Part shown: piece after piece, positions 1-54,351 of the stretch | Position numbering within the stretch: the first letter of the stretch is position 1 | How the letters are laid out: every line of letters begins with the position of its first letter | Virus record (IMG/VR): IMGVR_UViG_3300024252_000016 | Location: 1 to 54,351 of that record | DNA from: a virus | Reading direction: 5' to 3' (one strand) | Length of the DNA: 54,351 bases | Notes under the pieces: generated by a model | Database searches by the model: none | What the model was told of the DNA's origin: nothing | The model's input: the letters and a program-made list of their open reading frames with translations, nothing else | Translations under genes and position numbers: made by a program

Positions 1-13
1 TTAGCTCAGACAT

Positions 14-217
14 CTACTCCTCTTCAGAACGGTTACGTAGAAAGCTATCACCAGAATTAGCGTCTGACTCAGCTTCTACTAATAAGTAGCTTACCTCCAT
101 AGAGATCTGCTCAAACCTATTTCTTTCCCGTTGGTCAGTTGATTCATTAATCCCCGCCTGTGCCATTAGTTTAATAGCTCTCAATTTACCTAAACAATCT
201 GCCATACAATGAATCAT
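14..217 (-). CDS. hypothetical protein, 67 aa
   Basis: I do not recognise this small acidic protein. The start is supported by a strong GGAGGAG ribosome binding site seven bases upstream. The preceding 27-aa peptide gene ends directly before its ATG, so the two are probably translationally coupled. It is the last readable gene of the leftward operon that begins with the RepL-like regulator and includes the small terminase-like gene. Its C-terminus is rich in Glu, Ser and Asn. No membrane segment or known motif was seen. In N4-like phages the large terminase is usually close to the small one, so the missing gene may lie just beyond the left edge. Confidence 0.6.
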   Translation of the reverse strand: MIHCMADCLGKLRAIKLMAQAGINESTDQRERNRFEQISMEVSYLLVEAESDANSGDSFLRNRSEEE

Positions 218-301
218 CTATCTCCTCCATAAATTATCTATAACGATTATCAGGCCTAACCCCAATCCCAAAAGTAATCCTAACATTATTAGTTCTACCA
301 T
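218..301 (-). CDS. tiny membrane peptide, 27 aa
   Basis: A 27-residue reading frame made almost entirely of one Leu/Gly/Ile helix (about residues 5-21) followed by a basic tail (NLWRR). Its ATG overlaps the stop of the preceding 29-aa peptide (ATGGTAG), and its own stop abuts the ATG of the next gene. That tight packing is the main reason to believe it is translated. It could be a small holin-like or spanin-associated peptide, but nothing in the sequence proves a lysis role. Confidence 0.4.
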   Translation of the reverse strand: MVELIMLGLLLGLGLGLIIVIDNLWRR

Positions 302-384
302 TTTTCATTAAGCCATTTACTTACAATATAAAACATAGCACCCATAGCGCCCATACCCAGCACACCTAACATAATATCCATCAT
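295..384 (-). CDS. tiny membrane peptide, 29 aa
   Basis: A 29-residue frame with one Met/Gly-rich hydrophobic segment (residues 4-20) and the charged tail SKWLNEKW. Its first ATG overlaps the stop of the small terminase-like gene (ATGA), so translational coupling is likely. It is followed by a second single-helix peptide overlapping its end. The function is unknown. A pair of tiny membrane peptides next to terminase genes is compatible with lysis or membrane-association functions, but this is inference. Confidence 0.4.
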   Translation of the reverse strand: MMDIMLGVLGMGAMGAMFYIVSKWLNEKW

Positions 385-1127
385 AGCTCTTCATACTCCG
401 TTTCAATTTCAGGTTTCTTCCGAGCAATAATATCAGAATGTGCCACAGTTTGTGCCGTAACAGCTCCACTCTCGATAAGCTTCATTTGTTGTTGTGCTAA
501 AGCTCGTGTAGTTGCACGCAGCTCATCAATAGAATCATTAGAGTAATTAACATCAATCTCAATCTTAGCTGACTCAGGGGCTTTAAGTTGCATAATCAAG
601 CACTCAGCCGCCTTCTGTCTAACAGTTTCTGATTTGGCATCCCGCATAAGCTCAGCTTGTATATTGATAGCTTCCTGATGAATATCCATATTTAAAATAT
701 GAATAGGAACTAACGATTGCTCCATAATCTTATTAACTAAATCACCACGATTGTACGCCGTAGAATACGAGGCAATGTTCTTCCCAGTAATCCCATTATC
801 CACTAAACGTTTATATCTCTCAGGGAACGTCTTGCTGTAAGCAAGAGTGTTCCCGTCTCCGAGTAGCTTGTAACTAACAAACTTCACAGCATTTACATAG
901 TCCAGAGTTTTAAACTTACCTGCCTTTAACACAGTAGTAAAGCTCATCACATTATTACGGTAGTGTTCTCTGAAGTCCCCATCCTCGACATCATTAACAA
1001 CATTAACCATCTCTTGTGTCACATATTTACGCATACGTGGAGGCAAGCCCCCTTGTAACTGTGATATAGAAAGCTTACTATCTATATCAACCTGTGCAAT
1101 AGCGCTGCTCTTACTAGTTAGTGGCAT
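381..1127 (-). CDS. terminase small subunit-like protein (N4 gp69-like)
   Basis: A 248-aa protein that looks to me like the N4-type small terminase family: all-helical, with a conserved central region around NVMSFTTVLKAGKFKT and a C-terminal 'LIMQLKAPE' segment. In N4-like phages this protein would recognise viral DNA and deliver it to the large terminase. I chose ATG 1127 because GGGAG lies just upstream and the longer frame begins inside the preceding gene without a ribosome binding site. It overlaps the end of the T5orf172 gene. The assignment rests on family memory and operon position; the large terminase itself is not in the window. Confidence 0.55.
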   Translation of the reverse strand: MPLTSKSSAIAQVDIDSKLSISQLQGGLPPRMRKYVTQEMVNVVNDVEDGDFREHYRNNVMSFTTVLKAGKFKTLDYVNAVKFVSYKLLGDGNTLAYSKTFPERYKRLVDNGITGKNIASYSTAYNRGDLVNKIMEQSLVPIHILNMDIHQEAINIQAELMRDAKSETVRQKAAECLIMQLKAPESAKIEIDVNYSNDSIDELRATTRALAQQQMKLIESGAVTAQTVAHSDIIARKKPEIETEYEEL

Positions 1128-1527
1128 ATATATCTCCCGCAGGGTTATAAGCAAGAAAATGACTCTCTGCCTCTATAATAATTTCTCTCATACGTTCCTC
1201 ATGTAAATCTTCAAACCACTCAAGCTTAGCACCGATAGGTTGAATCTCTTTAACTAAAACCTCTAATATCTTCTTCTCTACCTTGACAGCATCCTCAAAC
1301 GGATCACTGACAGCTACGAACTCAGCAGTATTATAAGGTTTGTGTTGATTATATTCTTTATACCTACGCTTCAAGTCTCGTGTCATCCCCACCTTGATGT
1401 ACCCAGGATAGCTGGAGTCTTTTAATATATAGATATACCCATGATTAATTGCCACCTTCTGCACACTAGGGTAACTACGAAAGTCAGACAGAGACATCTC
1501 AGACAAAGAACTAGTTATCTTCTGCAT
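1114..1527 (-). CDS. T5orf172 / GIY-YIG-type protein
   Basis: A 137-aa protein with a T5orf172-like GIY-YIG fold: YIYIL near residue 31, then PGYIKVGMT with a following RRYKEYN helix, and a conserved Glu in the later helix (VEKKILEVL). Members of this family are phage DNA-binding or nuclease domains. Here it is a stand-alone gene, not inserted in another gene, so a homing function is not evident. The ATG has an excellent GGAGGTGG site. It overlaps the regulator gene before it and the terminase-like gene after it, so all three are one operon. Confidence 0.75.
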   Translation of the reverse strand: MQKITSSLSEMSLSDFRSYPSVQKVAINHGYIYILKDSSYPGYIKVGMTRDLKRRYKEYNQHKPYNTAEFVAVSDPFEDAVKVEKKILEVLVKEIQPIGAKLEWFEDLHEERMREIIIEAESHFLAYNPAGDIYATN

Positions 1528-1867
1528 CGTCCACCTCCACCTTATCTAACTTAGAATACACAGCACGCAATTTAGGTTTTTCATCTAAAGACCCAGCAAA
1601 GAAGTATTCAGGATTAATCATAAACAAACTTCTCCGATATTTACGAATTACATTTAACTGCCGTAAGCGAGATATATATTGTGACATGTGCGAAGGACCA
1701 ATTCCAGTTGTCTCCACAATATCTACCTGTCTGTCATAACAAATATTCCCATAGTGCACATTCTCAACTAAGTGTTTCAGTATGCGTATCTCATTAGGAT
1801 TAAGTTGTACCAATACATCGAATACTCCGTGTTCTACTTGCATCATTAAATAGTGTGGTTTGCTCAT
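1511..1867 (-). CDS. winged-helix DNA-binding protein, RepL-like
   Basis: A 118-aa winged-helix protein. Residues about 20-90 hold an HTH (NPNEIRILKHL ... GIGPSHMSQYISRL) and a wing ending in FMINPEYFFAG, which closely resembles the RepL plasmid-initiator/regulator family. The C-terminus is acidic. The ATG at 1867 lies only 6 bases after a TATAAT box and has no ribosome binding site, so the mRNA may be leaderless. Two near-identical inverted-repeat elements lie about 95-135 bases upstream and may be its operators. In this place it is more likely a regulator of the leftward operon or a replication-control protein than a plasmid initiator. Confidence 0.6.
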   Translation of the reverse strand: MSKPHYLMMQVEHGVFDVLVQLNPNEIRILKHLVENVHYGNICYDRQVDIVETTGIGPSHMSQYISRLRQLNVIRKYRRSLFMINPEYFFAGSLDEKPKLRAVYSKLDKVEVDDAEDN

Positions 1868-1873
1868 GAGAGA

Positions 1874-1879
1874 ATTATA
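1874..1879 (-). promoter_or_regulatory. putative -10 box of leftward operon
   Basis: A perfect TATAAT on the minus strand sits 6 bases before the ATG at 1867. The -35 region is poor (TTCCTT at 17 bp spacing). If used by host sigma-70 polymerase, transcription would start at or very near the ATG and give a leaderless message. Confidence 0.35.
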
Positions 1880-1960
1880 TACCGTATTACCTAATAAAGG
1901 AACTAATAATATTAAATAATGTAAGATATGGGGCAACTGCTTAAAAAGTAGGCAGGAAAG

Positions 1961-2001
1961 TTACCTCCAGACGGTAACACATCTTACCTCCAGCCGGTAA
2001 C
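1961..2001. repeat. two operator-like 18-bp repeats
   Basis: TTACCTCCAGACGGTAAC (1961-1978) and TTACCTCCAGCCGGTAAC (1984-2001) differ at one base and are 23 bp apart, about two helical turns. Each is itself an imperfect inverted repeat (TTACC / GGTAA). They lie upstream of the leftward winged-helix gene and are plausible binding sites for it or for another regulator. Confidence 0.5.
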
Positions 2002-2143
2002 TTAGGGTATCTGAAACCCGCACAGTGACAACAACGCCCTATCTTATATCTATAAGGGGGTTTGGGGGAACGTTAGGACCCCCACCTCTTTTGAACTAAA
2101 AAGATATCATATATAGTATATAAAAGAAGGAGGGTTGCTTTCC

Positions 2144-2188
2144 ACCCCTACGGGGTTACAAGCCCCCCTCCCCCTAACAGGGGGGAGG
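2144..2188. other. two GC-rich hairpins
   Basis: The first hairpin is ACCCC-TAC-GGGGT (2144-2156), with the same C-TAC-G loop as the promoter-like hairpins. The second, 2167-2188, has an 8-bp stem CCTCCCCC / GGGGGAGG with a 6-nt loop. No T tract follows the second, so it is not a classic terminator. They may form extruded DNA hairpins or RNA structure. Confidence 0.45.
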
Positions 2189-2381
2189 ATTACTCTAACT
2201 AAACTTCATTTGAAAATAAAACCCGAAAAGGGTACATAAGCTACACAAGCTACACTGTATTAGCAAACCATAATGTAGCAGTAGAGAAAATTCATATAAT
2301 AGTTCCAGCTTAGTAACTTACTGTGGGGCAATAGATTTTCAAAGGTACCCCCCCCTGTATTCTAAATTAACTATCTTTTTT

Positions 2382-2394
2382 CGTCCTACGGACG
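2382..2394 (+). promoter_or_regulatory. candidate vRNAP early promoter hairpin
   Basis: CGTCC-TAC-GGACG: 5-bp stem, 3-nt loop. On the template strand the loop reads GTA closed by C:G, the C(GNA)G class used by N4 virion RNAP promoters. With N4 spacing (loop centre at -11) transcription would begin at G2399. The downstream ATTG is shared with the hairpin at 2802. Confidence 0.55.
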
Positions 2395-2442
2395 TATTGC
2401 AAGCAATTATGCTTGTACTTCTTACTTAATAGGATAAATATC

Positions 2443-2685
2443 ATGGCTACATATAACAACTACGACATCATCATTACTGACTCAGCTACTGGTAACCCAG
2501 AGGTTATCAAGAGTGTTCACTTCTCTACGGAGCGTGCTGACTTTCCATTCGATATCTTCATCGAAATGTTACAAGGCGCAAGCAAGGTAGAGGTTCAACA
2601 GTGGAAACCTAAGGCAACTGCTACAGGTCTCAACGCTCAGCTACTGGGTGGTAAGAAAGCTTCGAAAGAAGAGACTGCGTTCTAA
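2443..2685 (+). CDS. first rightward early protein, 80 aa
   Basis: An 80-aa protein of unknown function, first gene after the control region. I chose ATG 2443 because AGGAT lies 8 bases upstream; the longer frame would start with TTG inside a hairpin. It has a hydrophobic N-terminal half (YDIIITDSATG) and a Lys/Thr-rich tail. Promoter hairpin, single short gene and a strong terminator form an isolated transcription unit, which suggests an abundant very early product. It may be a host-takeover or transcription-accessory protein by position only. Confidence 0.7.
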   Translation: MATYNNYDIIITDSATGNPEVIKSVHFSTERADFPFDIFIEMLQGASKVEVQQWKPKATATGLNAQLLGGKKASKEETAF

Positions 2686-2692
2686 CAGTCTA

Positions 2693-2721
2693 AGCTCCCT
2701 AACGGGAGCTACCCTTTTTTT
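2693..2721 (+). terminator. intrinsic terminator
   Basis: A 7-bp perfect stem AGCTCCC / GGGAGCT with loop TAAC, followed by ACCC and seven T residues. It ends the first early transcription unit. Confidence 0.85.
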
Positions 2722-2801
2722 ACACACAACACTTAACACACAACACAGTACGATAGCACACACCTAGCACACTATCTGATAGCACGTCTAACTACATACA
2801 A

Positions 2802-2816
2802 CCGTCCTACGGACGG
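2802..2816 (+). promoter_or_regulatory. candidate vRNAP early promoter hairpin
   Basis: CCGTCC-TAC-GGACGG: 6-bp stem with a TAC loop, sharing TCCTACGGACG and the following ATTG with the copy at 2382. Predicted start G2820 by N4 geometry. It follows the terminator at 2693 and precedes the gene at 2869. Confidence 0.55.
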
Positions 2817-2868
2817 ATTGGCTTATTATATTAATAGGCTATATCCCTTTACTATCTGGAGCAATAAC

Positions 2869-3132
2869 ATGAAAATATGGAAACATTTAAGTAATTCAAT
2901 CGTAAACCTACTAGGTCTTATAGATGACATCGTAGGACAACCTGGTCTAAGGACTGCAGTACCCACAACATTCGCTATCGTCAACGAGTCTCTAAAACAG
3001 TCACTTGTAATGAACCGAGTAGAGTCCAAACAAGAACTAATAGACTTCTTAAAAGAGCATAACGCATCAGTCGATTCAAATGGTGTAATCACGTACCACG
3101 ATACCCAACCTAAGAAATCTAAAACAAATTAA
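2869..3132 (+). CDS. early hypothetical protein, 87 aa
   Basis: An 87-aa protein that I do not recognise. ATG 2869 is preceded by CTGGAG, while the longer TTG-started frame overlaps the promoter hairpin. Residues about 1-40 are amphipathic or mildly hydrophobic, and the C-terminus is basic (PKKSKTN). It is read from its own hairpin promoter candidate. The 231 bp that follow contain a TTAGGC-GT-GCCTAA palindrome (3157-3170) but no gene. Confidence 0.65.
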   Translation: MKIWKHLSNSIVNLLGLIDDIVGQPGLRTAVPTTFAIVNESLKQSLVMNRVESKQELIDFLKEHNASVDSNGVITYHDTQPKKSKTN

Positions 3133-3363
3133 AAAGAAGTAAACCTCATTTAGCACTTAGGCGTGCCTAAATCATCATGGATAAGATGTAAACAATATCT
3201 AATTCTATATACCTAGTAGTAGCCTCTAAAGCTGTGTAGTTATATAGTTTTTTTACCGAAGATAGTACCTAGAAAGTATTGCTTTAACCCCATAAGATAT
3301 AGTAATACTATCCGCTGTATCTTATTTAATCTTGGATAGTAAAAATAATAAACGGAGTTCAAT

Positions 3364-3828
3364 ATGGCTACAAAGCTAATCAACACACAATCACCTCGCA
3401 AGAGCAACACTAACAACACAGACCAAGAATACTATAACCTCTACTATTCTGCTGATGACAACTGTGTATTCACGCCATCAAGTAAAGCTATGGCTGGTGC
3501 ATTAAATGCAGACACTGTATTCAAAATTGTTACTAACCGGCTTACTAACGATGTACTGTTTACAACTACTAAGGCGTATAAGAAAGGCAACAAGACCTTT
3601 ACTAACTTTAACGTTAAAGTAATGCCTACAGCTGGTGAACACAAAGACAAATATGTCTCTGCTGGTTTCATTAACTACTATACTAACTCTCTTACTGAAG
3701 CTTCTTCTGAAGTTGAACGTACTGAAGCTATCAAGCATCTTAGAGAAGAACTATCTACGCTTACACCTGAACAAGTAAGCAAGCACATCACTACTGATGA
3801 CGCTACACAAATAGTATCTGTACTGTAA
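3364..3828 (+). CDS. early hypothetical protein, 154 aa
   Basis: A 154-aa hydrophilic protein, rich in Thr and Asn, with no family I can name. CGGAG is 8 bases before the ATG. It is followed directly by a strong terminator, so it forms its own short transcription unit just upstream of the early RNA polymerase gene. In N4 a small single-strand DNA-binding protein that recruits RNAPII is made from this part of the map. That role is possible here by position only. Confidence 0.75.
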   Translation: MATKLINTQSPRKSNTNNTDQEYYNLYYSADDNCVFTPSSKAMAGALNADTVFKIVTNRLTNDVLFTTTKAYKKGNKTFTNFNVKVMPTAGEHKDKYVSAGFINYYTNSLTEASSEVERTEAIKHLREELSTLTPEQVSKHITTDDATQIVSVL

Positions 3829-3836
3829 ATCTATAT

Positions 3837-3873
3837 AAACTCTAATGGCATTAGCTGTTAGAGTTTTATTTTT
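3837..3873 (+). terminator. intrinsic terminator
   Basis: A long stem AAACTCTAATGGC / GCTGTTAGAGTTT (two G-T pairs) with an ATTA loop, followed by a T-rich tract. It closes the 154-aa gene. Confidence 0.8.
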
Positions 3874-3912
3874 CTATTGCTCACAAGAGGATAGTACTAA
3901 AAGGAGATATCT

Positions 3913-3984
3913 ATGATTGACTACGCAATCCACTTAGACTTATGGTGGTACTACTACACCTGGCAATCAATAATCATCACTTAG
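3913..3984 (+). CDS. aromatic-rich micropeptide, 23 aa
   Basis: A 23-codon frame with a near-perfect AAAGGAGATAT ribosome binding site. The peptide is unusually aromatic (LDLWWYYYTWQ) and ends in IIIT. It is followed by 186 bp without another gene before the RNA polymerase. It could be a real micropeptide or a leader peptide that regulates the downstream polymerase gene. The strong ribosome binding site is the main evidence. Confidence 0.4.
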   Translation: MIDYAIHLDLWWYYYTWQSIIIT

Positions 3985-4110
3985 TTTGTACCTATAGCTA
4001 AACACAGTTAGTCCCTTTATCGAAGCAACTGATACTAGACAATCAGTCATATATTGATGGGACACCAACACACAACGAGTTAGCATTAGCTAACACCACT
4101 AATGCACTTT

Positions 4111-4149
4111 CATATCAATACTAGTTGAGATATGATTGTGTGTTTTTTT
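4111..4149 (+). terminator. weak terminator or attenuator before RNAP gene
   Basis: CATATC (4111-4116) pairs with GATATG (4129-4134), and a run of seven T occurs at 4143-4149, only 22 bases before the polymerase ATG. It could attenuate polymerase expression. A second hairpin, GTTAGC-ATTA-GCTAAC, lies at 4079-4094. Confidence 0.35.
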
Positions 4150-4170
4150 ATTAAATATGAGGATAGTAAA

Positions 4171-5952
4171 ATGGAAATGAATCAATTACAAACAGAAAAG
4201 TTTTATAGTAAGACTAACACTAACAGCATCATCATGGATGACCTAAACAGCGCGTTACCATTACAAATGTATATGGATATTAATACTGCTATAACTAAAT
4301 ACCGTACGGGGGAGTACTATAACTCTAAGAGGGTACGTATTACTAAACTTGCTACTACTGAAAAGATAATAAGAGCTATATTCTGTAATATTCTACTAAC
4401 TGATAGACAACGTCCTATACAAGACCCTGCAACTGCTATTGGGTTTGCTGTAGGTATGGATAATCCTGTTGACGCGGTTAAAACGGGAGCTGAATTGCTT
4501 GCTGTTACTGCAGATACTAACCTATTTGATATACTAATGTATTCAGATGGTACAGAGATTAAACCTAAGCTAATTATTGAAGATAGTACTCGTAATAAGC
4601 TAAATACTTTACAATTCCTACCACCTTGTAAGGAACAACCACAAGACTGGATAAATAACACCACTGGAGGGTGGCTATTTGAACATAAGAGCGTACTTCT
4701 AGGCAACGGTAACCATCATGAAGGATACCAAGCTTTAGACGCTTTAAACGCCTTGCAATCAGTTCCTTGGACTATTGACGCTGATGTACTAATCAACGAA
4801 AAGGACACAAATACAAATATGAATCAAGAGCAATTTCTTACTATTGCTAGTGAGTATATTGGTTCTGATTTCTACTTTGTATGGAGATATGATAAGCGTG
4901 GTAGAAGCTATTCATCTGGTTATGACCTAAATATTCAATCTAATGAGTATGGCAAAGCTTTACTTTCATTAAGCAACCAAGTTCATGTAACTAACGTTGA
5001 TAATCTTAAGATAGCTATAGCTAATCATGCAGGTCATGACAAAATGACATGGAGTGATAGAATTGATTGGTTTGATAAACAGAATGACCAATTTGAGACT
5101 GCAGACTGGGACGAACCTATCCTAGGTAGGAAAGCTATTAATGCTTATCAAGATACTATTAATGGAGAGTCTACTGGGTATGTAATGTCTTTAGATGCTA
5201 CAGCCAGTGGATTACAAATTATGTCTGCACTTACTGGGTGTATCAAGACTGCTAGAGCATGTAATATGATTAATACAGGTAAGCGTGAAGACTTGTATAC
5301 TATGATATCTGATGAGATGAATACTAAATTATCATTAGTTGACTATGTTGATAGAAAGCTGGTTAAGCAACCTATCATGACGCATTACTATAACTCTAAG
5401 GTTGTACCTGCAGAAGCTTTTAATGAAGCACAGTTAGATGTGTTTTATAAAGTCTTAGATAATGCATTTGAGGGAGCTGAAGCACTGATGGAGACTGTCA
5501 ATTCATTCTGGAATTATGATACTGATGTGCATACCTGGACACTGCCTGATGGACATGTAGCTAGAGTACCTGTAGTAGAGATGGCAGATACTAGAATCGA
5601 AGTAGATGAACTAGAGCATAGAACGTTTACATACAGATATGCTAAGCAACAACCATCTACAAACTTTAAGAGTCTTGTAGCTAACATCATTCACTCTGTT
5701 GATGGGTATATAGCTAGAGAGATGGTACGTAGAAGTACCTTTGATTTAGTTCATATCCATGATTGTTTTGTATTCTCACCAGAATACATGCAAGATGTTT
5801 CACAGCTGTATAGACTAATTATGGTTGAAATAGCTGATAGTAATCTATTAAGCGACATTCTCAGTGAGATTAGAGGTGAGTACATAGAAGTAAATAAGCT
5901 AACTAATACGCTGTCTGCAGAGATAGCTAAAAGTGAATACATGTTAAGTTAA
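4171..5952 (+). CDS. single-chain T7-type RNA polymerase (N4 RNAPII-like)
   Basis: A 593-aa single-subunit RNA polymerase. Seen motifs: DKRGR (241-245, the DxxGR motif), motif A DATASGLQ with Asp342, motif B with Arg395, Lys399 and Tyr407 in the T7 spacing (+4, +12), and motif C HD at 530-531. All catalytic residues are present. In N4 the middle-gene polymerase RNAPII is made of two polypeptides (gp15 and gp16); here the whole polymerase is one chain. At about 600 residues it is far shorter than T7 RNAP and, like N4 RNAPII, probably needs a phage helper to load on DNA. ATG 4171 is chosen for its GAGGAT site. Confidence 0.9.
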   Translation: MEMNQLQTEKFYSKTNTNSIIMDDLNSALPLQMYMDINTAITKYRTGEYYNSKRVRITKLATTEKIIRAIFCNILLTDRQRPIQDPATAIGFAVGMDNPVDAVKTGAELLAVTADTNLFDILMYSDGTEIKPKLIIEDSTRNKLNTLQFLPPCKEQPQDWINNTTGGWLFEHKSVLLGNGNHHEGYQALDALNALQSVPWTIDADVLINEKDTNTNMNQEQFLTIASEYIGSDFYFVWRYDKRGRSYSSGYDLNIQSNEYGKALLSLSNQVHVTNVDNLKIAIANHAGHDKMTWSDRIDWFDKQNDQFETADWDEPILGRKAINAYQDTINGESTGYVMSLDATASGLQIMSALTGCIKTARACNMINTGKREDLYTMISDEMNTKLSLVDYVDRKLVKQPIMTHYYNSKVVPAEAFNEAQLDVFYKVLDNAFEGAEALMETVNSFWNYDTDVHTWTLPDGHVARVPVVEMADTRIEVDELEHRTFTYRYAKQQPSTNFKSLVANIIHSVDGYIAREMVRRSTFDLVHIHDCFVFSPEYMQDVSQLYRLIMVEIADSNLLSDILSEIRGEYIEVNKLTNTLSAEIAKSEYMLS

Positions 5953-5958
5953 TATAAT

Positions 5959-5991
5959 CCCTACGCCTTATGGCGTGGGGGTTTATTTTTT
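5959..5991 (+). terminator. intrinsic terminator after RNAP gene
   Basis: Stem CCCTACGCC / GGCGTGGGG (one T-G pair) with loop TTAT, followed by GTTTATTTTTTT. It ends the RNA polymerase transcript just before the next hairpin promoter candidate. Confidence 0.85.
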
Positions 5992-6004
5992 TATTATGTC
6001 TTAT

Positions 6005-6019
6005 GTGGACTCCGTCCAC
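6005..6019 (+). promoter_or_regulatory. candidate hairpin promoter, TCC loop
   Basis: GTGGAC-TCC-GTCCAC: 6-bp stem, 3-nt loop. The template strand shows a GGA loop closed by C:G, identical in loop sequence to the published N4 P2 promoter as I remember it. It follows a terminator and precedes the 43-aa gene at 6052. Confidence 0.55.
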
Positions 6020-6051
6020 TGCTTTGAAAAATAACTATAAGAGATGATAAA

Positions 6052-6183
6052 ATGAAACACTTTTTAAACTTATATCGAGATGATTTTGTAGAGGGAATAT
6101 GGCGACAAATCTGCGAACAATTAGATATACCAATAACAGCTGAACAAGCTGAAATTGTCTTCCAATCTGTAGACTTTAAGTAA
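6052..6183 (+). CDS. hypothetical small protein, 43 aa
   Basis: A 43-aa frame with AAGAGA upstream of the ATG, first gene after the terminator and TCC hairpin. It is acidic and helical, with one Trp and one Cys. I do not recognise it. Position behind a promoter-like element makes translation plausible. Confidence 0.5.
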   Translation: MKHFLNLYRDDFVEGIWRQICEQLDIPITAEQAEIVFQSVDFK

Positions 6184-6240
6184 CCACTCAAAGTATCAAA
6201 GCGCAAGACTAACTATACCAACTAACCTACAAAAGGCGAG

Positions 6241-6447
6241 ATGAACTCTAAACATTACCTGAACTTCCAAATAGGAACGTGTTCCCACAAGGGATGCGTG
6301 AATATGGTCAACAAAACTTGTTGGCTAGATGGGCTGGAATTTAAGAAGTATGCACAACATGCAGAGCATCTACACACACCTAAGCTGTGTATCGCAAGAC
6401 GCCAAGTAGACTTATACAAGACAGAAGGACTGTTATATAATGACTAA
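6241..6447 (+). CDS. Cys/His-rich small protein, possible zinc binder, 68 aa
   Basis: A 68-aa basic protein with four Cys (residues 14, 19, 27 and 50) and several His, suggesting a small metal-binding fold. AAAAGGCGAG precedes the ATG. Its end overlaps the start of the helicase gene by eight bases, so it is co-translated with the helicase. I do not recognise a family; a replication accessory role is only suggested by the neighbour. Confidence 0.65.
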   Translation: MNSKHYLNFQIGTCSHKGCVNMVNKTCWLDGLEFKKYAQHAEHLHTPKLCIARRQVDLYKTEGLLYND

Positions 6448-7828
6448 TTCATCACCGTGGTTTACAACCCTCACAAACCCATCACACCTATCTTTTACTA
6501 CTGAACAGCAAACTATTATTGATAGTACTGAAGAATGCGTATTAGTTAATGCAGTAGCAGGTAGTGGTAAAACCTCTGTACTTATGGAGATAGCTAAGAA
6601 GTACAACAACGGATTATATTTAGCATTCAACAAAGCTATTGTTAAAGACGTAATTCCTAAATTACCACTAGGATGGAGTTGCAAAACATTTAATGCCTTT
6701 GGGCTACATATGGTTTACCAAAACATACCTAAAATTAAGGTAGATTTTACTAAATACTCTACCTTATTCGGTAAGGGGGAGGCTACACATCTGGCACAGA
6801 AACATATGATACTTGCAGGAGACGCTACTACTGCTTCATGGGAAGAGACATGTAGACGTTTTACTATCTCAACTGCACATATTGAAGATGCTAAACACAT
6901 ATTAAAGCAAGGCATGGCCCTACAAAACTTAGTTAGTGGTGATGAAATGCTAGAATACCCTATTCAAAATGGATGGCGAAGTGAGCACTATGACATTGTC
7001 TTAGTTGACGAATGCCAAGACCTAAACCCACAACAGATTAAATTTTTAAGCTGTATTCCTACGAATAGAATTATATTTGTAGGAGATTTAAACCAAGCTA
7101 TCTATGGTTTTAGAGGGAGTGATCCATTCGCTGTAGAAATGGTTAAAAAACAATACTCTCCTACGGAATATCCTATGCCTGAGAGCTTCAGGTGTCCTAT
7201 AGAGATACTTAATGAAGTAAAGGATATTGTGCCTCAGATTACAAGTAATAAGTCAGGAGGAAGCGTACACACGATACCTAAATCTGCAGTAATATATCCA
7301 GATAGCTGCTTTGTAACAAGCAGAACAAACGCCAGTCTTATTAGATTAGCACATAAACTAATTAGTAAGAATGAACACTTTGCAATTAGTGCTCTCTTCG
7401 TGAATGCATTAACAGCACGAATAAATCCAGTGTTAGCTGCGAGTAGTACTATTGAAGAAGTAAGGGACTTACTTGAACAAAAGTATAACGATGAGTTAAA
7501 TAGATACATGCAAATGGGGTGGAATACGGCAAATCTAGTTGATAGATACAAAGGTCTTATTACAATTGCAAAGAATTGTACAAGTATCAAAGGAATTAAA
7601 GCATTTATCTCTAATATGCGTCTTCATACAGTCAGTGGGAGTGAGCGCAAGCTTATAACTATTCATGCTGCTAAAGGACTTGAAGCAGAACATGTATTCT
7701 TCTTAGACCCTGATACCTGTGCATATTTTAAAACTAAAACAAATATTGAATGGGAAAAGCAACAAGAAGATAATTTATATTATGTTGCGTGTACCAGAGC
7801 ACTGAAAACACTAACCTTCGTTAGGTGA
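6440..7828 (+). CDS. SF1 (UvrD/Rep-like) DNA helicase
   Basis: A 462-aa superfamily 1A helicase. Visible motifs in order: Walker A AGSGKT (Lys44), Walker B LVDECQD, motif III GDLNQAIYGFRG, motif IV ESFRCP, motif V TIHAAKGLEAEHVF and motif VI YVACTRA at the C-terminus. It lacks long 1B/2B insertions, so it is a compact phage helicase like N4 gp37 or Dda-type enzymes. It would unwind DNA ahead of the phage DNA polymerase. The start overlaps the Cys-rich gene and the stop overlaps the next start (TGATG), so it sits inside an operon. Confidence 0.92.
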   Translation: MTNSSPWFTTLTNPSHLSFTTEQQTIIDSTEECVLVNAVAGSGKTSVLMEIAKKYNNGLYLAFNKAIVKDVIPKLPLGWSCKTFNAFGLHMVYQNIPKIKVDFTKYSTLFGKGEATHLAQKHMILAGDATTASWEETCRRFTISTAHIEDAKHILKQGMALQNLVSGDEMLEYPIQNGWRSEHYDIVLVDECQDLNPQQIKFLSCIPTNRIIFVGDLNQAIYGFRGSDPFAVEMVKKQYSPTEYPMPESFRCPIEILNEVKDIVPQITSNKSGGSVHTIPKSAVIYPDSCFVTSRTNASLIRLAHKLISKNEHFAISALFVNALTARINPVLAASSTIEEVRDLLEQKYNDELNRYMQMGWNTANLVDRYKGLITIAKNCTSIKGIKAFISNMRLHTVSGSERKLITIHAAKGLEAEHVFFLDPDTCAYFKTKTNIEWEKQQEDNLYYVACTRALKTLTFVR

Positions 7829-8088
7829 TGGAGTTAATACCTATTAGCTTTGATAAAATTAAAGCGGGTATGTCAATTCTAGTAAATTTAAAGAATATAC
7901 CGAATGACTTATCCAGACACACCGTAAGTCATACCTCTGCTGGGCATCCTGGCAGATTGACTATCTATTGTGAAAAGGGTTTTTATTTTTATGAAAGCGA
8001 TTTCACAGAAATCTTTTTAGACAACGCTGTCAATAATACATTTATACTACTAGAAGGTAATGTAGATATTACCGACTATAACACCTAA
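7828..8088 (+). CDS. hypothetical protein, 86 aa
   Basis: An 86-aa protein of unknown function coupled to the helicase by a TGATG overlap. The predicted content is beta-rich (SILVNLKNI, RLTIYCEKGFYFYESDF, TFILLEGNVDI), like a small SH3- or OB-type barrel. No motif is recognisable. Confidence 0.7.
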   Translation: MELIPISFDKIKAGMSILVNLKNIPNDLSRHTVSHTSAGHPGRLTIYCEKGFYFYESDFTEIFLDNAVNNTFILLEGNVDITDYNT

Positions 8089-8103
8089 AATTTAAGGAAT
8101 ATT

Positions 8104-8295
8104 ATGAGTGACACTGACGTTATTATCATTTCAGCTATTGTAGGCTTCGTAGGATATATTCAAGGAGTTCTCTACACTCGGAAAAGGAATAGAGAAATAA
8201 GTCTACATATTCGCTCAGATATTATACAGTCTGCATACGACCAAGGTTTTATTGATGGGTGTGAACAAGAATCTAAACAACAAGAGGAGTCCTAA
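8104..8295 (+). CDS. small single-pass membrane protein, 63 aa
   Basis: A 63-aa protein with one N-terminal membrane helix (residues about 6-24, IIISAIVGFVGYIQGVL) followed by a basic stretch and an acidic Gln/Glu-rich tail. AAGGAATATT precedes the ATG. Its stop overlaps the start of another small membrane protein (TAATG), so the two probably act together in the inner membrane. The function is unknown. An early position argues against lysis and for membrane or host-interference roles. Confidence 0.65.
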   Translation: MSDTDVIIISAIVGFVGYIQGVLYTRKRNREISLHIRSDIIQSAYDQGFIDGCEQESKQQEES

Positions 8296-8417
8296 TGACC
8301 ATCACCTTTATACAAGTAGCGCTATTCATTTTTTTAGCTCTAATGTTAAGACAAATAATTAGCTTTGCTAAACTAAATAAACAGGAGAATGTAAATGCAT
8401 CTATTAAAGAGCGTTAA
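8295..8417 (+). CDS. small membrane protein, 40 aa
   Basis: A 40-aa frame starting in the TAATG overlap with the previous gene and preceded by GAGGAG. It has one clear membrane helix (residues 3-24, FIQVALFIFLALML) and a basic Lys/Arg tail. Its end overlaps the next gene by 23 bases. Two coupled single-helix proteins suggest a small membrane complex. Confidence 0.5.
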   Translation: MTITFIQVALFIFLALMLRQIISFAKLNKQENVNASIKER

Positions 8418-8604
8418 TCAATATGTTGATATTTCAGGTAATATCTATGCTATGAGCCCTAACGGAAACATTGATGATGTGACTAATAATAAATTAGGCA
8501 ACATAACTAATGCACCGCTAACGTGGTGGAATCACCTATCAGCTTACGATACTCGTATTGCTGACATAATCTTTGGAGGATTAAACCATGAGCAACAAAA
8601 CTAA
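8395..8604 (+). CDS. hypothetical protein, 69 aa
   Basis: A 69-aa protein I do not recognise. AGGAGAATGTAA lies before the ATG. It is Asn-rich with a conserved-looking PLTWWNHLSAYD segment. It overlaps genes on both sides and is part of the run of short early genes. Confidence 0.65.
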   Translation: MHLLKSVNQYVDISGNIYAMSPNGNIDDVTNNKLGNITNAPLTWWNHLSAYDTRIADIIFGGLNHEQQN

Positions 8605-8794
8605 TCAATTCATGACCTACTGTAGTAACGAGGACAAAGCAGGCTTTGCCAATATCACAGATACTCTCGATACCTTACTAGACGATTTAGACGGCTGGAA
8701 AGAGCAGGTTGATACGTATAGTAGACGTGATGACAAGTTTGTGGACAAACCCCTAAAAAGAAACCGTGGAGATTACCAGTATGGAAGGGGTTAA
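8588..8794 (+). CDS. hypothetical protein, 68 aa
   Basis: A 68-aa charged protein with an acidic helical middle (TLDTLLDDLDGWKEQVD) and a basic tail (KPLKRNRGDYQYGRG). GGAGG precedes the ATG. It overlaps the previous gene by 17 bases and the next by 14. The function is unknown. Confidence 0.65.
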   Translation: MSNKTNQFMTYCSNEDKAGFANITDTLDTLLDDLDGWKEQVDTYSRRDDKFVDKPLKRNRGDYQYGRG

Positions 8795-9002
8795 AAATTA
8801 CTTTAACACAGAGCATTGTGAATTAAGTTGTAAATATAATAGTGATAACAAGTGTCACATGTACAAACTACCTTTATCAGTATTTATAAACACAGCCTTT
8901 AAAGATAACGTAACTAACTACGCACCTATGTGTGGATGCTTACCTGAACTTAAAGAATACGCTACTCATCTATTATTAGAAGGCAAGGTGATTGATGGGT
9001 AG
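8781..9002 (+). CDS. Cys-rich hypothetical protein, 73 aa
   Basis: A 73-aa protein with Cys at about residues 13, 17, 25, 47 and 49 (C-x3-C-x7-C and C-x-C), suggesting a zinc site. I chose ATG 8781 because GTGGAG lies nearby upstream; the GTG start five codons earlier is less likely. It overlaps both neighbours. Confidence 0.6.
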   Translation: MEGVKNYFNTEHCELSCKYNSDNKCHMYKLPLSVFINTAFKDNVTNYAPMCGCLPELKEYATHLLLEGKVIDG

Positions 9003-9354
9003 ATATTATCAAGGAGATATTGAAGGTAAGTTCTGGTTCGGTTGCCAAAACTCTACAGATGCTGAATTCTTCGGAGCTAGAGAAGAACAAGATTTCATAA
9101 ACTATTGTGTAGACGATGTAGATACAGTTCTCACAGGAATCGATAAATGTAAAGACGCTTTAGGCGACTTGATTTATTTATTTGATCTAGCCTATCGAGG
9201 GGATATAAAAGATAACCCTGATTGGCAGAAATTAAGTGAAGAAAAACAAACAGAAATGTATGAATGGTTTGCTAGATTAGATATAGGTATGCGAATACTT
9301 AAATATTTTATGGCTAACCCAGACGACTACTGTAACTTCACAGCAGAATTATAA
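8995..9354 (+). CDS. hypothetical protein, 119 aa
   Basis: A 119-aa acidic protein that starts inside the end of the previous gene. The first part has aromatic residues (YYQGDIEGKFWFGCQNS), followed by helices. It resembles small phage proteins of unknown function seen in several lytic phages, but I cannot name a family. Confidence 0.65.
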   Translation: MGRYYQGDIEGKFWFGCQNSTDAEFFGAREEQDFINYCVDDVDTVLTGIDKCKDALGDLIYLFDLAYRGDIKDNPDWQKLSEEKQTEMYEWFARLDIGMRILKYFMANPDDYCNFTAEL

Positions 9355-9367
9355 TAAGGAGACCCTC

Positions 9368-9640
9368 ATGGGACAAGTTAAACGAATGCTTTTTGAAGAG
9401 CAAGAACACGATGCACTTATGCGTGATATGGAACCTGACTTCGATGACTATGCATTAGCTATTAAAGCTAAAGAAAAGGATGATTATCGTGACTGGGAAA
9501 TTGTAGACGAAGAAGGTGAATACTGTAAAAACTGTGAGCACTGTGAACGAACTAAAGATGCTTATGGTACTGGTGACAGTCCTACTATGCGTGAGTGTAC
9601 TGCAGATGACCCTACTGAGTGTCCTGGATTAATGTCATGA
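9368..9640 (+). CDS. hypothetical protein with C-terminal Cys cluster, 90 aa
   Basis: A 90-aa acidic protein with a C-terminal CKNCEHC motif and two later Cys (CTADDPTEC), probably a small zinc ribbon. AAGGAG lies seven bases before the ATG. Its stop overlaps the start of the alpha-CTD gene (ATGA), so the two proteins are translationally coupled and may work together on nucleic acid or on RNA polymerase. Confidence 0.7.
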
Positions 9641-10155
9641 CTGATTTATTAAATTTTATCAATATGCATGCACATGCTGAACGTAACGGTACGTTAACTA
9701 TTGAGATGGATGATGATTTCATTGTAGTATCCACAATAAGTGGTGTTGCGAACTATAAAAACAGTTACTGCAAATTAACTCACTACTTTACTAGAGATGC
9801 TCAAGAATTTGAATTGACTATCCCATATAGTAACTTAAACAAAGAAGGTGAATCTTTAACAGACGGAGCTGAACCAATCGTTATAAAAACAGTTAAAGAT
9901 TTTCCGGAGAGCTATCTAATACAGACGTATTATGGTTTAGAGCTATCCTCTAGAACTGCTAATTGTTTGAGGGCAGAGGAGATTTTCTTTGTTGGTGATT
10001 TAATTCAAAAATCTGAGCGAGATTTATTGAGAACGCCTAACTTAGGTCGTAACTCATTAAACGAAATTAAAGAAGTATTAACTGACCTTAATTTACAATT
10101 AAAAACAAAAGTACCTGACTGGCCACCTATCGATTTACCTGAATTAGAGGGTTAA
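9637..10155 (+). CDS. RNA polymerase alpha C-terminal domain (alpha-CTD) fusion protein
   Basis: A 172-aa protein. Residues about 90-168 match bacterial RpoA alpha-CTD without gaps: [40 protein letters not shown] and a final WPP. In E. coli numbering the DNA-binding residues R265, N268, G296, S299 and E302 are kept (here R106, N109, G137, S140, E143), while K298 is Asn. The first 85 residues are a separate, beta-rich domain that is not the alpha N-terminal domain, so it cannot assemble as alpha. It could bind UP-element DNA or activators, or compete with host alpha, to redirect host RNA polymerase. Coupled to the Cys-rich gene by ATGA. Confidence 0.9.
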
Positions 10156-10265
10156 ATAAAAGGGATTCGAGGGTACCCTACAAGGGCTTTAACTAATTAT
10201 CAGCACTGCTGGTGTTTGTAAAAGATAACTACCCAACTCTCACCAAATAAAACAAGAGAATGAAG

Positions 10266-10550
10266 ATGAATGATGAACTAAAGGCATATGTAAATGCTTA
10301 TATGGATGGACTAGAGGTTGAGTATCGTTTTAATACGCATTGGTATAGCGTTGAGTCTTTTTCAGACTTTGATGATACTAATGCTGATTACCGTATCAAA
10401 GAAGAAGACCACCGAAAGATAGCATTTGACAATATGCGTTTCAACTTTGAAGAGTGTTTTGAGCGTATTGGGCTGCTTGAGAAGCACGTAACTAACCTTG
10501 ATGATAAGGTTCGTAAACTGCAAGATAGACTGATAAAAGGTGAAGAATGA
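10266..10550 (+). CDS. YRIKP-type small phage protein, copy 1
   Basis: A 94-aa protein with an N-terminal module seen in many phage accessory proteins: ELKAYVNAYMDGLEVEYR, a central Trp, and ADYRIKEE, followed by a predicted coiled coil (LEKHVTNLDDKVRKL). It is a clear paralogue of the next gene. ATG 10266 has AAGAG at proper distance; an ATG two codons earlier is also possible. The function of the family is unknown. Confidence 0.65.
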   Translation: MNDELKAYVNAYMDGLEVEYRFNTHWYSVESFSDFDDTNADYRIKEEDHRKIAFDNMRFNFEECFERIGLLEKHVTNLDDKVRKLQDRLIKGEE

Positions 10551-10888
10551 AGATGAATGAAGAACTAAAGGCGTTTGTACAAGCATACATCGATGGTGAA
10601 GATGTTGAGTATATTAATCATTATGAAAACAATAATGAATACTCTAAAGTTACATCGTTAGCTACCTTTGAGTATCCAACACTAGTATTTAGAATCAAAC
10701 CTAAAGCAGAAGACAAATGGCAACGAGTTATTGATGAACAACCTTGGAAGCAATTAATAAAACACGTAGAACGCTTAGATGATACTGTTACTAGGTTGGC
10801 ATTAGAGGTAGCTAAGTTACAGGAGAATGAAGATGAACCAACTTGTAATGATGGTGGAATACCTATCCCAATCCATAGAAAAAAATAA
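10547..10888 (+). CDS. YRIKP-type small phage protein, copy 2
   Basis: A 113-aa paralogue of the preceding gene (shared MKMN-ELKA-V-AY-DG-VEY start, VFRIKPKAED and a C-terminal coiled coil), so the pair arose by tandem duplication. Its ATG overlaps the previous stop (ATGA) and has AAGG upstream. The tail is different (PIPIHRKK). The function is unknown. Confidence 0.65.
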   Translation: MKMNEELKAFVQAYIDGEDVEYINHYENNNEYSKVTSLATFEYPTLVFRIKPKAEDKWQRVIDEQPWKQLIKHVERLDDTVTRLALEVAKLQENEDEPTCNDGGIPIPIHRKK

Positions 10889-10900
10889 AGGAGAGTGAAG

Positions 10901-11128
10901 ATGACCCAGATAGAAAAAGCTAAATCTGATGCTTTCGAAGCTATCAATAACTACCCTCAACTTGAAGCTGATATTAATGAAGCTTACGAAATGATGATTG
11001 ATGAAATAGAAGCGGGTGAGTCTGAAGATAATGAGGTTCACCACTTCTATTCCAGAGTTAGTGACCTTATTGAATCAGCATTCCAAGAACACATTCATGG
11101 GAAAACTGTAAAAGAGCACAAGAGCTAA
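10901..11128 (+). CDS. hypothetical acidic protein, 75 aa
   Basis: A 75-aa very acidic, helical protein (INEAYEMMIDEIEAGESED). AGGAG lies 9 bases before ATG 10901; the GTG two codons earlier is less likely. The stop overlaps the next start (TAATG). An acidic early phage protein of this size could be a DNA mimic, but nothing specific supports that. Confidence 0.6.
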   Translation: MTQIEKAKSDAFEAINNYPQLEADINEAYEMMIDEIEAGESEDNEVHHFYSRVSDLIESAFQEHIHGKTVKEHKS

Positions 11129-11316
11129 TGAATACTAAAAACATAGAAGTCACCGACATGGACTGGCAATCTGATCAATACCCTGAGTTCGAAGATTCTT
11201 CGATTCTAGAGGCTAACTGGAAAGATTCAGGTAAAGCCTTGACTGACGATGAACTAGATAAGCTAAACGAAGATTCACAGTTCGTTTACGAAGAGCTTCA
11301 AAGCTTTTTATACTAA
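11128..11316 (+). CDS. hypothetical acidic protein, 62 aa
   Basis: A 62-aa strongly acidic protein (many Asp and Glu, three Trp/Tyr pairs), coupled to the previous gene by TAATG. It is followed by the GGGAC-TCC-GTCCC hairpin. I do not recognise it. Confidence 0.6.
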   Translation: MNTKNIEVTDMDWQSDQYPEFEDSSILEANWKDSGKALTDDELDKLNEDSQFVYEELQSFLY

Positions 11317-11320
11317 TATA

Positions 11321-11333
11321 GGGACTCCGTCCC
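11321..11333 (+). promoter_or_regulatory. candidate hairpin promoter, TCC loop
   Basis: GGGAC-TCC-GTCCC: 5-bp stem, 3-nt loop, five bases after a stop codon and 12 bases before the next ATG. If N4 spacing holds, the transcript would start about seven bases before the ATG, leaving almost no leader. Confidence 0.5.
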
Positions 11334-11344
11334 TTCTCACGAAT

Positions 11345-11536
11345 ATGCTTAATTTAAACGAAATTTCAACAACATCTTTCGAAATTATTAACGAAGATGA
11401 TGTGTGCCTATGTACTATAAAACATATGTATCAAGAAACAGTACGTGTAGAAATCAACAGCAACTCAATAAAAGAAGAAGAACTAGATGACATATTTGAT
11501 GCTATCAAAATAGCTATATATGAAAATCTAGATTAA
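11345..11536 (+). CDS. hypothetical acidic protein, 63 aa
   Basis: A 63-aa acidic protein without a ribosome binding site; the ATG lies 12 bases after a promoter-like hairpin. It has beta-strand then helix character (SFEIINEDDVCLCTIKHMYQ then KEEELDDIFDAIKIAIYENL). The function is unknown. The lack of a Shine-Dalgarno site may mean near-leaderless translation. Confidence 0.55.
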   Translation: MLNLNEISTTSFEIINEDDVCLCTIKHMYQETVRVEINSNSIKEEELDDIFDAIKIAIYENLD

Positions 11537-11568
11537 CCAATGTAAATTTTAATAATAAGAGGAATAAT

Positions 11569-12156
11569 ATGAAACTAAGTCAAGTTAAAAAAGACGATAT
11601 TACTAGAGAAATCTTAGATATCTTCAAGAAGCCTGAACATAAATTAGGAAATGCTAAAGAAGAGCTAGCCAAAGAAAACTATTTTCTATGGTACGCCCAG
11701 TACGAAGCTATTGCAAAGCAATTACCAATTGAAATATTAGCTAAGGATAGGCATGCGCGTACTAAAGTTATGGATAACGGTTATGAAGCCACTTGGTCTT
11801 ATTACTTTGAAAATCCTATGCCTATGATGGTAAAAGGCTCTGGTTATAGTTCGTCAACTATAGCTCTAGAATTAGATTCTAGCCTGGCTGAACGTGCACA
11901 AGTAATCGTAGAAGAAGGCACAGCTTTAAACTCAGAGAAAGTACAACTACGTACATTCGTAGATGAGAGTATGGACGCTGTTAATACAACTACACAGTTA
12001 CGTAAGCTATGGGAGTTATACCCTGCATTACTTAAACACATTCCACCTGAACCTATCAGGAAAAAGGAACATACACAGACAGTATTAGATTTAGAGTCAA
12101 CTCTAGATTTAGATGCTATCAACCGTAGAATGACTATGAATATTTTGGAGGGATGA
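11569..12156 (+). CDS. hypothetical protein, possibly Nmad5-like
   Basis: A 195-aa protein with an N-terminal helix pair and a layout that reminds me of the Nmad5 'nucleotide modification associated' family of phage proteins: KLSQVKKDDITREIL, then FLWYAQYEAIAKQLP, then a short beta region and a C-terminal helical part ending in LYPALLKHIPPEP. AGAGGAATAAT precedes the ATG. It lies directly before the MoxR ATPase gene. The family link is tentative; a role in modified-nucleotide metabolism is not shown. Confidence 0.55.
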   Translation: MKLSQVKKDDITREILDIFKKPEHKLGNAKEELAKENYFLWYAQYEAIAKQLPIEILAKDRHARTKVMDNGYEATWSYYFENPMPMMVKGSGYSSSTIALELDSSLAERAQVIVEEGTALNSEKVQLRTFVDESMDAVNTTTQLRKLWELYPALLKHIPPEPIRKKEHTQTVLDLESTLDLDAINRRMTMNILEG

Positions 12157-12157
12157 T

Positions 12158-13189
12158 ATGTCACTAGAGATAACACCGAAAGACACTATCCAAGGACTGA
12201 AGCGCTTATTTAGAGCAGATAAAGTACCTATGTTGGTAGGCTCACCAGGTATTGGAAAATCCGATATCATTAATAATTTAGCTAAGAGCGTAGACCTAGA
12301 AGTACGTGACCTAAGATTAGCACAGGCAGACCCCACAGATTTATTAGGGTTTCCTACACATGATGGATTACGTATGAGCTATGCTCCACCATCTATATTT
12401 CCACTGGAAGGTATTGATGAACTTCCTAAAGGAAAAAAAGGGTGGCTAATTTTCTTAGATGAAATGAATAGTGCGACACCTAATTTACAAGCTGCAGCAT
12501 ACAAGATTGTATTAGATAGAAAAGTTGGTGACTACAACTTACATCCAAATACATGGGTAGTGTGTGCAGGAAATAAAACAACAGACAAAGCAGTAGTTAA
12601 TCGTTTAAGTACTGCGATGCAATCACGACTTATTCACTTGAACTTAGTTATTAGTCATGATGACTGGTTAGAGTGGGCTAATAATAATGGTATTGACCAT
12701 CGTGTGATTTCATTTATTAAATTTAGACCAGAACGTCTACACACATTCGATCCAAATCATAATGATGATACATTTGCATGCCCACGTACCTGGAGTTTTC
12801 TATCTGACATCATAAAGCACACCTCTAAATTTGATTATGTAGACTATGCTTTAATGTCAGGTACTGTAGGACAAGGACCTGCTACAGAATTCAAAGCCTA
12901 TTGTGATATTTATACTTCACTGCCTACTATTGAAGATATGATTAATAATCCTACAGGAGTAAAACTTCCTGGAAACTCTGAACCTGATAAGCAATATGCT
13001 ATCACTACATTGATAAGTCATAACATGAATGCTGGTAATATCGATGCACTCATAAAAGTAACTGGCAAGCTTCCACCAGAAATGCAGTTACTGACGCTTA
13101 AAGATGTTTATAGTAAAACACCTGACTTAAAGGGGCATCCTTTAATTATCAAGTGGGTTACAGATAACGCCCACCTAATGATAGGATAA
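12158..13189 (+). CDS. MoxR-type AAA+ ATPase (N4 gp24-like)
   Basis: A 343-aa AAA+ ATPase with Walker A GSPGIGKSD (about residues 28-36), Walker B FLDEMN (about 107-112) and a C-terminal helical lid. MoxR ATPases remodel or insert metal into partner proteins, usually together with a VWA-domain protein. Exactly such a partner is the next gene, five bases downstream. This pair is a conserved hallmark of N4-like phages (gp24/gp25 in my memory), but its role in infection is not established. Confidence 0.88.
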   Translation: MSLEITPKDTIQGLKRLFRADKVPMLVGSPGIGKSDIINNLAKSVDLEVRDLRLAQADPTDLLGFPTHDGLRMSYAPPSIFPLEGIDELPKGKKGWLIFLDEMNSATPNLQAAAYKIVLDRKVGDYNLHPNTWVVCAGNKTTDKAVVNRLSTAMQSRLIHLNLVISHDDWLEWANNNGIDHRVISFIKFRPERLHTFDPNHNDDTFACPRTWSFLSDIIKHTSKFDYVDYALMSGTVGQGPATEFKAYCDIYTSLPTIEDMINNPTGVKLPGNSEPDKQYAITTLISHNMNAGNIDALIKVTGKLPPEMQLLTLKDVYSKTPDLKGHPLIIKWVTDNAHLMIG

Positions 13190-13193
13190 CATT

Positions 13194-14303
13194 ATGGAAA
13201 CAAATGTAGAAGACAAAATCCGGTATGCCAAGATTCAGCTAATGTCTAAATCTGTTTTTCTATCTACTATCTGTCTTCGTTTAAAACACAAAATAACTAC
13301 AATAATACCTACTGCAGCCACAGATGGGTTAAATATCTTATACAACCCTGACTTTATTAAAGACATGCCTACAGAAGAACTTACGGGACTCATGGCACAC
13401 GAAGTGTGGCATGTGGCCTACCAACACCTAACTCGTTTAGGAGGAAGAGATAAGGTTCTATGGAACGTAGCAGGAGATTATGTAATTAACTACATGCTAG
13501 TAAAAGCTGACTTTAGATTGCCTAAAGAAGGTTTATACGATGAACAGTACGCTAATATGACTACTGAAAAAGTATATGACCTAATTTATGATAGCTCAAA
13601 AGATTATTCTGACTTCGCACCAGACCTACTTGAGAGTGGGGAAGGTACAGGAGACGCTATAAGTGAAAAAGAACTTACTGCACAACTAACTAGTATCATT
13701 GTGCAAGCTCAGACACAGTCTATGATGGCAAATAAAGCTCAAGGAGAAATCCCTGGAGAAATCTCCAGAATGATTGATAATCTAATTAATCCTAAACTTG
13801 ATTGGAGACAACTACTATCTAGATATTTATCTGATAGAACTAATACTGATTATTCATGGAGACGTCCTAATAAACGCTATATGCCAAATCATTACTTACC
13901 TAGTCTATATTCTGAAACTATCGGTAATGTTGTTATTGCTATTGATACTAGTGGCAGTGTCACTGATGAAGAGATAAAGGAGTTGTTGACTGAAGTTGAA
14001 AGTATCCGTGAAACCTATCATCCTAAAACACTAACTATTATTGATTGTGATTACAAAATCCATGCTGTACATGAAATAAATGACTATACAGATATCCTAT
14101 CTTTACCTTTTACAGGTGGAGGAGGGACAGCTTTTGAACCTGTTATAAATTACTGTAATACAAATCCCCCTGCTGTGTTAATATACTTTACTGATTTATA
14201 TGCAGATGATATAACAGAGGAAGTGCCTTACGATATCCTATGGGTATGTAATTCACAACACCCACCAGCACAAGTCGGGGAGACTATCTACATAAATGAA
14301 TGA
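13194..14303 (+). CDS. DUF2201 metallopeptidase-like / VWA protein (N4 gp25-like)
   Basis: A 369-aa protein in two parts. The N-terminal half is the DUF2201 putative metallopeptidase domain with HEVWH (about residues 66-70) and a later GDY. The C-terminal third is a VWA-like domain with the metal-ion site DTSGS (about residues 250-254) and a GGGGT motif. It is the usual partner of the MoxR ATPase encoded just upstream, and the two probably form a chaperone-like complex. The next small gene starts inside its end. Confidence 0.88.
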   Translation: METNVEDKIRYAKIQLMSKSVFLSTICLRLKHKITTIIPTAATDGLNILYNPDFIKDMPTEELTGLMAHEVWHVAYQHLTRLGGRDKVLWNVAGDYVINYMLVKADFRLPKEGLYDEQYANMTTEKVYDLIYDSSKDYSDFAPDLLESGEGTGDAISEKELTAQLTSIIVQAQTQSMMANKAQGEIPGEISRMIDNLINPKLDWRQLLSRYLSDRTNTDYSWRRPNKRYMPNHYLPSLYSETIGNVVIAIDTSGSVTDEEIKELLTEVESIRETYHPKTLTIIDCDYKIHAVHEINDYTDILSLPFTGGGGTAFEPVINYCNTNPPAVLIYFTDLYADDITEEVPYDILWVCNSQHPPAQVGETIYINE

Positions 14304-14490
14304 AATAGACACACTGGCAAAAGCATTAGCTTTTGAATACTATGTGGGAGCTATTGAAGCAACTAGTAGTATAGACAAAATAACTTCAGCTGACGCTCTT
14401 GAATTCTTTGAGACACACTCTGAAGAATACTTTGTTAAAGCTACAAAAATCCTACAACTAATATCGGATAGCCACACTATTCGTCACTAA
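14296..14490 (+). CDS. hypothetical protein, 64 aa
   Basis: A 64-aa helical protein squeezed between the VWA gene (overlap of eight bases) and the DNA polymerase gene (two-base gap). It is not recognised. The tight packing supports translation. Confidence 0.6.
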   Translation: MNEIDTLAKALAFEYYVGAIEATSSIDKITSADALEFFETHSEEYFVKATKILQLISDSHTIRH

Positions 14491-14492
14491 TT

Positions 14493-16937
14493 ATGGCTAA
14501 TATTACTACTGCCATCTTAATAAAAGATGATGCAATTAATTTCCAGTCATTAAATGATTATTATTACAAGCCTTTAACTGAACTGGGGATACACAAAGAA
14601 CATACTGAAACTTACAAGTTGATTTATGATAACCCTAAAAAAGTCACAGCTAAGGTAGGAAAAGCCTGGTTAGCTAAAATACTAGAGGAACTGCCTACTA
14701 CTATAACTAATTTAGTTATTGCAGATAGCAACTACTACAAATGGGTTACTAAAGCTACTAAGGTATCTAAAAATTATGGTATATCTGTGATGGGGCAGCT
14801 AGAAGGCTATGAAGATTTTAGATGTGTATATGTACCTAATTACAAATCACTATATAAGCAACCAGAAAACCAACAACTAATTGATTTAGGACTGAAAACT
14901 ATATCAGGTTTTGTAAAATCTGCAGTTATCTACACAGAAGAATACTCTGTTGCACTAGATACTGAAAAGGATTTATTAGACAGTTTATATAAATATCCTA
15001 AGCTTACAGTTGACGTTGAAACCACAGGATTAAAGTTAACTGATGCTATTATTACCATCGCTTTTGCGTGGGACAAGCATAATGGTATTGCTATTGATAT
15101 ACGTGAAACAGGATACTGGAATGTTAAAGAATTCCTAGTAAATTACTCAGGTACTCTTATTATGCATAACGCATTATTTGATGCTAAGTTAATGATTAGT
15201 AACTGGTGGATGGAGACTGAAACAGACTATAAAGGAATGCAGCAAGGACTTGATGTATTTGAAACAGTAGATGACACAATGTTGTTAGCTTACTTAGCTA
15301 AGAACTCTACTACTACAGTAGATTTAGGACTTAAAGGCAATTCCATAGAGTACGTGGGAAACTACGCCTTAGATGTCACAGACGCAACTAAGCATGCTCA
15401 GAAAGATTTGTTAAAATACAACTTAATTGATACCTTAGCTACATGGTTTGTCTATGATAAATATGAAGCTCAGATAGATTCTGAAGCTTATGTTGAAATA
15501 TTTCAACCAAGTATTAAGCCTATTCTAAAAATGATGTTAGTGGGATTACCACTAGACCAGGAAGTAGTAGAGTGTGCATACACTCAATTAGATAAAGAAG
15601 AAGCACAGTTAAGGAAATCCTTACAAGCCTCTGATATCGTACAAACAGCTAACCTTTCCTTTCAAGAAGAAGCTATGCATGCTGCTAATGCTAAACTAAA
15701 AACAAAAGTAAAGCCTATTGAAGACTTTATAGAAATTAAATTTAACCCGGGTTCTGGTAAACAAGTAGCAACTATATTGCACACTCACCTAGACCTGCCT
15801 ATTTTAGATAAGACTGATGGAGGAAGCCCTGCTACTGATGCAAAGACTTTAAAAAAACTTATAAATCACACAGATAATCCAGAGGCTGTCACACTGATAG
15901 AATCTATCTTGAAAATATCAGAGATATCTAAGATAACAGGAACATTCCTAAAAGCTTTTAAAGCTGGTGGAGATTTCCTGCATGGTAATCTAAAATTAGG
16001 AGGGACGCAGTCAGGAAGACTATCTAGTAACTCACCTAATCTAACTAACTTACCTGCACAGGGTAAGATGGGAAAACTTATTAAAAGTTGTGTGGTTGCC
16101 CCAGAAGGATTCCTATTTGCTGGTGCTGACTATAATGCTTTAGAGGCACGTATTAATGCTATTGTCTCCCAAGACCCTAATAGAATTAAAATATACACTC
16201 AGGGGTATGACTCACACTGCCTAAACGCATATTCATACTATAAGGCTCAAATGCCTGATATAGACCCTGAAGATGTAGATAGCATAAACTCTATTACAAT
16301 TAAGTATCCAGACCTGAGAAAGGCCTCTAAGGGCCCTACGTTTGCTCTTACCTATGGAGGTACAGCATTTACTTTACATAAGAATGCAGGTATCCCTATG
16401 AGTGAAGCAATAGAGATTGAAAATAGTTATCATAAACTGTATGCAGTATCTGATGAGTTTGCAGAGAAAAACAAACATTTCGCAATTAAGCATGGCTACA
16501 TGGAATGCGCATTTGGTTTACGTATTAACACTCCTATTATCTCTAAATCTATTATGGATAATATAAAAACACCATACCCAGCTGTTGCTGAAGTACGAAG
16601 TGCTAATAATGCTGTAACTCAATCATGGGGGATGCTACTTAATAGAGCTGTGATTGCTACTAATCATAGAATTGAAAAAGCAAATCTATGTGAAGATATA
16701 CTGCCAATCAATATGATTCATGATGCTGCATACTTTTTAGTTAAAAATGACCCTAAAACTATTAAATTTTTAAATGATGTTTTAATTGAAGAAATGGAGT
16801 GGAATAACCACCCATCTATACAGTCTGAAGATATACCTATGCTAAGTGAATTAGATATAGGCAAGTCTTGGGATAAACTAAAAACATTGCCTAATAGAGT
16901 AACGATTAAGCAAATTAAGGAGTTTTTAAATGAGTGA
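14493..16937 (+). CDS. family A DNA polymerase with 3'-5' exonuclease (N4 gp39-like)
   Basis: An 814-aa replicative DNA polymerase. The proofreading domain shows DVETTGL (Asp174, Glu176) and a later HNALFDAKL motif. The polymerase domain shows motif A GADYNALEAR (Asp546), the O-helix Arg609-Lys613-Tyr621 in the expected spacing, and motif C IHDAAY (Asp744). A Tyr at 621 favours normal dideoxy sensitivity rather than a Phe-type enzyme. The length fits the N4 gp39 group. The first about 150 residues are phage-specific. The next small gene starts inside its last codons. Confidence 0.95.
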   Translation: MANITTAILIKDDAINFQSLNDYYYKPLTELGIHKEHTETYKLIYDNPKKVTAKVGKAWLAKILEELPTTITNLVIADSNYYKWVTKATKVSKNYGISVMGQLEGYEDFRCVYVPNYKSLYKQPENQQLIDLGLKTISGFVKSAVIYTEEYSVALDTEKDLLDSLYKYPKLTVDVETTGLKLTDAIITIAFAWDKHNGIAIDIRETGYWNVKEFLVNYSGTLIMHNALFDAKLMISNWWMETETDYKGMQQGLDVFETVDDTMLLAYLAKNSTTTVDLGLKGNSIEYVGNYALDVTDATKHAQKDLLKYNLIDTLATWFVYDKYEAQIDSEAYVEIFQPSIKPILKMMLVGLPLDQEVVECAYTQLDKEEAQLRKSLQASDIVQTANLSFQEEAMHAANAKLKTKVKPIEDFIEIKFNPGSGKQVATILHTHLDLPILDKTDGGSPATDAKTLKKLINHTDNPEAVTLIESILKISEISKITGTFLKAFKAGGDFLHGNLKLGGTQSGRLSSNSPNLTNLPAQGKMGKLIKSCVVAPEGFLFAGADYNALEARINAIVSQDPNRIKIYTQGYDSHCLNAYSYYKAQMPDIDPEDVDSINSITIKYPDLRKASKGPTFALTYGGTAFTLHKNAGIPMSEAIEIENSYHKLYAVSDEFAEKNKHFAIKHGYMECAFGLRINTPIISKSIMDNIKTPYPAVAEVRSANNAVTQSWGMLLNRAVIATNHRIEKANLCEDILPINMIHDAAYFLVKNDPKTIKFLNDVLIEEMEWNNHPSIQSEDIPMLSELDIGKSWDKLKTLPNRVTIKQIKEFLNE

Positions 16938-17124
16938 ATTTTGTTACCCAGATGGGAAAGGTAAAGCTTACTGTGTACGGGCTGAACAAGTATGGGATGA
17001 GGATGTTGGAATTCTTTTAGCGAACGTTACTGAAATAGAGTATCCTATTAAGTTCTGCAAATCTTTTGAGGAGAAGTCTAAAAGTGAAAGTAAAGTTTCA
17101 GGTAGCACCAGTCCCAGCAAGTAG
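16930..17124 (+). CDS. hypothetical protein, 64 aa
   Basis: A 64-aa protein overlapping the polymerase end by eight bases and the RusA start by 41 bases. Two Cys near the N-terminus and a Ser/Lys-rich tail. It is not recognised; the large overlap at the 3' end is unusual but the frame is intact. Confidence 0.55.
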   Translation: MSEFCYPDGKGKAYCVRAEQVWDEDVGILLANVTEIEYPIKFCKSFEEKSKSESKVSGSTSPSK

Positions 17125-17482
17125 GCCTTGTGTATCAAGGTTTTCAACCTATTATAAAGGCCCCTATAAAAAATACATGGATGCTATGAAAATAGCTGTT
17201 AGTGATATACATGTTGTACCTATTGAAGGTAACGTATATGCTAAAGTAGACTTCTTTGTGCCAATGGCACCTTCATGGCTTAAGGCTAAAAAAGAGGAGA
17301 AACTGGGCAAGTTTTGTGATAACAATAAAGATATCGATAATTACTGTAAAGCTATATTAGATTCGCTGAATGGTATATGTTATGTCGATGATAGCCAAGT
17401 TGTAATGATAAGAGCACGTAAGTATTGGACCAATTCAGATAATGGACATACTGCTTGTGAATTCACACCCATACAGGAATAA
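17084..17482 (+). CDS. RusA-type Holliday junction resolvase
   Basis: A 132-aa RusA-family endonuclease. The family signature is clear: NNKDIDNYCKAILDSLNG followed by VDDSQV, which supplies the acidic metal-binding residues. RusA dimers cut Holliday junctions, here probably to resolve branched replication intermediates before packaging. GTG 17084 is preferred because GAGGAG lies just upstream and because the family starts at this point (KVKFQVAPVPASRP). It lies between DNA polymerase and the structured RNA region. Confidence 0.88.
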   Translation: MKVKFQVAPVPASRPCVSRFSTYYKGPYKKYMDAMKIAVSDIHVVPIEGNVYAKVDFFVPMAPSWLKAKKEEKLGKFCDNNKDIDNYCKAILDSLNGICYVDDSQVVMIRARKYWTNSDNGHTACEFTPIQE

Positions 17483-17486
17483 CATT

Positions 17487-17678
17487 ATGTCAGAATTAAC
17501 AAAAGAAGAATTATGCACAGCCCTAGCTGAAGACTATGCAGATAGATCTGCTAAAGGTGGTGCAAATTACGATGCGGCTTATACACATTATTTAGCTAGA
17601 TGCTTAGCTCGTAAAACGGTAGACCTAATGAAACAATACAAAGTACAAGGCTTAAACAGCTCTGGCTTTATATTTTAA
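17487..17678 (+). CDS. hypothetical protein, 63 aa
   Basis: A 63-aa helical protein (ALAEDYADRSAKGGANYDAAYTHYL) starting four bases after RusA. It is not recognised. It is the last gene before the large gene-free structured segment. Confidence 0.6.
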   Translation: MSELTKEELCTALAEDYADRSAKGGANYDAAYTHYLARCLARKTVDLMKQYKVQGLNSSGFIF

Positions 17679-18300
17679 ATGGGGTGTGTAGCTAGTAATA
17701 ACTTGGGAGGGTTTAGCTCTCTTGAGGAGAAGAGCACTAGCTACACGAACGCAAGTTTAACAGAATATATAGCATAGATGAGTACATCATCTGATGTGCA
17801 ACGGTTAATCTCCTGCGCAGTGCATAAGAACGGTAACCAGGGCTATCGTATGTACATGTCCTGACCTAATCGTTGACTTGAGTACATCAGGGAGTTAGCA
17901 GCCCTTTTCTAGGGTCTTGTTCCCTAGTTTTTACTGCTAACTTGATTTCGAAGGCACTACTGCTGTCTTATGTACGCGCAGTAAGCACGTAAAGATAGGG
18001 TTACTTATTCCCTACTCCTTATTATTAGCTAGTCCGAGGGTACTAGTGTGTGAAAACCCTCACCATATTTTATCTTTAACTCTAAGGAGTAAAAGGCAAA
18101 GTTGACTAGCTGGACACTAGAGAAAATGTCCCCAAATTAGTACGATAGATTACTTCAGATGTCCCTTCTAAAGGGAGCATGGTCTAACTTGGCATCGTTA
18201 AGATGTCTAACATGGAGGCTGAGATCTTGGCAAACAAAGACACCCAAGCTAATCAAGTTGAGCACTTGTAAAAATGCTCACCTAATTAAATAACGCCTGA
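17679..18300 (+). ncRNA. candidate large structured noncoding RNA
   Basis: This gene-free stretch of about 620 nt is packed with perfect helices. 17686-17696 pairs with 17736-17746 (11 bp). 17784-17789 pairs with 17792-17797. 17893-17901 pairs with 17934-17942 (9 bp) and encloses CTAGGG/CCCTAG (17909-17914, 17922-17927) followed by five T. Others are 17958-17963 with 17978-17983, and 17996-18000 with 18010-18014. A 9-bp long-range helix joins 18013-18021 to 18083-18091 and encloses a possible pseudoknot (18029-18033/18042-18046 and 18036-18041/18056-18061). Further stems are 18112-18116/18127-18131, 18162-18167/18171-18176 and 18259-18264/18275-18280. GAGTACATCA occurs twice, exactly 100 nt apart. 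It recalls large ornate phage RNAs (GOLLD, ROOL), but I see no match to a known class. Confidence 0.6.
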
Positions 18301-18312
18301 GGAGGTAGAGTA

Positions 18313-18486
18313 GTGCAACAACATAAACACGCAAAACTAATTCACCAGTGGGCCGAAGGTTATAAAATTCAGAAGTTAGCAGTACTATGCTGTGATACTA
18401 AAGTGAAACACTGGGAGGACATGGGAGATACTGCACCTATGTGGTTCGAAGAAGATGAATACAGAGTTAAACCACTTGAGAAGTAA
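18313..18486 (+). CDS. YRIKP-type small phage protein, copy 3
   Basis: A 57-aa protein starting with GTG behind an excellent GGAGGTAG site. It has the common phage module HAKLIHQWAEGYKIQ, a Trp pair, and EYRVKPLEK at the end, the same family as the tandem pair at 10.3-10.9 kb but without the coiled-coil tail. The function is unknown. It is the first gene after the structured RNA candidate. Confidence 0.6.
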   Translation: MQQHKHAKLIHQWAEGYKIQKLAVLCCDTKVKHWEDMGDTAPMWFEEDEYRVKPLEK

Positions 18487-18488
18487 AC

Positions 18489-18593
18489 ATGGAAGTTAAC
18501 TTTGGTACGAAAGACAAACCTCATTGGCGATATGTTCAGCATGTCATGAAAGGCTGTAAGCTACCAACAAGGGAAGCTTCTAAAACTAAATAG
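18489..18593 (+). CDS. hypothetical basic protein, 34 aa
   Basis: A 34-aa basic frame with GAGAAG before its ATG, two bases after the previous stop. The TCC-loop hairpin overlaps its stop codon. It is not recognised; translation is plausible but unproven. Confidence 0.4.
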   Translation: MEVNFGTKDKPHWRYVQHVMKGCKLPTREASKTK

Positions 18594-18610
18594 GTTCTCC
18601 GAACCTTTTT
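18592..18610 (+). promoter_or_regulatory. hairpin AGGTTC-TCC-GAACCT with T run
   Basis: A 6-bp stem with TCC loop like the promoter candidates, but here followed at once by five T, so it could also work as an intrinsic terminator. It separates the 34-aa gene from the nuclease gene at 18639. Confidence 0.45.
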
Positions 18611-18638
18611 GCAACAATTTGAACTGAGGAAAAATTTA

Positions 18639-19619
18639 ATGAGCTTTAAATATACAAACAACAGTAATGTTAGTTTGCCACTAGCTGTGTGGCTAATGTA
18701 CGATGACTATGACTACGATGGAAGGACTAATGTAATTAGTGCCACATCTCTGCTAAAACCAACTAGAGCTCTTGTACTTAAAGCACAAAGCGGAGATTTA
18801 GAAAGTGAAGTAGACCTCGCAGACTTAGTAGCTGCCAGAATGGGATCAGCTATACACGCTAGTGCAGAGAATGCATGGCTAGAACGTGGAAACGTATCTA
18901 AAGCTCTGCGCGCTATGCGCATTTCTAATATGGATAAGATATTTATTATCAATCCTGACAGACCTGTTAAGGACTCAGAGATAGCAGTGTACATAGAACA
19001 ACGTCATGAAACAACAGTAGGTGATTACATCATCTCTGGAAAGTATGACCTTGTATTAGATGGAACTATCTCAGATTATAAAAGTACATCTGTATGGACA
19101 TACATCTATGACTCTAACGCTTTAAAATACACCCAACAGGGAAGTATCTATAAGTGGTTAGCACCTGACAGAATTACAGAAAATACAATCGATATTCAAT
19201 TTATATTCACAGACTGGTCGGGTGCACAAGCTAGACGTGACCCTCAGTACCCACAATCGAGAGTAATCACTAAGTCTTATCCTTTATGGCCAGTAGAACA
19301 GACAGATCACTACATTAAAACTAAATTAAAGGACATCAATAGTCTTTTAGATAAGTCTCAAGAGGAATTGCCTCTATGCACTTCCGAAGAGTTATGGGAG
19401 TCTCAAACTAAATACAAGTATTTCAAAAAACCTAGTGCTATTAGAGCAACTAAGAATTTTGATAGTCTAGAAGAAGCTAATAGACGATTAGCTGATGATG
19501 GAATGGTAGGAGTAATTAAAACAGTACGCGGCGAAGCTAAAGCTTGCCGCTACTGTGAGGTTGCTGGAATATGTAAACAAGCCCAGATGCTGGAAGCATC
19601 TGGACGATTAACGTTATAA
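18639..19619 (+). CDS. RecB/Cas4-like PD-(D/E)XK nuclease (N4 gp42-like)
   Basis: A 326-aa nuclease of the PD-(D/E)XK group. GSAIHASAENAW gives the upstream His motif (near residue 73), GKYDLVLDG with SDYKS gives the catalytic Asp and DxK (about residues 137-149), and the C-terminal CRYCEVAGIC cluster resembles the Cys cluster of Cas4-like enzymes. Position between DNA polymerase and primase matches the N4 gp42 gene. It probably processes DNA ends in replication or recombination, or degrades host DNA. ATG 18639 is chosen for GAGG upstream. Confidence 0.8.
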   Translation: MSFKYTNNSNVSLPLAVWLMYDDYDYDGRTNVISATSLLKPTRALVLKAQSGDLESEVDLADLVAARMGSAIHASAENAWLERGNVSKALRAMRISNMDKIFIINPDRPVKDSEIAVYIEQRHETTVGDYIISGKYDLVLDGTISDYKSTSVWTYIYDSNALKYTQQGSIYKWLAPDRITENTIDIQFIFTDWSGAQARRDPQYPQSRVITKSYPLWPVEQTDHYIKTKLKDINSLLDKSQEELPLCTSEELWESQTKYKYFKKPSAIRATKNFDSLEEANRRLADDGMVGVIKTVRGEAKACRYCEVAGICKQAQMLEASGRLTL

Positions 19620-19629
19620 AGGAGAAGAT

Positions 19630-19935
19630 ATGAAATTAATTAAACAATTAAGTATGCTGTTAGAATCAGCACAAGAGTATTTAAATACTTTAATTACACA
19701 AGATAAAGTGGTAGTTGTAGAGCCTAAAAAGATACAACGCAAGAAAGGAGACTATACTCCCTTAACTACAGAACAGCTGTTGCATTTACAAGATGTATAC
19801 ACAAACAAAAAAGAAGGCATTTCAGGGTATTCCACCCTTGCAGATTATGCTAATGAAGTATTCAACCTGAATAAGACTCATGCAGCTTACTATAAAGCTT
19901 TAGTTAAATTCGAAAAAACACTACACGATAAATAA
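19630..19935 (+). CDS. hypothetical protein, 101 aa, possible HTH
   Basis: A 101-aa basic protein. The second half (LTTEQLLHLQDVYTN ... LADYANEVFNLNKTHAAYYKAL) looks like a helix-turn-helix of the homeodomain or resolvase type. GGAGAAG precedes the ATG. It lies in the replication operon between the nuclease and primase. Confidence 0.6.
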   Translation: MKLIKQLSMLLESAQEYLNTLITQDKVVVVEPKKIQRKKGDYTPLTTEQLLHLQDVYTNKKEGISGYSTLADYANEVFNLNKTHAAYYKALVKFEKTLHDK

Positions 19936-19945
19936 AGGATACTTT

Positions 19946-22078
19946 ATGTCTAATTACTTTAAACTTTCTGAAGATATTGTAGAGATTCTGATTGCTAAAA
20001 CACAATCGCCTAACAAACATTTCTTTAGAATACTTACTGCGTACTATTTAAGTAAGGTTGCATCTATGATGCGAACAAACATCGAAACACAAGACAGAGG
20101 AGTAATTCCGGTTAACTCTTACGCGCTTAATCTAATGCCATCTGGCACAGGTAAAGGTCACTCAACTAATATTATCGAAGAATTAGTTATCAACGAATTC
20201 AAACGTAATTTCCTAGATAATGTATTCCCTAATAGGGCTGCCCTAAACATAGGCAAACTAGCTAGAGCTGAAGCTATTAAGTCTGGTGAAGACGAAGATG
20301 CTTGCAGAGAAAAACTACAAAAAGAGTTTGATAGTGCAGGTGAATTACTATTTAGTTTTGACTCAGGTACTGCACCTGCAACAAAACAAATGCGCCATAA
20401 GTTATTACTAGCTGAAGCAGGCTCTATGAATTTAGAGATGGATGAAGTAGGAAGTAATTTACAAGGCAACTTCGAAATGCTTAATACCTTCTTAGAATTA
20501 TATGATGTAGGTAAAGTAAAACAAAAACTTATTAAAAGTACTTCTGAAAATAAGCGAAACACAGATTTAGATGGGAAAACTCCAACTAATATGATGCTGT
20601 TTGGCACACCTACTAAATTATTAGATGGTGGCAAGGTTGAAGAAGACTTCAAACAGATGCTCGAGACAGGCTACGCTAGAAGACTTATATTTGGTTATGA
20701 ACAACATAGTACCACTTTAACAAAACTAACGCCAGAAGAGCAATTTGATAAGCTTATAGACCCTAATCAAGATGTAATCATCAAGAACATTAGTGAACAC
20801 ATAGGTAAATTAGCTAATTTAGCTAAATTCAACACATTACTACAGATCAACAGAGAAAACACAATCTTATTATTAACTTATAAGACAGTATGTGAAGAGA
20901 AGGCATTCTCTCTTAAAGCCCACCAAGAAGTGGCAAAAGCTGAATTAGCTCATAGATACTACAAAGCGTTGAAGCTAGCAGGAGCATATGCATTCGCAGA
21001 TGGTTCAGTTACTATTGAGCAAAATCACTTAGAAGCTGCTATTAAATTAATCGAAGATTCAGGTGAGCACTTTAATCGCATCATGACAAAGAAAGGTGCG
21101 TATATACGTTTAGCTGAATACATTGCTGACGTAGGCACTGAAATAACCCAAGTAGATTTGGTTGAAGAACTGCCTTTCTATAAAGGGTCAGAGTCACAAA
21201 AGAAAGACTTAATGAACCTAGCTATTGCTTATGGGTATAAAAATAATATTATTATTCGGAAGTCTGAAACAGACGGTATTGACTTCTTCTCAGGAGAGGC
21301 CTTAAAGAAGACTGACCTAAATAAAGTACATGTGGCATACAGTGACCATATGACTGAAGGATACCGTCCAGATACTACTAAATTCACCAAACTGCACCAA
21401 ATGGTGAGTGCGACAGGATTTCACTATACTGCCCACGCGTATACAGATGGACACCGTAAAGGTGAGAATGCAATTCCAGGATTTGATTTAGTAATCTTAG
21501 ATTTAGATGGAACTGTCCAGATGGAAACAGCAGCGCTACTACTAGAGAAGTACACATACATGTTTGCTACTACTAAAAGGCATACTGAATCTAAAAATAG
21601 ATTTAGAATTATCTTACCTCTAAGTCATCACCTAAAATTAAACTCACAGGACTATAGCGCGTTTATGAGTAATGTATTTACGTGGCTTCCTTTTGATGTA
21701 GATAGTCAAACTAAAGATATTGCGCGTAAATGGTTATCCCACGCTGGGAACTATTCATATAATGATGGGAAATTATTAGATGCAACTCTATTTATCCCTC
21801 AGACTAAGAAAGCTAGTGAATACGCTAAATCTGTAGTTGACGCAGGAGCCATATCTAACCTAGAGAGGTGGTTCCTAGCTAATACCGAAATAGGCAATCG
21901 CCAAAGTATGATGTATCGCCTAGGGTGTGTATACATCGAAATAGGAGCTGATATGAGTGAGCTAGATAGTTTAATGGCTGCATTCAATAACAAGCTAAAA
22001 GTACCACTACCTGAAAACGAATTGCGTACACAAGTTAACGCAGCATTACAATCTAAACTAAAACACAAAGGAAACTAA
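19946..22078 (+). CDS. N4 gp43-like primase/ATPase
   Basis: A 710-aa protein in the place of the N4 gp43 primase. The N-terminal part has a nucleotide-binding loop PSGTGKGH (about residues 65-72) with a following DEVGSNL segment, like DUF3987-type ATPases. The region after residue 500 holds an acidic hhhDLDG motif (VILDLDGTV) and a later FRIILPL strand, as in primase-type folds that bind metal. It would make primers at the fork and perhaps act as a helicase-like motor. The two-part reading is my inference; gene size and neighbours agree with the N4 family. Confidence 0.7.
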   Translation: MSNYFKLSEDIVEILIAKTQSPNKHFFRILTAYYLSKVASMMRTNIETQDRGVIPVNSYALNLMPSGTGKGHSTNIIEELVINEFKRNFLDNVFPNRAALNIGKLARAEAIKSGEDEDACREKLQKEFDSAGELLFSFDSGTAPATKQMRHKLLLAEAGSMNLEMDEVGSNLQGNFEMLNTFLELYDVGKVKQKLIKSTSENKRNTDLDGKTPTNMMLFGTPTKLLDGGKVEEDFKQMLETGYARRLIFGYEQHSTTLTKLTPEEQFDKLIDPNQDVIIKNISEHIGKLANLAKFNTLLQINRENTILLLTYKTVCEEKAFSLKAHQEVAKAELAHRYYKALKLAGAYAFADGSVTIEQNHLEAAIKLIEDSGEHFNRIMTKKGAYIRLAEYIADVGTEITQVDLVEELPFYKGSESQKKDLMNLAIAYGYKNNIIIRKSETDGIDFFSGEALKKTDLNKVHVAYSDHMTEGYRPDTTKFTKLHQMVSATGFHYTAHAYTDGHRKGENAIPGFDLVILDLDGTVQMETAALLLEKYTYMFATTKRHTESKNRFRIILPLSHHLKLNSQDYSAFMSNVFTWLPFDVDSQTKDIARKWLSHAGNYSYNDGKLLDATLFIPQTKKASEYAKSVVDAGAISNLERWFLANTEIGNRQSMMYRLGCVYIEIGADMSELDSLMAAFNNKLKVPLPENELRTQVNAALQSKLKHKGN

Positions 22079-22079
22079 C

Positions 22080-22835
22080 ATGAATGATAATCTAGTATTA
22101 GTCTGTGGGAAATCCGCAGCAGGTAAATCTGCAAGTTTGCAGAATATCAAAGACCCAGAAGGCGTATTGTATTTAAATTGTGAAAACAATAAAAAATTAC
22201 CCTTTAAATCTAAATTTATACAGTACACCATTACTGATCCTGACCATGTACCTATGATTATATCTACAGTAGAGTCTGAAGAAGAAATCACGATTGGAGA
22301 CACTCAGTATGAGACTGCAAAGATACACACAATTGTTATCGACAGTCTCACATATCTAATGGATATGTATGAAAGCACTAAAGTGATTAACTCATCTAAC
22401 ACTATGCAGGCATGGGGAGCATATGCTCAATTCATGAAGAATATGATGGCCCAAGACGTAGCTAAGTCAACACGTAATATAATTTTCTTAGCTCATACAT
22501 CAGATGTATACAACGAATCTGAGATGGTCAATGAGACACTAGTTAAAGTTAAAGGTTCTCTGATGAACCAAGGTATTGAAAGCTTTTTCTCTACAGTGAT
22601 TAGCTGTAAGAAGATGCCTCTATCTAAACTAAAACTAGCAGATTCTTCTATGTATTCTGTTAATGATGATGAAGAAATGTTAGGATTTAAGTATGTATAT
22701 CAGGCACGACTAACTAAAGATACTGTTAATGAACGCATGCGTAGCCCAGTTGGTATGTGGACGATTAAAGAAACTTTCATTGATAACAATATTCAACATG
22801 TACTTGATAGACTACATAATTATTACGATGCCTAG
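22080..22835 (+). CDS. RecA-like/Sak4-type ATPase (N4 gp44-like)
   Basis: A 251-aa ATPase with Walker A GKSAAGKSAS (about residues 8-17), Walker B TIVIDSLTYL (about residues 81-90) and a sensor-like FLAHTSD. This is the AAA_24/Sak4 pattern of single-strand annealing recombinases that work with phage SSB. It starts one base after the primase gene, and its end overlaps the next gene. It probably helps recombination-dependent replication. Confidence 0.78.
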   Translation: MNDNLVLVCGKSAAGKSASLQNIKDPEGVLYLNCENNKKLPFKSKFIQYTITDPDHVPMIISTVESEEEITIGDTQYETAKIHTIVIDSLTYLMDMYESTKVINSSNTMQAWGAYAQFMKNMMAQDVAKSTRNIIFLAHTSDVYNESEMVNETLVKVKGSLMNQGIESFFSTVISCKKMPLSKLKLADSSMYSVNDDEEMLGFKYVYQARLTKDTVNERMRSPVGMWTIKETFIDNNIQHVLDRLHNYYDA

Positions 22836-23028
22836 AGCTTTAAACAAAAGCCAGAAGCAAATTCTGAATAGATACAACTACTGTCAGCACGAAAACGAGC
22901 TACCAGTAGATGCGCTTAAACAAGTTATCGAATTAAATAACTATGACGAAGTGTACATGGATGTAACAAGGTATTTATATGATACTTATGTACAACTAAA
23001 TGGTACACCATTCAGGGAATACCCGTGA
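22828..23028 (+). CDS. hypothetical protein, 66 aa
   Basis: A 66-aa protein whose ATG overlaps the end of the ATPase gene by eight bases. It is basic at the start, then acidic and helical (PVDALKQVIELNNYDEVYMDVTRYL). It is not recognised; a partner of the ATPase is possible because of the coupling. Confidence 0.6.
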   Translation: MPRALNKSQKQILNRYNYCQHENELPVDALKQVIELNNYDEVYMDVTRYLYDTYVQLNGTPFREYP

Positions 23029-23166
23029 AGGGGTGTAGGTGTTTCTGCGTTGCGCACGGTTTAACCTTTAGCGGGGGGGCTATAAACTAAACCAATTGCC
23101 GAGTCATTTTTCGGTAGCTTTTACGACTCTATAACTAAAAGCTACCACCTAATTTATGGAGGAGAT
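23029..23166 (+). promoter_or_regulatory. structured leader with alternative hairpins
   Basis: GGTAGCTTTT (23113-23122) pairs perfectly with AAAAGCTACC (23137-23146), ten bases before the GGAGGAG site of the next gene. An upstream CCGA (23099-23102) can instead pair with TCGG (23111-23114), which shares two G with the long stem, so the two hairpins exclude each other. A run of seven G lies near 23072. It may be a regulatory leader. Confidence 0.4.
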
Positions 23167-23325
23167 ATGAGTACAAAATTAATGTTATTAAAAGACTTAG
23201 TAGAAAAGTCATGTAAGAATACCCCTAAGCTAAAGTGTGAACTTATAGCTGTAGTAGGTAAAGATGGTCACAGGATTGAATTTCCTGCTGACATTGAAGT
23301 AATAATCAAATGTGAGAGCAAATAA
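23167..23325 (+). CDS. hypothetical protein, 52 aa
   Basis: A 52-aa protein with a perfect GGAGGAG site. Two Cys in the first half and a beta-rich second half. Its stop overlaps the start of the next gene (TAATG). It is not recognised. Confidence 0.55.
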   Translation: MSTKLMLLKDLVEKSCKNTPKLKCELIAVVGKDGHRIEFPADIEVIIKCESK

Positions 23326-23627
23326 TGAAAAAACAAGCATTAGAAAACATCGCTCAAGTCTGGCGTAAAAAACAACTTATCAAGGATGAAGTAGACACAG
23401 TATTAGGTGAATTTAACCTGTCTAACACGGCTAAAGACATCTTTATATACGCAGCAGCTAATAAAGTAAATATTGCAGCTATTACACAACATAAATTCTT
23501 TATAGATAAATCTTTTTCAACTATTAAGCGTGCAGTATTAGAACTAAAACACCACAAATTAATAGAAGCTGTTACTGATACTGTAGATAGACGTGTACAG
23601 TGGTTAGAGCCTACCCAGGAGAAATAA
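23325..23627 (+). CDS. winged-helix protein, 100 aa
   Basis: A 100-aa basic protein with a MarR-like winged helix: helices in FNLSNTAKDIFIYAAANK, a recognition helix in SFSTIKRAVLELKHHKLI and a wing with DTVDRRVQWLEP. It probably binds DNA as a middle- or late-gene regulator. It is coupled to the genes on both sides. Confidence 0.68.
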   Translation: MKKQALENIAQVWRKKQLIKDEVDTVLGEFNLSNTAKDIFIYAAANKVNIAAITQHKFFIDKSFSTIKRAVLELKHHKLIEAVTDTVDRRVQWLEPTQEK

Positions 23628-23628
23628 T

Positions 23629-23706
23629 ATGATATTTGAATACTTAGTTGGGGCAAGCATTCTATATCAAGGATGGCTTTTATACATTTACTTAGGTGAC
23701 ACATAG
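23629..23706 (+). CDS. hydrophobic micropeptide, 25 aa
   Basis: A 25-aa frame with one hydrophobic helix (LVGASILYQGWLLYIYL), preceded by CAGGAG and overlapping the GTG start of the next gene (TAGTG). Packing between two coupled genes supports translation. It may anchor in the membrane or only couple translation of the neighbour. Confidence 0.45.
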   Translation: MIFEYLVGASILYQGWLLYIYLGDT

Positions 23707-24137
23707 TGGCAGGTAATAACAAAAAGTTAACTGAATACAAACTGTCTGATGGTCAATCACTTACTGCTAAGGCTCTAGCTGAATTAGCTGGAATAGCTTT
23801 ACCTACTGCTAGAACACGCTTACAACAATCTAGAGATATAGAATGGTTAACCAGACCTCTAGTTAAGGGTAACAATAACAGTAAAGGTATATTTAAAAAA
23901 TATACACTTAGTGATGGCTCTGTGTGGACAGTACCTGAACTAGTTAAAGAAACAAACTGTACTAAACAAACTGTCGCAGCTAGGTTACATAAAAGCTTAG
24001 ATGCTGCTAGAGTCTTACGTCCAGTTATTTCAGGTACTCCCATGGGACAGGACAGTGTAAAGGCCAGGGAGAATATAAAAAATCGAATGTTCTTTGACCC
24101 TGATGGGTTCTGGAAAATATTCAATAGATCAACCTAA
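23706..24137 (+). CDS. tandem helix-turn-helix protein, 143 aa
   Basis: A 143-aa basic protein made of two copies of one HTH module: KLSDGQSLTAKALAEL ... PTARTRLQQS and YTLSDGSVWTVPELVKE ... KQTVAARLHKS, each followed by RPL/RPV-x-G. A single chain with two like DNA-binding units could bind direct-repeat DNA without dimerising. It starts with GTG in the stop of the preceding micropeptide. It is a likely transcription regulator. Confidence 0.7.
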   Translation: MAGNNKKLTEYKLSDGQSLTAKALAELAGIALPTARTRLQQSRDIEWLTRPLVKGNNNSKGIFKKYTLSDGSVWTVPELVKETNCTKQTVAARLHKSLDAARVLRPVISGTPMGQDSVKARENIKNRMFFDPDGFWKIFNRST

Positions 24138-24162
24138 AACAATTTTAAAAAGGAGAAATAAG

Positions 24163-24669
24163 ATGAGTCATGTAAAAGGCCAAAGCCTACGTAATACAAT
24201 CCCAGCTATGTTAGATACTAAAATAATCTGGGAAGAAGATGAAGTAACGTCAGAGAATTCTATCAAAATCCAAGTAAAGGATTATGACCAAGATACTAAT
24301 AAGCGTATTTATATTAAATTATATGCGCCTATTATTAAGCAATTAGGCTTAGAAGACCGCGATCGTGTAACCGTAGGGTTTAATAAAGACTTTTCTATGT
24401 TTGGTATTAGAAAACAAGATAAAGGTGTGATGCTTCATGGAAACTCAGAAGTTCTGGTTACACAGTCATCGTCTAAAACATTTAATGATTTTGAAGAAGA
24501 TACTATATGGTTATCCACACCTGAGAAAAGTACTAAAATAGTTGGTAGTGATCAAGTTATCTGTGCGCTAACTGTTGATGATACACTTATTGAACAGCGT
24601 AAAAATGATGGTGTATGGAAAACTTTCTTAGATAGTACATCTGACCATATTAAGTCTTACATTAAGTGA
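24163..24669 (+). CDS. hypothetical protein, 168 aa
   Basis: A 168-aa protein with an AAAAGGAG site 8 bases before ATG 24163; the longer frame overlaps the previous gene and is rejected. The middle (IYIKLYAPIIKQLGLEDRDRVTVGF) looks like a beta-rich AbrB-type or OB-like segment. It is not assigned. It lies between DNA-binding regulators and the SSB gene. Confidence 0.6.
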   Translation: MSHVKGQSLRNTIPAMLDTKIIWEEDEVTSENSIKIQVKDYDQDTNKRIYIKLYAPIIKQLGLEDRDRVTVGFNKDFSMFGIRKQDKGVMLHGNSEVLVTQSSSKTFNDFEEDTIWLSTPEKSTKIVGSDQVICALTVDDTLIEQRKNDGVWKTFLDSTSDHIKSYIK

Positions 24670-24685
24670 AGCTATCTAAATTTAG

Positions 24686-24700
24686 GGGTACTCCGTACCC
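24686..24700 (+). promoter_or_regulatory. candidate hairpin promoter, TCC loop
   Basis: GGGTAC-TCC-GTACCC: 6-bp stem, with one more G-T pair outside. It stands 77 bases before the SSB start and 16 bases after a stop codon. It could give the abundant SSB its own transcript. Confidence 0.5.
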
Positions 24701-24776
24701 TATCCCAGAGTATTTACATTTATACGTTGTCGTGTAACTGACTCTTTAAATTAAAAGACAACATGAGGTAATTAAA

Positions 24777-25505
24777 ATGCTAGATTTAACATTAGACAAA
24801 GACGTAATTGAAGACAAAGAAACCATAGGCGGTGGTGGTAATAGCCGTATTTGGGAATCAGGTGTGTATGACACTATTATCGAAATGGTAACTATCGAAG
24901 AATCATCAGGTGGTGCTACTGCTGTAAATGTCACACTTAAGAGTACTGACAAAGATTCTAAAGTATTTCCTATCAGAGATACTTTCTGGATTACTAGCGG
25001 TAAAGCTAAAGGCCAGAAAACATTCTACGTAGACAAAGCAGGTAAGAAACATCCATTACCAGGCTATACGTCTGCTAATCGTTTATGTATTGCTACTGAA
25101 GGTAAGCCTCTTACTGAAGTAGTGCCTACTGGTGAGAAGAAAACAATTAATGCCTACTCATGGGAAGCTAAAAAAGAAATTCCTGTTGAGAAGTACGTAT
25201 TAACTAGTTTAATTGGGAAGCCTGTACAGATTGCAGTACAGTTATTTAAACGTAACAAACAGAAGCCTAACGCTTCTGGAGTATATGAAGATACTGCTGA
25301 AGTATTCGAATCAAATGAAATCCGTTACTTCGCGAATGCTGAAACTAAGCTGTCTGTCGGTGAAATGGCGGACGGTGTAGCTGAAGCTACATTTATGAAT
25401 GAGTGGGACGCTAAAAACAAAGGTACCACTATTGATAAAACTAATAAGAATCTTCAACCTGCTGCTACAGCTGTAACTTCTGCTAAAGCATCTGTGTTTG
25501 CATAA
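24777..25505 (+). CDS. single-stranded DNA-binding protein (N4 gp45-like)
   Basis: A 242-aa protein that fits the phage single-stranded DNA-binding class: an acidic start, GGGGNSRIWESGVYD, a central beta-rich OB-like part with conserved aromatics, and an acidic-to-flexible C-terminal part. Position at the end of the replication genes matches N4 gp45. In N4 the SSB both coats DNA and activates host RNA polymerase at late promoters, so it may link replication to the leftward late genes here. GAGG precedes the ATG, and a hairpin promoter candidate lies upstream. Confidence 0.7.
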   Translation: MLDLTLDKDVIEDKETIGGGGNSRIWESGVYDTIIEMVTIEESSGGATAVNVTLKSTDKDSKVFPIRDTFWITSGKAKGQKTFYVDKAGKKHPLPGYTSANRLCIATEGKPLTEVVPTGEKKTINAYSWEAKKEIPVEKYVLTSLIGKPVQIAVQLFKRNKQKPNASGVYEDTAEVFESNEIRYFANAETKLSVGEMADGVAEATFMNEWDAKNKGTTIDKTNKNLQPAATAVTSAKASVFA

Positions 25506-25518
25506 GTATCTCTTATTT

Positions 25519-25541
25519 TTGCCTCAAATTATTTGGGGCAA
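25519..25541. other. 10-bp hairpin after SSB gene
   Basis: TTGCCTCAAA / TTTGGGGCAA (one T-G pair) with loop TTA, 13 bases after the SSB stop. No T tract follows, so it is probably an mRNA 3'-end stabiliser or weak terminator. Confidence 0.4.
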
Positions 25542-25559
25542 TCCATACAAGGAATTATC

Positions 25560-25835
25560 ATGAAACTAACAATTGAAATGAGCCCGGAGAACGCTGTTAT
25601 TCTACTACAAGGACTAGACGTCACTGAAGTGGTAATTAACTCTCTAAGGGAAGATATCACATCCTCAAAGCCTAAATCTAAGATGAAGCGCAAAGTTAAA
25701 CAACTTGAGAAAGAGGTAGCTGTAGTTGCTAAAGATGCTGTTAAAGATTTAAGTGACCAGATAGAGAATACATACTCTGATATAGATACTACAGGTGAGA
25801 AACTCGCAGCCTTAGGCTCCCCGTGGGCAACGTAA
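25560..25835 (+). CDS. hypothetical protein, 91 aa
   Basis: A 91-aa protein with a short beta part (KLTIEMSPENAVILLQ) and a Lys-rich coiled-coil second half (KMKRKVKQLEKEVAVVAK). AAGGAATT precedes ATG 25560. Its end overlaps a small membrane protein gene. It is not recognised. Confidence 0.6.
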   Translation: MKLTIEMSPENAVILLQGLDVTEVVINSLREDITSSKPKSKMKRKVKQLEKEVAVVAKDAVKDLSDQIENTYSDIDTTGEKLAALGSPWAT

Positions 25836-25984
25836 AAACTGCTCTCTATGCTTTAGGCGCATCTATAGTAGCTATAGGCGCAATCATAGCTAGTTTAGTT
25901 ATTGCCCCTATCCTTATTGGTATAGGGGTAACTTTAGTTATCTATGTCACCCTACGTGTATTAAACACTGATGTAGATGACTAG
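25823..25984 (+). CDS. small two-helix membrane protein, 53 aa
   Basis: A 53-aa GTG-started frame with two adjacent membrane helices (about residues 8-25 and 27-45), a short turn with Pro, and an acidic tail (NTDVDD). It overlaps the previous gene by 13 bases, and its stop is the very base before the end of the convergent vRNAP gene. The hairpin topology is holin-like, but no endolysin is next to it, so function stays open. Confidence 0.5.
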   Translation: MGNVKTALYALGASIVAIGAIIASLVIAPILIGIGVTLVIYVTLRVLNTDVDD

Positions 25985-28900
25985 CTAAAGTAGGTCGTCT
26001 ATAAATTCTACGCCAGGTAACTTGATTACATGCTCTAGTGCTTCTACTGGATTAGATAAAGGTGGAGCAAAGTTACCTGTAACTATCGCTGAATCAAATA
26101 TGTCAGGTACATCGACATTAGTTGCTTCTTGCATTCCTAGTAGGAACAACACACTTTTAGTACGTCTCTTAGTAGTTCTAAAGATAGCACGTTGTAGTTT
26201 AATAAAATACGACCAGAAGAATGTAAAACCGGTCTTATTTATGAAAGTGGCTAATCTAGAAGTGCCCGGTACGTCATATAGTACAAACGTCTCGTATATA
26301 GTACGTTTACGTTCATTGTCTGACATACCTGTCTTCTTCAAGTGGTCGTTTAATACAACCCTAGCTAAGAAGTCAGACATCTGGAATGCTTCCTGCATCC
26401 CTTGATATAATGCTGTAGATTTAGTCATATAAAGCAATTTAGCAGCACCCATTACAGGTGCTGCACCATACTTACCTAATTTAGCTTCTACACTGTTTGC
26501 CCATCTATCCGCAGCAGAACTCTCTTTCAAGTTAATCTCTTCTACCATAGAAGTAAATAGTTGCATATCCATTAGCTCAAAGATAGGACTCTTTTTCAAA
26601 GAGTTTCCTAGTGCTTCTATTCGAAGTAATAAATTCCTATTCTTAATATCACTGCCATGATAGGTGTAATACAAATCTATCATTTCTGCAGATGTATTCT
26701 TCCATTCCCTTAAATCTTTAACTACTTGTAGTTGTCCCTGTACAGCTTTAACAGGATTAACACCATTTAACAATAAGATAATAGTGTTACTAACTATGTT
26801 GTCTGTGATTACTTCAGGCATTTTTAAAATAATGTTAGTAACTGCTATCCTAATTACTGCAAGCGTAGTAGCATTTACTCTGAGTAAAGACCTCTTAAGA
26901 GGTGCAGGATACGAATCATAATAAGGAAGGTCGCGGACAGACATGTCCTTAGCACCAAATAAGATATGCAATTCCTCTTTTTTAATTGGGAAAACATCTC
27001 CAGCATCCGTTTTTATTGAGTTAGCCTTCACCCTTGCTTTAAAAGTCGCGGAAAGAGGTAGGAAATACTTTTCACGGTACTTCCCATCTAAAATATTAAT
27101 AAAGCTTTTATCTCTGCTCCCCTTGTACTCAGTATTCATAACCTGAACAAGATATTCCATACTTGATTTTTCAATCTCCCCAGTCATTTTTCTATCAATA
27201 TAATGAATTGATAGCTGTGACATAACGTTTTCGTATGTCATATCAGGGTCTAACAAACTCTCTTGCATAGATGTAGACATCATCACACGGAAATCATAAA
27301 TCTCGCCTGCTTCATTAATCAAAGGAATTAACTGTGTATTGCTACCCATCTTACCACTCGTCACCTGAGCAGTTAGAAGCTCTATTTGCTTGTCAATATA
27401 TCTATCAATAACAGGTCTAATTAGTTTAATATCACCCACCATATTCCCTGTTGTAGGGTCTTGCTTTTGATAAGCTTCATCATTAGATAGAATCTCGAAT
27501 AAAGTAGTACCCTTGGACTTTTGTCCACTGTAAGGGATAACACCTGTTGTTCTTCCTGCTTCAGGATTATAAGGATTTACAAATAACCCAAATCTGGTTT
27601 TGTTTACGCCAGGGATATAAGGTAATTCATGTGAGAATACATATCCATCTTTGTGCATCTGTTTCTTATCATCTAAAGGAGCACTAACAATCTCAATATT
27701 AGAGTTGTAAGAGTTACGTGTGTAGCCCTTAATCATTGCATACGGACTATTGTTAAAGTTATGCTCTAGATTTTCCCCAACCAATACTTTATGCTGTTCT
27801 ATAAGAGTAGTGATTAGATTAGATTTATTATCTAAAGACATCTCTTCTTCTGCCACTCTAAGAGCTTTAGTCTTCGTAGATTCAGGAACATTCTGCAAAG
27901 CTGTTAAACTAATTAATATATCGAGTTCTTGTATGATGCCTGCATCCTTAAGTACCTCTTCACCATATAGCTGTTGGTGCAATTGATATATCCTAGATGC
28001 ATTTAATCCTTGTAAAGCACTTACAGAGCTTGTACGGACCATAAAGCTAGCTAAACCCTCTACCTGCTGGCTATAAAAATTATTAGTAGACGTTCCCACT
28101 CTAGTTTCATATTCAGCTATCTTATTATGAAGTAGCTGAGGGTACTTAATTAATTTAATAATCTCAGCAATATCAAAGCGTCCCGATTTTAATAGGGATT
28201 GTATATCAGTCTTTATAAAAACTTTAGTTACAGCAGTCTGCTCACTACCATCAATAGCCTTTTTAGATTTAGTGTGAGCTCTCAGCTTTTTAACTAATGA
28301 TTTAGCTCTGTGTATACGCGTAGAATCAATTAAACCTTTAGCTTTAAGTACAAGGTCCATAATATCCATACTTCCTGTACCTACTATCAAATCTTTAACT
28401 AATAAAGATAAGGACTCTACCTGCTCAATATCATTCAGCGCAGCAAATGCTTTAAGGAACGCACTTTCAGTTGCGACTTTTCTAATAGAATCAGGCAATT
28501 CTTTAATATGCCCAATAGTCTTGCCTATTTCCGTATTTTTAAATAAGAACTGTCCTGTCCTAACAGTAGACTTAACCATAACATCTGCTACCTTATCCAT
28601 CCCTTGTTCAACTAATGCTTCTATATGAAATTTCTTAGCTAAAACTGTTAGGGATTTCTCATGTTTTGAGTTAATAGTCGCTATTTTTAAACCTAAGTTA
28701 AAGAAATCTTGGTATTGTGAGGTAGTAAGTTTCTTATGTCGCACTTTTGTATTAAAAGCGTTAATCATATGTTGAATTAAATTAATTATCTTATCCGAGA
28801 ATTCTGCACCTTCCCACAATTTTGTAGAGCGTGGTGGGGCAGTAGTCTGCATCTTTGCAAGTAACCCTTTGTTAGTTAATGTATAAATTAGGAATTCTGT

Positions 28901-31900
28901 AGAATCTCTATAAACATATTCATATTGCTGTGTAGCAATTGCCCTTTCTGCTACTTCATCTGATTTAATACCATCAATTAGGAAATCATCTACAGATATG
29001 TGTTTGATAGCTTCTCTATGTAGCTTACTTAACTCTACCTGTAAACGAGGGTTAGCAGCTAATACATGGTCTATCACTGCATGAAGTATTTCGTGTACAA
29101 AAACTTCTTGTGGGCTTTGCTCAGCATAGGTAATAGGAGCATTTTTATTTAGTTGAACTATAACCTTTCTCAAGTCCTCACTAAACCCTCCCCTGGTCTT
29201 TCCCTTTATGAACGCTGTCTGAACTACTACATCTTCTACGTTAGCCATGTGCTCTAGCACAAGCGTATGTAAGATATTTTGTAAATGCTCTGCATGTGCA
29301 GAATCGTAGTGTAGGTCCTGCTTACCTAATCCATCAAAGATGACTAGAGCAGATGAAGACAACGGAGCATTATTATGCCATGTAGTCGAACTCTCTAGCA
29401 ACTCTGCAAAACTACTTCCTTTAATCACTTCTCCGAATAGATCAGGAGGCGTAACACCGTCCTTATCTGGGGCAAATAAATTAAAGTCCATCACATCTTT
29501 ATCTCGAGGAATATCTTCCTTAGTAATGCTATTCTTAGCTGTGAACACTGACTTAGGACTCGCAACTTTAACCATCTTACCTAGATATGTACTATATACA
29601 CTGGTAGCTGGGGCAACTCCTATATCAGTTAGAAAATCTACTAATACAGCCTCTACCCCGGTAGAAGTTTCACTAACTAATTTAGACCTAACTGACCACT
29701 CAGGAGCGCTTAAGTCTTTCGTTGCCTCAGCCCTGTAAGTACCTAGAATTTTAGAAGGATTCTTTGAATCCACAACATCCCATGCAATAACTCTTCCAAA
29801 CTCTGATTCATCAAACCTCTGTACATTAGCTATTTGTGTCCCCGTAGGAGGAACTACGTAGGTAAGCACCTTCTCAGTGGCTTTGTCAATATCTGTAGCA
29901 TTATCATATTCATATAACAGCTGTGCTCCTGGAAAGTAAGTCTTGATATTGCCTTTCAGTCCTCTCCCCGGCTTGAATGACGTAAGAGGCATAGCAAAGT
30001 CGATATCATGCAGACTACCTACTCCTTTACGATATACATTACCTGCTGCAGTTAACGCAAGACTACCTACAAGAAGAGCTTCTGGAAGCATCTTACTTAT
30101 TACAGTATCGATAACCTCAGCTCCCCACTTGTTGTTCTTTAGGATAGTGTCAAACTTTTGTAAGGTATAGCCTTTCTTAGGTGTAGTTGTAAGTGATTCA
30201 CCTGAAATACCATTAATTAGTTTCCATGCCAACTCACGGTAGATATACTCAGCTCGCATTTTCTCTGTTGATAGATATAGAGGTTTAAATACTTCTTTAA
30301 TAAACTCCCATACTCTTCTAACAATACTTTGAGTCTTCTTGCCTTTGCCTTCAAGCACCTTATCTGTAAAGATTCTTCCCATCTCATTAGCTAAAATCTC
30401 TTTAGCTTCCTTTCTGTTCACATTGTGAACTGCTTGGATTGTAGAAATCTGCTTACTGATAATGGTAGTGTGCTCTAATAGATTTAAGTACACATGAGCA
30501 TACTCATGAGGAACTGTATCAAGAGCTCCTTTGCTGTTTGAGTACTGAATAGCAGTGCCTATAGCATTACCCAATACCTGTTCACCATGTATGTCTACTA
30601 ATGTATCACGCTCTTCTAGCGTGATATTAGGGAACATCTCAGTCAGTCGATTAGTTAATACTCGGAATAACTCTCTATTGTCTTTAAGTAGCTTGTACTG
30701 GCTAGAACGTTGATAATCCTTACTGTTCTCTTCTAATGACTGTTTAAGTGCTTCTGCTTCAGCTGAAAAATCTACATTTTCAGTTGACTCAGGTGATGCA
30801 ATATACATATGTTCACTTGTAGCTGTCTCTAACATTTTAGCTAATTCACCTCTGTTCTGCTGGACTTCCTTAGCAGTACGTTGAACTGTGCCCATTACAC
30901 TATCAAATGAGACTTCACTGTCTTCATTACGATTTAAGTATGAATGCTTAAGGTAAGCTTCTCTAACTGCGTGCTGTTCTGCAGGTGTAAGCATATTCCA
31001 TGATGAGGTTAGTAGCTCATTTACTTGGGTGAATAAATCAAATCCTGTATCACTAGCTAAACTCTTAAAACCTGAGTTATACACTCCCTTAGTAGTAGGC
31101 AGTTGCCCTATCACTTCCATAACAGCATCATGCAGAGGTAACAAAGGAATTTCTGTATTCTCAACATTAGGAATACTAATTGAATCTTGCAATTTCACAG
31201 CATCTGTACCTTGAATAGAGCGTACTACTGTAGAAACTCCTGGAGGAGCAAACGAGTACGTCAGCATTCTAGTACTAACATTTCCACTGTTTAATTTTAG
31301 CTCAAATTTAGTAGAGTGCTGTATCTGAGTCGACTTAACTAAATCAATAAATGACTCTGTACCGTCTTGGTGTTTAAGTGCAATTCTAGGATAGAAATCA
31401 ATTAACTCCCTAGCTAATTCTTTACGCTGTGATGGGAATAACTTACCTTCTGAGCGTCCAGCTACTTCTTTAACTAGATTGTTATACTTGACTTTGAAAA
31501 TAAAGTATTGAAGCTCTCCTGCTTTAATAAAGTCAGACTTTATCTCAGAGTTCACTATCGTCTCAGCAGCAGCTACTTTAATGGCAGGAGTTAACGCCTG
31601 TCCTAGTTTAGAGATTAAATAGTCTCTGTATTTAATAGGAGACCCTCTATACAGAGGCTCATTAAAGCTATATCTATGTAATTCATTCGTAGCTAATAGA
31701 GTTTTTAATACCCCTGATGTAAGTCCTCCAGGTAGATATTCTTTACCTGCTTTACTCTTCGTAAGCACTCTCATAGATTTAAACATAGTAGCAAGCTCTT
31801 TGTATATCTCTGCTTTTACTTCTGGGCTACCATTCGTATATCTTCCTTGAGCTTCTGTGATGTATTCAAATAAAGAATCCACTAAGCTAACAGATAATTC

Positions 31901-34108
31901 TTTAGCTACCTTAGCAGCGCCACCTTCATAGTTTAGTACCATAAATGGTGGCTTGCCAGCATTACGTCTATTAGTAACTAGTGGAGCAAATATAGTATTA
32001 AACGCCTTAAATCGACTCTCAGCCACCTTAGGGTCTACATGTTCACCATTAGTATCTAAGTAGCTTGGTAAATTCTCAAACTTATCAAATAAAGCATTAG
32101 CAAAATTTAGATACCCATCAGGAGTTGCACCATTCGCATTCTTTACTTGTTCAGAATAAGGTACTTGTCCCTCAAAAATCATACCTACACGATTGAGCTC
32201 CCTCATCATGTCGTCCATGTTGTTACTTGGGAACAGCATTAAACCAATTCCAAAACCACTAGTAACAGCATCAGCTTCAGCGATGATGTCTGTGGTAAAC
32301 GTAGTATCTTCTTCTAGAGCTGATTGGTATTGTGCTAAAGCATTCACTGCCATAATTAACGCAGTGTTAGCTCCAGGGTACTTAGTGTGTAACTCTAGCA
32401 TAGCATCTAAGTAGTTCTCTTCCGTAACTTCATTAGGCTTAATACTGAGTTGAATAACAGATTGAACTGCTCTACTTAAAGCAGACTGCTCATTCTCCAT
32501 ATCACTGAATACACTGTCAAATAGCTCTAGAGAACCTTGTACGTCTGTTTTATCAACACTTAAATCAAAATGCTGAGCTACAGCAACCTTAAAGGAGATA
32601 ACAGCTTTAGAGTCCTTAGTGGCAGGGTCTACAATAATACTCTTAGATTTTGCAGGCTTAAGTAAAAAGCGTGCTACATTCTTAGCAGACATAGGGTCTA
32701 GCTCACCCTCAATCATCATACGATGCTGAGCCATAAATTTCCACTGTAAGTAGAAGCTATTTATTAGATTATTATCTGAATACTTCTTAATTACTTTAAT
32801 TTGGTCTAATAGTTGTCTATCTTTAGCTTTAATACCTTCTTCTAAATCAACATGCACGTTAAGAGCATCACTAGGATTTAAAAAGGTTACACCAGCTAAT
32901 ACTTTTCTAAGCTTTACTGCTTTAGCTTGTAGAGGTGCGTTAGCAGTGTCACTGCCTATCATATATAAATGATAAGCACTATTGACTGTCCACTCAGTAT
33001 TAACTAATTTATTGATTACTTGGTGTGCTTGTGGGCTAACTGAGCCTAACGAGCCTCTAACATTCTTTGAAACGTTAGGTAAAGGGGTAGCAGACGGTGC
33101 ATTAAATGACTGGTTAACCCCAAAGAAACTGTCTAAGTGTTTTGAATGGTCTGTAATCTTTTTTATATCTATATTATTAACATCAATAGTTTTTTGTGTA
33201 ATGTAATAATGTGCAAACTTCTTAGTGACTAACTTCCCATTTTGATTGACCTTATAGACTACTTCAGCAGACTTAATAAGTCCCATCTTAACGCCAATCT
33301 CTAGAGCTAAAGCTCCTAATTGATGTGCCAGAATGTCATCTAATATTGTTGATGATGTAGCTAAGTTGCTTTTAATATTTAGTGAGTCAAATATCAATGA
33401 GCCTAAAGACCTTGCAGCCTCACCCCTCAACATTCCACCGTGATCTAAATTACGGAAAGCAGTTAATGTCTCATCTAAGATATCAGAAGTACGTTCAGCT
33501 CCAACTATTAGTTGTATTTGTGTGTCTGTGAAAGTGTTTAATGTACGCGCACCATCTGTAGCAAACCATCTTAGTAATGAAGTAGAGGCACTGAACAATA
33601 CAGGCGCAGGTAAGTGATACGTAGTATCACGTCCTTCTATTTTGTTAGCTCCATATAGTAGGGGTAACACGTCATTTTCATAGACAGTATTACTGCTTTT
33701 CAATTCTTGATTTACTTTAGTTGTAAATGCCTTGAATAGTTTTACTAGTTGAGTTGATAGCTCTGGGGTTAACCCAGCTTCCATAAAAATACTTACTAAC
33801 TCATCAGAATTCTTGTAGGTAGATGGCTCTAGGAAAGTAGAAGACTTTGTGTCTCTATTTTTAACTAAGAATAATTTATTGCCTTCATTTAGCACTTCCC
33901 CTATCTTATGTAGGTAAGGGGCAAACACGTCAGCTTTAGGTATATGCACATTTAAATCTTGAGAGTTATTAATACCAAGCTCTGCTATGTACCCTACGAA
34001 GTTATTGACAGTAGACTTAAATACCTTTGCAGTTTCTGTCTGTGGTTGTGTGTTTATTGCATTAGTAATACTCTCTACAATCAGTTCCTTAGTACATTTA
34101 GCAGACAT
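25985..34108 (-). CDS. virion RNA polymerase (N4 gp50-like vRNAP)
   Basis: A 2707-aa giant protein. The RNA polymerase part lies at the N-terminus: a candidate Arg463 (HRMM, DxxGR position), motif A DAVTSG (Asp613), motif B Arg715-Lys719-Tyr727, motif C HDAV (Asp994). These spacings (106 and 275 residues) nearly match N4 mini-vRNAP (111 and 281). N4 vRNAP has about 1000 residues before this domain; here they are missing. Further on are HEYAH (1201-1205), a nucleotidyltransferase-like region (GSLALTAAG, then DID at 1368-1370, later RDKDVMDF) and HEILH (1672-1676). The end is hydrophobic and basic, as in ejected proteins. It would enter the cell with the DNA and start early transcription. Confidence 0.88.
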   Translation of the reverse strand: MSAKCTKELIVESITNAINTQPQTETAKVFKSTVNNFVGYIAELGINNSQDLNVHIPKADVFAPYLHKIGEVLNEGNKLFLVKNRDTKSSTFLEPSTYKNSDELVSIFMEAGLTPELSTQLVKLFKAFTTKVNQELKSSNTVYENDVLPLLYGANKIEGRDTTYHLPAPVLFSASTSLLRWFATDGARTLNTFTDTQIQLIVGAERTSDILDETLTAFRNLDHGGMLRGEAARSLGSLIFDSLNIKSNLATSSTILDDILAHQLGALALEIGVKMGLIKSAEVVYKVNQNGKLVTKKFAHYYITQKTIDVNNIDIKKITDHSKHLDSFFGVNQSFNAPSATPLPNVSKNVRGSLGSVSPQAHQVINKLVNTEWTVNSAYHLYMIGSDTANAPLQAKAVKLRKVLAGVTFLNPSDALNVHVDLEEGIKAKDRQLLDQIKVIKKYSDNNLINSFYLQWKFMAQHRMMIEGELDPMSAKNVARFLLKPAKSKSIIVDPATKDSKAVISFKVAVAQHFDLSVDKTDVQGSLELFDSVFSDMENEQSALSRAVQSVIQLSIKPNEVTEENYLDAMLELHTKYPGANTALIMAVNALAQYQSALEEDTTFTTDIIAEADAVTSGFGIGLMLFPSNNMDDMMRELNRVGMIFEGQVPYSEQVKNANGATPDGYLNFANALFDKFENLPSYLDTNGEHVDPKVAESRFKAFNTIFAPLVTNRRNAGKPPFMVLNYEGGAAKVAKELSVSLVDSLFEYITEAQGRYTNGSPEVKAEIYKELATMFKSMRVLTKSKAGKEYLPGGLTSGVLKTLLATNELHRYSFNEPLYRGSPIKYRDYLISKLGQALTPAIKVAAAETIVNSEIKSDFIKAGELQYFIFKVKYNNLVKEVAGRSEGKLFPSQRKELARELIDFYPRIALKHQDGTESFIDLVKSTQIQHSTKFELKLNSGNVSTRMLTYSFAPPGVSTVVRSIQGTDAVKLQDSISIPNVENTEIPLLPLHDAVMEVIGQLPTTKGVYNSGFKSLASDTGFDLFTQVNELLTSSWNMLTPAEQHAVREAYLKHSYLNRNEDSEVSFDSVMGTVQRTAKEVQQNRGELAKMLETATSEHMYIASPESTENVDFSAEAEALKQSLEENSKDYQRSSQYKLLKDNRELFRVLTNRLTEMFPNITLEERDTLVDIHGEQVLGNAIGTAIQYSNSKGALDTVPHEYAHVYLNLLEHTTIISKQISTIQAVHNVNRKEAKEILANEMGRIFTDKVLEGKGKKTQSIVRRVWEFIKEVFKPLYLSTEKMRAEYIYRELAWKLINGISGESLTTTPKKGYTLQKFDTILKNNKWGAEVIDTVISKMLPEALLVGSLALTAAGNVYRKGVGSLHDIDFAMPLTSFKPGRGLKGNIKTYFPGAQLLYEYDNATDIDKATEKVLTYVVPPTGTQIANVQRFDESEFGRVIAWDVVDSKNPSKILGTYRAEATKDLSAPEWSVRSKLVSETSTGVEAVLVDFLTDIGVAPATSVYSTYLGKMVKVASPKSVFTAKNSITKEDIPRDKDVMDFNLFAPDKDGVTPPDLFGEVIKGSSFAELLESSTTWHNNAPLSSSALVIFDGLGKQDLHYDSAHAEHLQNILHTLVLEHMANVEDVVVQTAFIKGKTRGGFSEDLRKVIVQLNKNAPITYAEQSPQEVFVHEILHAVIDHVLAANPRLQVELSKLHREAIKHISVDDFLIDGIKSDEVAERAIATQQYEYVYRDSTEFLIYTLTNKGLLAKMQTTAPPRSTKLWEGAEFSDKIINLIQHMINAFNTKVRHKKLTTSQYQDFFNLGLKIATINSKHEKSLTVLAKKFHIEALVEQGMDKVADVMVKSTVRTGQFLFKNTEIGKTIGHIKELPDSIRKVATESAFLKAFAALNDIEQVESLSLLVKDLIVGTGSMDIMDLVLKAKGLIDSTRIHRAKSLVKKLRAHTKSKKAIDGSEQTAVTKVFIKTDIQSLLKSGRFDIAEIIKLIKYPQLLHNKIAEYETRVGTSTNNFYSQQVEGLASFMVRTSSVSALQGLNASRIYQLHQQLYGEEVLKDAGIIQELDILISLTALQNVPESTKTKALRVAEEEMSLDNKSNLITTLIEQHKVLVGENLEHNFNNSPYAMIKGYTRNSYNSNIEIVSAPLDDKKQMHKDGYVFSHELPYIPGVNKTRFGLFVNPYNPEAGRTTGVIPYSGQKSKGTTLFEILSNDEAYQKQDPTTGNMVGDIKLIRPVIDRYIDKQIELLTAQVTSGKMGSNTQLIPLINEAGEIYDFRVMMSTSMQESLLDPDMTYENVMSQLSIHYIDRKMTGEIEKSSMEYLVQVMNTEYKGSRDKSFINILDGKYREKYFLPLSATFKARVKANSIKTDAGDVFPIKKEELHILFGAKDMSVRDLPYYDSYPAPLKRSLLRVNATTLAVIRIAVTNIILKMPEVITDNIVSNTIILLLNGVNPVKAVQGQLQVVKDLREWKNTSAEMIDLYYTYHGSDIKNRNLLLRIEALGNSLKKSPIFELMDMQLFTSMVEEINLKESSAADRWANSVEAKLGKYGAAPVMGAAKLLYMTKSTALYQGMQEAFQMSDFLARVVLNDHLKKTGMSDNERKRTIYETFVLYDVPGTSRLATFINKTGFTFFWSYFIKLQRAIFRTTKRRTKSVLFLLGMQEATNVDVPDIFDSAIVTGNFAPPLSNPVEALEHVIKLPGVEFIDDLL

Positions 34109-37100
34109 CTGGTAATACTCCTAGTTTTTTTGCAATTGTGACCCACTGAGCTTTACTGTAATGGCCTACAGCGTATACTTTAGCTACGCCTCCCTGTTCA
34201 TAGGCCGCTCCGGATTCAAGTAATTGTACAGTACTTATCTCAGGACTAATGGTTTCTTGTGGAGTCTTCTCAGGAGTTTTTTCTACCTTGACTTCTTCTT
34301 TAGCTTTAGGTTTAGCTTGTTCAGTATTAGGCTTATTCTGTAACTCATCTAATCTCTGTAGCGCCTCAACATCAACCGCTTCTTCAACAACAACTTCAGT
34401 CTTATGATTTGCATAGTCTGAGCTAATAGCTCTAATCTTATCCTCTACTTCCTTGCTGCCTAGTGTTACTGCTCCATCTAATAATGAATACAGCATCTCT
34501 TCTTGCTGGTCAGTCTTGATGTCAGCGTCTTTTATATCTAAATCAAATCTAGTAGCAATCCTATTGAAGTTATCACGTATTTTAGTACGTTGAGTATTTA
34601 TCTTTGCTTTGGCTTCAGCTACGGGTATCTCTAGAGTGCCAGGGAATAAACTATTCTCTTCTGTTTTACTGTTTAAGTCAGATACTTGGGTATCAAGCTT
34701 CTCCGCTCTCTTAACTAATTTAGTTATTTGATTAGTTGCTTTTGTGTATTTAGCAGCGCCCTCCACAGACTGCGTCTGTTTAGGCGCTTCAGGAGTAGTG
34801 GGCTTGGCTTCAGCCTGTACCTTTACTACTTCTTCTGGTTTCTTAATAGGGTCTACAGTCTCTTGTGGAGATTTTTTATTAAATGTATCTACTTTACCTA
34901 GCAACCTCTCATTAAGAGTTAGTTGTGATTTAGCTGCAGTTACCTCTACATCAGCTTCCCTATTTATAGTAGCTTCTGATACTTTCTTAGAGAGTGCTAC
35001 TACCTTCTGTCCATACGCAGCTTCTCTCTCTACGTACTCAAGTAGAGTCTCTGTAGAATTATTAATTTCATATGTAACTCCTCTATACTCAACTTCTGCA
35101 ATATTACCATCTTGTAGGAATTTATCATATGCTGCACGCAGAGTCTCTGCTTTACCTTGCATATGCTTAGCAAACTGTTCTAGGCCTGATTGAGCAGCTA
35201 GTGCGTTTGTACCTGATACTACATTATCTAAGTGCTGATTGAAAGATATGAAGTCTTTAGAGCCTTTTCCTGTAATGTCTTCATTAACATCTTCGATATT
35301 CTTAGCATTATTACTTAATCCTTGCTTCGCCTCAATAACTTCTTGCTTAGCCTGGACTACTTCAGTCTCTATTGGGGTAAGTGTGCCCTGTGCTAGTATC
35401 TCATTAAGAGTCTGCGCAGAACCCTCATCTGTGTGGTCTAAGCTATATACATATTGGTCTTTCTCAGAACTCTTCTCAATAGTCTTTTTAGCTTCAGTTA
35501 GGTCAACACGCTTCTCAAGGAGTTCCATGTACTCATTAACTCTTCTAAAAGACTCTTGTTGTGCTTCTTTAAGCTCTGTCTCACCTTTCACAAAACGTTG
35601 CATTACATCAGTAGCAGCACGTTCATATTGCGCAATTAGGGACTGAAGCTCTTCAATAGATAGCTCATCAGAATTTTCTAATTTACCTGGGATTGTTTTA
35701 AGCAGTTCTAGAGAGTCACCCTCTACTGGCTTAATTTTGGCAGTATCATCTACATTAAGAATACCTAAAGATGCCTTAGAATCTTTTATATTAGTTTCGA
35801 GCAGTTCAACTTCTTGTCTGGCTTCCTGTATTAGTTGTACTACTTCATCAGTTTGCTCTAAAGCTTCTAGCCTCTCTATATTTTTATTTAGTTTATTGAC
35901 CGCTTTAGTATCTTTTTTAATTGCAGACTCTAATCCTTTAGGAGAAGCAGCCTTATCATTGATCTTATTTTGTAGTGTCTGGATACTAGACTCTAAATCT
36001 TTACGTCCCTCTTCAGAGAGTGCATCTTTATTAGGCTTGCCCTCCAATCGTTGTTTAGTTAACTCGTCTCTCTTAGACATTAACTTAACTCTATGGGCAT
36101 CCGAGATACTTGAACTACGTAGTTTATCGTCTAGAGCGTCAATCTTTTTATTGAGTTTAGTCTCCTCATCAATAGTTAACTCAACAGTAGGGGCACCTCT
36201 ACCTAAGTCAGCTATCAACCCATTCAGTGCAGCAGTATCACTAGATGTAGTAGTACTTTTAGCTGCTCCTGATATGGTACCTATAGAGGAACCAGGCATA
36301 GCTTCCATCCAGAACGATTCTCGTGCTTGTGTGGACGTAGGGAATACATACCCCTCAGCTAAATGTGCTCCTATAGTTTCAGCAGTGTCTGATATAACAC
36401 CAGAAGAGCCTTCTGAAATTAGACCAGCTGCACCTAAACCAAATGTAGTTCCAAGTGCCCTTCCAAAGGCCGGGAAATTAGCTGTAAAGTCTGCTAGTGC
36501 CTTATTTACAAAAGGGTTCTTACCTAATACAGTCTTTAAAGCAAACTTTTCACCTGCAACACTAACTGTTGCGAGTCCCCAGATTTGGCCATCTTCTAAA
36601 CTAGTAGGAGCTCTTCCTGCATGTTTCTCGAATTCCTCTACTATCCTATCATGAGTACTCCAAGTAGCTACGGCTTGCCCTGGCAAGCCTGCAGTTATCT
36701 CTATCATTAGTGCTGCAGATTCAGCTAACTTGCCAAAAGATTCTTCTTTACGCTCTGAATACATATTCTCGATATAGTCGAGAGTGTCCATACGTTGAGC
36801 TTGTGCCCTATTGAAGTTTTCTTCAGGGTCACTAAAAACAACTAAGCTATTTTTCCATAACTTATCTGCTTCTTGTGCTCTAGTTTTCATAGAGGCTTTC
36901 TTGCCCTCATCTGACTCTAGGAATGTTTGTAGTTTGGTGTTATAGTGCTGTATTTCATCAGCTACACTCCAACCTGCCTTAGCTAAAAACTCTGCGCCAG
37001 TACTTGTAGTGTCTTTAAAATCCTCTTTAGGAATGTAACCAGTGTACCCTTCGTATTCTACGAAAGGATTGAAAGCTTCAATCCAATCCTTAAGCTCTTG

Positions 37101-37994
37101 TTCGTTTAGCCCTTTTCTTGAAAAGTTATCATAACGACCACCTACGGTCTCATTCTCACCTTTCTTACCTAAAGTACTTTCTAAGTTACCAGATAATGCT
37201 TTGCCTACGAAATCAGATACTCTGTATTCACCAAGTAACTGTGGAACCATTCCAGTATTAGGGTCGATTATATGTGGGATGAATTCTTTGCGTTCTATCT
37301 CAGGATTAGGAATATTTGGGTATTTAAGTCCGCCTCGAACAGTAAGGTCATACGTACCGTCTTCATTGCCTATAACAGTAAAAGGTTTTATCTTATCATC
37401 ACCTTTTTCAGCATAGTTAATATCAGGTATCTTGTTGTACTTCGAATAGAAGTTCAGATTATGCTCAGGAGTATTTAGGGCCCTATTAATATTAATGCCT
37501 GTGTATGGGTTAACCGATTCAGTAATAGGTCTATTGTATTTATCTTCACCGTGGACTGTAACTTGTGTCTGTGGGTCTTCAGGGTTAGGCTGATCCTGCA
37601 TTAGTAGGTCTTGAGCAAACGCCTTAGATTCCAACGCACGTTGATTAAGCATATCATCAGTTATCTGGGATGGATGCATACCTAAATCAGAGGCTAAAGC
37701 CCTTGCATGAGTATCTCTAACACCATTTCTACCTTCTGCGTATGGCTTAGCAAACCCTTTAAAGGTTTCAGCTGTATCTAATGTGCTATTAGGAGCTCCA
37801 GCTCGTGTACTGGAAGTATTCCCTGTGATAGGGTCTTCGTATACAAATGTATCAGCATCATGGACACCCTTTAACGATTGTATAGCAGCGTTCTTACGCT
37901 CTAAAACAGCATCTAGCTTTTTCTTCTTTAAGTCTTTAAAGTATAAGTCATCATAGTCTGAAAAAATGTCTGACGATACGCTATAGTTACCCAT
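34098..37994 (-). CDS. large virion protein, probably ejected (N4 gp51 position)
   Basis: A 1298-aa protein encoded directly before vRNAP, overlapping it by 11 bases. A long coiled-coil-rich middle (many KLNKN, ELLETN type heptads), one hydrophobic Gly/Ala-rich stretch (about residues 495-540) that may cross a membrane, and a Lys/Glu/Pro-rich linker near the C-terminus. It lies where N4 has its other ejection proteins. It might also supply what the N-terminal third of N4 vRNAP does, since that part is missing from the polymerase here; this is inference. Confidence 0.65.
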   Translation of the reverse strand: MGNYSVSSDIFSDYDDLYFKDLKKKKLDAVLERKNAAIQSLKGVHDADTFVYEDPITGNTSSTRAGAPNSTLDTAETFKGFAKPYAEGRNGVRDTHARALASDLGMHPSQITDDMLNQRALESKAFAQDLLMQDQPNPEDPQTQVTVHGEDKYNRPITESVNPYTGININRALNTPEHNLNFYSKYNKIPDINYAEKGDDKIKPFTVIGNEDGTYDLTVRGGLKYPNIPNPEIERKEFIPHIIDPNTGMVPQLLGEYRVSDFVGKALSGNLESTLGKKGENETVGGRYDNFSRKGLNEQELKDWIEAFNPFVEYEGYTGYIPKEDFKDTTSTGAEFLAKAGWSVADEIQHYNTKLQTFLESDEGKKASMKTRAQEADKLWKNSLVVFSDPEENFNRAQAQRMDTLDYIENMYSERKEESFGKLAESAALMIEITAGLPGQAVATWSTHDRIVEEFEKHAGRAPTSLEDGQIWGLATVSVAGEKFALKTVLGKNPFVNKALADFTANFPAFGRALGTTFGLGAAGLISEGSSGVISDTAETIGAHLAEGYVFPTSTQARESFWMEAMPGSSIGTISGAAKSTTTSSDTAALNGLIADLGRGAPTVELTIDEETKLNKKIDALDDKLRSSSISDAHRVKLMSKRDELTKQRLEGKPNKDALSEEGRKDLESSIQTLQNKINDKAASPKGLESAIKKDTKAVNKLNKNIERLEALEQTDEVVQLIQEARQEVELLETNIKDSKASLGILNVDDTAKIKPVEGDSLELLKTIPGKLENSDELSIEELQSLIAQYERAATDVMQRFVKGETELKEAQQESFRRVNEYMELLEKRVDLTEAKKTIEKSSEKDQYVYSLDHTDEGSAQTLNEILAQGTLTPIETEVVQAKQEVIEAKQGLSNNAKNIEDVNEDITGKGSKDFISFNQHLDNVVSGTNALAAQSGLEQFAKHMQGKAETLRAAYDKFLQDGNIAEVEYRGVTYEINNSTETLLEYVEREAAYGQKVVALSKKVSEATINREADVEVTAAKSQLTLNERLLGKVDTFNKKSPQETVDPIKKPEEVVKVQAEAKPTTPEAPKQTQSVEGAAKYTKATNQITKLVKRAEKLDTQVSDLNSKTEENSLFPGTLEIPVAEAKAKINTQRTKIRDNFNRIATRFDLDIKDADIKTDQQEEMLYSLLDGAVTLGSKEVEDKIRAISSDYANHKTEVVVEEAVDVEALQRLDELQNKPNTEQAKPKAKEEVKVEKTPEKTPQETISPEISTVQLLESGAAYEQGGVAKVYAVGHYSKAQWVTIAKKLGVLPDVC

Positions 37995-38007
37995 ACAGAT
38001 TTCCTAT

Positions 38008-40209
38008 TTATTGGCTTACTTTTGCTTTAATGTGCTCTTTTAGTTGTGAAGAACTCGACTTAAGTAAAGATTTATATCTCTTAATAAATAGAGAGTAAGC
38101 TTTAGGGTTAGTTCCTGCTTCAATATCTATTTGCCTATTACCCAGTACACCAGTAGTTTCAATCTCATCATCCCCTAATGGAGATGAATTAAATATCCAG
38201 TCATCATCTTCTAATCCCTCATCGTCTGCTGCGAAGACTTCTGAAAACGCTTTGTAAGCTACACGCTTTAAGTTATACTCAGAATAGTTAGGGAAGTCAG
38301 TAGGAATAACAGTTGCCTCTTTTTTAGCTTTAGCTAATGCTTTATTTATAAAGTTAGTGGCTGTTTCTTCTAATATAGCTCCCTCATTACCTGTGTATGG
38401 ATTATCCTTATCTCCTCTCTCATTTGAAATCATAGCCTGTACAGAACCAATACTAAAAGGTGTAAATTGCGAAGAGTCAAAATATCCTGAAGTAGCCTTA
38501 ATTGTCTTCTTACGTGTATCTAATTTAGCTTGAATATCTTCAAAGCCAAACCTTGTTTTTAGATTAGCTAGTAATGTCTTTTTAACATTTGTGGAGGAAC
38601 CCGGTAACATCTTATCAAGAAGAGAGTTTAATCTACTCCCGAAATTATCTATATTAACAGTTGCCTGCGTTATCTCCTTATCTGTGTAGACTTCAGAGTA
38701 GGTCTCTTGGCGCATTTGTCTAGCTGTCTCAGCTAATGACATAGAATCTTTATCTGTACTAATAAATTTCACTACTTGTGATACTGCTAAATCATGAATA
38801 CCTGTCAGTGTATTAATATCGATACCGTGCAGTTCTTGTAAGTCACCATTTAAGTCAGTAAGGTCATATTCATTATTAGATAGCTTTTTAGATATATTAC
38901 GTTTAATCTGTGACTGGTCAGATTTAAGCGCATCTTCATACGTTTTAATCTCGTCAACATTAATCTTATTCTCTGCAACGTATCTAGCAGTTACGCTTTC
39001 CTGAACGTTCGTAGGATACTCAGCGATTGTTTCACGAAACTTCTTATAGTTAGTAGCATTAGTTCTACTAGTAGTTACTGACGGTGATAAAGGATTTTGG
39101 GGATTCCGTGGGTTAAACGCAAGAGTGCCTGCTTGACTTACCGCGTCTGTATATGCAGTACCAAGCATAGATTGATACATACCTTTACCTTTTACGTCTC
39201 CAAATCCTTTTACGAAATCTGATTCATTTAGATTAATAGCATCCCCCACTTGTCCTGTGGATGTAAAGGCATTTCCAGTATCTCGTATACTAGCAAGATT
39301 ATCTAAAGAATTAGCTGATTCAATATCCTTAGGAGGAGTAACCCCAAAAGTACCAAATACTTGGTTCACTGTTTGATTACTGTTCTGAGGAGATACACCA
39401 CCGGCATTTAATTCTCGTAGCATTTCCTGTTTTAATGCAAAAGTAGCTGCGTGTGTATTAGCACCAGATAAATTTTTAGCATACTTAGTTAACAAGTATG
39501 TTGAATTCCTATCATTATTCTGTGAAGTTAGTACGTCTCCCATACCCGGCATAGTACTATTTAGAATACTCGCTGTTGCAGAGTTTACAATTGAGGGAGC
39601 ATTAGTAGAAGTATTAGAATTACTTGTCAAATCTCCAGTAACTTGTGAGTTATTAGGAGGAACACTTGTATTTGTGGAGTCTGGAAAGTATTGAGGGAAG
39701 GCTCCTCTTAAAATATTATTCTTCATATTGATAGCATCAGCTTGATTCTTATAATTTTCTAGTTGAGCATCATAGCCTGCAGTTTGCGCAGCATACCCTG
39801 CTATCTGCGCATTTATCTTATCTTGCTCTAACTTTTGGTACTCTGGAGATAACTTATATTCATTCACTGCACGCGATGATTTATTTGTCAGTAATGTATC
39901 TGCATGTGCTGCATTATCTCTGAACTCTTGAGTCTGGTCACGGTAGCTGTCTGCTAATAGACCTTGATCTACAAAACCATTACCACCCTGTGCATAACTT
40001 CTTAGGATATCTTGAGCTTGCTGAGGATCAGTAGAACCAGCTAATCTTGCAATTGCTGCATCAGTCTGTGTCTTAGAGTAATCATCACCAAATTGGGAAA
40101 TAGAATCAACAACCTGTTTGTTATTTTCATTAATCTGAGCATTGTTACCCCTAATAGCGTTTACAAGACCTGAACCATTTGCATACTGTACATTCTTCCA
40201 ATTTAACAT
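38008..40209 (-). CDS. virion protein, probably ejected (N4 gp52 position)
   Basis: A 733-aa hydrophilic protein, rich in Asn, Gln and Ser, with helical N-terminal repeats (AQIAGYAAQTAGYDAQLENYKNQ-like) and no membrane segment. It lies between a small structural gene and the 1298-aa gene in the leftward late operon, the position of N4 gp52. It is probably an internal virion protein that leaves with the DNA. No enzyme motif was seen. Confidence 0.6.
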   Translation of the reverse strand: MLNWKNVQYANGSGLVNAIRGNNAQINENNKQVVDSISQFGDDYSKTQTDAAIARLAGSTDPQQAQDILRSYAQGGNGFVDQGLLADSYRDQTQEFRDNAAHADTLLTNKSSRAVNEYKLSPEYQKLEQDKINAQIAGYAAQTAGYDAQLENYKNQADAINMKNNILRGAFPQYFPDSTNTSVPPNNSQVTGDLTSNSNTSTNAPSIVNSATASILNSTMPGMGDVLTSQNNDRNSTYLLTKYAKNLSGANTHAATFALKQEMLRELNAGGVSPQNSNQTVNQVFGTFGVTPPKDIESANSLDNLASIRDTGNAFTSTGQVGDAINLNESDFVKGFGDVKGKGMYQSMLGTAYTDAVSQAGTLAFNPRNPQNPLSPSVTTSRTNATNYKKFRETIAEYPTNVQESVTARYVAENKINVDEIKTYEDALKSDQSQIKRNISKKLSNNEYDLTDLNGDLQELHGIDINTLTGIHDLAVSQVVKFISTDKDSMSLAETARQMRQETYSEVYTDKEITQATVNIDNFGSRLNSLLDKMLPGSSTNVKKTLLANLKTRFGFEDIQAKLDTRKKTIKATSGYFDSSQFTPFSIGSVQAMISNERGDKDNPYTGNEGAILEETATNFINKALAKAKKEATVIPTDFPNYSEYNLKRVAYKAFSEVFAADDEGLEDDDWIFNSSPLGDDEIETTGVLGNRQIDIEAGTNPKAYSLFIKRYKSLLKSSSSQLKEHIKAKVSQ

Positions 40210-40218
40210 GTTAACTCC

Positions 40219-40656
40219 TTAACTGTATGTGGATAACTTACCAAACTGATCTGGATCAAACGTGTCTCTACGTTGGCTCTCATCTAAGAAACCACCAACA
40301 TGTGCATTGTATCTACCAATCTCATCATTCAGTGTAGCTACTTGCATACCTGTATTAATGTTAAATGCTTCAGCATTCTGGTTAAGTTGATTTCTAGCTA
40401 TCTGATTAGCCTCTTCAGCTCGCTTATTCGCCGTAAACCCATTCCATGCACCAAGAGCAGCAGTACCTAGCTGTAGCGTACCCATATTCAAACCTAGGTC
40501 AAACTCTTGGTCTAAATTATTATTATCACCAAACGTATCTTCTATGAATTTGTTTTGGTCTGTTGGCTGTAAGCCCATAAGGTGTGACCTATTAGCTGTT
40601 TGCAGTGGGTTAGGGTTCTGTCCACCCCAGTAGTTATTAAATTTTGGATAACTCAT
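40219..40656 (-). CDS. small structural protein (N4 gp53 position)
   Basis: A 145-aa protein with a Gly/Asn/Pro-rich start and a helical middle (NGFTANKRAEEANQIARNQLNQ) that resembles small internal virion proteins of podoviruses. ACGGAG precedes the ATG. It lies nine bases before the next large virion gene. The function is inferred from the operon. Confidence 0.55.
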   Translation of the reverse strand: MSYPKFNNYWGGQNPNPLQTANRSHLMGLQPTDQNKFIEDTFGDNNNLDQEFDLGLNMGTLQLGTAALGAWNGFTANKRAEEANQIARNQLNQNAEAFNINTGMQVATLNDEIGRYNAHVGGFLDESQRRDTFDPDQFGKLSTYS

Positions 40657-40676
40657 ATTATTTCTCCGTAATTCTT

Positions 40677-42929
40677 TTATATGTATTTGTATTGTAACTT
40701 ATAAGTATACTCTGGTGATACTGTTTTCTTTATCTTCTGAAAGTACACTGCTGAAGGCATCGCTTCAAAGTGGTCTACCTTTTTAATGTTGATTAATGCT
40801 TGTGCTATATATTGTCTTTTTCTAAGGTTGTAATAGTACCCCATGTCTTCAAAGGCTTGGTCTATTTCTTCACGTATTTCATCTTGTAAAACAAGCTGTG
40901 CATCAGCTAAATTCTGTATCTCTTCCATTTCATCTACGATGTGTCTCATCTTGTATGAGTTCATCATATTCATAACCTGTAACGCATAGTTAGCAGTAGT
41001 CATGTTAGCGCCTATAGCTACTGTGCTAGTGCCCATGCTTATAGCTAGTGTCATTACCTGACCTAATATGATATAGTCTTCACCAAACACTCCCATAGAG
41101 GCTAAGTAGGAAACAGCCATAATTAGGTATGCTGTTGACAAAGACACACCTAAAGCTACTGATAGTGAAGTGGCTGTCTCTGCTAGAGCAGCGCTAACGT
41201 CATACCCAGTATAGACAAACACAATAACAGCTACTACGATTATTATGAGCGACCAGTTCCATACTTCTTTCTGCTCCCAGTAAGCATAGTACATACTTAG
41301 ATGCATACTGCTTGCAGTTAATGAAGTCAGCTCCTGATTGCTATAACTGTTAACTATCCTCCAATCTAAAGGGAAGTATAAATCAGCGTCTGTTGAGCTT
41401 AAGTTTAAGTGCACTAGCCTATGTTGGCCTGATTGTGCATCACGAACATAATGGGATATTACGGGAGCTACAATCATGTGACTGCTCATACTCCCATCTA
41501 TATTACTTATTTTGTAATATGTAATCGTGCCTAAATTGGCTGTGTTGAGATTTGCTATTATTCCTGACAAATACCCCCAAATTCCTCCATCTAGGGTGAC
41601 ACCTGTCATAGTCGCTGTTAAGCTGAAGTCATGATTTACCACAGACTTATACCTATGAGTACCTTGTACACGCCCATGTTCCCCAACATCGATAGCAGTA
41701 TCCCTTAAAGACTTAAGAACAGAGTTAGCCTCCACTTCAGCAGCTGTATGTTGCTGTATCTCGATATGAGAGTACTTAAGACCATATGAAGAACTATCAA
41801 AGGATACAATCAAATCTACGCCAGGAACGTCTACAAGCTCTTGAGGGGTGTACCTATGTTCAGTACCAAAGACAGTACCATCTTGGTTAAGCCCCAAAGG
41901 TGCTTGTGTATTAAAACCTAGGTTAACATTATCATTAGCTCCGTTAACGTTATAGCCCATAGTATGGGTATCGGCTAGCGCCTTCAGTTTAGTAACGAAA
42001 TCTATACAGTACTTTAAACTGTGCTTGTCTTTAGCTTGTAAATCTACACCTTGACTTACAGCTATATGGTCTAACTTATCCATATCAGACTGCCCAGCAA
42101 AAGCATCTGCTATATCTTTAGGATTGATACCTAAATTCTTAGCGTAGTCATCATAGTCAGCATGTCTAGAAGCACTGGAGTGGATGTACCCACCGTTTCT
42201 GCGTATATCTATCGGAGGCATTAGCTGGAAGACCGTTGGGTCATTCTCAGGTAATCTAGTATTTACATCTAGCTCAGGATACAGTCCTGTTCCTATTTCA
42301 TACGTCCATGTTCGTACAGGAGAAGTAGTAGAGGGTTGTCCTGACACACCAGGGGTAGTTATTGTGTAACTAACATTATATGACTTGCCCACAGGTTCTG
42401 GAGGTAGGTCTAGTGTGTAGGATAATAGTGTAGTGTTATTCATGTAGTCAACACTGTTATCTACACTGTCTGCAGTATTAAAGTCTACGGTATACGAGAC
42501 TCCATCCCTTACAAATATGTTTGTAACAGTATTAAGATTAAAGGTATCAACTAAGTAGCCAGATACCCAGTTAGCGTAGTTTAGTGCAACAACTGAACTA
42601 TTGGTAATAGTTACATAAGTAGGGTTGCTAGGGTTTATCCTAGCTTTAACTAAACTAGCAGGGACATAGTTGTTACCTATGTCTACGTCACCATACCCAC
42701 CAAAGTAGTCTTTAGTTTTAAACTTAGTGTTTAGCTGTCTAAACCTAGTACGTGCACCTGCACTGTAATTTAAATAGTCTAAGCTCTTAAAGTAGTCAAT
42801 ACCATTAACAACATCATTAATGATAGCGAACTCATGGAACCCATCAGGTAGAGCATCATCTAATAAAGGTGTTGTAGCTACATTCCAGTATTGGTAGGTC
42901 CGGGTCTTCTTGAATGGATTCCAGCCCAT
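40677..42929 (-). CDS. large structural protein with membrane segments (N4 gp54 position)
   Basis: A 750-aa protein. The first about 550 residues are beta-rich and look like a tail or neck component. Residues about 560-660 contain three or four hydrophobic helices (LIIIVVAVIVFVYTGY, LGVSLSTAYLIMAVSYLA and others), followed by a helical basic tail. Membrane-type helices in a virion protein suggest that part of it enters the host envelope to help form the DNA or protein channel. Position fits N4 gp54. The role is inferred. Confidence 0.62.
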   Translation of the reverse strand: MGWNPFKKTRTYQYWNVATTPLLDDALPDGFHEFAIINDVVNGIDYFKSLDYLNYSAGARTRFRQLNTKFKTKDYFGGYGDVDIGNNYVPASLVKARINPSNPTYVTITNSSVVALNYANWVSGYLVDTFNLNTVTNIFVRDGVSYTVDFNTADSVDNSVDYMNNTTLLSYTLDLPPEPVGKSYNVSYTITTPGVSGQPSTTSPVRTWTYEIGTGLYPELDVNTRLPENDPTVFQLMPPIDIRRNGGYIHSSASRHADYDDYAKNLGINPKDIADAFAGQSDMDKLDHIAVSQGVDLQAKDKHSLKYCIDFVTKLKALADTHTMGYNVNGANDNVNLGFNTQAPLGLNQDGTVFGTEHRYTPQELVDVPGVDLIVSFDSSSYGLKYSHIEIQQHTAAEVEANSVLKSLRDTAIDVGEHGRVQGTHRYKSVVNHDFSLTATMTGVTLDGGIWGYLSGIIANLNTANLGTITYYKISNIDGSMSSHMIVAPVISHYVRDAQSGQHRLVHLNLSSTDADLYFPLDWRIVNSYSNQELTSLTASSMHLSMYYAYWEQKEVWNWSLIIIVVAVIVFVYTGYDVSAALAETATSLSVALGVSLSTAYLIMAVSYLASMGVFGEDYIILGQVMTLAISMGTSTVAIGANMTTANYALQVMNMMNSYKMRHIVDEMEEIQNLADAQLVLQDEIREEIDQAFEDMGYYYNLRKRQYIAQALINIKKVDHFEAMPSAVYFQKIKKTVSPEYTYKLQYKYI

Positions 42930-42938
42930 ACTGTCACT

Positions 42939-44048
42939 TTATGTAGCTGCAACTACATTATCATCATCCGGATAGAGATCTAGTAAATGCTCTACAGTGA
43001 TGAACTTACTTGAGCTAAAGTCACCTTGTGTGTTGATTTGCATCTTGAGAATATCAGCCATGTTCTTATTGAAGGCGTTCTTAGCATCATTCTCAAAACC
43101 AACAGCTTGCTGAGTAAATAACTCAGCCTGCTTACCCATAACACTGCTTGTAACAATAGTAGAACCGATAGTCTCTGTCAACGTCTGCGCATGTTCAGTA
43201 ATACGCTTCTGTTTAAGTAAGTCAACCTCTTCTTGCGTTTTAGCAATGATAGTTGCAGCAGTAGACTTACCAGCATGTTGTATAACTTTAGACATACTTA
43301 GTGTTACGGCATTAACTTCAGGGTATCTAGGGTCATGTGGGTCAGCAGTCATAAGTGCCACTACATCATTATCCGTTAAGTTCTCAATAGTTACGAAGGT
43401 GTAAGTCTCACCTAGATTAAGCTTATACTCAATCTCCCAGATGTACTCATTCACTTCCATACCATTAGTAAACGCTTCATTGATAATCTGTTGACGTTTG
43501 ATAGATAAATCTGCATCACTAGCTTGTGTACGTAGTACAGCTTGGTCATGAATATCAAGCGTCTGAGCATCCTTCAGCACTGCATCTTTAGCAGATTGGG
43601 CGTTCCTAACTGATGTCTGTGATAGTACATCTAGGGCTTGGTTTGTCTTGACTACGTCTTCCTTAGTCATCGAGGTAACCTGTGCCGTTTTAACGAGTAA
43701 ATCTTTAGCAGATTGGGCATCTCTGACAGTGGTTGTAGACGTAACATCTAAAGTCTTCTTCACCTCTGTCAGGATTTGTTTATCTATCAGGTCAGCTTGT
43801 TTATCAGCTTGCTGTTTACCTAAGATAAAAGCAACTGATTGCTGCATAGAGCTCTGTACTGCCCCTAGGTAGACAGTTGCATAATCTGCACCTGTTAGTC
43901 TACCTAAATTAAACTGAGCATCTAGGTGAGCATTCACCGCCTCCATAAGGTCATCAAATACTCCAGTACCTGTAACAGTGTATTTTCCGTCAGTACTGGT
44001 GGTTACACCACTTGCCTGTGTTAAATCTGAAGTACTTATTGATGCCAT
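42939..44048 (-). CDS. structural protein with internal helical repeat (N4 gp55 position)
   Basis: A 369-aa helical protein with an internal repeat: TTVRDAQSAKDLLVK and TSVRNAQSAKDAVLK are separated by about 30 residues and flanked by similar VLS/DVTS segments. It lies between the large membrane-active structural protein and a small gene after the capsid protein. It is probably a tail-tube or head-tail joining protein. The assignment rests on order only. Confidence 0.6.
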   Translation of the reverse strand: MASISTSDLTQASGVTTSTDGKYTVTGTGVFDDLMEAVNAHLDAQFNLGRLTGADYATVYLGAVQSSMQQSVAFILGKQQADKQADLIDKQILTEVKKTLDVTSTTTVRDAQSAKDLLVKTAQVTSMTKEDVVKTNQALDVLSQTSVRNAQSAKDAVLKDAQTLDIHDQAVLRTQASDADLSIKRQQIINEAFTNGMEVNEYIWEIEYKLNLGETYTFVTIENLTDNDVVALMTADPHDPRYPEVNAVTLSMSKVIQHAGKSTAATIIAKTQEEVDLLKQKRITEHAQTLTETIGSTIVTSSVMGKQAELFTQQAVGFENDAKNAFNKNMADILKMQINTQGDFSSSKFITVEHLLDLYPDDDNVVAAT

Positions 44049-44052
44049 AGTT

Positions 44053-44622
44053 CTATCCTAGTGTGTTATGCGCCTTCTGCGTGCTAGCTAAGGTATCTAA
44101 CTCAGCTTGAGTAAGTTGTGGTAATATCTCAATATTGTACGCTTTAATCATCTGTGTTTCCATCATGTCTTCACCATTACGTCTAACCTTTTTAAAGATT
44201 TGACACTCAGCTTCTTTCATGTTCTGATAAATAATATTAGGAACGTGCCAGCCTTCTTCATTATTGTAAGGTACATACTTCTTAACAGCTCTGCCACGAT
44301 CAACTAAGTCGCTACCTGCTGTAAAGATGTCACCTTCAGACTCACGCTTTAGTGGGTCGTTAGGTCTAACAATAATTCTAATTAGCTTCATAGCTTCTGA
44401 AGATACTTTTCCCTCAAGTTCAATACCTTCTGCTGTGTGTGTAGTACCTGGTGCTAGTTCAATTACATCTGCTGTTGCTGTTTCCATAATATCATCCTCA
44501 TGAGTAGTAATAGTAAGTAAAGCTTCCTCAAGCTTTTTTCTGTTTGAATTAAAATGCATCTTAATACCGTGTTCGGCTAGCTTATCGCTTATCTGTTTAG
44601 ATGTCAAATTTTCTATGTTCAT
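44053..44622 (-). CDS. small head protein with SAP/HeH-like N-terminus
   Basis: A 189-aa protein. The first 35 residues (LTSKQISDKLAEHGIKMHF ... RKKLEEALL) form a SAP- or HeH-like two-helix motif, often seen in small proteins near phage head genes. The start at 44622 has a GGGAGGAA site; the longer frame begins within the hairpin after the capsid gene. It may be a head-completion or DNA-contact protein. Confidence 0.6.
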   Translation of the reverse strand: MNIENLTSKQISDKLAEHGIKMHFNSNRKKLEEALLTITTHEDDIMETATADVIELAPGTTHTAEGIELEGKVSSEAMKLIRIIVRPNDPLKRESEGDIFTAGSDLVDRGRAVKKYVPYNNEEGWHVPNIIYQNMKEAECQIFKKVRRNGEDMMETQMIKAYNIEILPQLTQAELDTLASTQKAHNTLG

Positions 44623-44643
44623 GGTTCCTCCCGGAATTAATGA

Positions 44644-44680
44644 GGTAGGCTGCACCGCACTTGCGTGCTAACAGCCTACC
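44644..44680 (-). other. strong nested hairpin after major capsid gene
   Basis: GGTAGGCTG pairs with CAGCCTACC (9 bp) and the loop contains a second hairpin GCAC / GTGC. No T tract follows on the minus strand. It separates the capsid gene from the next gene by about 75 bases, and could be a partial terminator or an RNA-processing or stability element that keeps capsid mRNA high. Confidence 0.55.
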
Positions 44681-44696
44681 AAGGTTAAAGCTCTAC

Positions 44697-45926
44697 TTAA
44701 GCAGCTTTAGTCCAGATGATACCTAGACGCTCAGCACGTAGTGCCATGAATCCGTAGTACCACTTGATTGAGTAGAAACCTTTCTCGCCGTAAGGGTCGT
44801 TAAGGTCTGCTACGTCTTTACCAGGCTTCTTGTGCGTAGTAGTGAACTTCACAGTCTTACCATCAGTTTGGAAACCAATAGTAGTAAATGAACCATCACC
44901 AACAACTAACATCGGGTAGATGTCTACACCAGCCGCGCCGCCTTTAGCAGAGTACTGCATCTCAGGAACAACAACGATGCGGAACTGGTCAATAGAACCA
45001 ATCTCACCGTTTACTGTGTTGCCTGCATCAGCATACTTCTCTACTGACACAAATGCTGGAGCACTGTGTAAGTCCGTCATAGCACGTAAAGCAGGAATCA
45101 TCTCTGAACCTACATACATGATACGGCCACCATTGATAGTTTTAGTATCAACTAAACGAGAACCAGAGATTACTTTAGTCTGCTTAGGTGTCTTGTTGTT
45201 ATCTAGAGCGATAGACAAGTTCATTAAGTCAGTGTAAGTAACAACACCTGATACTGTAGCTTTAGTAGTACCGCCTTTAAAGTAAGCTGTACCTGTAGTA
45301 GTCGCAGAATTAATCAAGTCAGACTGTAAAGCCGCTTCAGTTAATTCAGTAGCGCCCTGTACCATTTCCTCAGTAATATGAGAAAGTAGTTCAGAATCAG
45401 AATCAAAGTCCAAAGACTCCTGAGTGTACTCAGTAAAGAAACCTTGCTTAACGATTGAACCAGTAATCTGTGTACGCTTAAAGCCTACACGGTTAACACG
45501 TCCACCGTTCTCAGTCAATGCAGGAAGTTTAGCAGCGATTAAACCGATGTCCTTACCTGAACCGTATAAGTTACCAGAGTTCTGTTGAACTACAGCAGCA
45601 CCAGTTGCAGCAGCAGCTAAAGCTGCTGTTGTGTATGCAGCACCAATTAAAGCACCAGCTTTAGTCCAAGCTGAAAACTTAGTACTGTCGATAGTTGCGC
45701 CAGAAGCGTCAATACCTTGGTCGTTGATGTTCAAATCATCTAGTAAAGGTAAGTAAACGTCTTGTTTAATTGTCTTACCGTGATGTTTAGGCATAGCCTG
45801 AACGTTAGCCAAAGGCATGAAGTACTGCTTATCACGTACTGCAATTAGCGCCTTTTTGTTATAAAAATCAGTACGTGCCTGTGCACCTACTGTTGAATTA
45901 GTACCGTCACCGTATACTTGAGCCAT
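44697..45926 (-). CDS. major capsid protein (N4 gp56-like)
   Basis: A 409-aa protein of the N4 major capsid family: N-terminal [16 protein letters not shown], a middle with [16 protein letters not shown], and the C-terminal [20 protein letters not shown]. The size is near N4 gp56. AGGAG lies just before the ATG. Codon use is more GC-rich at third positions than in neighbours, as is usual for a highly expressed gene. It lies between scaffold-like and head genes, and a strong hairpin follows it. Confidence 0.88.
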
Positions 45927-45953
45927 TATATTCTCCTATAAAGCTTCATAAAA

Positions 45954-47108
45954 TTAGACAGCAGCCATCTTCATAAACTCATCATCCGTCATCTTTAAGA
46001 AGTCTGGTTGAGAAGTCGTAGGTTTGCTACTTGTCTTTGTAGATGCTGCAGCTTTACGTTTATTCGTTAACTGAGCATCATCCTTTGCTTTTGTCTTACT
46101 TGATACATCTGACGTAGGTGGTGTAGCCACCTTATTAGTGTCTCCGTTGTTCAGCACGCCAATACTAGCTAAGTAGTTTGCTGCCTGTTGATAAGCTGCT
46201 ACATCAGAGACACCTTCTAATCTACCTAAGGCGCGCTCCTTTGAAACTAGCTTCTTCACTTCAGCATACACACCATTCTGCATATGTCCATCGATAATAC
46301 CTATAATCTGAGGATTCTCAGCAATTATTTTTTTACTCGCAGTGTCCCATTGATTACTTAAAACGTCAATAGTGTCATTGAAAGTCTTACTATCTTTGAT
46401 GCCTTCTAGTGCTTCATCTAACTTGTACTCTTTGTCTGATACATTGTAGTCATTAGGGGTGTACTTCACCTCTTCATCAGTATCAATATCGAGAGGGTCT
46501 ATCCCACTATCTTTTATAAGCTTAGCAATTGCAGCAGGGTTCTTCTTAGAGATGTCGATTAAGTTGTTTAGCTTACTAGCATCTAGTAAGTTATTATTCT
46601 CAAGCATTTTCACTAACTTCAGATTAGGTGCTAACGTTGCCATTTTCTTCTGGTAGTTAGCTCCCATCTTCATTAATGACATTACATCGTCAACCGTGTC
46701 CACCTGCATGTCACTGCCATTGGCCTTAAAGGGTGAGAAAATCTTCTCATATGCTCCTTGGAAGTCTACAGTTGATGTTTCTTGGGTATCCCCATCTGTG
46801 TCATCTACTTTGACTTCTGTATCAAGAGACGCTGGCTCAGTACTTTTAGCTGAAGGTTCCTGCTCCTTTTGAGTATCCTCAAATGGTTGGCTATCTACAT
46901 CATCTAACGGTTCCGGCTCAGGTTGCTCCTGGGCGTTATCTTGAGTCTCAATCACTTGAGTCTCTACATCAGCTTCAGAAGTTTGCTCTTCTGTCACTTC
47001 AGTGTCTAGTTCAGCAGTTTCTACTGCTGGTGTTTCTTCGAAGTCTCCGAAGTCTTTTTTCAAGAAATCTTCGTCTGACATTCCTAATGCGTCATTGTTT
47101 GTAGTCAT
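45954..47108 (-). CDS. scaffold-like acidic protein (N4 gp57 position)
   Basis: A 384-aa protein whose first 130 residues are very acidic and low in complexity (Glu, Thr, Asp), followed by a helical part. The motif SDEDFLKKDF near the start is echoed at the end (QPDFLKMTDDEFMKM). This is typical of scaffolding proteins that direct capsid assembly and leave or are cut later. It lies directly before the capsid gene in transcription order. Its ATG overlaps the previous stop (TAATG). Confidence 0.72.
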   Translation of the reverse strand: MTTNNDALGMSDEDFLKKDFGDFEETPAVETAELDTEVTEEQTSEADVETQVIETQDNAQEQPEPEPLDDVDSQPFEDTQKEQEPSAKSTEPASLDTEVKVDDTDGDTQETSTVDFQGAYEKIFSPFKANGSDMQVDTVDDVMSLMKMGANYQKKMATLAPNLKLVKMLENNNLLDASKLNNLIDISKKNPAAIAKLIKDSGIDPLDIDTDEEVKYTPNDYNVSDKEYKLDEALEGIKDSKTFNDTIDVLSNQWDTASKKIIAENPQIIGIIDGHMQNGVYAEVKKLVSKERALGRLEGVSDVAAYQQAANYLASIGVLNNGDTNKVATPPTSDVSSKTKAKDDAQLTNKRKAAASTKTSSKPTTSQPDFLKMTDDEFMKMAAV

Positions 47109-47446
47109 TATACTAAACCCTCCTGAAGGATACTAGCTTTTGTATCTTCGTCTTCTGCTAGAGCTTGCTCTGCTTGAGTGCCTCTAGAGATTACGCTATC
47201 TAAGAACTTAGCAAGTGATCCCACACCATAAATCATTTTATCAACTAGTAGCTGCTGTTCTACATTAAGGTTAGAGCTTTTAGCCATAACTAACCTAGCA
47301 GCCTCTTCTTTGAAGTAGTACTCTGTAATCACCTTTTTAAAATCGCGATTATTTTGTAGTTTCAGCATACTGTTTTTCACACTGATAAAGTGTTTAGCCT
47401 CATCCATACTAAATTCTAAGCTGTCTAACTGTTCCTCTTGTGTCAT
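47108..47446 (-). CDS. small structural or assembly protein, 112 aa
   Basis: A 112-aa helical protein between portal and scaffold genes, in the place of N4 gp58. It is not recognised by sequence. Overlap with the next start (TAATG) suggests balanced production with the scaffold. Confidence 0.65.
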   Translation of the reverse strand: MTQEEQLDSLEFSMDEAKHFISVKNSMLKLQNNRDFKKVITEYYFKEEAARLVMAKSSNLNVEQQLLVDKMIYGVGSLAKFLDSVISRGTQAEQALAEDEDTKASILQEGLV

Positions 47447-47464
47447 GTTATTACCCTCATATTG

Positions 47465-49636
47465 TTAAAGTCCCGGATAGTTAGTATTAGCTCCCTGCAT
47501 CATACCATCTATCGCCTTACTGTCTAAATTTGATAATCTATCAAACTCTTTCTTTTGCATCTCTTGACCATGAGCTAACTTCATCTGCTCTTCTTTGTTT
47601 GCATCAGGCACACCTGATTCTTTATTAACAAAGTCTAGGTCATTCAAGTCAGAGGTGCTATGTAGTCCTCTAGCTTTAGCTTGTTCTGTCTGTGTCTTAG
47701 CTTGCTTCAGACCTACATCAACCTGGTTCTCTTGTGCCTTAGCTTGCTCATTAGCAATCTGTGCTTGTAACAGCTGCATTTCAAGTTCCTTCATCTGTTG
47801 AGCCATAGGGTCAGGTTGTGGCTTGTATTCTTGAATACGCTTAGACAACTCAGGCATTTTACGTAACTTAGCAATATCTGCTAGTACCATCTGTGACATC
47901 TCTGGAGGCATGTTGTTACCCATAGTCTGAAGCATGAATGATAACTCCTGAGCTTTCTCAGTGTCAGCTTCTGCTGTAGATATGTTTAGTTTAATGTCAT
48001 ACATACCACCTAAGTCTTCACGGTTGATAGCTACAAACTCTTCATTAGTTACTCTGATGATTTCTTCATCACCTAAGAACTCAGCGTTCATAGATATAAT
48101 CTTACGCCCCATCTGGTTAATACCATTAGCTAGACGTCTAAGGATACCTAACTCACGTTTAGATGTAGCATCTAGTGCTGACCTAATACCTGTAGCAGTT
48201 GTACCTAATGCTTGTCCTGTGATACCTGAACTAAATGCTTTAACTCCTGTAAGCGACTCAGCTTCGTTATTTTGTAACGTAAGCATATTTAGTGCACTAC
48301 CAGGAATCTCTGGGTAAGTCTCCATATGGAAAGCTTGTCTAGGGTCTACGTTAGAGTTGAACTTAAAGTCTTCACCACGTTCAAACTTACGGTAGTTAGA
48401 AACGTCTAATGCATCCTTACGTGTACCCATCTGTCCGTTAGCACTACGACCGATAACATCAATCATACCTCTAGTTACAGCTCCGATAATCTTCTGGTTG
48501 TCTTCAATCAGTAACCCATCAGGTTCACCATACACGGCCTTACGCTTAGGTAAGTACTGTACGATTACAAATGGTAACTTCTTGTCAGGGAACGGATTCT
48601 CTTCTAATCTAATCAGAGTGTCACCTACCCAGGTAGCTACGAAAGGTTCTACTTCACCTGTACCGTTGATATCCCAGAATCCCCAGTATTCATATCCTAC
48701 AATCTTCTTACGTGGTTTGTCCTTGAAAGTAAAGCTAGAGTCATCATCAACAGAGTGATCTGGAGTTGACAGCACACTACCACTATCTAAGCTGACTGCG
48801 TCTAGGTTCTTATATCTACCATCTTTCTTTAGCTGAGACATTGATGTCTCAAAGCTATAGATTATAAACTCAGCGGTATCTATGTCACCTTCACATGTAG
48901 GGTCAACTATTACGTTTGCGTAGTTACACACTTCAATAGTAGGCTGGTTCTTAATAACCTTAACTTGTTCCTCAGTATGAGACCCGACCTGTACAGGCAT
49001 AACTGCTGTACCACCTTGCATAGACATTTCATGTGCTTGTTGCATCTCTGGTGGGATTTCTTGTTGAAATCTCTCAGGGTCTTCTTGCATCATTGCATGT
49101 AACTGTTGGTGTACTTGGTTTGCTTCTTGTGTAGGTTGGAAATCAAAGTCAGGTACTTCAACTTCAACAGTCTCCTCTTTGTAGTCCCAACCTAACTTAA
49201 TAATAGATGTACCTTCATCCACACATGTACGTACGTATTCATCGATAAACTTAGTCTTATCAATCTTGCAGTTAATTTGGTAGTTAAGTACTTGACCATT
49301 CTGCTCAGCAGCCTTCTTATCTTCGAAGGTAGCCGGTGCTGTATTGAACAAGTCATCGGTAGATAGGAAAGGTTCACTTAATGCAGCGTAACGCCACTCA
49401 GCTTGCTTACGAATAAGTTTAGGAACAATCTTAGAACGACCAGGTTTAGTGCTAAGCTTCTGTTTGCCGTTTAGAGCATCTAACCAGTTCTCAACATCGA
49501 TGATATGATCTGAATGAGCAGACTGTGCTTCTGTTAAGTCTTGCTTCAGGTCTTCAATTTTAGGTGGGTTTTCCCAATCAACTAAAGTATCTAGTTCAGT
49601 CGCATCAATATCTAAATCTGATATATTATTCTTCAT
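47465..49636 (-). CDS. portal protein (N4 gp59-like)
   Basis: A 723-aa portal protein. It has the usual podovirus portal layout: a helical start, wing domain, a stem region with VTRGMIDVIGRSANGQMG, and a C-terminal helical crown rich in Gln, Glu and Lys (LQAQIANEQAKAQENQ). Twelve copies would form the channel for DNA and for ejected vRNAP. It is first in the head gene group. The 80 bp before it contain AT-rich possible -10 sequences but no clear promoter. Confidence 0.87.
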   Translation of the reverse strand: MKNNISDLDIDATELDTLVDWENPPKIEDLKQDLTEAQSAHSDHIIDVENWLDALNGKQKLSTKPGRSKIVPKLIRKQAEWRYAALSEPFLSTDDLFNTAPATFEDKKAAEQNGQVLNYQINCKIDKTKFIDEYVRTCVDEGTSIIKLGWDYKEETVEVEVPDFDFQPTQEANQVHQQLHAMMQEDPERFQQEIPPEMQQAHEMSMQGGTAVMPVQVGSHTEEQVKVIKNQPTIEVCNYANVIVDPTCEGDIDTAEFIIYSFETSMSQLKKDGRYKNLDAVSLDSGSVLSTPDHSVDDDSSFTFKDKPRKKIVGYEYWGFWDINGTGEVEPFVATWVGDTLIRLEENPFPDKKLPFVIVQYLPKRKAVYGEPDGLLIEDNQKIIGAVTRGMIDVIGRSANGQMGTRKDALDVSNYRKFERGEDFKFNSNVDPRQAFHMETYPEIPGSALNMLTLQNNEAESLTGVKAFSSGITGQALGTTATGIRSALDATSKRELGILRRLANGINQMGRKIISMNAEFLGDEEIIRVTNEEFVAINREDLGGMYDIKLNISTAEADTEKAQELSFMLQTMGNNMPPEMSQMVLADIAKLRKMPELSKRIQEYKPQPDPMAQQMKELEMQLLQAQIANEQAKAQENQVDVGLKQAKTQTEQAKARGLHSTSDLNDLDFVNKESGVPDANKEEQMKLAHGQEMQKKEFDRLSNLDSKAIDGMMQGANTNYPGL

Positions 49637-49716
49637 AGTGCGTATCCTATCATATTCTGGGGGTACAAAGGCTTTTTCGTGATTTTATCATAATTTTTAA
49701 CCTGCTTACCTATATG

Positions 49717-50784
49717 TTAAATAGATACTTTTAACGCTGCGTAACCATTCCCCATACTACTACCTAAACATATAGCTGTTTTATCTTTTATCTTAGTATC
49801 TTCAGAGATGAATCGTGTGTCTTTTACTGTACGGTTGTGTATACCTGTGAGCACACCCCTATGCAAGTCCTTGACTAATAAGTCTAGTTCGATAGCCCCG
49901 TTAGCGCCCATAGTATGACCTATCAGGGGCTTATAAGATGTAGCTATGAAATCGTCAAAGGTACTCTCAATAGCTACCTTCTCAGCAATATTATTACTTG
50001 GGGTACCTGTACCATGTGTTTTAATGATACGCACACCTTTTGTATCAATACGTGATAGCGCTTTAAGATAACCTGTCCCTGCAGGGTCTTGCCCTATAGG
50101 GCTACTCCACTTCTCAGCAGCCATAGATACTTGGTCAATTTGTGCAATACCATTGTCTTTGTTATCTAACAAGAACATCCCTGCACCATTGCCCACCCTA
50201 AAGCCTGTGTTAGTGCCATCAAACGCACTAGGTAACTTTCCAGCTTCTTCATCAGCTAAACTGATATTACCACCATACTTACTGAAGAACTCAATAGTAT
50301 CACCGCTTGTGGCATCCTCTACAGCGATTATTAACACCCTATCTAACGTATTAGAATCTAATAACGCTTTAGCTAAAAAAGTGGCGTTATATGCGCATAC
50401 ACATGATGTGCTATCCGTAGAGACATAATCTGTATAACCAATATGTTGAGCAACTCTGCCTGCGTATATATTAGTTGTTGCCAAGGCTAGAGGTTTAAGT
50501 ACTGGAAAATTAGCAGGGCGCTTCCGATTTAAATCATAACCTGACCAGTAGGTATTTCCACTTGCTAATATTAACCCCGATTTGCCTGTAGAAGCTTCTG
50601 ATTGTAGTACCTCTTTATTCCTGGCTACAAGTTGATCAATTAATAGGTGCGCAATAATTGCGTATCCTGATTGAATCTTAGGGTGTGCTGTCGTAACAAC
50701 AGCATGGGCGTTAGACGGGTAGCTAACGGAATGTAAGGCTGTCAGTTCTTGTGTAGACACTGAGTCTATTAACGAAATATTCAT
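49717..50784 (-). CDS. beta-ketoacyl-ACP synthase-like enzyme (KS)
   Basis: A 355-aa thiolase-fold ketosynthase. The catalytic triad is complete: Cys128 in STSCVCA, His257 in KTHGTGTP with NxxE following, and His290 in KPLIGHTMGANGA; the C-terminal SSMGNGYAAL matches the family GFGG region. A KS condenses acyl groups carried by an acyl carrier protein, and an ACP gene lies two genes upstream in the same operon. It is a little short (typical FabF about 410 aa), mainly in the N-terminal half. I chose the ATG that overlaps the previous stop (ATGA). No reductase, dehydratase or acyltransferase gene is near, so it may use host acyl-ACP. Confidence 0.88.
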   Translation of the reverse strand: MNISLIDSVSTQELTALHSVSYPSNAHAVVTTAHPKIQSGYAIIAHLLIDQLVARNKEVLQSEASTGKSGLILASGNTYWSGYDLNRKRPANFPVLKPLALATTNIYAGRVAQHIGYTDYVSTDSTSCVCAYNATFLAKALLDSNTLDRVLIIAVEDATSGDTIEFFSKYGGNISLADEEAGKLPSAFDGTNTGFRVGNGAGMFLLDNKDNGIAQIDQVSMAAEKWSSPIGQDPAGTGYLKALSRIDTKGVRIIKTHGTGTPSNNIAEKVAIESTFDDFIATSYKPLIGHTMGANGAIELDLLVKDLHRGVLTGIHNRTVKDTRFISEDTKIKDKTAICLGSSMGNGYAALKVSI

Positions 50785-51224
50785 AAGGGTTTCCATATCA
50801 TTAAAGGCAAAATAGCTACATCCGCGATAGTTGCAGCTAGTCCCCACCACCACCATCTACGATCATAATAGTTGTACTTCTCGCCTTTGTTCATAACTAA
50901 ATCAATGTGCTGTTTACGCAGATACGGAATTGATACCCCCCAGAACACTAGGGATAACGTCCAAAGTATAAGCGCCCACATAATGAATGTAGTTGTGTAG
51001 GTATACACCGGGTGCAAATACACTAGTAGTAGTCCAGAAGCCAGAGACAATAGACCATAGAACTCTACGAAGATAGAATCTGTACGTCTAGTTAGTTTAT
51101 TGGTGTAAGTGCGTACTGCTACAGTGCAATGCTTGCTCCTACCTTTCCAGGTATTTGTAACTAACATATTACCTAGGAACATCGCTATTGAAAATACATG
51201 TAGTGTCTTAACTAATAAGAACAC
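50781..51224 (-). CDS. DUF2269-like integral membrane protein
   Basis: A 147-aa membrane protein with four predicted helices (near residues 2-20, 53-71, 77-97 and 127-143). The start LLVKTLHVFSIAMFLGNMLVTNTWK is typical of the DUF2269 family. A WWWW run precedes the last helix. It starts with GTG inside the ACP stop (TAGTG) and its stop overlaps the KS start (ATGA), so ACP, membrane protein and KS are made together. It could anchor the acyl chemistry at the inner membrane. Confidence 0.78.
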   Translation of the reverse strand: MFLLVKTLHVFSIAMFLGNMLVTNTWKGRSKHCTVAVRTYTNKLTRRTDSIFVEFYGLLSLASGLLLVYLHPVYTYTTTFIMWALILWTLSLVFWGVSIPYLRKQHIDLVMNKGEKYNYYDRRWWWWGLAATIADVAILPLMIWKPL

Positions 51225-51487
51225 TATAATCCATGACTATTGAAGAACTCCATCATTTCTTGAACAGTCCCTCCAGTATTTATTATTTCACCTAATTCAG
51301 TAATGACTTCTTCGCTCAATAATACTTCATCTTCTATGTAAATTAATACAATACTCCAGTCTAAACTATCCAACCCGATGTCTTTTAATGTATCTGTGCT
51401 TTTGGTACACAGAGTATACTCAGTGGCATCCATTACAGATGCTGTGACTGCGTTATTTAATATGTTTAGTGTTTCCTCTAATGTCAT
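51224..51487 (-). CDS. acyl carrier protein
   Basis: An 87-aa acidic four-helix protein with the ACP phosphopantetheine motif GLDSLDW; Ser41 is the expected attachment site for the 4'-phosphopantetheine arm added by the host transferase. Length and acidity are normal for type II ACPs. AGGGAGGGTAC lies before the ATG. It is encoded in an operon with a membrane protein and a ketosynthase, so it probably carries the acyl chain used by that enzyme. Confidence 0.9.
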   Translation of the reverse strand: MTLEETLNILNNAVTASVMDATEYTLCTKSTDTLKDIGLDSLDWSIVLIYIEDEVLLSEEVITELGEIINTGGTVQEMMEFFNSHGL

Positions 51488-51497
51488 CGTACCCTCC

Positions 51498-51746
51498 CTA
51501 GGTGTGAAATAACGGTATTGCGTTTACTTGTCTAATGTTTACTACATCACGATAATCCTGTAATTCCCCATCAATTATAACAAATCTTTGTAAGTCAATA
51601 GGTCTACAATTAATATTTATCCAGTTAATCTCTTCAGACCTTTTAGTTTCCCCATTTGTGGGGTTTACCCAAAAATCGGTAAAGGTTAGTGGGTATATCG
51701 ATACACCAGCAAAGCTGAATTCACCGTGAGGGTCTTTACTCTGCAT
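51498..51746 (-). CDS. hypothetical protein, 82 aa
   Basis: An 82-aa protein, beta-rich, with several Trp and Asn (FWVNPTNGETKR, EINWININCRPIDLQ). It overlaps the previous gene by 11 bases and lies 10 bases before the ACP gene. It may be a tail-associated protein or part of the acyl operon. It is not recognised. Confidence 0.6.
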   Translation of the reverse strand: MQSKDPHGEFSFAGVSIYPLTFTDFWVNPTNGETKRSEEINWININCRPIDLQRFVIIDGELQDYRDVVNIRQVNAIPLFHT

Positions 51747-52320
51747 AACTTTTACCTTTGTCAGTAAGAATTAGCTCATATAGTGATATCTTATTAATAG
51801 TGGGGTCATTGGCGGGGATTTCAAAATTATAAGGTTCAACAAAAAAATACAACATATCCTCAGCTGGGTCGTACAAGCCAAATAAACTGTCAAACCTAAA
51901 GATAGACTCAGTCTCTTCAGTGTAATAACTGAGCACTTTGCTGTCTGGCGTGAAGTCTACTACTACTAATACTGGCAATGTGGCCGATTCTGCAATACGG
52001 GCTATTTTAAAAACACCGCCTGTAATGTTTTCCACATATTCAGAGTCAAAACTACTACTGACTACCCAAGGCTTATTCTCACCCCGTAACACGCGCCTGT
52101 ACCCATCAATGTACGCTTTCATACCTTCTCTAAAAAACTTATCCGCAGAACTACGTCTTATCCTGTGATGATTAGTAAACAGCCCTACAGCACAAAATAA
52201 GGCACCTAGGAAGCCCTTATGTCCTCGTCTTAGTTTAGACGATGTGAATGGGGGGTAAAGTAAAGTTTTACTCTCATAATCTTGCATCATCCGTTCAATT
52301 AGTTCTCTATTTGTTGGCAT
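51736..52320 (-). CDS. hypothetical protein, 194 aa
   Basis: A 194-aa protein with a basic N-terminal third, a weak hydrophobic helix (GFLGALFCAVGLFTN, about residues 36-50) and a beta-rich, acidic C-terminal part (SATLPVLVVVDFTPDSK). It is not recognised. Position between fibre-like genes and the ACP operon allows either a tail or a lipid-related role. Confidence 0.6.
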   Translation of the reverse strand: MPTNRELIERMMQDYESKTLLYPPFTSSKLRRGHKGFLGALFCAVGLFTNHHRIRRSSADKFFREGMKAYIDGYRRVLRGENKPWVVSSSFDSEYVENITGGVFKIARIAESATLPVLVVVDFTPDSKVLSYYTEETESIFRFDSLFGLYDPAEDMLYFFVEPYNFEIPANDPTINKISLYELILTDKGKSYAE

Positions 52321-52492
52321 ATAGGTATCCTAGTATGTACTCACGTGTTGGCTTCACCCCTTCAGGTATTTCTACTAAATGTGTATTAGTAGTTTTAAAT
52401 TTATTGGTAGCGTCTAATTGCACAATATTAACTACACTTACTGTAGCAATATTATCTTTAATTGTAAAGGTAGTCTGTATTAAATCAATCAT
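52307..52492 (-). CDS. hypothetical protein, 61 aa
   Basis: A 61-aa beta-rich protein overlapping both neighbours by a few bases in the leftward operon. It resembles small tail-accessory proteins in composition only. Confidence 0.55.
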   Translation of the reverse strand: MIDLIQTTFTIKDNIATVSVVNIVQLDATNKFKTTNTHLVEIPEGVKPTREYILGYLYANK

Positions 52493-53409
52493 GAGTATAG
52501 GCTCGGTTTAGAGAACAAATACGCGTTGTTGTTCATATTTATTTGCCCGTTGTTAATAGCCTGTTGTCCACCACTACCACTACCACCATCGAACCTAATA
52601 CCTATGAAACTATCCGATTCTGATTCATGGAAGAGATGTCCGACATTAAAGGTTAACCACCCTGATTTAAATTTATTATCTTTAACTTGAAAGCCGTTTC
52701 GATAAAACGCCCACCAAGTATCTGATCGGTCCCACACTTCTTCCCAACCAAGACATGCGCCACATACGTCTAAACCTGTACAAGAATCCGAGTGTTGTGT
52801 TGTTGTGTATTCACGTTCTGCCTGGGCCAGTGAAGGTGCGCAGAACATAATATCTGAAGAAGATAAACCATTTAAACTTTTCTCAACCCAGTGGTTAGGA
52901 TTTGGATTTAAGTTCTGTGAACTTGTGATAATAGTGGACGGGGGGGTTATTGTACCACCCCCTAAAATTACTAAGGGGGCTTTCCTACTATCAAACGCCA
53001 CATCATTATTGCTATTAAATACCTGCAAACCCCAGTCCTGCCCAGAAGGGTTGGTGATAGCACCCGGTTTAGTAAAAATATGTAAGTGTGGGTGCGCAGC
53101 AGAACTTGAAGTTGTTCCTGCAACAGCTACATCAATCGCCCACTTTTTGTTGCCACCACCCAAATCCTGTATTACATCCATACCGAGCATAGCCTGTATC
53201 TGTTCACACTGAGGCTCTATAAATACCATAGGAGGATTGTCTGACCCGATGGTTACTATGAAGCGGTAATTCCACATACCGCCATATGAATCATGATATC
53301 CCAGTACACTGTCTATAGTTGTGAGTTTAGAATGCAAATGGTAGTTCTGCATCTCACTGCTTATAAGTACTTGGTTATTATTATTTTTTGCACTGAAACC
53401 GTAACTCAT
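52489..53409 (-). CDS. putative tail or fibre protein, 306 aa
   Basis: A 306-aa beta-rich protein starting MSYGFSAKNNNNQVLISS, a beginning seen in short tail proteins of marine phages, and sharing MSYG with the gene before it. It contains several His and Trp and a Cys cluster (DSCTGLDVCGACLGWEEVW). The Gly/Ser-rich end may be flexible. It is likely exposed on the tail and involved in host contact. The start overlaps the previous stop (ATGA). Confidence 0.6.
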   Translation of the reverse strand: MSYGFSAKNNNNQVLISSEMQNYHLHSKLTTIDSVLGYHDSYGGMWNYRFIVTIGSDNPPMVFIEPQCEQIQAMLGMDVIQDLGGGNKKWAIDVAVAGTTSSSAAHPHLHIFTKPGAITNPSGQDWGLQVFNSNNDVAFDSRKAPLVILGGGTITPPSTIITSSQNLNPNPNHWVEKSLNGLSSSDIMFCAPSLAQAEREYTTTQHSDSCTGLDVCGACLGWEEVWDRSDTWWAFYRNGFQVKDNKFKSGWLTFNVGHLFHESESDSFIGIRFDGGSGSGGQQAINNGQINMNNNAYLFSKPSLYS

Positions 53410-53870
53410 CTTCCTAACACCACCACATAAGTGTCACTATACGTGTGTTGTGTTCCTGCGGGAGTAGCTGTAACACTAGTACCCGACACTGCTACTGTGT
53501 GTGTCTTTGCTGCAGTGTCAGGTTGCAAGGTATGTACCATAAATTGTACTGTTATAAACTCAGTTACCCCTTCAGCAGTTAATGAAGAATAGTTTTTACT
53601 AACCGTGACCCCAGCGCTAGCTACAAAACTATCTACCTGATTCCATGTAACATCATTAGACGAGTAAACTAAAGGGCTTGACCAAGTGCCCCCCACAAAC
53701 GCACAAGATGCTGTGTTGAATGGGGCTACCCAATCACCTGCACCAGTGTTAATACAAGATACTGCATTAGTGTGCGCAGTTAAGTGCACACCGTCTTTTA
53801 CACACACATTAGATGTCGGGCCTACACAGGAGTCATCACCACTCTTAAAGATTTCTAAACCATAACTCAT
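53406..53870 (-). CDS. putative tail protein, 154 aa
   Basis: A 154-aa Thr/Val-rich, beta-type protein with five Cys in the first half (DDSCVGPTSNVC, AVSC, ASC). The Cys-x-GxW pattern is like that in the end of the preceding fibre gene, so the genes may share a module. It is probably a tail-tip or fibre component. Confidence 0.55.
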   Translation of the reverse strand: MSYGLEIFKSGDDSCVGPTSNVCVKDGVHLTAHTNAVSCINTGAGDWVAPFNTASCAFVGGTWSSPLVYSSNDVTWNQVDSFVASAGVTVSKNYSSLTAEGVTEFITVQFMVHTLQPDTAAKTHTVAVSGTSVTATPAGTQHTYSDTYVVVLGR

Positions 53871-54351
53871 GCTAGGTTACCTAACTTAACTCTTAGAGTA
53901 TCCACTCCTCCAGCGGTAGTGTAGACCTTAATCACATCACCTTCTATTACCATCTTTCCAGTGCTTGTACTCTTCTCAATAATTACTGTACCATCTTGCT
54001 TAACTCTAAAAGGAGCTGAAGCAGGAGTAGCATGACCAGCATAAATGCGATAATCATCCCAAACAGCACCCGCTGCAATACAAGCGGCTTCAGTTGTTGA
54101 AACGCCATCAGAACAAGAAGCAGGAACACCTGACAGGACACCAACATTATTACCTGTACCTGCAACAATTTTAGTTGTAGCGCTTATTTTATTTCCTGTG
54201 ATAGTACCACCATCAATATTAGTGCCTGTAATAGTAGTACCTGCTATGAGGTCACCTGTAATAGTTCCTGATTTTATTGTAGTGGCGCTCATCGTACCGT
54301 CTAATACTAGACTACCTTGTATTCCCACAACACTAGTATCTGGTGCTGCCC
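53867..54351 (-). CDS. tail fibre / host-specificity protein, C-terminal part (runs off window)
   Basis: The reading frame is open to the window edge, so this is only the C-terminal about 160 residues of a larger protein; the GTG at 54328 is not a real start. The sequence has Gly/Thr/Ile repeats (IKSGTITGDLIAGTTITG) and a C-terminal FRVKQDGTVIIE part, as in central tail-fibre or J-type tip proteins of phages. A short SCSDGVSTTEAACIAAGAVW insertion with paired Cys is present. Confidence 0.7.
   Translation of the reverse strand, partial: AAPDTSVVGIQGSLVLDGTMSATTIKSGTITGDLIAGTTITGTNIDGGTITGNKISATTKIVAGTGNNVGVLSGVPASCSDGVSTTEAACIAAGAVWDDYRIYAGHATPASAPFRVKQDGTVIIEKSTSTGKMVIEGDVIKVYTTAGGVDTLRVKLGNLA

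Follow-up and report, generated by a model that had tools for sequence, protein, structure and literature searches.

A modular array of conserved pseudoknots in a gene-free region of an N4-like phage, possibly acting as an mRNA leader

The region between two genes of an N4-like phage is predicted to specify a structured, evolutionarily conserved RNA on the plus strand, with up to five small pseudoknots, as judged from comparison of homologous sequences in two unrelated groups of marine phages. It does not amount to one fixed large RNA but to an array of RNA modules that assort independently, being permuted, lost, or found alone in other phages. According to the reading that we favour with middling confidence, the array may form a structured cis-acting mRNA leader controlling the small downstream gene. 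Covarying multi-pseudoknot phage RNAs are few and poorly understood, and this one lies outside Rfam and bears compensatory changes.

The gene-free region and its parts

The window, i.e., the whole 54,351-nt stretch analysed, is an IMG/VR entry for an N4-like (Schitoviridae) phage with 37% GC, whose DNA polymerase, exonuclease, primase, and portal proteins all match Schitoviridae; two of its proteins, when compared with the best named relatives, were 45–56% identical to them. An earlier note on this DNA had described more than 600 nt without a gene, and such a gap is indeed present: the 634 nt at 17679–18312, between the orf63 stop (phrog_28972, 17678) and the orf57 GTG (phrog_34112, 18313), hold just tiny ORFs (≤44 aa), none of which is kept in the homologous gaps read. 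A coding reading, based on an ORF beginning TTGACTAGC... after AAGGAG, was rejected since the frames are not conserved between relatives. The parts of the region are as follows.

17679–18312, plus strand: whole untranslated structured region, with homologous gaps in L009, L083, L084, L085, and L090/L124
17685–17747, plus strand: E1, long 5′ hairpin; outer stem 17685–17696/17736–17747, conserved inner CTTGGGAGGGTTT...CTTGAGGAG
17782–17855, plus strand: P2, long-range stem read from sequence; GTACAT 17782–17787/ATGTAC 17850–17855
17830–17863, plus strand: PK3, H-type pseudoknot from the unbiased scan; ACGGTA-AC-CAGGGC-TATCGT-ATGTACAT-GTCCTG
17892–17943, plus strand: 10-bp hairpin GAGTTAGCAG/CTGCTAACTT; inner CTAGGG/CCCTAG, T-run
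17951–17983, plus strand: PK3b, H-type pseudoknot from the unbiased scan; AAGGCA-C-TACTGC-TGTCTT-ATGTACGC-GCAGTA
17996–18014, plus strand: H5, hairpin directly 5′ of PK5a; TAGGG/CCCTA
18029–18061, plus strand: PK5a, H-type pseudoknot; CTAGT-CC-GAGGGT-ACTAG-TGTGTGAAA-ACCCTC; covariance model (CM) R2, 71.6 bits
18074–18095, plus strand: H4, hairpin CTTTAACTC-TAAG-GAGTAAAAG with invariant AGGAG, then conserved GCAAAGTTGAC
18106–18131, plus strand: PK4, H-type pseudoknot; stem 1 CTAG/CTAG, stem 2 GGACA/TGTCC; CM R1 match at 18071–18136, 77.3 bits
18254–18280, plus strand: PK5b, H-type pseudoknot; CAAG-TT-GAGCA-CTTG-TAAAAA-TGCTC, then ACCTAATTAAA; ends 33 nt before the orf57 start; also in L085
18313–18486, plus strand: orf57, first gene after the putative leader; GTG start, phrog_34112

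The order of modules in the window is thus E1, P2/PK3, hairpin, PK3b, H5-PK5a, H4-PK4, and PK5b. An unbiased scan of the gene-free region found four H-type pseudoknots scoring at least 27 on the plus strand (17830–17863, 17951–17983, 18029–18061, and 18254–18280), while dinucleotide shuffles gave 0.15 on average and reached four in 0 of 200 cases; the minus strand yielded no H-type pseudoknot in the same scan. PK4 (18106–18131) was found by homology, as its 4-bp first stem falls under the limit of the scan. The helices drawn earlier are also there, and helices of at least 8 bp number 20 in the region against 4–17 in 20 shuffles. The folding energy of the region (z = −3.7 to −4.05) is by itself no evidence, because other stretches of the same phage go down to −4.14.

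The earlier note had also pointed to a 9-bp long-range helix around a possible pseudoknot. This helix, TACTCCTTA (18013–18021) with TAAGGAGTA (18083–18091), does exist in the window and encloses PK5a, but it is not conserved: in relatives, the order of the modules is reversed and the helix is reduced to AGGAG/CUCCU complementarity without covariation.

In the middle of the region, the 10-bp hairpin has no counterpart and PK3b no homologue seen in relatives. The 3′ arm of P2 overlaps loop 3 of PK3, and the P2 stem is replaced by ATGCAT/ATGCAT in L083 and ATACGC/GCGTAT in L090, a set of three types only and statistically weak. PK3, as read from sequence, keeps its geometry and stem 1 in the same two relatives with another complementary stem 2 (CTTCT/AGAAG in L083, GGTTGC/GTAACC in L090).

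Distribution and covariation of the modules

Homologues fall into two groups. Group A comprises the schitoviruses L009, L083, L084, L085, and L090/L124, where the RNA occupies the gap downstream of orf63. Group B comprises L121/L123/L126, L122, L136/L141/L142, and L138, and is assigned to an unrelated lineage because its flanking genes differ from those of group A and the terminase of L123 is nearest to HTVC023P-like marine phages; primase and amidoligase are also encoded there. Both orf63 and E1 are missing from group B. The H4-linker-PK4 sequence is nevertheless common to the two lineages, while the downstream genes differ, and the presence of the RNA in both implies selection for a shared target.

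In relatives, the order is E1, an optional middle part, H4-PK4, H5, and PK5. The earlier likening to a single large ornate RNA of the GOLLD or ROOL type is not supported, given that the homologous regions in relatives measure 256–491 nt (256–634 nt overall with the window), their order differs, and PK5 and E1 occur alone. The 42-aa gene of L147 (phage of L018) has H5-PK5 by itself in its leader; E1 is found after orf63 in every group A phage, and seven further phages have an E1-like hairpin in this position without other modules.

The loci of this E1-like hairpin are L092, L093, L098, L099, L105, L112, and L113; in L092, the gene that comes after it codes for a ribbon-helix-helix protein. Two recombination mosaics were met among the neighbouring loci. 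L012 (1–185) matches the final 185 nt of the query, from the RNA 3′ end into orf57, at 100% identity, despite an exonuclease only 73% identical to that of the window; in L085 (10223–10615), RusA is 96% identical and the upstream orf64 54%.

The earlier note had proposed looking for covariation among homologous intergenic regions, and compensatory changes were found in PK4, PK5, H5, and E1. There are 11 distinct core sequences, many loci being contig fragments. In PK4 stem 2 (columns 45–49/61–65 of MAFFT alignment A2, 11 sequences), all five pairs show two-sided changes, 100% of cells are paired, and six types of the stem exist across phages. For stem 1 of PK4, most of group A has CTAG/CTAG, whereas L124 and group B have CGG/CCG. 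H4 together with PK4 stem 2 reached a covariation score of 0.47 vs. 0.18 when shuffled and at most 0.11 when slid. For PK5 (alignment A4), 94.8% of cells are paired and two-sided changes occur in 6 of 11 pairs (0/500 shuffles), against at most 52% of cells in slid controls. The PK5 layout recurs with other sequences, placed by eye, in L136 (CGCG/CGCG with TGCCCC/GGGGCA), L138 (GCG/CGC with GCCTCT/AGAGGC), and PK5b, the second PK5 of the window (CAAG/CTTG with GAGCA/TGCTC). An anchored test gave chance rates of 0.2–17% per sequence, mostly 1–6%; one of the seven PK4 sequences (L124) misses its strict loop limit, with a loop 2 of 3 nt.

The H5 site carries a differing yet complementary hairpin in L009, L083, L124, L121, L122, L136, and L138. 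When the arms of H5 were exchanged between phages, pairing fell from 1.00 to 0.45, and for E1 from 0.98 to 0.40; in both tests, the strands were chosen by eye, which makes the permutation counts optimistic. The hairpin H4 carries the nearly invariant ACUCUNAGGAG; GCAAAGUUGAC comes next, ahead of PK4.

The pattern matches L127–L130, L132–L135, L137, L139, and L140 were judged to be due to chance. Blastn of the region and of the L121 core against 50,697 phage records did not match the RNA, and the core pattern found it in none of 84,980 genomes, giving one chance match in a Runella coding sequence. A search with CM R1 of four named phages related to group B through their terminase (MW574966, OR003939, MN698239, and MN698241) gave no significant match.

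A putative leader and the alternatives

In the favoured reading, the region would be a long untranslated plus-strand mRNA leader, intercistronic in the window phage and composed of exchangeable pseudoknot and hairpin modules. PK5 would be the last module, at a fixed short distance 5′ of a small gene's Shine–Dalgarno sequence and start codon, and a protein or ribosome on PK5 might control translation and/or stability, much as at the T4 gene 32 operator. Across six loci of group A, PK5 stem 2 ends 29–33 nt before the start codon of two unrelated genes (orf57-like and 42-aa), and in five group B loci, 66–76 nt separate the PK5 end from the start of a small membrane-protein gene; that the spacing stays constant although the genes are unrelated points to an effect on translation initiation or the mRNA 5′ region. 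Also in favour of a leader are the compensatory changes in PK4 stem 2 and in both stems of PK5, the enrichment of pseudoknots on the plus strand only, the lone PK5 before the 42-aa gene of L147, the H-type pseudoknots that likewise precede the SSB gene in the window and its close relatives (see below), and a sigma-70-like −10 element 5′ of H4 in group B, although by count this element is no better than chance. A gene-specific switch is unlikely, because the downstream genes of the two groups are not homologous. The invariance of H4, the linker, and PK4 across both lineages makes it likely that their hosts share a specific partner, probably a host factor, which would bind at H4-PK4; as the ligand, either SSB or a host factor may be considered. 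That the region is transcribed as a single RNA, that it acts in cis, and which ligand it binds are what we infer here. Some observations speak against a leader: L090/L124 have no small gene after PK5, over 180 nt separate PK5a and PK4 of the window from the next start codon, and A–C mismatches of E1 in several relatives would be G–U pairs on the minus strand, although the G–U pairs of PK3, PK4, PK5, and H4 are consistent with the plus strand.

The same invariant H4/PK4 sequence may be viewed differently, as the part of a free trans-acting structured RNA, itself the product and processed from an early transcript, that would bind a host protein or the ribosome. We hold this reading to be a lesser possibility. 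It accords with the match of the H4 AGGAG to the anti-Shine–Dalgarno core, with the occurrence of one H4-linker-PK4 sequence in front of different genes in unrelated lineages, with the missing small gene in L124, and with a sigma-70-like −10 element directly 5′ of H4 in group B, the count of which is no better than in shuffles. However, most loci bear no terminator after the RNA, the modules are permuted and PK5 stands alone in a gene leader, and it is the distance from PK5 to the start codon that is constant, not the length of the RNA. Far more doubtful still is the notion of chance hairpins in a spacer, conserved merely owing to recent recombination: the folding z-score is ordinary for this phage and some neighbouring loci (L012, L085) are recent mosaics, but the compensatory changes in PK4, PK5, H5, and E1 contradict it, as do the pseudoknot enrichment (0/200) and the presence of the RNA in an unrelated lineage.

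A third alternative comes from the SSB gene of the same phage. Its leader in the window (gene at 24777) contains an H-type pseudoknot at 24720–24762, and five close relatives (L148, L149, L150, L160, and L161) have covarying counterparts with differing helices; in all six, the distance to the ATG is 13–23 nt. These pseudoknots were equalled by 2 of 30 shuffles in the window and 0 of 30 in each of the five relatives, while the SSB leaders of 16 distant schitoviruses showed no pseudoknot of comparable score. In T4, gp32 nucleates on a pseudoknot, spreads over UUAAA-containing RNA, and blocks its own RBS, the operator consisting of the pseudoknot, UUAAA/UAAA, and the RBS (PMC535899); by analogy, a gp32-like autoregulation is possible in schitoviruses. 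The pseudoknots of our region might then serve as an SSB operator or sink, on which the phage SSB would nucleate and spread into AU-rich RNA, repressing small early genes and ssb itself. We regard this as rather improbable. The T4 layout and the SSB-leader pseudoknots favour it, as does UAAUUAAA after PK5 in most group A loci, a place where no clear UUAAA/UAAA repeats are seen in this AT-rich genome; against it, AU-rich linkers are ordinary at 37% GC, and shared SSB specificity is not expected when group B is an unrelated lineage.

With the T4/RB69 gene 32 operator, the region shares a ~30-nt H-type pseudoknot in an untranslated leader, with AU-rich unpaired RNA and an RBS after it, as well as the setting of phage early/replication genes; a pseudoknot 5′ of the RBS is found both at PK5 of group A and in the SSB leaders of this clade, the latter being close in layout. 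The differences are that the region precedes orf57, not ssb, which has a separate pseudoknot; that up to five pseudoknots stand in tandem; that unpaired sequence is strongly conserved (the H4 loop, GCAAAGUUGAC); and that the RNA also occurs in an unrelated phage lineage. If the leader reading is true, pseudoknot translational operators, best known from T4 gene 32, would recur within one genome and would have arisen outside T4. A bolder, tentative proposal is a new phage RNA class, H4-PK4-H5-PK5, that travels as a cassette among marine phages of unrelated lineages to act on a conserved host target, alongside a wider network of pseudoknot-based translational control in this schitovirus clade that would include T4-independent SSB autoregulation. 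The covariance models and named helices open the way to direct tests.

Known RNA families and other structures in the window

The earlier note had recognised no known class, and the Rfam search that it proposed agreed: nothing reached the gathering threshold, and nothing appeared at E ≤ 5 on 17600–18650, the ROOL and GOLLD covariance models included. ROOL and GOLLD are RNA-only multimeric cages. The region resembles ROOL in being phage-encoded, about 600 nt long in the window phage, and rich in pseudoknots, and GOLLD in being likewise phage-encoded and having marine metagenomic members with a conserved 3′ and a variable 5′ part. It differs from ROOL in its range of 256–634 nt and its permuted modules, some of them alone, and from GOLLD in being shorter and of another architecture. 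Both are often encoded near tRNA islands (PMC12286853), while no tRNAs were found in the window or relatives (ARAGORN, 0 genes). Several H-type pseudoknots within one RNA recall tmRNA, which was rejected since the tRNA-like domain and tag ORF are missing and ARAGORN finds none. A CsrA decoy acting through GGA motifs was dropped, few GGA loops being visible by eye in group B. No description of this RNA turned up in the literature searched.

Four 6-bp hairpins on the plus strand (6005–6019, 11320–11334, 18592–18606, and 24686–24700) have the loop TCC closed by C–G, that is, C-GGA-G on the template, and are candidate N4-type vRNAP early promoters in view of the known loop requirements (PMC4496689). 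In relatives, hairpins of this kind are found before ssb as well. The element GGTTCTCCGAACC was rejected as a general terminator, since a U-run is missing from most copies and the C-GGA-G loop on the template is consistent with N4 vRNAP promoters. Finally, further strong H-type pseudoknots are found in intergenic gaps at 3295–3341 and 23116–23161; they share one geometry (8-bp stem 1, 3-nt loop 1, 8-bp stem 2), and the former ends 22 nt before an ORF at 3364.
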